From Glandiceps talaboti (lineage: Eukaryota; Hemichordata; Enteropneusta; Spengelidae), in NCBI RefSeq assembly GCF_964340395.1, contig NC_135569.1:12331019-12395018 (forward strand): a stretch of DNA of 64,000 bases. Reading direction: 5' to 3'. Numbering within the stretch: position 1 is the first letter of the stretch; each line of letters begins with the position of its first letter. Below, piece by piece: positions 1 to 64,000 of this stretch. The translations under genes were made by a program, and so were the position numbers. The notes beneath the pieces are model-generated. The model saw only the letters and a list, made by a program, of their open reading frames with translations. It had not been told where the DNA came from and ran no database searches.

Positions 1-235
1 AACGCCATACTGATATCAAAATAAAAAAAAAATCCAAAATGGCCACCAAATGCTTTCACCGTGTTAACTCTATGGAAAATAAAAGATTTGTTGTTTGCAT
101 TGATGATGAACCAAATTTGTTTTAATAATTCACAAGGATCAGGAACAAATTACTCACATGGAAGAGTTTGAGAGAGAACCTTGTAAAAGGTCCCCAACGT
201 GCAATTCACCTTGAGAACAGGTAAACTGATGCGCA
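1..235. repeat. Dispersed repeat, GGCCACCAAA family, copy 1
   Basis: This stretch shares ordered blocks with 40040-40300: a start like AATCCAAAATGGCCACCAAA, then GGATCAGGAACAAA, GGAGAG and CCCAACGTGCAATTCA. A shorter, diverged copy of the beginning lies near 5665-5760 (AATCCAATATGGCCGCCGAA). No coding capacity is visible. It is probably an old, unclassified interspersed repeat. Its true left end may lie outside the window. Confidence 0.5.
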
Positions 236-555
236 GTTCGCAACCGATTTTCTATGTAATCCAATATATCAGCTCATTAGTTTGTTTACTAGTACACTGT
301 AGTTACAACACCGTTTGATGTATGACCATGCAGCTGGAAAGTGAAGATCAGTGAAGTATTCACAAGTACGTTCTTCTTGTATCACATTTCAACGCCATAA
401 CAGAAGTAAATATTGACACTATGTTGTATTATGGTTTTTATTCGGCCTAGATGTGTACTGTTCAAGTGATCACTTTGATGCATCAGATACAGACGTAATA
501 TTCAATATAAATAAAAGTACAAATACTATGAAGTCCTGAAAATTACTGCTAATTA
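236..555. other. No recognisable feature
   Basis: AT-rich DNA between the first repeat and the LINE. I see no coding exon, RNA gene or repeat structure here. Confidence 0.5.
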
Positions 556-3235
556 TGATTTTTTTTTTCTCTTTTACAAATTTTATTCAAATTTTGTCAA
601 AAATAAAGTATACAAACCACAAGACAAACACAAAAAGACAGGACAGAAGGGGAAGAAAAAAACGGGGGGAGGGGGGGGGGCTTTGCTCTGGAAAGGAAAT
701 TTAACATGTAATGTACACACCTCTCGAAATTACAATTTAACTTGTTCCATGCATGACTACTTTTGGAGATGCACTTCAATCTTGTCATTTGTACTGGCTA
801 TTTGTTTTCCGACGTTTTGAGCATATTTCACATTACAGCAAAAACGTTTAATATTGGGAATAATCTTCTGTAGCTTGCAATTGTAAAGAAATCGCTTTCT
901 AAGAAGCAGTAAAAAAAAGTTCTATTCTTGAACATCCTGTACAATTACGTGTTGACGAGAAAGAATCTCATTCCCAATTACATTTTGGAAAGAAGTCCAA
1001 AATAGACGGGAAAATTGACATTGGTAAAAAGGATGATCTCTTGTTTCTAATTCCCTTTGGCAAAATGTACACCTAGGGTTATCAACGATAGAAGAAGTCA
1101 TTCTGAACAGATCATAATTAGTCAAAATGCAATGGAGTAACTTAAATTGGAATTCCCTTAACTTAGTCTCAATTGTCGCTTTGAAGGAATAGAATAAAAT
1201 GCTGAAAATTGCGAAAATTCCATGTCAAATTCTCTCATGTAATACAATGCTCCACAAGGCACTTGAAATTTTTGCTTTGCTGAAAATTTCCTTTACCACC
1301 TTGCGGCTGATATTTATAGCCTCTACACATTCTCCATTGATAAAGATTTTAGGTACACATTTGTAAGAAAAAACCTGAGCAACAATCGAACCAGTCCTTG
1401 GAGTAATAGCTTTCAATTCTAATGGGAGAGCACTAATAAGCATTCTAGTTAAATGAAACATTTGAGGCCTGACAAATGCCAATTTGTAGAGAGGGTGGTG
1501 TCCCTTACTGGAATATTTTCAAAAGGATCACTAATTGCACTGTTTCCTTTTCTATGAATTTCGGCGAGATAAACAGATTTTCATATTTCCAATTAAAATA
1601 TCTTTTGTTATTCCAAATCAAACATGAGTTTGTGGCCTGTTTTTTTTTTTATATCCATATCTTGCAATTCAACCTATGCTTTCAAGGCCTCATGATAAAA
1701 ATTTGAAAGGCAGATTTTTAATTTATCCATGGAATAGTTACAAATGAATAAAAAGTTACCTTCAACGGCTTTCAATCTATTAAGAAAAAGATCCTTCCAG
1801 ACATGAACAACAGAGAGGTCAAATACCTTTTTAACCACATAATACGAAAAACCTTGAACATGATAAAAAAAAAAACGTCTGGTGCTTTGAGTCCTCCATT
1901 ATTAACATCTGAGATCATTACATTTCTAGCAATACGGTCATGACCATTCCAAATAAAATTAAAGATTTTTCTGTTTACTGAAAGAAGGAGATCCCCAAGT
2001 ACATGTGACATTCTCACAACATAAACTAATTTAGAAATAGCAAGACTCTTAATTATCTGTGCCTTTCCCAGCAATGTTAAGTTTAGCTGTTTCCAGAAAT
2101 TTAAAAGTAGAATCTATATTTTTAATAGGGCCTAGAATAATTCAAAGTGGTAGCCCAATCCTTATCATATGAAAAAGAAATCCCAACAATTTTTAAAGGA
2201 GTGGAAGGCCATTTAATGCCAAAAGGAGTATCTTTCCTTCTCATCCATGACCCAAACCAGATAGCGTCTTTTTTCTCAATGTTATTCTTAAACCCAGAAA
2301 TCTTACCAAAACTAACCAATAATTCAAAAAGGCCATGCACTGAAGCTTCATCCCCCCACTAAACCCCCCCCCCAAAAAAAAAAAAACCACCAGGTTAGTT
2401 CATCAGCAAAGGCACAATCACTAACTGTAATATCTTTAATTTGAATACCTTGTATATTGGGATTGACCCTAAATGCTATTAAGAAAACTTCAAGGGCAAG
2501 AATAAAGAGAGTGGGGGACAAAGGGTCTTCCTGACGTACCCCCCCCCGTAATTATCTATGATTGGTGACGGAGCTTTCTACATTAGAATAAAAAAATTTC
2601 ATCCCATTGAATCAAAGAGGAGACAAAATTGAAAACTTTTAGACATCTTTGTAAAAAATTCCATTCAAGAGAATCGAATGCTTTTTAGAAATCGATAGCT
2701 ACCAAAATACCCGGTAGATTCTGTTCTTTTGTACATAAGAGTACTTCTTCAATTAGACGGACACAGTCTGAGATATTCCTACCTTTAACAAAGGATGACT
2801 GAGTGTGAAAGATGAGATTTGAAAGGACCCTTTCGAACCGTTTTGCAATACATCGTGAACTAATTTTAGCATCAACATTTATAAGAGAAATTGGGCGCCA
2901 ATTTTTTTATATATCTTTTATCCTTCCCTAAGGCTGGTTTTTCAATTAAAGTGATAGTACTCTGGCGCTGAGAATTAGACATAACGCCTTCTACATGGGC
3001 AAAATTAATAGAATCTATTACATAGCGGCCTACCAAATGCCAGAAACTAACATAAAACTCAGGAGAAAGGTCATCATTCCCTGGTGTCTTGCCCTCTGAC
3101 ATAGACAAGGACTGATAAGCCTCATTAACAGTAATGAGACCTTCTATACTCTGTTGGTCCTCCTCTGATAAACTAGGAATTTATAAACTTGAGATGAAAT
3201 TATCACAGTCGGTCAGCTGATTATGACATTAAGAG
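556..3235 (-). mobile_element. 5'-truncated, decayed LINE (reverse transcriptase and 3' tail)
   Basis: Read on the minus strand this is the 3' part of a non-LTR retrotransposon, probably of the L1/Tx1-like group. Visible protein blocks in order are: EGKTPGNDDLSPEFY and SNSQRQSTITLIEK (about 3100-2930); ILVAIDF followed after a stop by KAFDSLEWNFLQRCLKVF (about 2720-2630); QEDPLSPTLFILALEVFL (about 2535-2480); the catalytic box as FADE instead of FADD (about 2409-2395); GKISGFKNNIEKKDAIW and FGIKWPSTPLKIVGI (about 2310-2170); MLGKAQIIKSLAISKLVYVV and FIWNGHDRIARN (about 2074-1930); and a C-terminal Cys/His knuckle, CTFCQRELETRDHPFYQC (about 1070-1010). The 3' end is an A-rich tail at 556-575. 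Several stops and frame changes split the frames. The endonuclease region is absent, so the element is 5'-truncated near 3235 and dead. Confidence 0.88.
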
Positions 3236-3371
3236 CATAAATTGCCCTGATATATTGCTGTTTTTAGATTTTAAAGCCTACTTGGGAAATTTATGTTGTC
3301 ATTTCAGGAACGTAGAACTTTGAAGGAGTTGATATTTACTTATATAATATTATATTTTAATATATCTATAT

Positions 3372-6401
<3,030 letters not shown>

Positions 6402-6443
<42 letters not shown>

Positions 6444-6464
6444 TCACACACACACACACACATG

Positions 6465-6522
<58 letters not shown>

Positions 6523-6695
6523 CATACATACGTACGTACATACATACACACACACACACACACACGCCTACCTACTTACCTACCTAGCTACCTAGCTACC
6601 TACCTACCTACCTACTTACTTAAATACATACATACATACATACATACATACATACATACATACATACATACATACATACATACTTACATACATAC
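6402..6695. repeat. Compound microsatellite (AC)n-(TA)n-(CTAC)n-(ATAC)n
   Basis: Adjacent simple repeats: CA dinucleotides, TA dinucleotides, then CTAC and ATAC tetranucleotides, with few interruptions. Reading frames through it are pure repeat artefacts. Confidence 0.96.
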
Positions 6696-7220
6696 ATGTT
6701 TTCGGTATTAAAGACTCATTTCTCATTTCTTGTTTACAAATACGACTTTTGCCAGCCAGTCGGCCAACATTAGACTCAATTTCAATGCATCATCCCTGCA
6801 AAAAATATATCACGGACAATAAAATAAAGCTATTCTTAGGAGTGCATTTAATAGGCACCATATCGGGAAGGGAGATGTATTACTTTCTAGCTAACAACCA
6901 TTATGGTATGAAGGCAGAAAGCCCCCGGCTTTCTTGCAGAGCAATTTTTTTGCGATTCACGAAGCAAATTGTTTCCAATGACTTCCTGTATTGAAATTGT
7001 ATTTCTTCCGATCAACTCTAACTTCCGCCAAGGTTTTCATTGAACGTGTATAATCTCATCTGTGGACATGAGTGAACCGAATGGTAGTATACATGATAGT
7101 TCCATTTACTGTGATTTGTTGTCTACAAGAAACATCTGTCAGATGGTAGGATTGATTCTGTGGAATCCGTTCGTCGAATAAAACTTAAATGCAGTTACAG
7201 CCATTACAAGAAAGAGATTC
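6696..7220. other. No recognisable feature
   Basis: Unique-looking DNA between two microsatellite blocks. The 81-codon plus-strand frame at 6749-6994 lacks any family resemblance I can name and is not supported as a gene. Confidence 0.4.
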
Positions 7221-7221
7221 C

Positions 7222-7307
<86 letters not shown>

Positions 7308-7337
7308 ATATATATATATACATATATATGTATATAT

Positions 7338-7369
<32 letters not shown>

Positions 7370-7408
7370 TGTATGTATTGTGTGTCTATATATATATATA
7401 TATATATG

Positions 7409-7506
<98 letters not shown>
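7221..7506. repeat. (TA)n/(ATGT)n microsatellite block
   Basis: Two long TA tracts flank an ATGT tetranucleotide tract (about 7341-7378). The first TA tract is broken by TATCACGTGATA, a palindrome. Long AT alternation can extrude cruciforms. No coding content. Confidence 0.96.
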
Positions 7507-7507
<1 letters not shown>

Positions 7508-8514
7508 CCAGGAACAGGTTTCTTTCATTGTTACAGTTTACAATTCGACATGTAAAAACAAATACGAATCTTCCCTTACCCAAGAAATCTATTCTGACAA
7601 AAGAAATGCAAAAGGTACACCCAATTTCAGAGACACAGAAGCCAAACAAGTAGTACCACTTTAAGCAGTAAACCTTTACACAGCCTTTCGAAGGTAGTAT
7701 ATATCCCCGGGATCGACATATTATCCTTGTAACGAAAACTAATGCAACTATCAGCATTTGAATCGGATTGTAGTAATGCGTGTTTAGTTTGTATTTTTGT
7801 TAGCTTCCCGATAGTTCATCTGCTATTGTTGTATTTGACATGTGGATATGTTGGCCATGTGATTATTATTTCTCAGGTTAGCTCTAAGTGATAACATTTC
7901 TATGCTTTCCCCTCTTCTCGAGAAAGCAACACCCGTTTGCGATTTCTAAAAAAGTAAATGATTCATGCGAAACCTCATATAAAGGCTGACACACGCTCAA
8001 GATTGATGTACACTTATCTATTATACTAACTGTTAGCGTCAAATAATGATCCCCGCTCGAGAGCTGGCTGTACTTCAAAATACCATGTATCATTACAACA
8101 TGTTCAAGTACAAAGCCCAGCGGCTGCGTTTTCTTCTATTGAAAAAAAATTGTAAAGACCGTGAATCATCTTTTCAAAGCTTTGCACTTTCTTCCATATC
8201 TAACCTCCGTTGAATTTTCTGTTCAAACATATCGAATCTTGAGGCACACTTCTTTCTTGTACGTATTGTTTGTTCTATATTCCTTACCTGCACTATACTA
8301 GGAGCTATAACAGGGACATTTTTTCATCAAATAACCAACGATATTTTACTTAAAATCGGTAAATTACTTTTTTTTTAAAAGACGCTGAATCTGGTCAGTA
8401 GTAGTCGATATTCTGTGTAGATAGTGTACTGGCAAGTTTAAATCCTGAGTGAAAGCTCGGTATTGAATCTGTCGCTATGTTCAAACTGTACTAGTTGTAA
8501 CTGGACTATCATTG
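7507..8514. other. No recognisable feature
   Basis: Neither strand shows an exon-like frame with conserved motifs. The short frames here overlap the preceding TA repeat or are random in appearance. Confidence 0.45.
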
Positions 8515-8785
8515 TTTGATCAGACAACCACCATATTGTCACCGAAAATTGTTAAAATACCAATAATCAGACATTTATCACCGTTAACCAGTGGTCGATA
8601 TTATCCATACACAGTACAGAAACAGGATAAAATCGTGATCACCGATGAGGGCGCTGATTTTTTGGTCCGGACCCAAAATTCAATTTGATTTGATTTATCG
8701 TGTATACTGCTACAAAAATACGTTTACCCACAGATGATGCAATACTGTTTATCGTGTACGATATTACGAGTAAGTTATTGTACCT
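8515..8785. repeat. Dispersed repeat, GAGGGCGCTGA family, copy 1 (uninterrupted)
   Basis: Shares ordered blocks with 22340-22800: AGACAACCAC, AAAATACCAATAAT, GATATTATCCATA, CAGAAACAGG, GAGGGCGCTGA, TGTATACTGCTAC, CGTTTACCCA and GTACGATATTACG. A more diverged third copy is at about 16205-16430. This copy lacks the palindromic insert found at 22562-22739, so it serves as an empty site for it. No coding content is seen. Confidence 0.75.
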
Positions 8786-9470
8786 ACAACACACTTTTGA
8801 ACAAACTTCCAGGTTTTAAAGGGGAGTCCCACTACATGTAATAATGGCATTTTGAAATCTTTATGTTGTGGAGAATTACTTCATGATTTTACATCACATA
8901 CATTACGTTCGATTACGGAGAAACACCAGGTTGAAACGTGTTCCTCGCTTATTGTTCAGTGGCGGACCTTTCCATGGACACGCATTGTTTCATGGGAATC
9001 AGTAGACGTGTATACTTAATAGAAGACTATTAATTATTCATAATTGTTAATATATGTTATGTAAAATCACAAAATGACCCTCCGAGTTTACAAAAATGTC
9101 TTTGTATCCTGCAGTGATATTTAAAACAAAATCGTTCTTGTACTTAGATATCAGATGATTTGTTCATAGAAACAAACGTTTGATACGATAGAAAAAAAAA
9201 TTTGCATAGCATAAATAGTAATATGTTTGATTAGCCCATTAATCTCGGTAGATGGATGATCAATACAACTTTCATAACATTCACAATTTTTTATTAAATT
9301 TGAGGAAAAAAAAGCAATATAAATCATGAAATTGTCACATTTAGTTTGAAGTTGTGGCTAATATGAAATTGATACAAAGTGGAACACGTCATATCAATTT
9401 ATACATCCAATTCAACTTTTACTCAATACAGAAGTAAACTGTTTAAAAGATCAATGCTCTTTCGATGTTC
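8786..9470. other. Intergenic DNA with a possible diverged repeat
   Basis: The segment about 8870-8960 (TTCATGATTTTACATCAC, then GGAGAAACACCAGGTTG) resembles the start of the TGAATATTCATG repeat family described at 17206-17400. Otherwise nothing is recognisable. Confidence 0.4.
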
Positions 9471-9487
9471 ATGTTTGTTTGTTTGTT

Positions 9488-9531
<44 letters not shown>

Positions 9532-9546
9532 TGTGTGTGTGTGTGT
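9471..9546. repeat. (GTTT)n-(GT)n microsatellite
   Basis: Five TTTG units pass into a GT dinucleotide tract of about 55 bp. Confidence 0.95.
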
Positions 9547-10350
9547 CACAGCTAACCATAGATGGTCCCCTCCATTGTCTATCAACTAACACACCAATGC
9601 AGTTGCAATTATCTCAATAGTTCATACCTAAACGTTCAAAATATAAACGTGATGTAGGGCCGTATGAGAAGAGTACTTTCAAGGACACCTCGCTCGGAGA
9701 TACCTCCATTTCAACAGTAATATGAGTGAAGTCGGAGGCAATATTTAAAGATAGGTGTTAGCATTCCCTTTCTAGTTGCCGACTGATCTAATTAACCTAA
9801 ACTTTTAAGGAGACAGGTGTCTCTTCAGGAGACACTGGTGAAAATAAGTGAAGACAACTAAATCCATAGAAACCTGTAATTCACGTAATATCATTAAGAA
9901 ACAGTAGGTAACGCACTCAACAACACCAGAAGCATTTAGGAACAACCGAAAAGCTTCTTCGACCCTACTAGAGGCTATCCACTGATAATGTTTAAAGAGA
10001 AGTTTATTTTCAGCCTGGGATCCTTTTTTGAAGGCCATGAGAATCACCATTATTATACGGTGCTCACGACGTCTTAATACCTACCCTTGCAGCAACGAGC
10101 ATGTGAACTAAAATCGATTTGATGAAAACTGTGATTTTTCTGTTGTTTTCACTATCTGTGGTTTAGAATGAGTTCTGTCTGGCTCAACACCCTTTCTTTA
10201 AATGAGGTCAGACACCTTGTCGATTCTCACACACTTGGAAAACATCGACCAGAAATGGCAACATCACGGTGTTTTTATTCGTTCAATAAAGGAATTGAAT
10301 ATTCAGATTGAACAGAAGGCCAAAATAAACCTCCCCTTCCAAGCTTACTC
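9547..10350. other. No supported gene
   Basis: An 81-codon minus-strand frame (9805-10050) is the longest open stretch. I compared it with the missing TM7 exon expected downstream of the GPCR at 13561-14490 and found no NPxxY or DPW-type motif, so I do not call it. Confidence 0.4.
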
Positions 10351-11099
10351 ATGTTTGCGAGATTTACGGTATCGAACATAATATTATCTACAATCAGAAA
10401 AAACAGTTTGTATGTAAACGTGAAGCTTTTGAACACCCCTGTTATTTCTTTGAATGATAATAAGCTTTCGTTTGTCGACTCATACAAATATATGGGTGTA
10501 TTTGTCCTCAGTATCTTCATGGATGATGATGATTATATTACTAGACAAATGCGATTACTTTACATACGCGGTAACTTTCTATGCAGGAATTTTTTGCCTT
10601 TTTGCTCTAGTCAAGTTAGGTTATTTAAGTCTTTTTTTTTCTTCTAATGTATACTGTTGTCATCTATGGTCCAATTTTAAGTTGAGAACATACAACAAAG
10701 TTTGAGTTGCGTATAATAATTGTATTAGAATTTTTTTTAATTTGTCCAGGTGGTGTAGTTTAAGTTCTATGTTTGTTTCTCATTCAGTTTTGTCATTCGG
10801 TGAATTTGTCCGGAAAAGTGTTTACAATTTTGTGAAGAGAGTGTTAGATAGTAGCAACGTTTAAATGTGTTTATTCATGTATGTACCAGGATTCTCTGTA
10901 GTTCAGGCACTGGAGAGATCTTCTTTATTGATTACTGTCATTACTTGTGTATGGGTATTAGCCTGTCTCTTTTTCCATGGATAGTTTATTTTTAAGGATT
11001 TGTATATGTATATTCTTATTCCTAGTGTATTGTTTTTAATATGGGCCTCGAGCCTGATCCAAACAATGAATAATAATAAAAACATAAATAGTAATAAAT
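10351..11099 (+). mobile_element. LINE 3' fragment (end of reverse transcriptase plus 3' UTR)
   Basis: The plus strand encodes the late reverse transcriptase region of an RTE/RTE-X-like or CR1-like LINE: SFVDSYKYMGVFV, then DDDDYITRQMRLLYIRGN, FLCRNFLPFCSSQVRLF, and in a shifted frame YCCHLW and, after an in-frame stop, AYNNCIRIFFNLSRWCSLSS and EFVRKSVYNFVKRVLDSSN up to a stop at about 10863. A frame change lies near the T-rich tract around 10625-10650. The 3' UTR ends with ATGGGCCTCGAGCCTGAT and AATAATAATAAAA-type short repeats, typical of such LINE tails. The element is 5'-truncated and inactive. Confidence 0.8.
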
Positions 11100-11640
11100 G
11101 CTTTTTAGTTTAAATGACATCCCAAACTGTGCTTAAACGTTTTCAGTTTCAGAGATGTGGGAGTCGTCTGGGTAAACTTAATTTGTATCTATGGCAACAG
11201 AACCAACCGTCCTATAGCTTTACAAGACAGGACGACATTGTATATACAGGAAAGTGTCATTATGAAATGTTCAATTTTGGCGCCAAATATGTGATACAAT
11301 ATATACATACATCATTAGCTGCTGGGTAGGTTGAACGACTGAGCCGTATTCACATCGATATATCTCTATTTAGGTCAGTGGCTTATTATTTGATTTTCTC
11401 GGTCGTTGGCATGTTATTTGATTTTGTAACTCAGTCGTATATCAATACTCGTAAATATTGTTTGTTCATCAGCCTCTTTAGATGTTGAACTATTACTTTA
11501 CAGTAGGAGAACAGCTCTATGGCATCGATAAAAAGATCTCAGCGACTACTTAGTCATTTAAACTAAAACGCTACTAAAGGATGTTTGTTTTGAAATAAAA
11601 CATTATGCTTGTAAGAAATCATTTCCCATATATAAAATCA
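11100..11640. other. No recognisable feature
   Basis: Unique-looking DNA between the LINE tail and a microsatellite. Nothing coding is supported. Confidence 0.4.
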
Positions 11641-11642
11641 TA

Positions 11643-11813
11643 ATACATACATACATACATACATACATACATACATACATACATACATACATACATACAT
11701 ACATACATACACACACACATACATACATACATACATACATACATACATACATACATACATACATACATGTATACACACACATACATACATACATACATAC
11801 ATACATACATACA

Positions 11814-11847
<34 letters not shown>

Positions 11848-11910
11848 CATACATACATACACACACATGCATATGCATGCATGCATACATACATACATAC
11901 ATACATACAT

Positions 11911-11964
<54 letters not shown>

Positions 11965-12036
11965 ACGTACGTACATACATACATACATACATACATACAT
12001 ACATACATACATACATACATACATACATACATACAT
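11643..12036. repeat. (ATAC)n microsatellite, about 390 bp
   Basis: Mostly ATAC tetranucleotides with an internal AC dinucleotide run (about 11927-11963) and a short GTAC run. Met-Tyr-Val-Cys or Thr-Tyr-Ile-His frames across it are artefacts. Confidence 0.97.
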
Positions 12037-13555
12037 TTACGGCTACTTATGTTCCTGTAGGATGTACATTAATCGTACATAATAGTCACGTACGTATATT
12101 TACTCGTGCGACAATAAATACTCTGACACTTTTAAAGTTCAAAATGTTGTCATGTTGTGACTCATAGAAATAACCCTGATTCCTTCTACCCTTTAAATGC
12201 AAACAAAGCACGCTACCCTTTGAAAGAGTTGGTAATAAACCATGTATTTGAAACATATGCCAACAGGTTCATATTCTGTTATTATTTTGCAAGTCACTTT
12301 GTATTCAGTCGCACGGAATTGAACCTTTGGACTCGTGACATTTTGAGTAGTCAAGGAAATCGTGTCTTACTATTGTGAGGTGAAATAACAGGCTGCGTGC
12401 CCTCTGAAAAGTTTAATGTACCGTAGGCTACAACCTATTGGCATTTCTATGGCTTGGTGAAGCCCACGTACAGTAACTACCGTTAAGAATACAAATGACT
12501 GGATTTCTCCCCATTTAATTTGATGGCCTCAGGTCTTCGCCATATTTTTTATATTAAGAGGATATTCATAAAACGTAGTGTACAAAAATGAAAATAGTAC
12601 CTTCTTCTAGCCAACTAAAATCGGTGAATGGTTATTATTTCTCAATATACCTACTTCAACAGAACCTGGTGCAAAGTACAGGTGTGATCGACTTACAAGA
12701 TGGAATAATTTGAACCATTTTCGAATAAATGCTAAGCCGTAAAACGACGAGGGTGATGAAATGCGCAGTCACGGGTACGTCAAGAACGTCATAGTCATTA
12801 AAATGGTCAAATAATATAATATCTTTCGAGTCTGAATTATTCGAGTTATTATCTACAGTAAGAAGGTTTACACAGCGCTTGCGGTCAGTGTCCTGGCGGA
12901 CAATTTTCAACCATTGTGACTGTCAATATTTTTCTCGGGGAAAATGCCGTAAAAGAGCTTGTGGTTTTACGACATTTACGTCTTATATCTTGCTAAATTT
13001 TGTAAACAACTGACCCCAATGTGTTATCTCATTACACAATGGATGATGAACGTACAATATAAACAAAATGGTGGGCTGTGGAGGAGGGGCTTAAACACGG
13101 TCGAATATTTCTCCCTGATATCAATACATTTTGAAATGTTGTACTATTTATGGTGACGTCAGTGAACGAAGATAATGTATTCATCATAAATATTGAATCG
13201 AATGATTTTACTTTCATTGTGTTGTCATTCAGGTTGTAGTCTGCATGTTATTAAATTATGGCGGGATACTACCATTCCAATTTACTCAGAAATGAGATTG
13301 TACAGCATTTAATTTACTAAATCAGATTAAATATAATCTAATATTCTTTTGATGATATTTGATTATGGGTTCCAGAATTCCGGAACTTATACTTTCCAAG
13401 TTTCGTGGGTGGGGAGGGGGGGGGGGGTGTTAGCGAGGAGTGTCTAAAATGTAACATTTTCAGACTCATAGAAAAATATTAGATTTCGTTAACCAAGCCG
13501 ACCAGTTAGTAATTGGTTTGGTCATTTTTGAGCGGGAAAATGAAAACAGACTACA
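12037..13555. other. Intergenic or intronic DNA downstream of the GPCR exon
   Basis: This lies on the 3' side of the minus-strand GPCR and, because that exon ends in a splice donor, part of it should be intron. I looked for a TM7-coding exon on the minus strand and did not find one. A G-rich run is at about 13410-13428. Confidence 0.45.
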
Positions 13556-13560
13556 CTTAC

Positions 13561-14490
13561 CAAAACAACAGACCACGTGAGGTAGTACAGCAAAACAATC
13601 ACTGCCACTGTCTTTGCCATCCTCGTACATTTGTTGACGTTGACGGAATTCACCACCGCTGCCTGCACGACAGCATCACTTTCGCGTCTTAGGCAATTAT
13701 TGGTTGCCCTATCTCGAGCATTTCTTAGACCACGAAGAACGATTGATGTGTGATGTCTGTGCGAACGTGAATCGCTGAAAATTGTTGATCTGCGATCATG
13801 TCTTCGTTCTATAAATTTCCTCATTGAGAAAATGAACTCAATGTACGTGTACAATACAATCATGAACTGCAGGTAGCATACAGCCAAAACAACAGTTGCA
13901 TAGTTACTGGAATAGTCATATATGCAAAAGCCGTGATATTGTACAAACGATGACCAGTTTGTGAACGGAATGACAGCTATAATTGCACCCACTATCCAGA
14001 TGAACATCACGATGCGTTTGGCGCTGTATATCGTGAAACGAGTTCTATAAAGGATGGGTTTACGTAAAGCCAGGTAGCGATCTACTATCATTAATGTCAC
14101 TGTGGTGGTTGAAGCCAGACGAAACCACACGAATGTAAAAGCAAATATGCTGCACAACCAATCTGTGAGGGAGTATATCGTTAGTAAATCGTACACAGAT
14201 ATAGCAACCGTCGTTGTTGCAAACAAATAGTCCGAAAGAGCGAGAGAGAATATCCATACATCGGGAACGCTCAGAGACTTGAAACGGAAGACAGTGGCCA
14301 GCGTCAGGAAATTTGCAAAATTTGCAATGCCACCTGCAGATAGAAGAATACTCGCAGTCACAAGATCCTCAATGCTGTAACCGTCTGTTGTGTTGTTGAA
14401 TGCATTGCCTGGAAAATGTTCCTTGTCGTCGGTTGCCAAGTGACTGCATGTTGTCAAGCCACTGATGTTGATGTAGATGTCGCACCTCAT
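13561..14490 (-). CDS. Rhodopsin-class GPCR, prostanoid-receptor-like, first coding exon (TM1-TM6)
   Basis: The exon encodes 310 residues from the ATG at 14490 and ends in phase 0 at 13561, followed by the donor GTAAGT. Features by residue: sites for N-glycosylation at 8 and 32-33; TM1 about 44-68; TM2 about 78-100 with LALSD; TM3 about 111-136 with Cys113 and DRY at 137-139; TM4 about 160-177 with Trp165; extracellular loop 2 with VQYHGFCIYD (Cys189 probably disulphide-bonds Cys113); TM5 about 197-222; a basic loop rich in Arg, His and Ser; TM6 about 291-310. TM7 must be on another exon. Known prostanoid receptor genes have an intron at the end of TM6 and a QYPGTWCF-like loop 2, which this resembles; that assignment is inference. 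Another class A subfamily is possible. The plasma-membrane receptor role is secure, the ligand is not. Confidence 0.82.
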
Positions 14491-16200
14491 CTTGTTGTGA
14501 ACTTTAAAGAGTAATTTTTAACCTATTGCACATATGCCATAGAGGATGTTCTTGAAAGGCAATAACTAAATTGCAGAACTGTCACTTCACCTTTTACGAG
14601 AGTTGTTTTCGTAGTATTGATTGGAGTTCCCGGAATTTGAAAGAAAAGGTTTTATGTCCCGTGTAAATCAAGAAGTATACAACGTTAACGTAAATGAAAC
14701 GATTTCAAAGACATGTTACTTTGAGCATTTGAAGATGTTGTCGATTGAGATGCATATCACCTTTCTACTATGTTTGACGCCGTCAGGCTGCTGATAAGAA
14801 GATAGTTGGGCAATGCGCCACGTGAGCTCGTTTTCAACAGGTCTGCGGCTGCGTACATCTAACACAACCAACCGTTACTGTATGGGGTTTCACTAGCTGA
14901 CGTAAATCACGATACAGCTACGGAACTACGTTGAGTTTCGTTAATCCCCGCTCTCGTGACGCCAGTTCTTCGTACACCAATCAGCGGGTTTCACATATCC
15001 CACTGGTATGGAAAGTACATCCTAAAACTCGTGAGAGTTCGGCGTCGGTGAACGGGATAACACCGAATACAAATTCAACACTAGACAATTTATCTGGAGA
15101 CAGAATTTTCTTTTCGACTAAATCCTATGCAGCAAAAAAAAACGTTGACCTCCACACGCTCCTCGAAAATGATATGCATGATTAAGTAGCTCGTGTGAAA
15201 GTTAACACGTCATTGCGGTGTCTTTATACTTTTGTTGTTGACGTTGACAGGATAGCGTGTTACATGGTGGGAGTGTTACTTTGACAAACAAACTACGCTA
15301 TTCATACACATATCAGATATGAAATATGGAGTCGATTCACACTGTTCTTACAAATCTCATCAATATACACTGTCAAGATACCACATCCTGGCGGCTATGT
15401 GGCAACATGGTAGACTAGAGAATATGGATGGCAATCTCAATCTTTGTAAATGAATACTCACATCTGATGGTCAAGATGAGTTACTCTACACGTGGTCCTT
15501 TATGGTTCATCTTGAGATTGCAAATAGACGAAAGACGACAGAAGGCGCGTTTTTAATCTGTTTAGATTCTTTGTAGTCACTCATAATTATGTTATTTATG
15601 TCGCCCTACGTACATAAAACATATGTAGTTTACTGTTCCAAGAAATACAAGCACAAATGCACAAAGAAGTGCAGAGAATTAGAACAGCAAGGAGAGGGGG
15701 GGGGTATAGCCTGAAGACAAAGGAAAGAAATTACTACATGGTAAATTAAACCCTTTGCATGTCCCTGAATCTTCCTGTAGTGTAGACCAATGTCTTCTCT
15801 TTTCTGTGACCTTATATGGGAAGAAAAACAATACTTGCAATCTCTTCTGTCTGTAATAATGACTATATGCGCATCGGCCAAAACATTACAAAATCTCACA
15901 TCAAAAACATATTTGATGTACTAGTATGCTTTAGTTCAAGTGGAGATACAACATTAACGGTCTGTTTATAAATCCAATATTGATCTTAGCTTTCACTGTT
16001 GTGTGTGTATATATACTAAGGTTAAAATATCCGCTTCTCGATAATGGGAATGTAATATAACTACTATAATGGAGGCTCCCTAATCTTTGTTATCGTTTCA
16101 GCTAACAGTAGAACAAATTTATGTTTCCTTTCTACATTTTCTATATGCCATATTCAATGTATAATGACTATCTTCATGTGTAGTAGTTGTAACTTGAGTG
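14491..16200. other. Upstream region of the GPCR; no other gene seen
   Basis: This should hold the receptor's 5' UTR and promoter, or further upstream exons, but I see no clear core promoter motif. The 84-codon plus-strand frame at 14931-15185 is antisense to that region and has no recognisable domain. Confidence 0.4.
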
Positions 16201-16204
16201 TAAT

Positions 16205-16430
16205 TTTTCGATCGACAAACGAACAATACATTCACTGACATGAACATTGTTAAAATGTCAAAAGTTAGACAATGTTCATATGATATTAATTAGGGTCGAT
16301 TTTATCCATAAGTTGTATATGAATAGGTTACATTCGTGATCTCTGATTTTAGTGTGCATGTGATCGCTGATTTACCCACTGGGGATGCAATTGTTTGGCA
16401 CGTATGACATTACGATTGAGTCCTTGTACT
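16205..16430. repeat. Dispersed repeat, GAGGGCGCTGA family, copy 3 (diverged)
   Basis: Aligns in order, with loss of several blocks, to 8515-8785: TTCACTGACATGAACATTGT, AGTTAGACAATGTTCATA, GATTTTATCCATAA, TGATCGCTGATTTACCCACT and TATGACATTACGA. Confidence 0.5.
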
Positions 16431-16931
16431 TAATGAGACAGTTTCAGTTGTAGTTAATGAGACAGTTTTTAAAAAACAACACATATCAGTTGCAGCGAGT
16501 GCAGTTAAGCTGAAAAAAGTACCTTTGTTCCCCTTTAAAGCTGCTTTATTTGGTGTCCTATCAGTGACGAAATTTCACTTTCGCAACATCTGTATACCAC
16601 AATTTCCAGCAATGCACAGACCCACTATACACTGGGGTAGGGAATTCTGAGTAAGCAAATAATGGAGAAACCTAATGAACTGTTTTCACAGCTGGTCTCA
16701 CGAGACCCCATGTCAGCCATTGCATCCATAGCAACCACGCGAGGGTGGTCAGGCTGAAAATGTCTAATGTTTAGCAACACTATTGTTCTCAACATCATCG
16801 CACATAGCCATGACGAAAGCTTGACCATTATCACATGTTTGACAATCGTTGTTGCTAGGCATATTTCCATATCTCGCTAGATCCGCAACGCGATGTAAAA
16901 TCCCTTATTACATATTCTTTGTTACCAGTGC

Positions 16932-16948
16932 CCATATCTATCTATCTA

Positions 16949-17040
<92 letters not shown>

Positions 17041-17116
17041 TATGTCTGTATGTCTGTCTATCTGTGTCTGTCTATCTATATGTCTGCCTGTCTGTCTGTC
17101 TGTCTGTCTGTCTGCC

Positions 17117-17153
<37 letters not shown>

Positions 17154-17182
17154 GGTTATCTATCTCTCTGTCTATCTGTCTG
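16932..17182. repeat. (TCTG)n/(TCTA)n microsatellite
   Basis: Long TCTG tetranucleotide tracts alternate with TCTA units over about 250 bp. Open frames reading Cys-Leu-Ser-Val are artefacts. Confidence 0.97.
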
Positions 17183-17205
17183 AAAATAGAGACATTGTCA
17201 TAAAC

Positions 17206-17400
17206 TGTCAATGGATTCTGGAGAGTCATTTTATGATTTTATATCACCTACAATCACTTACGATTTCAGAAAAAAACATCTAGTTTATCGTGTTACTTTA
17301 TAGGACACTAGTATCTGTGCTGTGGGCCAGTTGCATCATAAGAGTCAGCAGAAGTAATATATTCATAGTTGAACAATGAATATTCATGAGAGATGTTTTA
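17206..17400. repeat. Dispersed repeat, TGAATATTCATG family
   Basis: Order of blocks: TGGATTCTGGAGAGTCATTT, ATATCACCTACAATCACTTA, TTTCAGAAAAAAACATC, a CTTTATAGG block, GTCAGCAGAAGTAATATATT, and TTGAACAATGAATATTCATG. The same order recurs at 26753-27425 and 34760-35000. Partial copies are near 24540-24605, 25085-25195, 25805-25870 and 51000-51235. It is a non-coding interspersed repeat of a few hundred bases whose class I cannot name. Confidence 0.7.
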
Positions 17401-18595
17401 CAAGGTAGGGAAGAAGCACTCGGGAGTCAGGAAGATTCATTGTACAGCCAGGAATATATTATCTCAGCTAACACCCGTGATCCAATGTCAATGACCCACA
17501 GTAAGGATACCCGACAAAGGCACACAGCAATCAACAGACGTTTCTCTGAAATCGCAAATAAATATAGGTGAAGTAAAATCCTGAAATTACTCTTCGGGAT
17601 CCCTAGTTTATGAAAATGACTCTATTTCCCTTTAAAACGCTTGGGCACTATTGATTAAGATGTTGGCAGAATCCTATTTTAACGAAGATGGCGTTAGTAG
17701 TATCTTCAGTCATAATGATCAAACCCTGATCTTGTTAGTGCCTTTTTTTCTTTTTCTTTCTTTTTCTTTTTTTAAATACTGGTGGTGTAATTGGGTTATT
17801 AGATATTTTGTTGGAGGATTTAGCGTTACCGTAAACCCTCTCTATATACATCTGCTATGTTATCGAATATCTCAGCGGACGAAAGCGAAGGTGAAATAGC
17901 AAATTTACCAATATATTCAATATTCGGCAAGCTATATCTGATAATGGCTGTTTTTGTGCAAATACTATGTAGGAGAAAAAAAAATACGCTGTCGCTCTTA
18001 AACGAACTAGAATGTAGGATGGAATATAACATCACAAGCAGAAAGTATAATGAAACAGCGGACAATGTATTTCTTATTTCCATACTCGTCTATTCAAATT
18101 ACCATGGCAACGACTTCTTGATATTGAGACGAAAAGCAGGAGAATAATTAATTGGATTATGAATGAGTAGAGTGGCTTGCTGGAGACACGAGTAAATGTG
18201 TATCAAAAGCACGCGTCTACGCTGGTTCTCTGTTTAACCCGAGGCACGACAAGCAATTAGCGACTCCCCCTACCTCTTGTACATGTATAAACTGCTATAG
18301 GCCATAGGCAAAGAGTACACAACCCAAGACATCTTATATTCTACGCTTTGGGGATTCCACTTTAGGTCGGTATTCAGAGTATACACAAATTATATCGACC
18401 TTGTATAGGTCAACTGCTCGAACAAGTGTATATCGTGTCATATAAACTGCAAACAATTCAAATTAAAAGACATTGTTTGTACAAATAACACTGAATTATC
18501 ATGTATGTTATATGTTGTATATTATGTCAATCACTGTCGTATAATTTATTTTGACATCATATCAACAGGTGGAGTCTTCCGGAACAGTTACCATG
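17401..18595. other. No recognisable feature
   Basis: A short T-rich, CTTT-like tract at about 17745-17775 is the only structure. Nothing coding is supported. Confidence 0.4.
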
Positions 18596-18599
18596 TCTT

Positions 18600-18865
18600 T
18601 CCTACTCCCCCCCCCTTTAATCCTCTCTCCTCTCCTCCGATCCTCTCCTCTCCCCTCCCCTCCCCTTCCTCTCCTCTCTTCTCCACTCTCATATCCTCAT
18701 TCCTTTCCTCTCCCCTCCCTCCCTTCCCTTCCCTTCCCTTCTCCTCTCCTCTCCTCTCCTCTCTTCTCTTCTCTTCTCTTCTCTTCTCTTCTCTTCTCTC
18801 CTCTTCTTTTCTCCTCTCTTCTCTTCTCTTCTCCCGCCTCTCCTCGCCTCTCCCCTTTTTCTTGT
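18600..18865. repeat. Polypyrimidine tract (CTCTC/CTTCT-rich)
   Basis: About 265 bases of almost unbroken C and T on the plus strand, with CTCCT and CTTCT sub-repeats. Such purine/pyrimidine strand asymmetry can form triplex DNA. Pro-Leu-Ser-rich frames are artefacts. Confidence 0.93.
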
Positions 18866-19060
18866 TTTCTGCTCTGCAGTTAATACACTGTTACAATATT
18901 CTGTATCACTTTACCAAATACGAGAATTTATTGCAAATATGCCCAAAATTATTGATAACAATGTAAATGAATCTAGAAATTATACACTGATGTCTTTAAC
19001 AATGTACTCATCAATTCTAAAAACCCTCTCATATGATGTGACTATACACGGAAGCGAGCG

Positions 19061-19157
19061 CACATACATACATACATACATACATACATACATACATACA
19101 TACATACATACATACATACATACATACATACATACATACATACACACACACACATGT
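19061..19157. repeat. (ATAC)n microsatellite
   Basis: About 22 ATAC units followed by short AC and ACGC runs to about 19190. Confidence 0.95.
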
Positions 19158-19547
19158 ACATACACACGAACGCACGCACGCACGCACGGATGGACGCGAC
19201 GCGCGGGCACTCACAAAGACTCAGGGAACACAATAATCCATATAGGTATCACAGTACTAGTGAAGAAATGGAACGTAAAGTAATAGACAGTGAGCAGCAT
19301 AACAGACACGGTTACATCCTCATATAAATATAAGCTTAACGCTTGCATAACAAAGTTGCCGGTGTCAACGACTTGGAAAGTGCAACTCCTTTGCAAAGAT
19401 TGACTAATCTTAGTATTGAGTACATAGTATTACGACATTTTCTTTAACGTGAATCCTTTTCAGTATCGTGGATGTAAATTAACTTCCACGCATTTCCTGT
19501 TGACATACAGCGGGTATTCAATTCTTATGACCACGGGGACATTGGTG

Positions 19548-19712
<165 letters not shown>

Positions 19713-20380
19713 GGGTATCATTTAGCGAGAGGATCAGAAATGGGGGTGAGAATGCGGCAGATATTTTTTCATGGATATATTATTTTATTACAAGCAACCC
19801 GCATTATTATCTATGCGTTTACTACTACAAGATACAGACCCACTTTATGTTTTTGTGTTTGCATACATTAAACATTAATTGTTCCTCTCTCTCTCCTCCC
19901 TGCATGGGTTTACATTTTTCATGCAAACTGTAAGTGCTTTACTAATGAGATTATTACTCTGTGTGCCTGTATATCTCTCCTTCATCACTTCAATTTCCAA
20001 AATATCAATTAATTTTTTGTGTTGTCCTTTCTCTCTTCATATCTCTGCCTACTTGTAGATTATATTATGTATAAAGGAACAGCACGAATGACGTATCTCT
20101 GCGTCACATTCTGAGAATGTTACGTAGCACAACTGTGAATACGGACCCCTCCTGGGATATTTCCAAATACAATTGAAATTCCAAATGGCGACTGAATACA
20201 CTTTAGGGTTAATCAGTATGCGTTACTTTTTAGAACGAAAATGTCAGTGAATATGTTATTTTACATTTGACATTTCAGAAGTTGATGTTTTTAGTTGGAC
20301 AGCGTGATAAATTAAAGAACATTTCATTCTGACCTAGTTGTGATGTGGTAAGCCTCATACATATTCTTTACAATCAACAT

Positions 20381-20530
20381 ACATACATATACATACATAC
20401 ATACATACATACATACATACATACATACATACACATACGTACGTACGTACATACATACATACATACATACACACATACATACATACATACATACATACAT
20501 ACATACATACATACATACATACATACATAC
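20381..20530. repeat. (ATAC)n microsatellite
   Basis: ATAC units with a short ACGT interruption near 20437-20450. Confidence 0.95.
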
Positions 20531-20534
20531 GTGG

Positions 20535-20690
20535 TAAATGTAACACATTAATCTTTTGTAATTTATTGAGTTAATTACAACCAAGGACTTGGCATATGTC
20601 GTTTTTTTATTTTTAAATAAGGAAGGCATGATTAAAATGGTTTTTAGATTAAGAATTTAAAATAACCTCATCCACGTGGCCACAGTCTGT
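20535..20690. mobile_element. Half copy of the TA-flanked palindromic MITE
   Basis: Matches the right arm of the 56559-56965 element: ATTAATCTTTTGTAATTTAT, CAAGGACTTGGCATATG, GAAGGCATGATTAAAATGG, and CCTCATCCACGTGGCCAC. The left arm is missing; the (ATAC)n tract sits at the break. Confidence 0.65.
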
Positions 20691-21290
20691 AGGTGAAACT
20701 CAATTTTCGGTTCAAGTCAGTGTAGATAATTAGTATATATGATATACACACAATCATATTTACATGCAAATCCAAGTCGATACAGGAATATAGATAGTCT
20801 CTTATAAGAGAAAGTGCAGACTTTGGGGTTCAACTCGAAATGACAAGGTCCCTTTTTACACCTTTTCTTATTTAGCTAAACGATGAACACATATTATTTT
20901 GGGTGTAATTTATCTAATTCTAGATGCATACACTTTCTACAGTCGTGAAAAGTAGTCGCTATGTATTAGTCTTTCAGTGAATTGTCGATGTTCAACTGGT
21001 CGTAAGAAGAGCTAGGTTGTATTGGTAAGTAGATGACAGACAGCTGTGGAGATGCATTTATATGGTGGTGGTGATTATAACATGAACTATCTGCAGCGGT
21101 GTCATGTACTATGTGAAGGAGATTGAATTGATATGGTAGTGTACACTTCACATATTTATACTTTTTTCATAGACAATATCAAATGCATTCGTTTATACAT
21201 TGGAATATATGATACTTCACGTACTTGATGAAACGGCACATGTGAAAAACTTTTAATGCCAGGAAGGTGTACCATTTCAATAATCATTGA

Positions 21291-21293
21291 TAC

Positions 21294-21348
<55 letters not shown>

Positions 21349-21397
21349 CACAGACACACACACATACACACATACATACATACATACATACATACAT

Positions 21398-21436
<39 letters not shown>

Positions 21437-21486
21437 CATACATACATACATACATACATACATACATACATACATACATACATACA
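21291..21486. repeat. (CAGA)n-(CATA)n-(CA)n microsatellite
   Basis: About 14 CAGA units pass into CATA units with a central CA dinucleotide run. Confidence 0.96.
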
Positions 21487-22040
21487 CGAACATTAATATT
21501 GTGAAGTATTGAAATACACTTCATTCTGTACATATTATGGGATTTATACATGTCAAAGCTCTGGAATACATACATGATCACCTCGTTAGCAAGGATACAT
21601 TATTGAACACGATATAGGTTGTTATTGTGTCACCTGATATAAATCCCTGTAATTCAATTTCAGTCTACAAATTAACTATGGCCGCCATGTATTCAGTCAT
21701 ACTGAGCACGTTTAATGAACTAAAAGCTTTACAGATGCGATTGCCATGTTAATGCATCTGTAGCCATGATACAAACATACCTTAATGGGTTAGAATGGTT
21801 CTCAAATGGTCAGTGACTCTAACAGTTTCTCTCCAACTACTAGATTAATTTGATTTTAGTCGACGTGAGTCCACTTGTCTGAATTCTATCAGTTTTTCTA
21901 CTTGTCGTCAAAGGTAGTACGTACTCCGAAGTAGTTCAGGTACTTGTAGGATCTTTATTGTTGCATCGACTGGTAAATGTACCGTCAATAACCTACTTTC
22001 ATTGAGCGGAATGTTATCAGAATTGGAGCTTAAAGTAGTC

Positions 22041-22127
22041 TGTAAGATGTGCCATGCCCTCACACATCGGTCAACCCCTCCCAGAGAGGGGGCCGGTGAG
22101 GGCGGAACGACACGACGTATCTTGCAG
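22041..22127. mobile_element. Short GTGTGAGGGC element, copy 1
   Basis: About 87 bp with imperfect ends TGTAAGATGTG and CGTATCTTGCA. The reverse complement aligns with 59132-59220 over AAGATACGT, GTGTCGTT, GCCCTC, CCGGCC and GATGTGTGAGGGC. A third copy is at 52722-52806. Probably a very short MITE remnant. Confidence 0.55.
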
Positions 22128-22339
22128 TCTAAGCTTAAAGTTGTTGTTTATATTCATCAAATAACCTTTGACATATTCACTAAAATTGTTAGTTATTTAT
22201 TTAAAAAAATAATTATTGGTCAATTGTCTGTAGGTAGTGTAATGTCATGCTGGAATTTTCAGCGAATGCTTGTTTTTTGAATCTGTCAACATGTTAATAC
22301 TGCAATGATACGGTGTAACTCGAGTATCACTTTTCAATC

Positions 22340-22800
22340 AGACAACCACAATATGTTCACTGAAAATTATTAAAATACCAATAATTAGACATTGTACATG
22401 TTATTCGTAACCAGCGTTCGATAATATTCATAAGCACTACAGAAACAGGTTGAAATCGTGAATGCCGTTGAGGGCGCTGACTTTTGGGTGCGGACCGAAA
22501 AAGAAATTTGATTTATTGTGTATACAGCTACGAAAATTCGTTTACCCATAGGTGCAATCTAATTAAAATCTGATGTGGTGAAAGCGGCTAGAGGTCTTTA
22601 TTTACCTCTTATTTCTATCGTTTTGTTCCAGGAGATCGTGGAAAGGCGGCGATCACCCGGAACAAAACAAACGACACAAAACGATGGAAATCAAGGTAAA
22701 TAAAGACCTCTAGCCGCTTTCACCACATCAGATTTTAATCATCAGATTACCCACATGTGATTAAATACTGTTCACAGAGTACGATATTACGGTCAGCTGT
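22340..22800. repeat. Dispersed repeat, GAGGGCGCTGA family, copy 2 (interrupted)
   Basis: Ordered match to 8515-8785 over nearly its whole length, but split after CGTTTACCCATAGGTG by the palindromic element at 22562-22739. The match resumes with TTACCCACATGTGATTAAAT and ends with GTACGATATTACGG. Confidence 0.75.
22562..22739. mobile_element. 178 bp near-perfect foldback MITE
   Basis: The first 46 bases (beginning ATTAAAATCTGATGTGGTGA) are repeated exactly as the reverse complement at the other end. The inner part is also self-complementary (CTATCGTTTTG against CAAAACGATGG; TTCCAGGAGATCG against CGATCACCCGGAA). Flanks show an imperfect direct repeat, TTACCCATAGGTG against TTACCCACATGTG, which occurs only once in the empty copy at 8515-8785. 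It is therefore a recent insertion with an unusually long apparent target duplication. No coding content. Confidence 0.85.
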
Positions 22801-23229
22801 ATAACTGAGGACCTGGCGGTGGGATATTGTAGAGATGTATGGTTGTAGTCCAGTGTTTGCAAAAGGAAAAAAGCCTTAAAGGAACGACTTACTCCGTCTG
22901 CTAGCAGGACTAGATAGAGGTGACCAACTTGAGTAGCAGTGTGAATTAATGTTTTAATCCTATGTATTATAGAAACTGCAATAGATTGTATGTTCCCTGG
23001 AGTTGAAGAAGTTAAGGTAAAAATGTTATGCCAGTATTGGTTCGTACACGTACCAGGGGTAATCGCTTTGAGTAAAGTGTGGAAAGCGCGATTTAAAAAC
23101 CACTATAGGTACAAGCTAGACCGGATACATTATTTCTTCATCCTTTTTGCCATGTATGTGTTTATAATTAGAGTACATATGTAGTCAACTTCGAAGGCTT
23201 TCGAATGGTATGGGATATGTGGAGCGCCC
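22801..23229. other. No recognisable feature
   Basis: DNA upstream of DDX19. The 64-codon plus-strand frame at 22990-23184 has no identifiable motif. Confidence 0.35.
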
Positions 23230-23386
23230 TCTATCATCATAATGTGTGAACCGGAAATTATAAACTTCTCGTGCGCAACAAATCGTGCGCACCACATGTA
23301 GACGTACGACGCTTCTCTAGAAGTTCATGTCATTCAATCAACCCAGTTCGTAAATTTACCAATAACACTGAAAAAGATCACACACA
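23230..23386 (+). promoter_or_regulatory. Probable DDX19 promoter and 5' UTR
   Basis: The 150 bases before the ATG are richer in CpG than the surroundings (GTGCGCAAC, CGTGCGCACC, GTACGACG) and carry an ETS-like core, AACCGGAAAT, at about 23249-23258. There is no TATA box. This is what one expects of a housekeeping promoter. The start site is not determinable from sequence alone. Confidence 0.45.
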
Positions 23387-26300
23387 ATGGCAGATGATGA
23401 TTGGGCGAAACAAGTGGAAGATCAAGAGCGGGGAAAATTAGAAGAAAAGGTATATTTTGTGTGATCATCGTCATTTATTGTCACCCGTCATTGGCACAAT
23501 AGTCAATCCTTATGTACATGTACACTGTACAGTCTGTACAGTATCACTGTCGGTACATAACGTATTTTCATTCCTCCTCTCTGCGACTATCCGTCAAACG
23601 GTACCAGACGTGTGTGAACATTTTTATTGAGTCATGATTTTGTGTTTACCAATCAGATATATAACGTTACATGGTTTGACGTAAAGAGCAGACTATTACA
23701 ATAAGGACTTGCAAACACAGACGATGATTGAACACCGTGTACCAGGACATGATTCACCCAGACTTCCTCAGGTGTTCTGTATAATTGACATGTGTTCGTT
23801 CATATACTTTTAATGACTATCCGAGTGTAGGAAAGTATTAATATGAGATTCTTATTTAGGAAGTTACTGCAATGGCAGTCGAGGTCTCAGTTTACTACAA
23901 ACTAAAACCATTGTTGTGCAATGAGGTGTAGATTACACAATTGGTGCACGTCCAACTCGGCCCATTTCCAACTCGGCCCACCGTCTGTCAACTCGGCCCA
24001 CCAACTCGGCCTACTCTCTGTCAACTCGGCCCACCAACTCGGCCCACTCTCTGCCAACTTGACTATAGATATTTAGTCCGCTATTCGTCAATATCGTAAA
24101 TAGTCAAGATGTACAACTCGACGTGATTGTAACTTCAAAACCGAAACACTTTGAAATAAATGATTGCGTTTATTACTAACGTATCGCCCACTTCGACACG
24201 ACATGCACTCTAAAATGGGTTGATCTTTTTTTATTAATCGTTGAAAATGACAGAAACATTTTCGTCATGACGTGCGTGGGCCGAGTTGGCATGTAAATGG
24301 GCCGAGTTGGCATGTAAATGTGCTGAGTTGGCATGTGAATGGGCCGAGTTGGCGATGGGACGAGTTGGCAATGGGCCGAGTTGGTCCTACCCCGGTGGTG
24401 GTGCCTCAGTTGTGCGGATAATAGTCATCCTGTCATCAAGTTTAGTTTTTGGCCACTTGGGATAACTGGCTATCAGAAACCCACCCTACTGAGAGGATAA
24501 TAAACCAATGTCGCTTTAAAAGTAATATAGCAGCAAGAATAGATGTTTTACTCTGACGGGAATATGCACTTCGGAGTCATGAATATTCATTGTACAACAT
24601 GATGATGTCTGAGATTCAGATGTAAACTATCTGAATAGTACATAGTAGACCAAACTTCATTAATTACACTTAAAATGGACGAGGATGGAGGAGGCCATAT
24701 GGTTGAGGATTAGATGTTTATTTTGGATTTTTATTTCATAAAACAATTTTATCGTGGCTTCGTACTTGAAAAATCAACGGGAAACAACATTGACCAAGTC
24801 TGTGTTTGTAACTCAGTACATTGCAACAAACTAAAAAACTGTGTAAAAAGTTTGTTATTGTACGTACAATAACAAACATTTTACACATTATGTTTTTGCA
24901 ATTTTTTGAGTTTCAAAGAAGGACTTGGCATATGTTGTTGTATGTTGATTTTTCAAGTAGGAAGCCATGGTGAAATTGTTTTATAAAATAAAAAAATCAA
25001 ATAAATATAAAATCCTCATCCATATGGCCACTTTAATGGCACCCAGAATCAATTTCTAATCAGTAATTAATATCAGCGTTGATGAGCGTCAACAGCAGTA
25101 ATGTATTCATATTGCACAATGAATATTCATGATTGAATAATGAATATTCATGACTCCTAAATGTATATTCCTTCAGCGTAAAACATCTCTTTTTGCTGCT
25201 AGATTGATTTACATTGTATTTGAAAAGAATACTGTAACAATGTTATGTATGTATTATGGATTTTTTTTATATAGGTAAAAGATTTAACCATCACTGTCCC
25301 CAATTCGAAAGATGACGGTGGCGGTAGTGGTGGTGGTGGTGGTGACTCACGGAAAGTTGAAGAAAACAAGTCAGAGGTGAAGGTAGCACCAGAAGTGAAG
25401 AAAGCACCTGACGTCAAACCATGGAATGATGAGGAAGGGGGGTGGAATGATGCGGAAACGGGCAAACCAGAGCCAGCTGCAGCTGCACCTGCAGCAGCTG
25501 CAGACACATCCCAACAGGAAGAAAATGATGGTAAGTCGTGATTACAGTGTTAGTTATCATACCTCGGTAGCCGAGATCCTATGTACTGGAAGGTTTGACA
25601 AACATACCCAGGGCGGATATTCAGACGTAAAGGGAATGCCACTCCTGTGACTCATGGCATGGTTCAGAAGTGTGATTTCATGCTTTTGTATCACCTATAT
25701 TACATGCAGATTCAGAGTAACGGCAAGTTGATATTGGCCCTCGTTTGAATTGGGGATCTTTGCCATAGGTCTCATTGCCACATGTGGCAGAAATGTTTAT
25801 GCAGTGGTTGAACAATGAATATTCATGACTCCTAAGTGTATTACTTTCAGTGAAATCATCTTGAATTGAAAAAGAAGAATAGAACAATTTTTGTGTGCAA
25901 TATGAAGTTTGGTCAAAATCCTTGATGGTTGAAATAGCCATATGGATGACAAATGCTTATTTATTTTGGATTTTTAATTTATAAAATAAACTTACTATAT
26001 TTTTGTACTTGGAAAGACAATTTAAAAGAACATACAGCTAGTCCATGTTTGACATTCAATAAATTGCAAAAAAAACCTAAAATGTTTGTGAGAAGTTTGC
26101 TATTGTACGTACACTAACAAACATTTTATGCATTTTTCATTGTTTTGCAGTTTATTTAGTTATAAACAAGGACTTCATATATCTTGTTTTACATTATATT
26201 TCTAAATAAAAAATCTTAGTACCAGTGTGCCTTCTAATGATAGCCAAATTTTGTTGTCAAATTTTGTTGTTGTGAGTCAAAATGAGAAAAAAAACTGACA

Positions 26301-29300
26301 TTTCTTGTGAGTCACCACATAGAAAGAGATAGGGGAACATTAAATTTTGGTGTGTTACTAGAAATTGTGTGCATGACTGTTACGTCAAATTGGCTTAGAG
26401 GGCACACTGCTTAGTATGAATTGTTTTATCAATTAAAATTCCCAGATAAATGGCCATATTGATACTGTAAGCTGAAGCTGTTCACTAATCACATTATCAC
26501 TTGTCTTTTCATCTGTAGTGACTGCCTTAGCTGTTGCATCAGTTGTGAGGAAAGCTCTCCGTGATAAGTTGGTCAACATTAAACATGAAGTCGAAGTTTT
26601 ACGGAAAGATCCCAATTCACCACTGTATTCTGTCAAATCTTTTGAAGAACTGCACTTGTAAGTATAAAAAAATACAAGAACTTGAAAATAACACAGATTG
26701 CAACTTTAGGTTTTAGTGGTTGCTTAATGAGGACTGCCACTCCAAGAAGTAAAGACATTTTCGTAAAAGTATGGGTTCTGGAGAGTCATTTCATGATTTT
26801 ACGTCACCTACAATTACAACTAAAACATCAAGGGATCGCCAAATGACTGTGCGTATCATACACATTTTATGTTCCCCAAGAACAATTTAGATAGATAAGA
26901 AACTGGCTTCTCATAGACCACTCAATACAAATATAAACAACATCATCCGACCCCCTACTGATAGTATACACAGACATGGACACATCGTCCTTGGAACAAA
27001 CACGTTATTGAAAGTCATCACATTGTAGGCTTAGATTTTAACACATACAAGTGTATTGATTCAAAGTTACAAGTGATATGTGTGTACACATACAGTGCCT
27101 GCTTGTCGGCAAGAGTGTGGTCTTGTTTATATTTGTATTGAGTGGTCGGTAGGAAGCCTGTTTCTTATCTATCTAAATTGTTCTTAGGAAACATAAAATG
27201 TGTATGATACGCACAGTTGCTCGGCAATCCCTCGATGTTTTAGCTGTACTTGTAATTTCAGAAAAAAACATCAAGTTGATCTTGTGTCTTTATAGGGTAT
27301 CTGTGCTACGGACAATTGTCAACAAAAATAATGTATTCATGGTTGAACAATGAATATTCATGACTCCTAAGTGTATTCCCTTCAGTGTAAAAGATCTCTC
27401 TTGAATATTAGCTCATTAATATAAAAATATGCAAATCAATTATGAACTGAACAGTCACACTGTACACCAGGGTAGGGAATTCAGGGCGTGCAAACAGTTG
27501 CGGTTCTTCATTACACAAGAGCTTTGGTACCTGTACCTATTGTTTCTTCTACGTAAAACTAACATGATGTCTTTGTCTTCATTTCCATACTACAGTGTTA
27601 AATAGAACTTTATTTGACTGTTATCGTATTTACAAGTTATCTCTTTGTTTTTGCAGGAGACCAGAACTCCTGAAGGGTGTGTATGGAATGGGTTTCAATT
27701 CTCCCTCCAAAATCCAAGAGACTGCCTTGCCAATGTTATTAGCTGATCCGTAAGTGCTAAGTTCTAACAGAGAATTACTAATAAAATGGATCATACATAT
27801 CAAGCAGTGTGGCCTGTAAGTCAGTTTGTCATGCCGCTAACTCAGGCCCAGGAACATGATTACAGAATCTGATGATAGGCTTGATAAGATCTGATATGAT
27901 TGGTTAATTTTGCCATGTGATATTTGAGGCCCCGGAACATGATTGCAAAATCTCATTGTTGGCTTGCTAAGATATGATTGGTTAATTTTGTCATGTGATG
28001 TTTGAGACCCAGGAACATGACTACAAAATTTCATTGTTGGCTTGGTAAGATCTGATACAGGGCTCGAAATTCGCGGTAGTCCCGCGTCCACAGACTACCA
28101 ATGTTTGTCTCTGGGCTACCAAATTATGTGAGTGGTAGCCCAGTTGGGCTACTAAGTTTTGAATGAAACTGTGACAGCCTGACTCCGATGCCTTCCCGGG
28201 GGCCTCCGAGGTCGCAGTCATGTGGGACCTGTTCTCCCAAAATTAGCGTCAAAATCAGTGCGTCTTTTCCAAATTTGCATCCACACTACATGTACACGAA
28301 ATACATGTACACTGTACACGTCATTCTTCCGTACATCGTACACACAGCTTGTACTTCCAAAATGTCACAACAAAACATTTATATGTAACAATATTCTGTA
28401 TAGCGATTTAATGTTATCTTTCTATACTTTCAATTTTCTATGGTAATCACTCTCTGGAAATATGATCTCTGGCCCGGGCCCTTTCGGCTCTTCTCAGAGT
28501 CTGAGTACAGTACACTCTCGGTACAGCATTGCAGTAACTAAATTCCATCACATGAATGACAGCTTTAACTTTCAACTTGACAGAGACACAGTTGTAATGG
28601 TGTTTGATAAAATCTTATGCTGCTGATGAGAATTAACTATACACCTGTCCTACAGATTCGTTTATTCTTGAACGATGCCTAAAACATTCCGTGTGTAAAC
28701 CACGCTTATGCAACCACAGAGAGCTTGCAGTGGTGAATGGTAAAATTCACGTAATGCATTTGATCTAGTAGTAGTAGCAAAGCTCAAAAGAAAGTTGAAG
28801 TTTTAGTGAGAATGAAATGGTGACGTGATGGTTTGAATTTATCTGAGTGAAGTTTTCACCATGGACCGTCTGCCGATGTGGTCTTAGACTCTGATTATCT
28901 CTTCGCCCATGAATGGAAGGGCCTTTGCCATAATGGCCGTCGTGTATTGATACAAAACCTGTCTAACCCGTCTGTTAATAAGTAACCAATTACGTGGATA
29001 GATAATGATAACAGCACATAGTTTCTAAACTACCCAAGACGTAGTCTCCACATCAGGAAATGGCCATGGGGCTTATGAAACTGTTTATACGTTTTCCATA
29101 CGTTGAATCATATTCAAATTTTACAGGTCTCACTGCACCAAGAGATTTAGCTAATAGTTACTAGTAAGAACTACGACTAGATGACTTATTCTTCATTGCA
29201 ATAATAACCGTACGTTGTTTGCTAACACTGTAACAGTAAGCCTCACATGTCCCCTCTTTATAACACGTCCTCAGAGACGCATACATGCAAAAAATTGCGT

Positions 29301-30061
29301 CCCCAATGTCAAATATGGCGTGAAATACACACAAATAACGCGTTAACGTGACTTCTCAAGTTATTCAATCAATCACCGAATTCAATATATCATATAGTTA
29401 CATATATACACAAACACCATTAATTTAGGAATGCATGCATATGGGCTACCAGTCACTGCTCTCGGGCTACCAAATTTAAATGATGGTAGCCCACCTGGGC
29501 TACCAAGAAAAAAAACGAATTTCGAGCCCTGTGATATGATTGGTTAATTTTGCCATGTGATATTTGAGGCCCAGGAACACGATTGCAAAATCTCATTGTA
29601 GGCTTGCTAAGATATGATTAGTTAATTTTGTCATGTGATGTTTGAGACCCAGGAACATGATTGCAAAATCTCATTGTTGGCTTGGTAAGATATGATTAGT
29701 TGATTTTGTCTTGTGATTTTTGTAGGCACAAGAACATGATTGTACAGTCACCACATGCTTTGTGATATATGATTGGTTCATTTTTTTTGTAGGCCCAAGA
29801 ACATGATTGCACAATCTCAGAGTGGTACTGGTAAAACAGCAGCTTTTGTACTAGCTATGCTGAGTAGAGTAGATACTACCACAGACTATCCACAGGTTAG
29901 TAGCAGCTTTTATGAAATGCACATTTACATATTCATTTCAGTTACTTTTATATATTTATTGATATACATGTATTTATTTTTAAGCCAATAGGTATACACA
30001 CAATTACAATCATTCTACATTCCACATATATATTTATTTATGTATTTATTTATTTATCTAT

Positions 30062-30104
<43 letters not shown>

Positions 30105-33100
30105 TTTTCATTGACAGCAATCTGGCAGACCACACTGCTGACTGAAATTCATTCAAATTGGAAAACAGCACAACTAAAAAGTATATTTCTGTTTTGTTTC
30201 AGGCTCTTTGTCTGGCACCCACTTATGAACTGGCTTTACAGATTGGTGAAGTTGCTGAAAAAATGGGCAGTCAGATTCCGGGATTGGGGATCCGGTATGC
30301 TGTCAAAGGAGAGAAACGTAAGCATACAGTCCATTTTGTTAGCACACCTGAACTGATGGATTGGCACATGGATGAACAATTTCAAATTTTACAGTTGTGC
30401 TACCATGCCATTGGCACTTTTTTTTTTAAATAGATTTTTAAACAGATGGAAATCATGACGTCAACATAAGATATTATTCCCCAATATTTTTCTTCGTTCA
30501 GCCAAGGGAAATATGAGTGACCTAAGGGACCTTTGTCACTACATATAACAAACATTTTACACATTTATTAATCTTTTGCAATGTATTGAGTTACAAACAA
30601 GGACTTGGCATATGTTGTTTCACATTGATTTTTCAAGGAGGACGCCATGATAAAATTAAAATTGTTTTATAAATTAAAAAAATCCAAAAAAATGCCCAAT
30701 GGCCACCTAAGTGTGCATAAGTATACAGTGTGCCCTCTAACGATAGCCAAATTTTGTTGCTGTGAGTCAAAATGAGGAAAAGTGGGATATCTTGTGAGTC
30801 ACCACATAGTGGGAGATGGGGAACACCAAATTTTGGTGCATCACTAGAAATTGTGTACGTCCGTGGTGTGTCAAATTGGCTTAGAGGGCGCATTGATTCA
30901 GTAAATAAAATACTGTGAGTATCTTCTCGTAAGCAGAGGAAATTTCATCGCAAAAACAGATAAACTCAGCTTGTGCCCCTTCAGTCAGTTGTTAATGAGA
31001 AGTATATTATTATAGTATGTAGCGTGCATAGTAAGAGGACAGTTCAAACAGATATGTAAATAATTACATCAGTGTGAAAAATTTGTGAACTTCTCTCTCA
31101 GATTGGATTATGTCACTGGCCCTGTTTCCTCTGAGACTAATGATATTAATAGTTTTAGTATTTAGTAATACTTGTAGTGTTTATATAGCACTTTCCCAGA
31201 CTACTTAAAACACTTTACAATTATTACCCTTGGCACAGATCTATAGTGGCACAACAGCCTTTTGTACTTCATCTACTCCCTTGGGAAGCATCCAGTCTAT
31301 TGCAGTATATGTAAGCATAGGACTAAAACATTCACATATCAACCTCTATCCTACCAAGTCCCCACTTATATTTGGGTTGAGTGGGGCACAATCGTGGTTT
31401 AAATCTTACCCAAGGACTTTAGCTATTCAGAAACAAATGGCAGGAGCAAGACTAGTACCAACATGTTGCAGATTCCAAGCCAGTCACTCTAACTATTAGT
31501 CTAGTTCCTATACAGTATCATTATGATTTACACCTCCACTCACAGTATAGTCAACGTCGTTACTCTAGAAGTCCTGAGATGCATGAGATGCAATTTAAAA
31601 TTTATCCACAGCCACCCACACAGTCATGAACATCATGTCTTTGTTAATCAATCACAACATTCTAACCAATAACACAGTCCCTCATAAAGTTAGTATTTAT
31701 TAGGGCAGTTATGTAATGTCCAAATATGGTATATTTGTCAGCTCAGGATGCTACTTATACACTGTTTACGTCAATTTACACAGTTGGGGTTCACTGATTG
31801 GATAAACAACGTTGTGTGGTGATTGAGGGACCAGACGTGGTTTAGTTAGAGACCACGTTGGCATCCAGACTATCTAAGCGTGACCATCATGACTCCACAC
31901 CAGTGATCAAAATCAGTATGAGTATTAACTTGGTATTTTTATTATATTTTACCAGTTTCTAGACGTGACAAGATATGTGAACATATCATAATTGGTACAC
32001 CAGGCACGACATTAGATTGGGCTCTCAAGTTCAAGTTCTTTGATATTTCTAAAGTGAGAGTGTTTGTCTTGGATGAAGCTGATGTGATGATAGCAACTCA
32101 AGGCCATCAAGACCAATCTATGAGGATAAAGATGTAGGTATTCTAACAAGAATAGTGTAAATAGGGGAGTTGACTATGGTGGTGGTGGTGGGGGTGGGGG
32201 GTGGGGGGGTGGGGGTTGTACTCTTGGAGTAGTGACTTGACTGGTCAGGAACAATTTCTGACTTAGAGGTCATAGGTGGTATGTGTTGCGAGACATGGGT
32301 GTCTCCAAAATATATTTTGGATTGACTGAGAAAGCCTTGTTAATTCCACAGCAACATGAATATGAACATACAACATAAACCCACTCTGTAGTGTTAATAA
32401 AAGGTCTTCAAACCATCACAGTGCAGACCTCAACACTGTGTGCTCAGTGTTTGTATATACATGTATATGTATTAGTTGTATCCTAATGTGTGCTGAGACC
32501 ATGTGTATCTGTGAGCAAAGCTGTGTTACAACCCACAAAAAAACACTGGTGCATTTGATTGAGGGAAGGGAGGTAAGGAAAGACAAAATTAGATATTAAC
32601 AGTACAACTGATACAAAAACAACAGCAAGTGCTTCTGATGTGGGTTCAGGCAACACTTCTGTTTGCTTATATCTGTGGAAGTTATATTGTAACACTAACA
32701 TTCATAATTAATCTTTATACCATGTAGCATTTTATCAGTAAACTAGAGTTATGGGGTCCTAGCTCCCTGTGGTGTTGCTACTTTGATCAGTAAGTTACTG
32801 ATTCTAATGACATTGTATGTCTTTGCATGAAATTTGTCTACATTCCTGCTTACCATGGCAAGCAAATGCACCAATGTTTTTCTGTGGGTTGTATTTTGAT
32901 AAGGCCAAATAAAAAAGCTGTCTGGTTCCGGTTACCCAACCCCACCTAGATTTTCACGCTGACTCTCAAATTTTTTTATGTATTCAAGAAAAATAATAAT
33001 AAAATCGCGAAAATCGTGATGTCTCGCAAGAAATAGTAGTCTAAGTGGATATGGAAACTGACATCCACTTAAAAGACGATATAAAACTGTTCTTCCAATC

Positions 33101-36006
33101 TGTAATGACTGTACATCTGATAGGAAGAAATAAAGCAACACAGAGATGTTGGGTGAACAACTTTCTGTGCTGATCAAGGGGACTTTGACCAGACTCTGGT
33201 TATAGAAACCACAGTTGGCATCCAGACTAGACGTAGAACGACCCGGGTACATAATCCGGATTTTCTGTTCAATGACAATATCTGGGCTTATGCATGGTGT
33301 AATAACTATTAATTGCTATATCAGTTTTCCAATAATGTAATGTCTTATGTTTTTTATCACACAGGAGACTGAATGAAAGAATTTGTCAAATGATGTTGTT
33401 CTCTGCCACTTATGATGAAGTTGTTATTAAGTTTGCACAAGGGATAATTCCAGACCCTAGTATTATTCGCTTACGTCGCGAGGAGGAGTCTTTGGATAAT
33501 ATTAAACAGTTTTACATCGAATGCAACAGTCAGGACGATAAGTTTGAAGCCTTGGCTAACATATATGGAACGGTTTCTGTCGGTCAAGCCATGATATTCT
33601 GTCATGTAAGTTGAACTTTGACCTTTTACTTACGACTATTTCTGTTGGCGAACCCATAATTATCTGTTATATGAGTGTTGAACTTCAACTTTGAACTTTC
33701 AATGATTTATATTAGACATGCGATGATTATTAATCATGTAAGTTGAACTTTAATCTTTAACTTGGAACTAAACCAGATTAGGGAGGCTATCAACTTCAAA
33801 TGTTACAATCCTAAGAGAGACGGGAGTGTCAAACTTCGTAACATCTATACTCGGGTGATCATATTCCAATGTCAATGTGTGTATGTGTACATATCAGAGT
33901 ATATGTTTCAGTATTGAGGCATGCTGATTACATGCTAATCAGAATGCAAACCAATATACAAATTATCTTGTTATTTATATGTAAATTAATATGCAAATTA
34001 GTTGTCATCCTTGCAGTCTTGCCTTGGAAGAACACTGGCTTTAAATTTAAATAAAGTTTAGATTATTTGAGACTATACCAACACCTCATTTTCTATGTGT
34101 AGACCAAGAGAACTGCTGCCTGGCTTGCAGAGAAGATGTCAATAGAAGGGCACGCTGTAGCCTTACTAACTGGAGACTTGACTGTTGAACAACGTGTAGC
34201 GGTACTTAACAGATTTAGGGATGGTAAAGAAAAAGTACTTATTACAACAAATGTAGCTGCACGAGGTAAGAACAGATCCATGAGCATTTCAACTTGAAGC
34301 CACAATTTTGGATCAGTGTATGAAATACATGTATGCAATGTGTATCTAAAGAGAAACAAAACAAATTAATGGGGAGGGGGGGGGGGGGTGAAACACTAAA
34401 AAAAACTTGTTTTCTTGTGAGTCACCATATAATATGGAATAAGGGAAAACCAAAGTTTGATCCATCATGTGAAATTTCGTGCATGAGTGGCATTAAAAAG
34501 GGAACACTAAATTTTGGTCCATCACTTGAAATTTTGTGCATGAGTGGCATAAAAAGGGAAACCACTTGAGGAAATTAATGCATTTTCATAAAGTATTGGT
34601 TCTCCAGAGTCATTTCATGTTTTTCCATCACCTACAATAACTTGAGATTTCAGAGTTATCACCAAATAGGAACAAGGGAACACCAAATTTTGGTCCATTA
34701 CAAGAATTTTTTGTGCATCAGTGGCCTTAAAGAGGAACACAACTCCATTAAATAGAGACATTTTCATAAAGTATCGGTTCTGGGGAGTCATTTCATGATT
34801 TTACATCACCTACAATTACTTTCCAATTCAGAGAGACATCAAGTTGATCTTGTGCCTTTATAGGGTATCTTTGCTATTGGCCATTTCTTTTATGGTAGTC
34901 AACAGAAATAATATATTCATGGTTGAACAATGAATATTCATGACTCCTAAATGTGTACTCCCTTCAGTGTAAAACATCTCTCATGAATATTCAATTTCAG
35001 ACTTTTATTTCACTCAATGATGTATTATTATTAATATTGTGTATTATATTTATTACAGGAATAGATGTTGAATCAGTTACAGTGGTTGTTAATTTTGATA
35101 TTCCCGTTGATGTCAACGGACATGCAGATTGCGATACATATCTCCATAGAATTGGTAGAACAGGTAGATTCGGTAAATCAGGATTGGCCTTGAACATGGT
35201 GGACGGAAAACGAGCTCTGTTGCTGATGAGAAAAATTGAAGACCATTTTGGTAAGATTTACTATAAACATTTATTTACAACTGCTGACATCAGACCATGG
35301 ACGAACGGAACCTGTTACAAACGAGGAAAGTAAACAAATGGTCTTATCAACAATTTGTTTACAATTAAACATCAGGGAGTGAAAGATTACACTGTGATTA
35401 ATAGAGAAACTTGCTGCTTGTAGGTAGTTTTAGCACAGCTTGAGACAGACTAAGAGATACAGTTGGTTGAACATTGTAGTAGGTAGTTTTAGCACAGCTT
35501 GAGACAGACTAAGAGGTACAGTTGGTTGAACATTGTAGTAGGTAGTTTTAGCACAGCTTGAGACAGACTAAGAGGTAGAGTTGGTTGAACATTGTAGTAG
35601 GTAGTTTTAGCACAGCTTGAGACAGGCTAAGAGGTAGAGTTGGTTGAACATTGTAGTAGGTAGTTTTAGCACAGCTTGAGACAGGCTAAGAGGTAGAGTT
35701 GGTTGAACATTGTAGTAGGTAGTTTTAGCACAGCTTGAGACAGTTGGTTGAACATTGTTGTATTTGTCTTACCTCAAGCCATATATGCAGTTATGGCATT
35801 GTAAGGGTTAACACAACTTCACAGGGACACTCGGGTGCAGTACAAATAGCAGCCATATTTCAATTTACGACTTTCATTTAGAGAAATAAAGTATTTATTA
35901 TTATGTGTCACTCACGTACCTAACATTGCTTCATTTTACAGGACGGAAAATTGATAAACTTAGGGCTGACGACATGGAGGAGATTGAAAAGATAGCAGAG
36001 CAGTAG
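23387..36006 (+). CDS. DDX19: ATP-dependent RNA helicase DDX19 (Dbp5 orthologue), complete
   Basis: Eleven exons join in frame to 535 codons: 23387-23449, 25275-25530, 26519-26657, 27657-27749, 29793-29895, 30203-30317, 31956-32133, 33365-33605, 34103-34265, 35059-35250 and 35942-36006. All introns are GT-AG. DDX19/Dbp5 remodels mRNPs on the cytoplasmic face of the nuclear pore during mRNA export, stimulated by Gle1 and IP6. Motifs by residue: Q motif GFNSPSKIQ 165-173, motif [11 protein letters not shown] 190-199, Ia PTYELA 224-229, GTPGT 270-274, DEAD 296-299, SAT 329-331, [11 protein letters not shown] 444-453, [10 protein letters not shown] 480-487, and the C-terminus [30 protein letters not shown] is characteristic of DDX19. 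The N-terminal extension (about 110 residues, Gly-rich then Ala-rich) is longer than in the 479-residue human protein. The start fits: [14 protein letters not shown] resembles vertebrate DDX19 starts. All catalytic motifs are intact. Confidence 0.97.
23950..24386. mobile_element. Element with mirrored arrays of CAACTCGGCCCA (DDX19 intron 1)
   Basis: Six copies of CAACTCGGCC, mostly followed by CAC or TAC, lie at 23952-24050. Six copies of the reverse complement GGCCGAGTTGG, some degenerate, lie at 24287-24384. Between them is about 230 bp of unrelated sequence. The whole is a large inverted repeat made from short tandem units, as in non-autonomous DNA transposons with iterated ends. No clear target duplication or coding region. 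Confidence 0.75.
24683..25037. mobile_element. TA-flanked palindromic MITE, copy in DDX19 intron 1
   Basis: About 355 bp palindrome. The left arm reads GAGGATTAGATGTTTATTTT then CCAAGTCTGTGTTTGTAACT. The centre is TTGTTATTGTACGTACAATA. The right arm mirrors the left (AAGGACTTGGCATATGTTG, ATCCTCATCCATATGGCCAC) and ends CCACTT followed by TA. The same family is at 56559-56965 and 25925-26215. Confidence 0.85.
25925..26215. mobile_element. TA-flanked palindromic MITE, diverged copy in DDX19 intron 2
   Basis: Same layout as 24683-25037: left arm with GCCATATGGATGACAAATGC, centre GCTATTGTACGTACACTAAC, right arm with ACAAGGACTTCATATATC. It is more diverged and its right end is eroded. Confidence 0.75.
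26227..26411. mobile_element. GTGTGCCCTCTAA short inverted-repeat element, copy 1
   Basis: About 185 bp between AGTGTGCCTTCTAATGATAG and CTTAGAGGGCACACT, giving inverted ends of about 13-14 bp. The interior is shared with 30728-30892 and, inverted, 61226-61392: GCCAAATTTTGTTG, TGTGAGTCAAAATGAG, CTTGTGAGTCACCACATAG and ACTAGAAATTGTG. It is non-coding and lies in DDX19 intron 2. Confidence 0.8.
26753..27425. repeat. TGAATATTCATG-family repeat split by a MITE (DDX19 intron 3)
   Basis: The left part is 26753-26816 (TTTTCGTAAAAGTATGGGTT to CACCTACAATTA). The right part is 27247-27425 (TTGTAATTTCAGAAAAAAAC to TGAATATTCATGACTCC and beyond). Removing the insert restores the order seen at 17206-17400. 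Confidence 0.75.
26817..27246. mobile_element. 430 bp MITE with about 120 bp terminal inverted repeats and TA target duplication
   Basis: The ends are CAACTAAAACATCAAGGGAT and the reverse complement of CAGCTAAAACATCGAGGGAT. The arms match for about 120 bp, including GTGCGTATCATACACATTTT and AACAATTTAGATAGATAAGA. TA lies directly outside each end (26815-26816 and 27247-27248), as for Tc1/mariner-type elements. It splits a dispersed repeat in DDX19 intron 3, so it is younger than that repeat. No coding content. Confidence 0.85.
27836..29792 (+). repeat. Tandem array copied from the DDX19 exon 5 acceptor region, with an insertion
   Basis: Units of about 78 bp, three at 27836-28057 and three at 29532-29792, each carry a version of GGCCCAAGAACATGATTGCA, the first bases of exon 5 (29793), plus the intron sequence before it (TGATTGGTTAATTTT). 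Most copies have lost the acceptor (TTTGAGGCCC for TTTGTAGGCCC), but the last one at 29721-29726 still reads TTTTTGTAG. The exon-like part corresponds to the segment encoding [15 protein letters not shown] transposon (28058-29531) separates the two halves. Confidence 0.85.
28058..29531. mobile_element. 1474 bp non-autonomous DNA transposon (ends CAGGGCTCGAAATTCG)
   Basis: Terminal inverted repeats of 16 bp, CAGGGCTCGAAATTCG and CGAATTTCGAGCCCTG. A 5 bp direct repeat, TGATA, lies on both sides, and the neighbouring array unit shows the uninterrupted form AAGATCTGATATGATTGG. Subterminal GGGCTACCAAA/TGGTAGCCCA repeats occur at both ends. I see no transposase-like frame. The family is uncertain (hAT-like ends, but the duplication is 5 bp rather than 8). 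Confidence 0.85.
30025..30107. repeat. (TTTA)n microsatellite (DDX19 intron 5)
   Basis: About 20 TTTA units lying shortly before exon 6. Confidence 0.95.
30546..30705. mobile_element. Half copy of the TA-flanked palindromic MITE (DDX19 intron 6)
   Basis: Right arm only: ATAACAAACATTTTACACAT, AACAAGGACTTGGCATATG, GCCATGATAAAATT and a truncated end with CAATGGCCACC. Confidence 0.75.
30728..30892. mobile_element. GTGTGCCCTCTAA short inverted-repeat element, copy 2
   Basis: Ends GTGTGCCCTCTAACGATAGC and GGCTTAGAGGGCGCA. Same orientation and interior as 26227-26411; about 165 bp. It lies in DDX19 intron 6 directly after the half MITE. Confidence 0.85.
31150..31498 (-). mobile_element. SINE, tRNA-derived head at the right end (DDX19 intron 6)
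   Basis: On the minus strand it starts with TAGTTAGAGTGACTGGCTTG (box A-like), then TTGGTACTAGTCTTGCTCC. It shares its body with 53041-53390: GGACTTGGTAGGATA, AATGTTTTAGTCCTATGCTT and ATACTGCAATAGACTGGATG. Its tail contains AATTGTAAAGTGTTTTAAGT and GTGCTATATAAACACTAC. No coding capacity. Confidence 0.7.
31499..31772. repeat. Dispersed repeat, inverted partner of 36482-36748
   Basis: CACCTCCACTCAC, TGAGATGCAT, ATTTAAAATTTATCCACAGC, TGTCTTTGTTAATCAATCAC and CAAATATGGTATATTTGTC recur in reverse order and complement at 36482-36748. About 270 bp, non-coding. Confidence 0.8.
32176..32217 (+). repeat. G-rich tract (possible G-quadruplex)
   Basis: Alternating runs of two to seven G separated by single T over about 42 bases on the sense strand of DDX19 intron 7, just after exon 7. 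Confidence 0.8.
32214..32400 (+). mobile_element. SINE tail fragment (DDX19 intron 7)
   Basis: ACTCTTGGAGTAGTGAC, GGTGGTATGT, GACTGAGAAAGCCTTG and CAACATGAATATGAACATAC match, in order, the body of the minus-strand SINE at 61560-61865. The tRNA-like head is missing. Confidence 0.55.
34400..34740. repeat. Fragments of the GTGTGCCCTCTAA element interior, repeated
   Basis: Three partial stretches (about 34405-34495, 34500-34565, 34660-34740) carry TTGTGAGTCACCATATAAT, GGGAACACTAAATTTTGGTC and CATGAGTGGCATAAAAAGGG, resembling the interior of 30728-30892 without its ends. A G run lies at 34378-34388. Confidence 0.55.
34760..35000. repeat. TGAATATTCATG-family repeat (DDX19 intron 9)
   Basis: Nearly complete, uninterrupted copy: GTATCGGTTCTGGGGAGTCA, TACATCACCTACAATTACTT, AGAGACATCAAGTTGATCTT, TTTATAGGGTATC, and TGAATATTCATGACTCC. 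An extra fragment of its start lies at 34588-34650. It serves as an empty site for the MITE at 26817-27246. Confidence 0.75.
35420..35759. repeat. 59 bp minisatellite (DDX19 intron 10)
   Basis: About six near-identical units beginning GTAGGTAGTTTTAGCACAGC and ending TTGGTTGAACATTGTA. The last unit has an internal deletion. I see no relation to either flanking exon. Confidence 0.93.
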
Positions 36007-37110
36007 ACAGAAAAATACAGCTTTGTTGTTATTTATTTTATTTTGATGTACGATTTCAAAGCAAGGTCATTTTTGTGATAATATTTGTGTCTCACTAACA
36101 AACGACGGAAAAAGAGCTTCCACAATAAGAATAAGTAACAAGTGCAGGCAGGTCTTATAAATATGTTTTAGAACTCACAGATTTTCTTAAGAATCAAAGG
36201 AGAATGTATTTCCGAACATATTTAGCTTTTAACTTTGCCTTGGAAAGATTACGTTTCAAATGGTCAAAGACCTCTTGAGTTGATATAAAACAGTGCCTCC
36301 CAGAGGTGACAAATTTAAACCGCCATCTTGGAAAAGATCACTACGAACAGCTCCCTCTAGAGGAAATATAGAACAGTGATGCCTGAAGGTGTCATATATG
36401 CCCATATTCAGATGATGGTCAAGTCCCTCAATCAGCACAAAATGCTGTTCATCCAATCAGTGAACTTTAACTGTTATAGTGATGTAAACAGTGTATTAGT
36501 AGCATCCTGAGATGACAAATATACCATATTTGGTCATTACGTAACTGCCTCAATAAAAACTACCTTTATAATGGACAGTGTAATTGGTTAGAATTTTGTG
36601 ATTGATTAACAAAGACATAATGTTAATGACTTCTGTATGTGGCTGTGGATAAATTTTAAATTGCATCTTATGCATCTCAGGACTACTAGTACTAGAGTAA
36701 TGACTTTGACTATACGTGAGTGGAGGTGTAGATTGTAATGATACCTTATAGGGGCTGGACTAGCCCCCCACCCCCACCCCCACCCCCATAAACAGCACGC
36801 TCTACAGATGGCCTTTCATATTTGTAACAAATGGGCACCCTGTTTAGATTTATAACTTGCTGATGCATGTATATGTTTTAATCTAATGTGAATGTTATGT
36901 AAAACCCACATATCACAAAAATAGAAGCCTCTAGGTGAATATGTGAAGTACACATCATTTACCGAGCTATCAATAGTACCATAGGCCAATAGAGGGCGCT
37001 GTTGAATAACATCAATGAGATATGTATACTTCACAGAAAACTTTTTGAGATATGTAAACCTAAATATCCACTGTTTTTGTATTAAATTCAAATAAAAACC
37101 TTAAAGTAAA
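36007..37110 (+). other. Probable DDX19 3' UTR and downstream DNA
   Basis: A canonical AATAAA at 37091-37096 is a possible polyadenylation signal about 1.1 kb after the stop, followed by GTGTGTGTGT (37118-37128), which could act as a GU-rich downstream element. The stretch contains the inverted dispersed repeat 36482-36748 and a C-rich tract at 36765-36787. The real transcript end is not provable from sequence. Confidence 0.4.
36482..36748. repeat. Dispersed repeat, inverted partner of 31499-31772
   Basis: Reverse-complement match over its length: CACTGTTTAC-type end, ACAAATATACCATATTTGGT, GTGATTGATTAACAAAGACA, GGCTGTGGATAAATTTTAAA and GTGAGTGGAGGTGTA. Confidence 0.8.
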
Positions 37111-37317
37111 GTATTGCGCGTGTGTGTGTCACTTCTTTGCATTTACACATGGTGGATCTAGACGAGATTTGAAATTGTTAAGTGGGCTTGATCTGGTGGA
37201 TCTAGACGAGATTTGAATCTCGAAGTCCCAAACTTCAGACCCCGAGGTCTTGGTTTACTAAGATAGACACAAATTAAAACTATTGTTGTGACATGTTGAT
37301 ATACTACTCTGGCAGTT

Positions 37318-38150
37318 GAGGTCTACTTCATCATACCACAACAATAAATGTCCTCAGATCTTGCACTAGATGAATTTTTATTGTGATAGGATACACAATA
37401 GTTTCAGTTACCCAGACTCTCACCCATTGGGGCTCTGCCTATGAGACCACCCCAATCCCAACTCGCCTATGCAGGAACTGAGTGCCTAGAGCAGTGCATG
37501 CTGGGGAATACTTCACATCGAACATTGCAGGCTGAATGATTTAGGAACCTTCGTGACAGGTTATCACTTCTCAAGCAATTGCTACATCTTAATTCCAACA
37601 AACAGGCCTCGTAAGCCCATTTTTCATGACTTGGAAAAATGTACAGTGTGCATTTTGGTGCAGGGTTGTTGGAATGTGGTTTCCCCAGAATCTTGTCTGG
37701 GTGGTCTCGTAGAAGAACTCTCAGCAGTGAGAGTCTGGATAACTGAGACTAGATACACAACCAAATCCATGACTGGCGAAAGGGTAGAGGGAGCCCTGTT
37801 TATTTATTGGTTGCACACTGAATATTCATGACTGTTAAATTCTATCACCCATTTATGCAATCTACTTCATCATACCACAATAATAAATGTCCTCAGATCT
37901 TGCACTAGATGTCCTCAGATCTTGCACTAGATGAATTTTTATTGTGATAGGATACACAATAGTTTCAGTTACCCAGACTCTCACCCATTGGATGGGGCTC
38001 TGCCTATGAGACCACCCCAATCCCAACTCGCCTGTGCAGGATTTGAGTGCCTAGAGCAGTGCACATCTACTTCATCATACCACAATAATAAATGTCCTCA
38101 GATCTTGCAACAAGATGAATTTTTATTGTGATAGGTTACACAACAAATCC
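37318..38150 (+). repeat. Direct segmental duplication, about 190 bp unit
   Basis: The segment from CTACTTCATCATACCACAAC to GAGTGCCTAGAGCAGTGCA (37322-37498) recurs at 37863-38065 with small indels, including an inner doubling of TGTCCTCAGATCTTGCACTA. A third copy of only the first part is at 38066-38150. Intergenic and non-coding. Confidence 0.85.
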
Positions 38151-38339
38151 TAGATTTCAGATAAAAACTCTTTACACTTTATACACACATTATAAATAAA
38201 AAGTTAAACATTGAAGCATATTCACAAAGAAAATTATTTACAAGTCTCTTCAATTTGAATGAAAATTTCTATCAAACTTGGTGGCATGTTGGAAAAATTA
38301 AATTTACCAACTCATAAAAAATTGAGAAGCTGTATGAAC

Positions 38340-39307
38340 ATAAAAATACATGAATAATGTAATGAAACATGAAAGTACATGAATTATGTAACAAAACATA
38401 AAAGAACTGTGCAATGAAACATAAAAGTACAAGATCTGTAACTAAAACATTCATGAATTATGTACCTAAACATAAAGGTACATGAATTTATATGTAACTA
38501 CATGAATTATGTACCTGAACATAAAAGTACATGAACTTATATGTAACTACATGAATTATGTACCTGAACATAAAAGTACATGAATTTATATGTAACTACA
38601 TGAATTATGTACCTGAACATAAAAGTACATGAATTTATATGTAACTACATGTATTATGTACCTGAACATAAAAGTACATGAACTTATATGTAACTACATG
38701 AATTATGTACCTGAACATAAAAGTACATGAACTTATATGTAACAGTGTTGCAGCCAGAGGGGTTTTTTGGGTCATTTGACACACATTTTTTGGACCTGAC
38801 CCATAATTTTGGAAGTGACGGGTCATAGATGACCCACACTAAAATTGTATGCAAATATGTTTAGCAACATGACCACACCTATAACAACAGCCACACGATC
38901 ACATATATTGCATAGATAACAACAGGGTTGGATAGGCAACTGCAAATATCTAGCATGGATACTCTTATGGGTAAATATTTGTAAAGGCTGTACAGTTGTG
39001 ATACAACGCCATTGGTACTTTTTTTATGATGTCCCCAAAAAATTGATAATGACCCAGAAAAATGAAAGTCTCGGGACACTATGTCCCACTCTTTGAAAAG
39101 GCTGGCTGCAACACTGATGTAACTACATGAATTATGTACCTGAACATAAAAGTACATGAACTTATATGTAACTACATGAATTATGTACCTGAACATAAAA
39201 GTACATGAACTTATATGTAACTACATGAATTATGTACCTGAACATAAAAGTACATGAACTTATATGTAACTACATGAATTATGTACCTGAACATAAAAGT
39301 ACATGAT
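38340..39307. repeat. 49 bp minisatellite interrupted by a MITE
   Basis: Units of ATGTAACTACATGAATTATG, then TACCTGAACATAAAAGTACA and TGAACTTAT, continue from about 38440 to 38742 and from 39117 to 39307. Less regular versions start near 38340. The array is cut by the element at 38743-39116. Confidence 0.92.
38743..39116. mobile_element. 374 bp MITE (ends CAGTGTTGCAGCCAG)
   Basis: Perfect 15 bp terminal inverted repeats, CAGTGTTGCAGCCAG and CTGGCTGCAACACTG. A 6 bp direct repeat, ATGTAA, flanks it, matching one copy in the uninterrupted minisatellite unit. The interior has GGGTCATTTGACACACAT, GACGGGTCATAGATGACCC and AATGACCCAG. It looks like a hAT-type non-autonomous element, but the 6 bp duplication is shorter than the usual 8. 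Confidence 0.87.
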
Positions 39308-40009
39308 TAAAGTAAATAAACCATAAGAACATGTTGTGAGGAGGTAGATTTTAATGTGCACACAAAAAGCGATGACAAAATATAGCCCTGTTCTAGTTAA
39401 AACCAAATGAAAGGTAAATGGCAAGTTATTAATGAGAATGTGTGATCAAGGGATTTAACTAATGTGTAGTGTAATGTATGGAACATGACTTGTTTTAGTA
39501 GTCCAATCAAAGTACATTACACTATTGATTTGCTGCAGTCAATAACCCCCATACTGTGTTTTGTTATGTACCTATCACGTCTACCTGTGCAATAATTTGG
39601 AGTATCACACTTTGTCCAAATAAGGTAATTGTAAATGATATATATATATATACCTGGATATAGGTTTTGTGGACCTCGCTAGCTTATAGCCCCCCCCCCC
39701 CCCCCCCCCCAACACAACGCAAGGTGGGTGGGTCCTTCCTCAATACAAACTTAGTGTACATACCATAAAATGATAGTACATAATCAATTAGATTCTCATC
39801 TTTTGATTACAAACTGACATCATTTTCTAACAGTCAGGGTACAGTATGTTTCATAGTTTACCTTGGCATGCATGGTGAAATGTTGTATACTAAGTCAAAC
39901 CTATCAGATACAAGCAAATTACAGCTGTTCATCTTTCAACATAGAACGTGCCTTGGAAATAACTGTGTTCAACAAAACTCAAACCTCTTCTGCTAAAATC
40001 AATAAAAAA
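39308..40009. other. Intergenic DNA with a poly-C run
   Basis: No gene seen. A run of 21 C lies at 39690-39710, preceded by a short TA tract at about 39637-39652. Confidence 0.5.
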
Positions 40010-40039
40010 TCCTCGGGTCACCATACCAAGTTTTGAAAT

Positions 40040-40300
40040 AGAATTCAAAATTATATCGAAATTTTAGTACTTTTAGAATCCAATATGGCCGCCAAATATT
40101 TCATTTAACTCAGTGAGGAAAAAAGATTGACACTTTCCTTGCAAACAAGAGGGTGAACACCAAAATTTCTTTGACCATTTCAAATGGACCAGGAACAAAC
40201 TTTATATGGCAAAGCTTGGAGAGAATTGAAGAACTCTGATTTTCAGAGAAATTGTTCCCAAGGTGCATTCAATCTGAAGGTGACATTTGCAACAACTTTT
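40040..40300. repeat. Dispersed repeat, GGCCACCAAA family, copy 2
   Basis: Carries AGAATCCAATATGGCCGCCA, GGACCAGGAACAAACTTTAT, GGAGAGAATTGAAGAACTC and TTCCCAAGGTGCATTCAATC in the same order as 1-235. Confidence 0.55.
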
Positions 40301-40443
40301 TCAATAAAAGGACATGGTTTGGCATGTATATGTAACAAGGTCACTTGTGTATATATGTAAACATTTATAGAAACGTAAAATGACAGATAAAAAGTCTTGA
40401 AATGGTTTGATGTTTACTAATTCATTGCTTTCTACAGCATACT

Positions 40444-40740
40444 TCAAATTCTTGAAAGCCAGAGCTCCGTTTTTGTTGATGCAACAAAAAATAATAAATT
40501 CTTGTCCGCGGTGTTTCTTGGATTGTGTTCTAAACAGGCCTGTGGTTTTACAGCAATATACGTTTGATAGATTACAAGCTTGCTAAAAGTGAAGGCATGT
40601 TTGGATATGTCTGGATTGTATGCTCCCAGGGAGTTGAGGAAGTATAAAGGGCCGTTGTGATGCCATTGATCCCTGCCGTTGGTAATACTTGTGAACGCCT
40701 TGAGCTCTGACGAGGAAAGGTTCATTATAAATTCGCTTCA
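40444..40740 (-). repeat. Possible SINE-related fragment containing a 93-codon open frame
   Basis: The minus-strand frame 40725-40444 has no protein family I recognise. Its DNA (ACTTCCTCAACTCCCTGGGA, GCATACAATCC) resembles the body of the SINE at 53041-53390 (ACTTCTTGAACCCCCTGAGG, GCCTACAATCC), so I treat it as a diverged repeat rather than a gene. Confidence 0.3.
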
Positions 40741-40886
40741 CAGGGGGTCTTACAGTATTCCAGGCAAAAATTGTAAAGTCAAAACAGAAGTATGTAAATC
40801 ATATGTAAAATACTTTGCACAACTGTCTTCTGTGCTTGGCAACTAAAAATAATGCCCAACTTTGACACTCTCACATCGAGAGTGCC

Positions 40887-41056
40887 ACTAGCAGAAAGCA
40901 GCTGTTTTTGTATGTACCTGGATACCATACAGTTGTATGCTCTAATATCCTGGTACTGTGTGCCTCCATCGACTACATAGGACTAACCATTTGCTGACAA
41001 GTTATTGCAAATCACCACGTTATTACGACATACAAAAACAGCCACTTTCAGCTAGT
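40887..41056. mobile_element. 170 bp imperfect foldback element
   Basis: The left end ACTAGCAGAAAGCAGCTGTT (continuing TTTGTATGT) is the near reverse complement of the right end ACATACAAAAACAGCCACTT (continuing TCAGCTAGT), with about 26 of 30 positions matching. Inner bases are not complementary. No coding. Confidence 0.65.
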
Positions 41057-41334
41057 GATGCTCCTGAGGCTGTGGGAGAGTCTAATTTCAATTTCCAACT
41101 AAGATAAGAATTTATATACCTCTTACACCCAGTAAACAAAGTGTAACGAACAGTCATATATAAATACAAACAAACAAACAGGACCGGCCTTGTCAATGTT
41201 ATTAGTCAATGCGAAAATCAAATTCATTTTTGTGCAGACAAATAAAAATAATCTGAAACTTCCATTATGAATCACGAAATATGCCAACACTCTGTTGTGA
41301 CTCTGTCCCATTGTATTTTATGAAATATCGGTGG

Positions 41335-41600
41335 GCAACAGAAGGGGAACTCAATCACTGGTAGGGAACCTGGTAAAATGACTGGGCAACCTAGGTAAAT
41401 TTTACCTACGTACCACTCAACAAAAACACTTGATAGGGAACCCTGGTAAAATGACTGGAAAACCCAGGTATGTTTTACCTAATAGTACCACCTCAAACAA
41501 AAACACAGGTGGGGAACCCCGGTAAAATGACTGCGAAACAAATATTGATAGGTAACATTGTTAAAATGACTGTTGAACTCGGGTACATTATTCGCCTTTA
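41335..41600. repeat. Diverged tandem repeat, GGGAACCYNGGTAAAATGACTG units
   Basis: Four loosely similar units of about 75 bp each carry GGTAAAATGACTG and a preceding TAGGGAACC-like block. Not coding. A related-looking segment with GGTAAAATCTACC and CCGGGGTTCCCC lies at 48130-48245. Confidence 0.6.
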
Positions 41601-42316
41601 CCCTTAAAAAATAACATGACATAAAGATACACTCTTTGATATCAAATTTTACTGAAACAGTTCCTTGATATTTAAACAAATAAAGAATCACTGCGTTAAA
41701 TATTCTCTGTACATAGTACTTAGTGATGTGTTCACAAGTTGTCAACTCCTTCACCTCTGGATTAGATTTGTTTACAGCAACAAACACTTGTACTGGATAT
41801 AATATATGATAAAATATGTAAAATTACAAGTCGTCATCTAGAAAACATGCTCAGCTATTATTTTCAGTAATAAGTTACACAGTAATTAATCTCATCTGAG
41901 AGATCATTTTTGTTGATGGTCCATTTCAAAGGAAGACAGTTATGGCTGCTTTTCCAGGAACACAGTCATGTTTATACTGTGGTACCACTATGTAAGTCGA
42001 ACCACAGACCCTAGGGTCTAATGGTAGAACTAGTGTTATGCCTATGTTTGAACTCATAGATCGATGTTCTCTTCAGTTACAACAACAAAAATAAATAATA
42101 CACTAAATCACTGGCAACGAAATGGCACCTACGCAGAGGCAAGAACGAGGAAAACAGGATGAACAGACCAATCACGCAAAACTGAAGACTGAAACATTTG
42201 GTTGTATGGACACTCATTTGTTGCAAACATGTTCAGTGCGTACTTACTAAGAGTGTCAACAACGATAGATCTTCAGTCTATCTACATCGTACACTTCACA
42301 CACAAACAATCCTACA
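41601..42316. other. Probable UBXN10 3' UTR and downstream DNA
   Basis: No exon is seen. This lies on the 3' side of minus-strand UBXN10. I find no convincing minus-strand AATAAA signal within it. Confidence 0.35.
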
Positions 42317-45300
42317 TTACTCATCTTTTTCTTCCAGGTAAATAACAGTTTGATGTGCAAGATTTGATTCCTCTATAGTCTGATTCAGGTTTGTAAATAC
42401 TTTCCGTGGCACATCATTAACGAACATTTCACACTCCAGTAACGTTTCTTCACTCCGTGAATCGGCATATGCAAGGATTTCTTTAAGTGTGTTACTTGGA
42501 CGGAAAAACCTTTGAAGTCGTTCTCCTTCTGGTAATCGTATGGCGAGTAAAAGTCTATCATCCTTTTCACTAGGTTCGTCAGGAATTGCAACGCTTAATT
42601 TTGCTCGGTCGAGTCTTTCTTTTTGTTTGTGTCTAAAGTGTCTACGCGATACTTTCTTTGTCGGAGATGGTATTGCTTGGGGTGGCTCTACAGCTGGTGG
42701 ACTTTGCAAATTTTGATTTAAGTCTTCTGTGCTCTTATTTGACATGGTTTGATGATCACTTTGGACGGAGTCCTGTTTTCCTAGATTACGCATTGGCTGT
42801 GTTTCGGTATCACCATGTGAATTCAGTGCAAAATTCAACTCTCCATCTGGTCCTTCATAGTAGTTCTGTGTCAAACCTTTCTCAAAACTTGGCACATGAT
42901 TATCGTCAATACCTATCATTTCAGACTCGCTGTCCATTTCATTCTCATGAATATCCATATACACATCATCATGAATATTCATATATGCTAATTCCTGAGA
43001 CAAGTTTACTTGTTCACTGCCTCTAGTTGTAGTATTTTTTCTTATACTAGGCAGCGGTGTGTATCTTGATAACGATGAACTTGGTCTTGATGGTGGGGCG
43101 TTATTCAGAATTTTTTCAATTGCACTGTCAGGATCAGAGTCATCGTGATGGGATTGTTTTTGTGATCTGTAGCCTGACGTTCCTGGTCTTGATCTGCCTT
43201 TGGCAGATTTTGGTCTGGTTTTTGGTCTTGAATTGTAGGAGTTCTCTGGACTCACTGGAGGTGTCCTCCCCGGTGGTAAACCAATAGATCGACTTGTTCC
43301 TGGTCTGCTAGGAGGTCTAGACACTGATTCTGTAACAACAAAATGATATTAATTATAAAGATATGATTTGTCAATCTGACTCACTGGCGTTCTCGTAAAT
43401 GGGGTAGGCCGATAATTCACGGCACCATGACAAAAGTGTGTTTCCGTTAACGAAGCCTTAGAAAATATGGTTAGGTAGCTTGGGATCTGATGTAATTTTT
43501 TATCTTTTTAGTTGTTGCTTCGACCCAAAAACAAAATGTCGGTCTGAATACCCCTTTTGTGACAGTTTGATAGAAATATGTACTGCCATCACTGGGGAAA
43601 GAAAACAGACATACATGAAGGTCAAGAAGACAAAGAATTTCTCATTTTTTTGTTTTAAATCTTTAAAAAAATGTTTATGGTCTGTGGTTTAAACTAGGAT
43701 CGGTCGGGTTATCAGAAACATCCAATTTTTTTTACATTTTATCAAACAAATCCTACAGACAACAGTGATATGTATAAAAATGTCTTGCTGGTATCTCCAT
43801 TCCTAAAATAACTTGTCACTTGGCAACACTTGTATTGTACACAAATACCTATGTTAGACAATAAATATCCCAATATGAGTACTTGGAGCTAAAAACCAGA
43901 TAATCCAATATGATAAAAGAGATTAAAATGAACCACTTGAAACTTAAATCCTAGATTTACAGATTCGTTGTTATGGCCATTCCTTATCACTCAGTTGTAT
44001 CGCAATCGATGGACATAGGTCAGTACTGAAAACATGTTATTAGCAAACTGAGATAGACACAAACTAAAACTTTCATTATTGATTGGTAGACAGGGTTGTC
44101 AGTGGCCGAGTGGTTAAACCACTTGCCTCTTACCACTATGGTTGGGGTTCGAACCCATTCAGGGTTTGATTAAATTTACCACGCTGTAAATAAGAAGAGT
44201 GTCGTTCATTTTAACTTAACCGAATAACGCAGGTTTTCTCCGGGTACTCCGGTTACCAACCAGCACAAATGTATGGATGCATTGTTCACATGTTTCAAAC
44301 TAGAAGTTTGTTATATGTATACTTCTGCAACTGCATTATCTGATGTAACAATGTAGCCCCAATTACATGCTTGTGTGCCTCTGTGACTTGACTGTGACAG
44401 TCGATGACTCACCATGGCCAAAAAGAATTTGTGTCACATAATACGTCGGGACAAAAAAAGGCACAAAAACAGATGAAAAAGCCCTCAAAATCACATCAAA
44501 CGCTACAATTATTGCAGCTAGTTCAAGGTAGGAATTCCATACTATTATTCATAGTAATGTGTAGTAACACACATATAAATATGTCTACATCTCTATCTCC
44601 CCACTATACTCAATTTGTGTTGCTAACTCATTGACCATTTTAATACTGTGATTTTTATTTTTTTTTAAATGAAATATGATAATGTCATTATATAATGACT
44701 CATGATAATGTAATTATTTATTCAAATGCATTTTATTGTTATACTATCATTATAATTTATAGTGGCAATAAGCAGGTATACAATAATACTACTAGGTTCC
44801 TCATACTGAAGGTCACACACACTACTCAACTGAATGAGTAAGCATGAATTGACAATAAATATTGTTAATGGTTATTTAGTGTGAGAGTGGATTGTGTATA
44901 ATGTAAATGACTGTGTTCAAGTATGTCATCTAGAATATAAACCGGATTCTAAAGTTAAAATTTAGACATGCAACTATCAAATTGATATGATCAATTTGTG
45001 GCACGCTGTTAGTTTGGTGGCCAACTCCTTGTGAACAAGGCATGGAAAGGACTGTTGTAACTTGAATTGGAGTATGGTTCCAGACTACGGCAATACTAGC
45101 CATTGTATTACAACCTCAAGAAGTTCTGTACATCTGTGGTGGGGAGAGCTTCTTGAGGTAATAATATCACCGAGTCTTTGGGTTATGATACTGTGCCAAT
45201 AGCATGACAGATTTTTTTGTTGTTTTTCCTGTTATAATCTATACAAATACCAAACCAAATACAGACAATAACATTTACATTCATGAACACTTGACTAGCT

Positions 45301-45840
45301 GGTTGATGATCTTGACAACGGTCACTAAACAGTAACCTTTGTACGTGTGATGACAGTGATACCCTGGTCTATACCCATTTCTTCAAGTTCTTGATAAATA
45401 CATGATCACCTTCCCAGTTCGTTCAGTTTGCGGAGTTTCTGCTCGCCACAGAACAGTTACGATAAGGCTTTCGGTACTAAATTAGATAGAACTGAATCCT
45501 TTACTTGATTTATATATGTATATCGAGTCCGACAAATGGTTTTCTTTATAAGGTAGTCGGGTACGAGTACTCAGCAAACGTGGACGTTAAAAATTACTGG
45601 ATTCCAACGTTACCTTGTTTAGTTGTTGGCATTTTCATGTAAACAAACTTTCAGTCCGATGTAAATGAACTAAAACATTCTGTATTGTTGACGACAACAC
45701 TGAAAATATTTACCTGAACCATAGCGCAAATTCATGGCATCTAACTGAGTCGAATCTATTTCGCCAGCGACGACAGGGCTCGGGCCATAGCTGTGTCTCC
45801 GAGAAGCCTGCCTCCTTGACACTGGCCGAACCTCCGCCAT
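42317..45840 (-). CDS. UBXN10: UBX domain-containing protein 10, complete
   Basis: Two exons join in frame: 45840-45714 (42 codons plus one base, donor GTAAAT) and 43329-42317 (acceptor TTACAG), giving 379 residues. UBXN10 is a p97/VCP adaptor that localises to cilia and binds the IFT-B complex. The C-terminal UBX domain (about 299-377) includes RLLLAIRLPEGERLQRFFRP and NDVPRKVF, where VPR takes the place of the classical FPR p97-contact motif; vertebrate UBXN10 also has VPR. Two family-specific N-terminal motifs are present: RPKSAKGRSRP (about 81-91; RPKSAKGRTRP in vertebrates) and SSSLSRYTPLPSI (about 126-138). The region between is Ser/Asp/Glu-rich and probably disordered. It is longer than human UBXN10 (280 aa). 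The start is the first ATG (MAEVRPVSRRQASRRHS) and lies 316 bp from the ELP5 start on the opposite strand. The 2.4 kb intron holds a SINE. Confidence 0.95.
44093..44330 (+). mobile_element. tRNA-derived SINE (UBXN10 intron)
   Basis: The head carries a good RNA polymerase III box A, TGGCCGAGTGGTTAAA (44103-44118), and box B, GGGGTTCGAACCC, about 35 bp later. The body has TTTCTCCGGGTACTCCGGTT, a block typical of animal V-type SINEs. It does not fold as a full tRNA (no matched acceptor stem), so I call it a SINE. It is antisense to UBXN10. Confidence 0.82.
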
Positions 45841-46156
45841 TTTTGGAAGTTTAAGCTATGTCTCGCCAATTCTCGCTTGATCACACGAGATTTGTGAAGT
45901 CGTACAAATGCAAGGTTTATTTTCAAATTTTACGAAATTTTAGTATATAAAGACGCTTTCGTTTCCCTGTTTTGATAATTTCGTACCAAAGAATAGTTTT
46001 GTATTTATCAGTTAATTTTATTTGTATGACTAAGCAACTTCCTGTGTCAATATATTTTTTCACTTCCGGGTACGGTGGCAGTCGCGTGAAACTGATCAAA
46101 AGGAAACCCTGGTTCGTAAAGTCTTGTTTTAGATATTTTTCTAGCGAAGTACGGTC
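45841..46156. promoter_or_regulatory. Bidirectional promoter between UBXN10 and ELP5
   Basis: Only 316 bp separate the divergent start codons. The region has no TATA box at a fitting place. It holds an ETS/GABP-type site, CACTTCCGGGT (46061-46071), and scattered CpGs (TCGCGTGAAAC, GGTACGG). GABP sites and lack of TATA are common in shared housekeeping promoters. Sharing is inferred from spacing. Confidence 0.6.
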
Positions 46157-48752
46157 ATGCTTGAAGATATATTGCACGGAAAAGAGTCGTCACGTCTTGT
46201 GATTGTGTTCGGTAAGTTATATCGCCCAAGTTTCCGACAGTATTGTCCGTAAATCGATTTGTTTCGATGTTTGTGTATGTTCTTTGGCGCGAGTACTAGC
46301 GCAGCGTAGTGACGAAACAAAACAAAGGAATGAATGAAAGTTGAATCGAGAACAACCATGTCGATATGATGTGAATAATACTAAATCCTCAAATAGTAGA
46401 AGATGTAAGCACTAGAAGCAACTGATGTAGATGAAAAGAAATGTGAACACACAGACATGATCGTGCATTGCGAAATCGAGGAGTTCCTAAAAATCAGTTT
46501 TCCATGCCGTTTGCAGAACATGTATTCTTTTTTTAAGCCATTGTAAACAAATATCAGCGTGTAAAAAGATGAATGCAGTGCAGTGCACAGCAAACTGGTG
46601 AAGCAGCAGTGGTATTAGCAGTAGACCTAACAGAGAAGGTTTCCTAGTTTGTGTATGTGTTTCGATACATTATTTGCATTTTTCACATAGAAAAATATGT
46701 TGTTTTTTTAGCTCGCTTATATTTAAAAAAAAATGTATGTCAGATACCGGGATAAAAGAAAAACTGGTGCACTTTCTGTATCAGTATTAGATAAAAGTTC
46801 AAATTGTGATTTTGTTTTTAAATTTTCACAATCGAATCCAATTTACAGAGATGTCCTTTGACATCAAGGTTGGCAAATCTTTGAAGCAAAACTCAAGAGC
46901 TTTTCATGGAATTATTATTATTAGTGTGAAGTGAGACATTGTTACTGTTGAGTATCATTTTCATTGTGAGGCATGCATCATGCTAGCTGCAATATTTGTA
47001 GCTTTGTTTTCATTTACAATACTTTTTTTATTCTTTTTTATATTTTATTTTGTGTGACTTAACATTTTTCGTTTTTTATTTTTTATTTTTATTTTTATTT
47101 TTTTTTTTTTACGGGGTTTGCACAGAAAATAGGGAGTCACAGAGTGAAACCGCTACAGTTACTGCAGTTGGCATCATGCTTTCTTTGTTGGGGTAGACCC
47201 CATCTCTCCCCTTGAGGCTTGTAAGGAGATATTCCAGTATACTAATACTGTATATGTTAGGGAGATATCCATGCAATAACAAGATTTTCATGCATATGTA
47301 AAATTCTAAAGAATAAAAAATGCATGTGAAGGAAAGACACATGAAATATGAATAGAACTTGATGTAAATAGATTGAAAATTACAGTTAATCTCTCTCTAA
47401 ATGTCATATATTTTTGCGTTTTTATTAGCCAGATGTGTAAAGGACACATAGATTTGAGTGAAATAAAACATGTAATACCATGTGTGTGTGACAGAACCTG
47501 TGATGTATTAGTGCAAGTATGGCCTACATAGAAATTCCTACTAATATTTGCGCAAGTGCTTGCAGTGATCGTATGTTAATGAGCATAGAAAGTGAAAGTG
47601 CAACAAAAAACACTGCAAGTACAATTGCAAATATCTTGGTGTACACAGGCAGTTACGTGTTACGGGGTTCTGTTATTATTACATAATTTTGTCCAAAACA
47701 GCAAATTCTGTAGAAATGGTACACTACAATCGTGTACTTTTGTGTACTAGGCACACTCATTTGCATATCATTTGAATACAGGTATGTAATAATGTTTTGG
47801 TATTGCACTGCAGTGCACACACCACTAGCAATAGCATCATCTGCATGTATTCATACTGGTGCAAGTAATCACTGGTACATATGTAATGATATACTATTAT
47901 ATTGCATGGAAATTAATTTTGATTAAAATAATGATTTGTTGATATTCGATTATTAAAAGCCAGGTGGTAATGCACCATCACCAATTAAATATGGTAATGC
48001 ATTATCATATAACTCTAATGGAAGTCAGACATGTTGTAATATTATCTATTAAGAATTTACCTTTCTATTGACCATGCAGATGATGTTTAGTTATATGAAT
48101 AAAGTAAACTGTGTTTTAGTAAGGGTGGTAAGCAGGTAAAATCTACCGAGGTCTCCCAGGGTTCTCAAACAAAATTATGGTAGATTGTATGGAAAAACTA
48201 TGCAATGTTCACCCCTTTCCCCTTTCTGTTACCGGGGTTCCCCAACTAAAAAAGTACATATTGATATTATGCATTTTAAAAATTAAGATAGCGCATCGTT
48301 GTCAGTGCAGTAAGGTCGTATCTGATATACAATTGTACAGGAGATACAACCTTACTGCACTGACGCGACGATATATGCCTATATTATAGTTGACTTATAT
48401 TCATCTATTACTTATTGTTTACAGATAGTCTCAAACATTTTGGTCGCACACTTCTCAAGAGTTTTACCAAGTCCTTAGCCTCCAGGTAAGTGTTGTCAAC
48501 TTTTTATATATACATGTACATGATCTTTGTCTTCTTCAGCATTTGCACATTTATAGACTTTATAGTGTTCATCTGTGGAGAACTTAGTGACCAAGTCATT
48601 GGGATTTTGCATACTAATATGCTAATTTGCATAACAGTAGCATTGTTGTATCAATGTTTTTGTTTTGATTGTTTGATTGATTGCCTGCTTTATTGATTGC
48701 TTGATTGATGATTAATTAATTGATTACTTTATTTATGTATTTATTTGTGTAC

Positions 48753-48795
<43 letters not shown>

Positions 48796-51700
48796 TTTTC
48801 CAGAGTTGATGAAGTCCACATATTTCACTTTGATACTGCACCTGAAGTCTTCCGGACTGGTTTTGATGAGATCACAAAAACTAAACTACACAGTCATGAT
48901 GGCTGGTCAGATCCATTAATGTGGAGGTAAGTACAGCTATGAAATTACAAAATCTAAACTAGACAGTCATGATATCTGGTCAGATCCATTAATGTGGAGG
49001 TAAGTACAGCTGTGAAATCATGCAAAAACTAAACTAAACAGTCATGATGGCTGGTCAGATCAATTAATGTGGAGGTAAGTACAGCTATGAAATTACGAAA
49101 TCTAAACTATACAGTCATGATGGCTGGTCAGATCCATTAATGTGGAGGTAAGTACAGCTATGAAATTACAAAATCTAAACTGGACAGTCATGATATCTGG
49201 TCAGATCAATTAATGTGGAGGTAAGTACAGCTATGAAATTACAAAATCTAAACTGGACAGTCATGATATCTGGTCAGATCAATTAATGTGGAGGTAAGTA
49301 CAGCTATGAAATTACGAAATCTAAACTACACAGTCATGATATCTGGTCAGATCAATTAATGTGGAGGTAAGTACAGCTATGAAATCACACAAAAACTAAA
49401 CTGGACAGTCATGATATCTGGTCATATCAATTAATGTGGAGGTAAGTACAGCTATGAAATTACAAAATCTAAACTATACAGTCATGATGGCTGGTCAGAT
49501 CCATTAATGTGGAGGTAAGTACAGCTATGAAATCACACAAAAACTAAACTGGACAGTCATGATGGCTGGTCAGATCCATTAATGTGGAGGTAAGTACAGC
49601 TATGAAATCACACAAAAACTAAACTGGACAGTCATGATATCTGGTCAGATCCATTAATGTGGAGGTAAGTACAGCTATGAAATTATGCAAAAACTAAACT
49701 AAACAGTCATGATGGCTGGTCAGATCCATTAATGTGGAGGTAAGTACAGCTATGAAATCACACAAAAACTAAACTGGACAGTCATGATATCTGGTCAGAT
49801 CCATTAATGTGGAGGTAAGTACAGCTATGAAATTACAATATCTAAACTATACAGTCATGATGGCTGGTCAGATCCATTAATGTGGAGGTAAGTACAGCTA
49901 TGAAATTACAAAATCTAAACTAGACAGTCATGATGGCTGGTCAGATCCATTAATGTGGAGGTAAGTACAGCTATGAAGTCACACAAAAACTAAACTACAC
50001 AGTCATGATGGCTGGTCAGATCCATTAATGTGGAGGTAAGTACAGCTATGAAATCACTCAAAAACTAAACTAGACAGTCTTGATATCTGGTCAGATCCAT
50101 TAATGTGGAGGTAAGTACAGCTATGAAATTACAAAAACTAAACTACACAGTCATGATATCTGGTCAGATCCATTAATGTGGAGGTAAGTACAGCTATGAA
50201 ATTACAAAATCTAAACTAGACAGTCATGATATCTGGTCAGATCCATTAATGTGGAGGTAAGTACAGCTATGAAATTACAAAATCTAAACTAGACAGTCAT
50301 GATATCTGGTCAGATCCATTAATGTGGAGGTAAGTACAGCTATGAAATTACAAAATCTAAACTACACAGTCATGATATCTGGTCAGATCCATTAATGTGG
50401 AGGTAAGTACAGCTATGAAATTACAAAATCTAAACTATACAGTCATGATGGCTGGTCAGTGGTTTGATCATATATGGGAACATATTTCTTTTATTGGATA
50501 TGTATACATTTTCTTAAATATTTACATACATGTGTGATCTTTTATCATTTTTCAGGGAAACACCCAAGCCAGCTGATGCCGATAACAAACTGTACTTATC
50601 AGAGCCTTTAGATCTTATGTCACATATCAGAGAGCATAAACAGGCCAGTAGTAGGAAAGTAGCAGTCATTGTGGATTCTCTTACTCCTGTTCTCGTCCAC
50701 AAATCTCTACCGTTTGTTTGTAAAGCCTTGTATCAACTGTACAATAGCGAAGATGATGTCGAAGGTTGGTGTAAATATGCTGTAGACCTGGAAATTTTTG
50801 CTAATGACTTACTTTCCCTTATTTTGCTTGAAATACAAAAATGCCCAAATAAGTAATGACTATATAAATGTCTTCTTGTACATGAACACAATATACCAGT
50901 CTGGTAATTAGTGAAAATAAGTAGTGACTAAAATACCTTCTTGTACATGAACACAATGTACCAGTCTGGTAATTAGTATAAATAAGTAGTGACTAATTTA
51001 TGTATTTTCATAAACTTTCAGTTCTGGAGTCATTTAATGATGTTCCCTCTCATAATTTTCACTTTGTAAACCAAGAAACACCAAATTGAAACACTTTTTA
51101 CGTCTATTGTTCTTTCACTGATACACCATTGCATGATGGGTCTTCTCAGACATGAATATTTATTAGATGTACATTGAATATTCATGACTTCTAAGAGCTT
51201 ACTTCCTTCAGGTAAATAGTCATGAATATGAGTACACAACTGAGTGAAAATCATAATCAGTAAATGGAGTCGTGGGATCTGGGGCACCTGTTGTGTACAT
51301 ACTTTGATAAGTTACCAACACTAATTATATTGTATGTCTTTGCATGGAATTTGTCTCATTCCAGGTTACCACAAGCAAACAAACGCACCAGTGTTTTTTC
51401 ATGTGTTGTGTATCAATATCGTTATTTCTGAATCCTAATATATAATGTTATGTTTCGGTAAACAAGTAATGTCTACTTTTTTGTAGGTTTTGAAATTATT
51501 CAGACCTTATGTTTAGTACACGGGGATGTCCACGATGAACGCGTTCTCAGTTCATTACAACACATTGCATCAAGTACCCTAGCTCTCACACCCAATGCTT
51601 CAATAGCATCATTCCATGAAGAACCCTATGGATTCTCCAACACAGTACATAAAAAGTCAAGTGGTAAAGTTATCATCAAGGTAAGACACTGGTTGGCAGA

Positions 51701-53758
51701 ATAATAATAATTGTACACTCAATGTACATGTATATGGTAGTCATTTCAAAATTGATCATTCAATCTATGTGTTAGTCACTTCAAAATTGATCATTTTCAG
51801 GGTGATCAATAAATATGCAATCCATGTGGTAATCATTCAAAGTTGATCAATGAATACACTCAATGTATTCTCACTGTATATATGTTCATTTTACAGAATG
51901 AGGGATACAGTGTTGTTGATGATCTTCGACTTATAACATTTGATCCATCTAAACTGTCAACACCTACAGTCAAACGACAAGCAGGTGTAAGTATACCAAG
52001 TAATGTCTTCCACTACATATAATGTAGTGACCAAAATCAAAATGCATTGTACATACTACATGCATTGTACATATTACATGACATACTACATACATTGTAC
52101 ATACTACATACATTGTACATACTACATACATTGTACATACTACATGACATACTACATACATTGTACATACTACATACATTGTACATACTACATACATTGT
52201 ACATACTACATACATTGTACCTACTACATGTACATACATTGTACATACTACATACATTGTACATACTACATACATTGTACATACTACATGCATTGTACAC
52301 ACTACATGCATTGTACATACTACATATATTGTACATAATACATACATTGTACATACTACATACATTGTACACTCTACATACATTGTACATATACTACATA
52401 CATTGTACATACTACATGCATTGTACACACTACATGCATTGTACATACTACATACATTGTACATACTACATACATTGTACATACTACATACATTGTACAT
52501 ATACTACATACATTGTACATACTACATACATTGTACATACTACATACATTGTACATACTACATACATTGTACATATACTACATACATTGTACATACTACA
52601 TACATTGTACATACTACATACATTGTACATACTACATACATTGTACATATACTACATACATTGTACATACTACATACATTGTACATACTACATACATTGT
52701 ACATACTACATGCATCTCTCTGCCCTCAGCGGCCTGCTCTATATAAGAAATGAGTTAGGGGTTGACCGATGTGTGAGGGCAGCCTGCCATGGCATACCTT
52801 GCAGACTATAACTTAGCTTGTGTGCATCATAATAGCTTTTTAATGTTTTATTGACATTAACTGCATTTCTCTCATTAATATTTACAGCCTGACCCAACAG
52901 CAAACTTGACCTTTAACCTCAATCTAACAGATACTGAGAGACAAGCAAGGAGTAAAGTGATACTACCTTATACCATCGCTCAGGAGAAGTAAGTTCTGAA
53001 CTTTTTTCATATTTCCACGATACTGTTAGTTTTTGTTGTGCTTTCCCCCACTATGCCCAAAGCAACGTACAGTTAATACCCCTTGCATGGACCTATAACA
53101 GCACAAGAATCCATTATACTTCTTGAACCCCCTGAGGAGCCTACAATCCGTTGCAGTGTATGTAAGTGCATAGGATTAAAGCATTCACATTGAGACTGAT
53201 ATCCTACCAGGTCCCCAATTATGCAGCTGGTTGAACTGAGGCACAGTCGTTGTTCAAATCTTGCCCAAATTAAGGACTTTAGCCATTTTGAAATAAAAAT
53301 GGCAGAAGCAAGGCTTGAACTAACAAGCATCTTGAAGATTCCAAGCTGGCCACTCTAACCATTCAACCATCATGCCATGACTCCACAACCAGCAATGTAC
53401 AGATTACAAGCCAGCCACTCTAACCATTCAACCATCATGACTCCACAACCAGCAATGTACAGATTACAAGCCAGCCACTCTAACCATTCAACCATCATGA
53501 CTCTACAACCAGCAATGTACAGATTACAAGCAAACCCACTCTCTCTTATCAACCATCATGACTCCAGGTTTCACGTCTTCATCAAGAGAGAAAAAAATCT
53601 ACTTCACTGTCAACATTTTCAGGAGCAGTTATTTACTCTTTTGTTGCCTTTATCTATACAGGAGGATGCCACAGTTGAAATCTGGTCAGATTTTTTATGA
53701 ACCAGACGAGGCGGATGATTTTGATGACGAAGACCCTGACGATGACCTTGACATCTAA
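46157..53758 (+). CDS. ELP5: Elongator complex protein 5, complete
   Basis: Eight exons join in frame to 309 codons plus stop: 46157-46211, 48425-48485, 48804-48926, 50556-50764, 51487-51680, 51897-51986, 52888-52988 and 53662-53758, all GT-AG. ELP5 forms the Elp4-Elp5-Elp6 ring of Elongator, needed for cm5-type modification of tRNA wobble uridine U34; its fold is RecA-like without a working P-loop. Diagnostic parts are VFDSLKHFGRTLLKSFTKS at the N-terminus, HFDTAPEVFRTGFD, VAVIVDSLTPVLVH (the VTIALDSL segment of human ELP5), NLTFNLNLTDTERQARSKV-like residues (read here as LTFNLNLTDTERQARSKVIL), and the acidic tail FYEPDEADDFDDEDPDDDLDI, nearly identical to the human end. Length is close to human (316). 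Introns 3, 6 and 7 are filled by tandem repeats. Exon 6 must end after GCAGGT (51986), since the alternative donor two bases earlier gives a stop. Confidence 0.97.
46212..48424 (+). other. ELP5 intron 1
   Basis: AT-rich intron of 2.2 kb. Besides the hairpin at 48295-48372 and the GGTAAAATC-type segment at 48130-48245, I see only T-rich tracts around 47020-47110. Small open frames in it have no recognisable domain. Confidence 0.6.
48295..48372 (+). other. Strong 78-base hairpin in ELP5 intron 1
   Basis: The arm ATCGTTGTCAGTGCAGTAAG (continuing GTCGTATCT) pairs with the arm AGATACAACCTTACTGCACT (continuing GACGCGACGAT) around a loop of about 18 bases. The stem is about 29 bp with few mismatches. 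It could be a microRNA-like precursor or a very small palindromic transposon remnant. No sequence family is recognised. Confidence 0.55.
48728..48799. repeat. (TTTA)n microsatellite next to the ELP5 exon 3 acceptor
   Basis: ATTT/TTTA units run right up to the TTTTCCAG acceptor of exon 3. Confidence 0.92.
48871..50458 (+). repeat. Tandem array of the ELP5 exon 3 end plus its 5' splice site, about 21 units
   Basis: The unit is 73-75 bp: about 56 bases from the end of exon 3 (from ATCACAAAAACTAAACTACA through CATTAATGTGGAG) plus the donor and early intron, GTAAGTACAGCTATGAA. I count 21 occurrences of GGAGGTAAGT, the first being the true donor at 48926/48927 and the other 20 lying in intron 3. 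A 22nd unit is cut off after GATGGCTGGTCAG at 50458. Units fall into two classes, GATGGCTGG (as in the exon) and GATATCTGG, mixed along the array. The array fills nearly all of the 1629 bp intron. Confidence 0.97.
52044..52711. repeat. 18 bp minisatellite (ELP5 intron 6)
   Basis: About 35 units of TACATACATTGTACATAC with TGCATTG variants and occasional 20 bp units. TTGTACAA-like palindromes recur each period. Long frames across it (Thr-Tyr-Ile-His-Cys or Met-Tyr-Val-Cys) are artefacts. Confidence 0.95.
52722..52806. mobile_element. Short GTGTGAGGGC element, copy 2 (ELP5 intron 6)
   Basis: Shares GCCCTC, CGGCCTGC, GGTTGACCGATGTGTGAGGG and GGCATACC with 59132-59220 in the same orientation. It abuts the minisatellite. 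Confidence 0.5.
53041..53390 (-). mobile_element. tRNA-derived SINE (ELP5 intron 7)
   Basis: On the minus strand the head is TGGTTGAATGGTTAGAGTGG (box A-like), then TAGTTCAAGCC (box B-like). The body matches 31150-31498 (GACCTGGTAGGATATCAG, CCTATGCACTTACATACACT, GTAGGCTCCTCAGGGGG). The tail ends in TTGCTTTGGGCATAGTGGGG. It is inserted antisense to ELP5. Confidence 0.78.
53377..53565. repeat. 60 bp tandem repeat grown from the SINE head (ELP5 intron 7)
   Basis: Three units of ATGACTCCACAACCAGCAAT, GTACAGATTACAAGCCAGCC and ACTCTAACCATTCAACCATC. The last 30 bases of each unit are the box A end of the adjoining SINE, so the array arose by repeated duplication across the SINE-intron junction. Confidence 0.88.
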
Positions 53759-54828
53759 GGAGAGAAGAGAGAGACACTATAGATGTTGTGTGTTTTATCG
53801 TACCTTTGTGTCTGTAGTTTTGTGACATGTCATTTATGTTGTCATGACAACAAAAAGAGTAAGTGGAGTGTTACAGTCGTCTCAGAGCAATTATCAGAGC
53901 TTTGCTACGTGTTCATTTAGCAATAATGTTGTTTCGTACATCTTATGTTGTCTTACAAGGGTTTTGATTCCTGGATGTATGAATTTTTTTTGGTGTGCAT
54001 GAAAAGTGTGCAAGTATGTTTTGTGGAACAGCAAATGTTATCTGTTAGGGTCGGTAGGCTGTCGTTGACTGTATGAAAGTGTGAAAGTGTGTTTTGTCTG
54101 ATCTGTTAGGTTTGGTCGTCTTGTCGTTGACTGCGTATGAAAATGTGAAACTTAAAGTATGTTTTGTAAAACAGCAAAATGTTGTCTGTTAGGTTCGGTA
54201 GTCTGTTGTTCGTTTACTCTTCTGTAATTGTTAATTTTTTTGAACACCAAATTACATGTTTTTTTCCAAAAGTAGAATTGCCCCCGGAGGTGTTTCTTAC
54301 AAAGCATATAATTTTGATAAAAAATTTGCCCTGAAAACCATGTTTTTTTGTGGAATTTAAAGAAGATAACAATGTTTGTAGTAAATTTTCATAGCAAAGG
54401 TGAGATGGACTTTGTAGACACCGTGTAATGGTCTGCTTGATGTGATTCTGAGGTCAAAGTTTAAAGGTCATGGGTTGTATTTTCACACAGTTTTGGTGGA
54501 ATTACAGTAAGAGTTCTATGTTCTGGAAAATGTAGCGTTGAGGTAAATTTGCAGAATTATGTCCAATTATGTCAAATTTCCCGTAGCGTTCAAAATATCA
54601 CAGGATGGGAAGCCATCGCTCTGTAAGTGTAACTGCTCGCAAAGAGTATTTTGTTGTTGTTTAGAAAAAATTCTATGAACAACTCTTTTTGTTGTTTGTC
54701 AGTTTATCTAAAAATTCAAAACTTTGCTCAGCTTACTGAAGCTTCTAGCAAAGGAATCAACTCGATATACTCTCTAGAAATTTATTTTATATAAAAGGTT
54801 ATTGCCATTATAGTGTTGTTGCCATGAC
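53759..54828 (+). other. Probable ELP5 3' UTR and downstream DNA
   Basis: Non-coding. It contains loosely repeated GTATGTTTTGT(GG/AA)AACAGCAAA and CTGTTAGGTTCGGTNGTCTG segments (about 54010-54200). A canonical polyadenylation signal is not obvious in the first kilobase. Confidence 0.4.
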
Positions 54829-55125
54829 AAGGTCAACTTTGACGCCTAGGTCATAGGTTAACTTTGATGCCTAGGTCATAGGTCAACTTTGATGCCTAGG
54901 TCATAGGTTAACTTTGACGCCTAGGTCATAGGTCAACTTTGATGCCTAGGTCATAGGTTAACTTTGATACCTAGGTCATAGGTCAACTTTGAAGCCTGGG
55001 TCATAGGTTAACTTTGATGCCTGGGTCATAGGTCAACTTTGATGCCTAGGTCATAGGTCAACTTTGATGCCTAGGTCATAGGTTAACTTTGATACCTAGG
55101 TCATAGGTCAACTTTGATGCCTGGC
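54829..55125. repeat. 25 bp minisatellite with AGGTCA direct repeats
   Basis: About eleven units of the type CTAGGTCATAGGTCAACTTTGATGC. The second half-site alternates between AGGTCA and AGGTTA, so the higher-order period is about 50 bp. Five units contain a perfect AGGTCA-T-AGGTCA, the DR1 arrangement bound by RXR heterodimers, HNF4 and COUP-TF. Confidence 0.93.
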
Positions 55126-55911
55126 TGTATTAAAAAAAAACATTGAGAACAAAATTTGAAAAAAAAATCGATCATTGTTTCCTGTAGAATACAAAATTGA
55201 TTTTAAGAAAAAGACATGAAAAGGGAGAAAAAAAATGAAGAATAAAAACAGGTGTATAATTTATTTAAAAAATAATCTAACGATAGCTTTACTTGAAAAA
55301 AACTGCCATTTTATTGCTGTGTTTGACAAAAAAAAAAACCAGTACAGCTATGATGTCATCTTTGGTATGGAAGTTGTCTGTGGTTTTGATTCTCTTTGAT
55401 CTTTTTCCCTCCATATCTAGTCAAATTGATGTATGTAGAACAATGTTCCATACTAAATTTTAAAATTACCAACAACAGGTGTATTTATAATTTAAGCCAC
55501 CCGATGACATCACATCCACGCCTGACATACATTCAAACGTGAAGGTGGTGTTACGATTTATACACAATTTGCATATTGATAATTTTATTAAATCCCTACA
55601 AGGGTCATTATAACACCTGCTGTAAAAAACATACAATAACAGTGATAAAAAATGAAGACACAGCTTACAGGCTAAAAAGGTAAACATAATTAAGCCAATA
55701 AAAATTTGCAGTCGTATGGAAATATTGCCTATGACAGATAAAAGCAAGGCCTGATAAAAAGTTGAAAACCAGTGGAAATGGTTCAAGTAACATGCTTAAA
55801 AATTGACAGTAAAAATTCAAAAAAAGAATCTGCCAATGTGTGATTGATCACTACTAACATGTACGTTTCATACATGTTGTCAAGCTAGATTTTTGTCCAT
55901 TTGACTAGACG
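55126..55911. other. No recognisable feature
   Basis: AT-rich with several A runs. The 106-codon minus-strand frame at 55466-55786 shows no domain I recognise. Confidence 0.4.
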
Positions 55912-56062
<151 letters not shown>

Positions 56063-56433
56063 AAGAATCAAAACCATGGATAGCTTCTAGACTATTATTT
56101 TGCTTAGCTAAAATTAGAGAGAAAGAGTCCACAAGAAACAAATTATGATATTTTTGTATTTTTTTTTTGAGAAGTATTTGAAAGATATGTGCTAAATCAA
56201 GAAAAAAGTGTGCTAAATCTTGAAAATGTACTATGCAGATCTGATAATGATACTGAAAATTAGAATTCCGGCTATTTTTATATAAAACATAAAATGAATT
56301 ACATTCTGAGACCTGATCTTAGCAAAGATTTATCTGATTTGAGAAAAAAAAATTGCCACATATCTCACTTGTTCTTGAATTTTTCGTGTCTGCCAATTTG
56401 TTTTTGTATGACATTGTCAATAGTTAATTTTCT

Positions 56434-57135
56434 GTTTCCAAGATGCATTGCGTGAGGCACCAGCACTTCTGTTGTTACGTTTAGGCTTGTTTTGTCTTTA
56501 TTACGTTTGAAATAACATTTTCATCGTAAAATGATGGAGAGACATGTTGACCTCTTTAAAGTGGTCATATTGATGAGGATTGGGTATTCATTTTTGGATT
56601 TTTAATTTATAAAACAATTTTTTTATGGTTTCCTACTTGATGAATCACTGTGAAACAACATAGACTAAGTTAGATAGATATATTTATTTCAGTAAAAAAA
56701 CAAACACCAAAAAACATAGACTAAGTCTGTGTTTGTAACTTAATACATTGCAAAAAGCTAATAAATGTGTGAAAAGTGTGTTAATGTACGTACAATAACA
56801 AACATTTTACACATTTATTAATTTTCTGCTATGTATTGTGTTTAAAACAAGGACTTGGTATATATGTTGTTTCCCAGTGATCGTCAAGTGGGAAGCCATG
56901 ATAAAATTGTTTTGTAAGTTAAAAATCCAAAAATGAATACCCAATCCTCATCCATATGACCACTTTAATTGTGAGCTATAGAGCAAAATCTCAATGCCAT
57001 CAATGACAGAGGTGGATTTTACTGGTAAACTCAGTCAAGTGACAACCATCTCACTGAGTAGCGTGTACAAACCCTCCATGCACTTACAGAATACATGGCG
57101 CTGTACAGGGAGATGTGCAATGCATCTTGGAACCA
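56434..57135. mobile_element. TTCCAAGATGCATTGC-ended MITE, copy 1, holding another MITE
   Basis: Terminal inverted repeats GTTTCCAAGATGCATTGC and GCAATGCATCTTGGAACC. The interior matches 62345-62660 in order: TTTGTCTTTATTAC, AGACATGTTGACCTCTTTA, CATCAATGACAGA, TTTTACTGGTAAAC and CATACAGAAT-like blocks. It is split by the palindromic MITE at 56559-56965. Net length is about 290 bp. Confidence 0.83.
56559..56965. mobile_element. 407 bp palindromic MITE with TA target duplication (best copy)
   Basis: Ends AAGTGGTCATATTGATGAGG and the reverse complement CCTCATCCATATGACCACTT, with TA on both outer sides (56557-56558 and 56966-56967). The arms mirror one another to the centre AATGTACGTACAATA. The left arm holds a short insertion-like segment around 56665-56720. 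The empty site is seen at 62345-62660, where CCTCTTTA continues directly into CTTGTGAG. Non-coding; Tc1/mariner-type insertion is inferred from the TA. Confidence 0.9.
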
Positions 57136-59131
57136 GTAATGGGTTTATCAATGGCCACCAAATGTTGCATAGTTATATTTCATTACAAGAATCAATATAT
57201 GGAGAAAAAGAGTCGATTTGTAAATTTTGAGACAGATTTTCAAAGGTTTATGTGTGTAACTCTATGCATTATATGTGTACATCTTTTGTACCTTGTTCTA
57301 AATATGGAATTATGGGTAATTCAAAATGACTAGCCATTAGGTACAGGGTAAGCAGGGAATCATGGGAGTATTCACGGTGACTTATTTTGAGGTACAGGGT
57401 AAGCAGAGAATCATTATTTGCTTCAAAATGACTTATTTTGTTGTATACACACTGGAAACACAAAGAATTATCAAAAATATTTCCAACTGAGTAATACTGG
57501 GACACCTAAAATGCATTGTTGTGTCTGTTCCCTCGATGCAGCTCAATTAAGTTTCATTATCACGTAACTAGTTTGGAATATCAGTATAAATGACATTAGT
57601 TTCCAAATGTTAGAGGCAGTGGTCTTCTGTCTGTTCATTATGCAATGGAGAATATTCCTGCATCCAAGAAATACACATATCTGGTCCATGTATTTAGAGC
57701 ATGTAGCCGGGATTTTTGGTCCTCATTTCTGTGGGAGAACTTTTATCTTCAAATCAGTACTTGAATTGTGTTTTCTACATACTCTGTGTATTGACAAATA
57801 CACATATTATATGCTATATTCCAGTTACCAACTGTGTCGTCATGTTCAAAAGTACCACAAGAGGGCGCCCCGGGTGACGAAAACAGTTCGGCTAAAATCT
57901 CATGGCAGTTCATGATGCAGTCATAAAATTATGGTGACACAACTTCAATACCTGAAATTTACTTGATTTGAAACAGCTAGCAGAATTTTTTTAATGGTTG
58001 TGAATGCCACCAACTTTTGCTGGGAGATCATTTTTGCAAAGGAAGCTACAGTACTCTGCTATCATTGCCCTCACTTCTGGCTGTGCATGAACAGCACTCC
58101 CAGTGGTAAAACTGTAAAATCTTTCGGGTTTTTTCTGGTAATCAGAATATGGCGTAAATTGTGGGAGGGATACTCAAAGGAAATGAATGAATGAATGCTT
58201 TGAAAGTGCAATACTTTTATAGCTTTACATAATTTATATCTCATCAAAAGTACTCAAATCTTAAATGTTTGCAGAAGAACAAAAAATTTATTTCTGTATA
58301 TCGTCAATATTTGTAGTAATTATGTAACGTGCTTTTGTTAATTTCAGACTGTGAAAAATGGAGCTTTTTGAACACATTTTGATGTGAATAACTAGTTGTT
58401 GCTGTGGGAGGAGGGGTGGGGGGGGGGGGAGGGGCAGAGGTATAAAGATCAAGAGTGTAAAAGTTTATTTTCTTAGTCTTGCTTGACTTAGACAACAGCA
58501 GAGTACAGTAGATTTGGTCTACTGTCAGCAACCAATAAAAAATATAAACAAAATATCCTGTGTTATTTGTTCTTTTATATTGAAGGTATTGAATACAAGA
58601 GGACTGTCATTATTGAATAAATGCATGTGTATGTTTGTATACAGCCTTACTTAATGTTTCTTATGACCTGTCGGACTCTCTATTTCTTCATCCTGGTGAT
58701 TTAAAAAATGACGCCCTCTATGGCAGGATTGGGAAAAAATTCTCAACATCTCTAATTGTCGTGGTAACCCCACAAGCACATATCTGAGTGAAGATTATCA
58801 TATATTGCTGAAGTATGGGAAATTTAATAAAATATGTTTCATAGTTTTCTTCTGCTTCATAGCATACCGCAACCTTGAAAAATGTTCTTTATATATATAT
58901 CTCTTAGCCAGTACATACAATTTAGCTAACTATTCAAAATTGCATGATTAGTGAGAAAATAGAAAGAGTTCAGACTAGTGATCAGCAGCGACCCGAGCAG
59001 CCTATTGTTCTCCTCTTGGGGATTATGACGTTATAGAGGGTGTCATGCCAGTTTAATAGAATGGTAAGCAATGGCAGACAGTAGCAATTCTGACTTCAAT
59101 ACTTGTCAGAAAATATCTGAGAGTGATGGAG
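57136..59131. other. Intergenic DNA between ELP5 and MRPS22
   Basis: No exon or RNA gene is recognisable. A G-rich tract lies at 58408-58440. Open frames at 56994-57230, 57607-57915 and 57994-58194 on the plus strand look random, the first lying within the MITE. Confidence 0.45.
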
Positions 59132-59220
59132 ACTGTAAGATACGTTGTGTCGTTTTGCCCTCTCCGGCCTCCGCTGGTACGTTGGCCAATGTGTGAGGGC
59201 GCCCCGTCACAGCATACGTT
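59132..59220. mobile_element. Short GTGTGAGGGC element, copy 3
   Basis: TGTAAGATACGTTGTGTCGT, then GCCCTCTCCGGCC, then GGCCAATGTGTGAGGGC and CATACGTTAC. Opposite in orientation to 22041-22127. Confidence 0.55.
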
Positions 59221-60201
59221 ACTATTAAAGAGTGATGATTCTTCTTTCAATGACGATTTTACCATGTTCAATAGATTGATTTGGCTTTTTATGTAGGTGT
59301 CGTGTCCTACAATATTAGCAACAATAGTGAAAATGCTAGTGATTTTGGAGTATATATCGGGTCATTTTAGACAGTTAAAGTCCAATTATGAAATGAAAGT
59401 ATCATCAAGATTTGAACGTGAACTTGTATGCTATTGTGTCAGTTGTACAAGGTACTCACTCACAGAACCAAAAAAAGAATGTAGGAAAAGCGAAACCGCA
59501 CCAGTTCACTACATCAGATTTTGATCAGATTGGATATGTACTAAACCAGATCCATACCACATTCCATGATATATGTCCTTGAGACAACCATGTAGTGTGA
59601 AGTTTGGAAGACACAGACAAACATCTTTCGCCAAAAAAAAAGTTTTATTTATATAAATTCTTTCATCAAAGAAGAAAAGGTCTACTAAACATAACTAGTT
59701 TTTCTTACACGTAGAGTTTATTCTCTGGACCACACAGATCACTGCAGTATATAAAGTACATATACAAGACATACATTTTGAAATTCAAACATGTTATGGG
59801 CCATGTTTGAATTCCCAGCTCACTGAACACTGGTAGCACCCTTATAAATCCAATACGTATATACAGGGCTGCCATTTTCTAGATATCTGTCATATTACCA
59901 AGTAAAGATACTGCCCTATTTGTGACTTGTGTAGACTGAATGCTGTCAGTATACTGTGCCAAAAATGGTCAATAGAGGGCGCTGTTCATGACAACCTACA
60001 GCGTGGTCATGACAAGATGTGGCCCTCCTATAAATGTCAATTTATTAATCTCTGAAAAGGATCACTGAAATGCAGAGATACATGATTTTAATACTGAGGG
60101 TGTCCATTTCACCATTAATGTTTGATTACCACTGGTATACAAGTCATCACCTTTTTATAGGTTATTGTTTAGAAACCATCCACACAAGTATGACAGCCAA
60201 A
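59221..60201. other. Downstream DNA of MRPS22
   Basis: On the 3' side of the minus-strand MRPS22 gene. A block near 59490-59525 (CACTACATCAGATTTTGATC) resembles one end of the foldback at 22562-22739, without its partner arm. Nothing else is recognised. Confidence 0.4.
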
Positions 60202-60428
60202 TCATGACGACGTTTCCACTTCAGCCCGTTTTTCATTTTCATATGACTGTATTACAAGTTCTAAGACTGCTCCATCCTCTGCATCCATTTCAATAAAGGT
60301 CTGTAATAAGAAGAAACACAATTTTGACATTAGTTGCCTTTCATTCTAGAGGCAAAGTGTGTATATATGTTAGTGTGTCTATGTGTACAAAGTTTGAGTA
60401 TATTTATGTGTATGTTTACATTCACATA

Positions 60429-60466
<38 letters not shown>

Positions 60467-63465
60467 TGTATGTATGTATGTATGTATGTATGTATGTATG
60501 TATGTATGTATGTATGTATGTATGTATGTACATGTATGTATGTATGTATGTATGTATGTATGTATGTATGTATGTATGTATGTATGTATGTATGTATGTA
60601 TGTATGTATGTATGTATGTATGTATGTGTGTGTGTGTATGTGTGTGTGTATGTATGTAATAGTATGTATGTGTGCGCGTGTACACATGTGCTTTTGTACT
60701 TAAGGTCTAAATTGACACCAATTTCAGTCAAAGTACAAATTAAATTTACAAGTAAACCATTGTCAATAGGCAATACAATATTGTCATGAAAAGCACTCCA
60801 TGTGTTCTGATTTTGATGAGTTTATAAAAAAAAACCCTTGACCACTTTACTGTCTAAACTTTCCTGAAGTTGACACCTCTAAATTCAGAAACTGACACCA
60901 TGACAAGCACTATTTTAGAAAATACACTACATTCTGGCTACCTTTATCAAACAAATCCCATCTTAGGTAAATGTCTTTGGACTGTAATCAGCTGATGTAC
61001 ATGAAATCTACAAAGTTAGAGGTATCCTATCATTTATACAGGAATACATACCTTTATCACATCAAGGCCTTTCAGATGGTGTCTCTTGACCTCCCTAGCT
61101 GATGAACATTGTGGATTTAGAAGATGGTATAACTTGATCAAATCACAGCTGTCTTCAATCCTAGAAACCAAACAGGATTTCCAATTATAAGTTGTGTGAC
61201 ATTCATCAAATTGACAGCTTACCAGTGCGCCCTCTAAGTCAATTTGACATGCCACTGACGCACACAAATTCTAGTGACGCACCAACATTTGGTGTTCTCC
61301 TCTCTCTTACTTGGGGTGACTAACAAGAAATGTCAGTTTTTATCATACTGACCCACAACGACAACATTTGGCTATCATTAGAGGGCACACTGCAGCTTAC
61401 ACTTACAAAAGGGCATCATGAAGGTAAACCAAGTACACAAAATGTTACAATAATGTCAATATCTAGTGATTCTTTCTAATACCAAGACACATGTTATGGT
61501 ATCCAATAGCCAACTTGTAATTCACAGTGACACTGAGCATGCTCAGACACAAAGGATTATGGGATTGCAGGGGTATGTTGCACACTCTATATCATGTTGG
61601 TATGGAACTGTCAAGGCTTTCCCAGTCAGTCCACATGCCATCCCGGAGTCACCCAGATCAGGCAAACATACCACCTTCCGGCTCCATGTGAGTAATCGTC
61701 CCCGATTTTTCACATCATTACTCCAAGAGTCACCCCCACCCCATCCCCCAAATTTGCACTAGTCTTGTGAGTGAGAAACGGCCGACTGATACAGCATGAT
61801 TCAAAACCATGACCTCCCGACTGCTAATCCTGAGCACTAACCACTACACTACAGAGAGCCAGTTACATATCAATACTTACAAATCTCTCTGCATCATATC
61901 TTTCAATAATCCATCTATTCGCTTCCTCTTGGCAAAATAGAATGCCATGCCACCAAAATGCCTTGTAGATCTCAAAATATCAAATTTTCCTGTTTTGTTA
62001 AGATTTTCATACGTTCTGTGATGAACCTGAGAAACAGATAATGATTGAAGTTAAACACAAGAATCAACAATTCAAACAGACACCAGAGGATTATACACAC
62101 ACACACACACTAAACCAAATCTGACTGTTTTTCTGTTGCTTTTTTTTTCACACGTTATTCTCACAGATTATTTTTTGAAACACATTTAACTATTGCTGGT
62201 AACTATATAGACCACTAGAAAAACAGCAAGGCAAACCTAATGATTCGATGACGTAATTCTGGATGCACCCAAAAATTGTGGTTAAAATGAGCAAACACAT
62301 TATGCATAAACCTGTCGATGATTTATAGAGATAGTCAATTTTCCAGTTCCAAGATGCATTCTGCAGGATGCCAAGACTTATGTTGGTACGTTTAGTCTTG
62401 TTTTGTCTTTATTACATTTCAATTTGAAGAAACAGTTTCATTGTGAAATGGTGGAAAGACATGTTGACCTCTTTACTTGTGAGTGATTTCATAGAACAAA
62501 GACTAAACGCCATCCATGACAGATAATTCTTATGTATTTTACTGGTAAACCCAACAAGGTACGATCAGGTAAAGATCATCTCCTGGGTAGCTTGTGCAAA
62601 TCCCCCTGCACATACAGAATAGATGGCTTTTTATAGATAGATGCGATGCATCTTGGAACCGACATCAGATCAATTGACTCTATTTCAAAACACAAATCCA
62701 CATAATACAAAATGAGTTTTATGTATAGCACTGTCCAGGTGTACATCTGGATAATATTCTAATAATATGTAAATCAGTACTTACCCTAATAAAGTTTGGA
62801 TCATCTGGTTCAAATTGTACACAACAAAAGTCTAATAATCCTTCATGCCTCTCCTCCAATAGTACATGCTGAAATTTAAAATAAGAAAAAAAATTTACAA
62901 AAAAAGTTTCAAAAACAAATTTTTCTGGTCACATACATTTATAATTCATTAGGTAATAAGTATCTACTACCAAACTAGAGTGACAATGTTTTTTACATCT
63001 CACACACATTTTGTTACGAATTACACAAACAGAATACAAACACTGATAGCACGCATGCACATGAAATGTTACAATTTATTTCACTATGAATACAAATAAA
63101 GAATCTTCCTTGTTTTATCTGACAGTAATGTTGATCTGTGTTCATAGTGAGATAAAATATATCTTTTTATATGCATGCATGCTATCAGTGTTTGTTTTAT
63201 GTAAATCTTAACTCAAAACTTGTGTCAGATGTAAAAAACATTGTGTCGCCGAAATGAAACGCTATGGTTACTCTGGTTTGGTAGTACATATTGCAACAGA
63301 AGACACTCAAAAGTCACTTACATCAATATTCTCATCTTGAAATACTTTAGGCATTTCTATTTTCCTGCCTTCTCTTGGGAAGTAAATTTGAAGCATTCTT
63401 GCTCTCTCATTCCAGTTTGCATTCCGCAGAATCCCACTTGGCTCTCTGACGACAACAAAACGTTC
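60202..63465 (-). CDS. MRPS22: Mitochondrial small ribosomal subunit protein mS22, 3' part (last five coding exons)
   Basis: Minus-strand exons, in order: 63465-63322 (phase 0, begins [11 protein letters not shown]), 62868-62785, 62026-61881, 61160-61052 and 60300-60202, all GT-AG and in frame, giving 193 residues to a TGA at 60204-60202. Key blocks are [94 protein letters not shown] and [10 protein letters not shown]. These match the second half of vertebrate MRPS22 ([62 protein letters not shown]). mS22 is an animal-specific structural protein of the mitochondrial 28S subunit. The N-terminal half and targeting sequence should lie beyond 64000; I saw no further exon at 63466-64000. Confidence 0.95.
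60434..60658. repeat. (TG)n-(TATG)n microsatellite (MRPS22 intron)
   Basis: TG dinucleotides followed by about 40 TATG units, in the last intron of MRPS22. Long frames on both strands are artefacts. Confidence 0.97.
61226..61392. mobile_element. GTGTGCCCTCTAA short inverted-repeat element, copy 3 (inverted)
   Basis: Begins GTGCGCCCTCTAAGTCAATT and ends TATCATTAGAGGGCACACT. The interior is the reverse complement of that at 26227-26411. It lies in an MRPS22 intron. Confidence 0.85.
61560..61865 (-). mobile_element. tRNA-derived SINE (MRPS22 intron)
   Basis: On the minus strand the head reads CTCTGTAGTGTAGTGGTTAG (box A-like), then GGTCATGGTTTTGAATC (box B-like). The body includes GTGACTCTTGGAGTAATG, GGTGGTATGTTTGCCTGATC, GACTGACTGGGAAAGCCTTG and CAACATGATATAGAGTGTGC. 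Same orientation as the host gene. Confidence 0.75.
62345..62660. mobile_element. TTCCAAGATGCATTGC-ended MITE, copy 2, uninterrupted (MRPS22 intron)
   Basis: Ends AGTTCCAAGATGCATT and GATGCATCTTGGAACC; 316 bp. It lacks the palindromic MITE present at the matching point of 56434-57135, so it shows the pre-insertion state. Confidence 0.83.
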
Positions 63466-64000
63466 CTGTAGGGATAACATTTATTTACATATTATGACAC
63501 AGACATTAACAGAGGGCACTACTTCTGTCAACAGTGATGGCGCCCTCATGAGTTGGTTGATGTTGATAATTCAATGACTTTACCAAAATCACCACTAACT
63601 AAAATCCAGATTTGGAATCAGTTCACCACCAAAACCTAATCAATCAACTGTTCATATCAAATGATGGAATATAGTACAAGTCTCTGCTGTTCCAACATGA
63701 TGTGCCAAGTGTTATTATTCCAAGTCAGTTGTTTACTTTCCCTGTTTGTAACAAGTTTGGTTTGTCATTGCTCGCATGTCACTGGTTGTATTCTTTGTCT
63801 CACAGGCAATCATTCCACAACATTTCATCTAGAGCCAGCCATAATTTGTTTTTATATATCCAGTGCTAATAAACAGACAATGTGAAAACATAACATTGAC
63901 CAAACATCCATATTTTTGTGTTAAACAAGTTGCCAAAAATTCAAAGATGTAATTTCTTTTTTTTTGTGAAGAAGGGGGGGGGGGGGGGGGGGGGGAGAGA
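63466..64000. other. MRPS22 intron sequence to the window edge
   Basis: Expected to be intron upstream of the first visible MRPS22 exon. No exon is seen on the minus strand. A run of 22 G lies at 63974-63995. Confidence 0.5.

Follow-up and report, generated by a model that had tools for sequence, protein, structure and literature searches.

A minisatellite across an exon-intron boundary of ELP5 places 20 extra copies of a 5' splice site in intron 3 of an acorn worm gene

The ELP5 gene and the array in its third intron

The window analysed here is a stretch of 64,000 nucleotides (64 kb) from Glandiceps talaboti, to which all coordinates refer, and it holds gene models for ELP5 and its neighbour DDX19. 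The coding region of ELP5 occupies 46157-53758 on the plus strand, where eight exons (46157-46211, 48425-48485, 48804-48926, 50556-50764, 51487-51680, 51897-51986, 52888-52988 and 53662-53758) join into a spliced frame of 309 aa that is free of internal stops. The predicted protein contains the Pfam Elong_Iki1 domain and its closest protein, among the best 120 of 360 matches passing the cutoff, is the G. talaboti elongator complex protein 5-like isoform X2 with 99% identity, so that the name ELP5, which a sequence-only reading had given to this gene, can be retained. Two residues that the model has where exon 6 ends (51977-51992) are missing from isoform X2, and this probably reflects an alternative donor, as a GC donor (CAA/GCAGGT) six bases upstream of GTAAGT would account for the difference. 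Intron 6 carries an 18-bp CATTGTACATACTACATA array (52045-52715; 37.2 copies according to TRF) that starts 59 nt past the end of exon 6 and does not span the boundary. Elsewhere in the window, the minus strand has two further open frames, one encoding 343 aa and containing a UBX domain (42317-43348; PF00789), the other a rhodopsin-family receptor frame (13522-14517; PF00001).

Exon 3 (48804-48926) ends in the donor GAG/GTAAGT at 48926/48927, with a TAA at 48928-48930, and the acceptor of intron 3 lies ahead of 50556, all of which had been placed correctly from the letters. This donor is the first of 21 GTAAGT sites located at 48927-50403 on the plus strand, with spacings of 73 bp (12/20) or 75 bp (8/20) and no others. 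TRF reports a single array at 48866-50459 with a period of 73, 21.6 copies and 92% matches, close to the limits of 48871-50458 proposed earlier. The array begins within the exon: unit 0 (48866-48938) takes in 61 nt from the end of exon 3 and 12 nt from the start of intron 3, and is followed by 20 full intronic copies (48939-50414), 12 of 73 bp and eight of 75 bp, a copy number that is taken from one assembly. Each of them repeats the exon-like end and GTAAGTACAGCT, giving decoy donors at 49000, 49075, 49148, 49221, 49294, 49367, 49442, 49515, 49590 and 49665 and, further downstream, at 49740, 49815, 49888, 49961, 50036, 50111, 50184, 50257, 50330 and 50403. The 22nd copy (50415-50459) is partial and breaks off ahead of its donor, and GTAAGT, present in 20/20 full intronic copies, is missing from this truncated one only. 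A unique tail of 96 nt (50460-50555) completes the intron and carries the acceptor (TTTTATCATTTTTCAG). The 24-mer ATTAATGTGGAG/GTAAGTACAGCT around the donor (the slash marking the exon-intron junction) is exact in 21/21 copies, against a chance expectation of 0.00 (100 shuffles), and the claim of 20 additional exon ends with donors behind the real one therefore stands. All copies of this core lie within the array; no further match was found in the 64-kb window on both strands with up to 3 mismatches, which within these 64 kb speaks against a reading of the unit as a scattered satellite. Searches against Rfam at gathering thresholds gave no structured-RNA match in 48000-51400.

Comparison of the copies revealed 17 variable columns out of 75. 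Two unit classes can be distinguished among the 20 full intronic copies, eight of which carry GATGGCTGG and 12 GATATCTGG, in line with the two classes described earlier; the GATGGCTGG class also includes the copy in the exon and the partial one at the array's end. Copies 1, 18 and 19 are identical to each other, as are copies 4 and 5 and copies 10 and 12, and the GG/AT and CC/CA variants occur in each of their four possible combinations, which is consistent with the exchange between copies that the sequence-only reading had proposed. The occurrence of identical non-adjacent copies together with mixed variant types is suggestive of a recent expansion with exchange or conversion. Since the exon copy is separated from all 20 intronic copies by a single column, which is private to it, expansion or conversion appears to be recent. 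Distant copies are no less identical than close ones, which lends no direct support to a model of strictly local exchange. In its exonic part the unit encodes HSHDGWSDPLMW and the start of R, and as this stretch is conserved in ELP5 of Ptychodera flava, the unit contains ELP5 coding sequence.

Splicing consequences and choice of donor

With the first donor, the spliced frame reaches its first stop at codon 310, and with each of the 20 later donors it stops at codon 81, so that the expected immediate stop applies to 20/20 decoys. A stop codon upstream of splice junctions leads to nonsense-mediated decay, and because five junctions of the ELP5 model lie downstream of codon 81, decay of such transcripts is expected. 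The annotated G. talaboti ELP5 protein, possibly based partly on homology, reads ...MWRETPK over the junction of exons 3 and 4 and thus fits use of the first donor, as foreseen by the suggestion that this site wins by position; regular splicing may persist.

The repeated donor, GAGGTAAGT, matches the consensus donor at 8/9 positions and is the second best of the seven ELP5 donors. It had been argued that the decoys are indistinguishable from the real donor by local sequence. Their local sequence is indeed equal, but the argument does not extend to position, as donor 1 alone lies 123 nt from the real acceptor of exon 3 with unique exon sequence in between. Predicted accessibility (RNAplfold) places donor 1 fourth lowest of 21, and we discarded the idea that the decoys are hidden by structure, since the prediction does not favour the first site. 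Donor 1 is instead set apart by being nearest to the exon 3 acceptor (123 nt), by being transcribed first and by being the only one preceded by unique exon 3, and we infer from this that it would win through exon definition. Against exon definition, donors 2 and 3 would yield exons of 196 and 271 nt, lengths that need not be beyond its reach. In addition, the last donor (50403) would leave an intron of 153 nt, where the seven ELP5 introns measure 216-2213 nt, and as it is nearest to the 3' site, a proximity rule would favour it.

The array has donors but nothing that resembles an acceptor. None of its 108 AGs has an upstream pyrimidine fraction above 0.50, compared with 0.60-0.80 at the seven real ELP5 acceptors, and the sole AG of intron 3 exceeding 0.50 is the real acceptor in the unique tail. 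The units can therefore not easily become cassette exons, and a cassette or micro-exon reading was ruled out (0/108). Nor is there a new functional intron between the copies: the ELP5 model has one intron over the whole array.

Boundary duplications in the neighbouring DDX19 gene

The DDX19 model comprises nine exons and 428 aa, with the N-terminus outside the model, and is 100% identical over 428 aa to the G. talaboti DDX19A-like protein. All 30 intron-flanking exon boundaries of the ELP5 and DDX19 models were scanned for similar duplications. With probes spanning the boundary (30 shuffles per boundary), 4/30 exceeded the preset mark. With exon-only probes of 36 nt (200 shuffles each), similarity was prominent at 3/30 boundaries, namely the ELP5 donor 48926 (z 20.0), the DDX19 acceptor 29793 (z 9.0) and the DDX19 donor 33605 (z 5.3), and the remaining 27 had z values of at most 2.5; the maximum in 66 internal-exon control comparisons, which were placed at steps of 20 nt and, overlapping one another, do not count as independent, was 3.49. 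Of the four, the acceptor of ELP5 intron 5 (51897) was dropped, its exon-only z of -0.1 being at the level of chance and its alignment rich in gaps. The DDX19 donor 27749 and acceptor 30203, at z 2.5 each, fall within the range of the controls.

The acceptor-side array of DDX19 (27846-29792, plus strand) lies in intron 2 of the model and contains copies of an intron end plus exon start, arranged as six decoys and the real site in repeats of roughly 78 bp. The exon-like parts of the decoys start at 27846, 27929, 28007, 29569, 29647 and 29726, ahead of the real acceptor at 29792/29793. The AG is kept in 6/6 decoys, the same six being found whether or not the search pattern required it, and use of any of them would introduce a stop (6/6). 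Between the third and the fourth decoy lies a DNA-transposon-like insert of 1474 bp (28058-29531), with CAGGGCTCGAAATTC/GAATTTCGAGCCCTG as its terminal inverted repeats and TGATA flanking it at either end; an exact search for these termini gave no further copy in the window. As the insert divides the array in two, the array probably predates it. The donor-side duplication (33570-33770, plus strand) lies in intron 6 of the model at the real donor 33605/33606 of the sixth exon and has decayed, with one degraded copy at 33639-33698 that has lost its GT and another at 33701-33770 that keeps GTAAGT at 33738. At all three boundary arrays, the one in ELP5 and the two in DDX19, the copy adjacent to the exon is the one used in the gene model, with which the annotated protein agrees. 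The three arrays also suggest an order in age, with one fresh, one decayed and one probably older than its transposon-like insert.

Origin and meaning of the ELP5 array

The original Adh paper on mirages is reportedly that of Canestro and co-workers. In PMC3087553, mirages are minisatellite-like duplications of exon-intron boundaries, at donors or acceptors, known from globin genes of amphioxus and, before that, from Adh3; PMC3902484 adds troponin C and PGBD5. Adh3 data and RT-PCR of globin transcripts suggest in the former paper that regular splicing is undisturbed, although the length of mirages varies, and its authors consider that the copies could act as cryptic sites. The sequence-only reading knew of no named element of this kind, and the name supplied by these passages corrects it. 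Like the amphioxus mirages in Adh3, BflGb6, BflGb9, troponin C and PGBD5, as described there, the ELP5 array consists of tandem, minisatellite-like copies (TRF period 73, 21.6 copies) of a unit that spans an exon-intron boundary (61 nt of exon and 12 nt of intron) and repeats the splice signal. It differs in its host, an acorn worm rather than a lancelet, in its 20 decoys, where two amphioxus BflGb6 haplotypes are given 6 and 3 units in the text of PMC3087553, and in that the donor is kept in all full copies, whereas AG/GT is not present in every copy of the amphioxus globin mirages in the same text. The number and perfection of the decoys, the hemichordate host and the two further cases nearby make this array unusual. 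In our literature search, which included acorn worms and hemichordates, the name 'mirage' in this sense was met for amphioxus only; since most subscription journals lay outside its scope and few queries were directed at hemichordates, this is weak evidence of absence for mirages beyond amphioxus.

Related phenomena are on record. Intron gain by tandem duplication (the AGGT model of Rogers), for which PMC4974935 lists potato RdRp and vertebrate ATP2A1, likewise involves a duplicated segment bearing AG/GT, but the ELP5 copies sit inside an existing intron, lack acceptor tracts and have created no new intron in the model. Human segmental duplications contain internal tandem repeats at exon-intron boundaries (PMC2812944) that resemble the ELP5 array as minisatellite expansions at such boundaries; these repeats can alter transcripts of recent paralogues, whereas the annotated ELP5 protein is unaltered and the gene encodes a core Elongator subunit. 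In C. elegans, intronic minisatellites have been linked to splicing (PMC4039745), and competition between donors is a well-known subject, with Hodson 2012 and Eperon 1993 cited in PMC8724738.

In our view the ELP5 array is very probably a mirage, that is, a tandem duplication of about 73 bp across the boundary, spread by exchange, of which only the exon-adjacent donor is used and the intronic copies are spliced out. The route by way of duplication is the one we infer: tandem duplication of a segment of about 73 bp across the boundary of exon 3 and intron 3 would have started the array, and the resulting minisatellite would then have been enlarged and mixed through exchange between copies. The donor in use would be that of the one copy continuous with the remainder of exon 3, and the 20 intronic copies would leave with the intron. 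Most likely the array is tolerated rather than selected, because the exon-adjacent site wins.

An alternative that had been raised from the outset is that the array tunes ELP5 output, with some transcripts using decoy donors to yield stop-bearing mRNA that is degraded, such that array length sets the level of expression. The decoys look competent for such a role, as 20/20 keep the 8-of-9 match to the consensus and 20/20 lead to the stop at codon 81, and cryptic-site use of mirage copies is allowed for in PMC3087553. Evidence for selection on the donor core depends on how variation is counted: the longest invariant run (24 columns, comprising the core) has a P of 0.01 if the 17 variable columns are taken singly, but the nine donor positions alone give 0.085, and P is 0.05-0.07 when linked columns are grouped into 13 events, a grouping of our own, so that significance is lost once columns are grouped and we regard selection on the core as unsupported. 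Recent expansion also accounts for uniform copies with no need of selection, amphioxus mirages are reported to leave regular splicing intact (PMC3087553 and PMC3902484), and intron 3 is devoid of AATAAA and ATTAAA. Tuning of output found no positive support; regulation by the decoys is possible but unsupported, and we consider it improbable. Somewhat less improbable, if still unlikely, is that the array represents an intermediate in intron lengthening or intron gain, in which the boundary duplication supplies sequence from which new exons or introns could arise. Each full unit does contain AG/GT, a model of this kind is proposed for the globin mirages in PMC3087553, and a plant case arose from duplication over one boundary (PMC4974935). 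However, the ELP5 units have no acceptor-like tract (0/108 AGs above 0.50) and offer donors only at present, and intron gain fits the mirage explanation if taken as an eventual outcome and not as what the array does now.

Miscounting by the assembler, with far fewer copies in the true genome, is another account, given that tandem arrays are prone to it and that PMC3087553 mentions a mirage mis-assembled in the draft of B. floridae. Yet 17/75 columns vary in irregular order, which would be unexpected had an assembler multiplied a single block, and DDX19, with its diverged boundary copies, shows that this genome does contain duplications of the kind, which makes an assembly error very unlikely. 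U1 snRNP at intronic donors suppresses premature polyadenylation, a process known as telescripting, and twenty strong U1 sites within 1.5 kb could serve as a landing platform for it. We give this hardly any credence, as the plus strand of intron 3 contains no AATAAA or ATTAAA to be suppressed, whereas such signals do occur in introns 1, 5 and 7, which have no donor array.

Together with the two DDX19 cases, the ELP5 array, read as a mirage, suggests that mirages exist in hemichordates. They may even be frequent in hemichordate genomes, the product of a process, deuterostome-wide or at least shared by hemichordates and cephalochordates, that multiplies splice sites and lengthens introns; with 3/30 boundaries in the two genes examined as its basis, we put this forward tentatively, as a prospect with the odds somewhat against it. 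The ELP5 array is a natural form of the classic competition test, in which a single pre-mRNA from a conserved gene presents 21 5' splice sites with the same 24 nt around them, and for which exon definition predicts use of the first donor and a proximity rule use of the last (153-nt intron). If mirages are indeed frequent, these genomes would rely on a rule by which the exon-adjacent site wins, and which is able to ignore 20 identical competitors.
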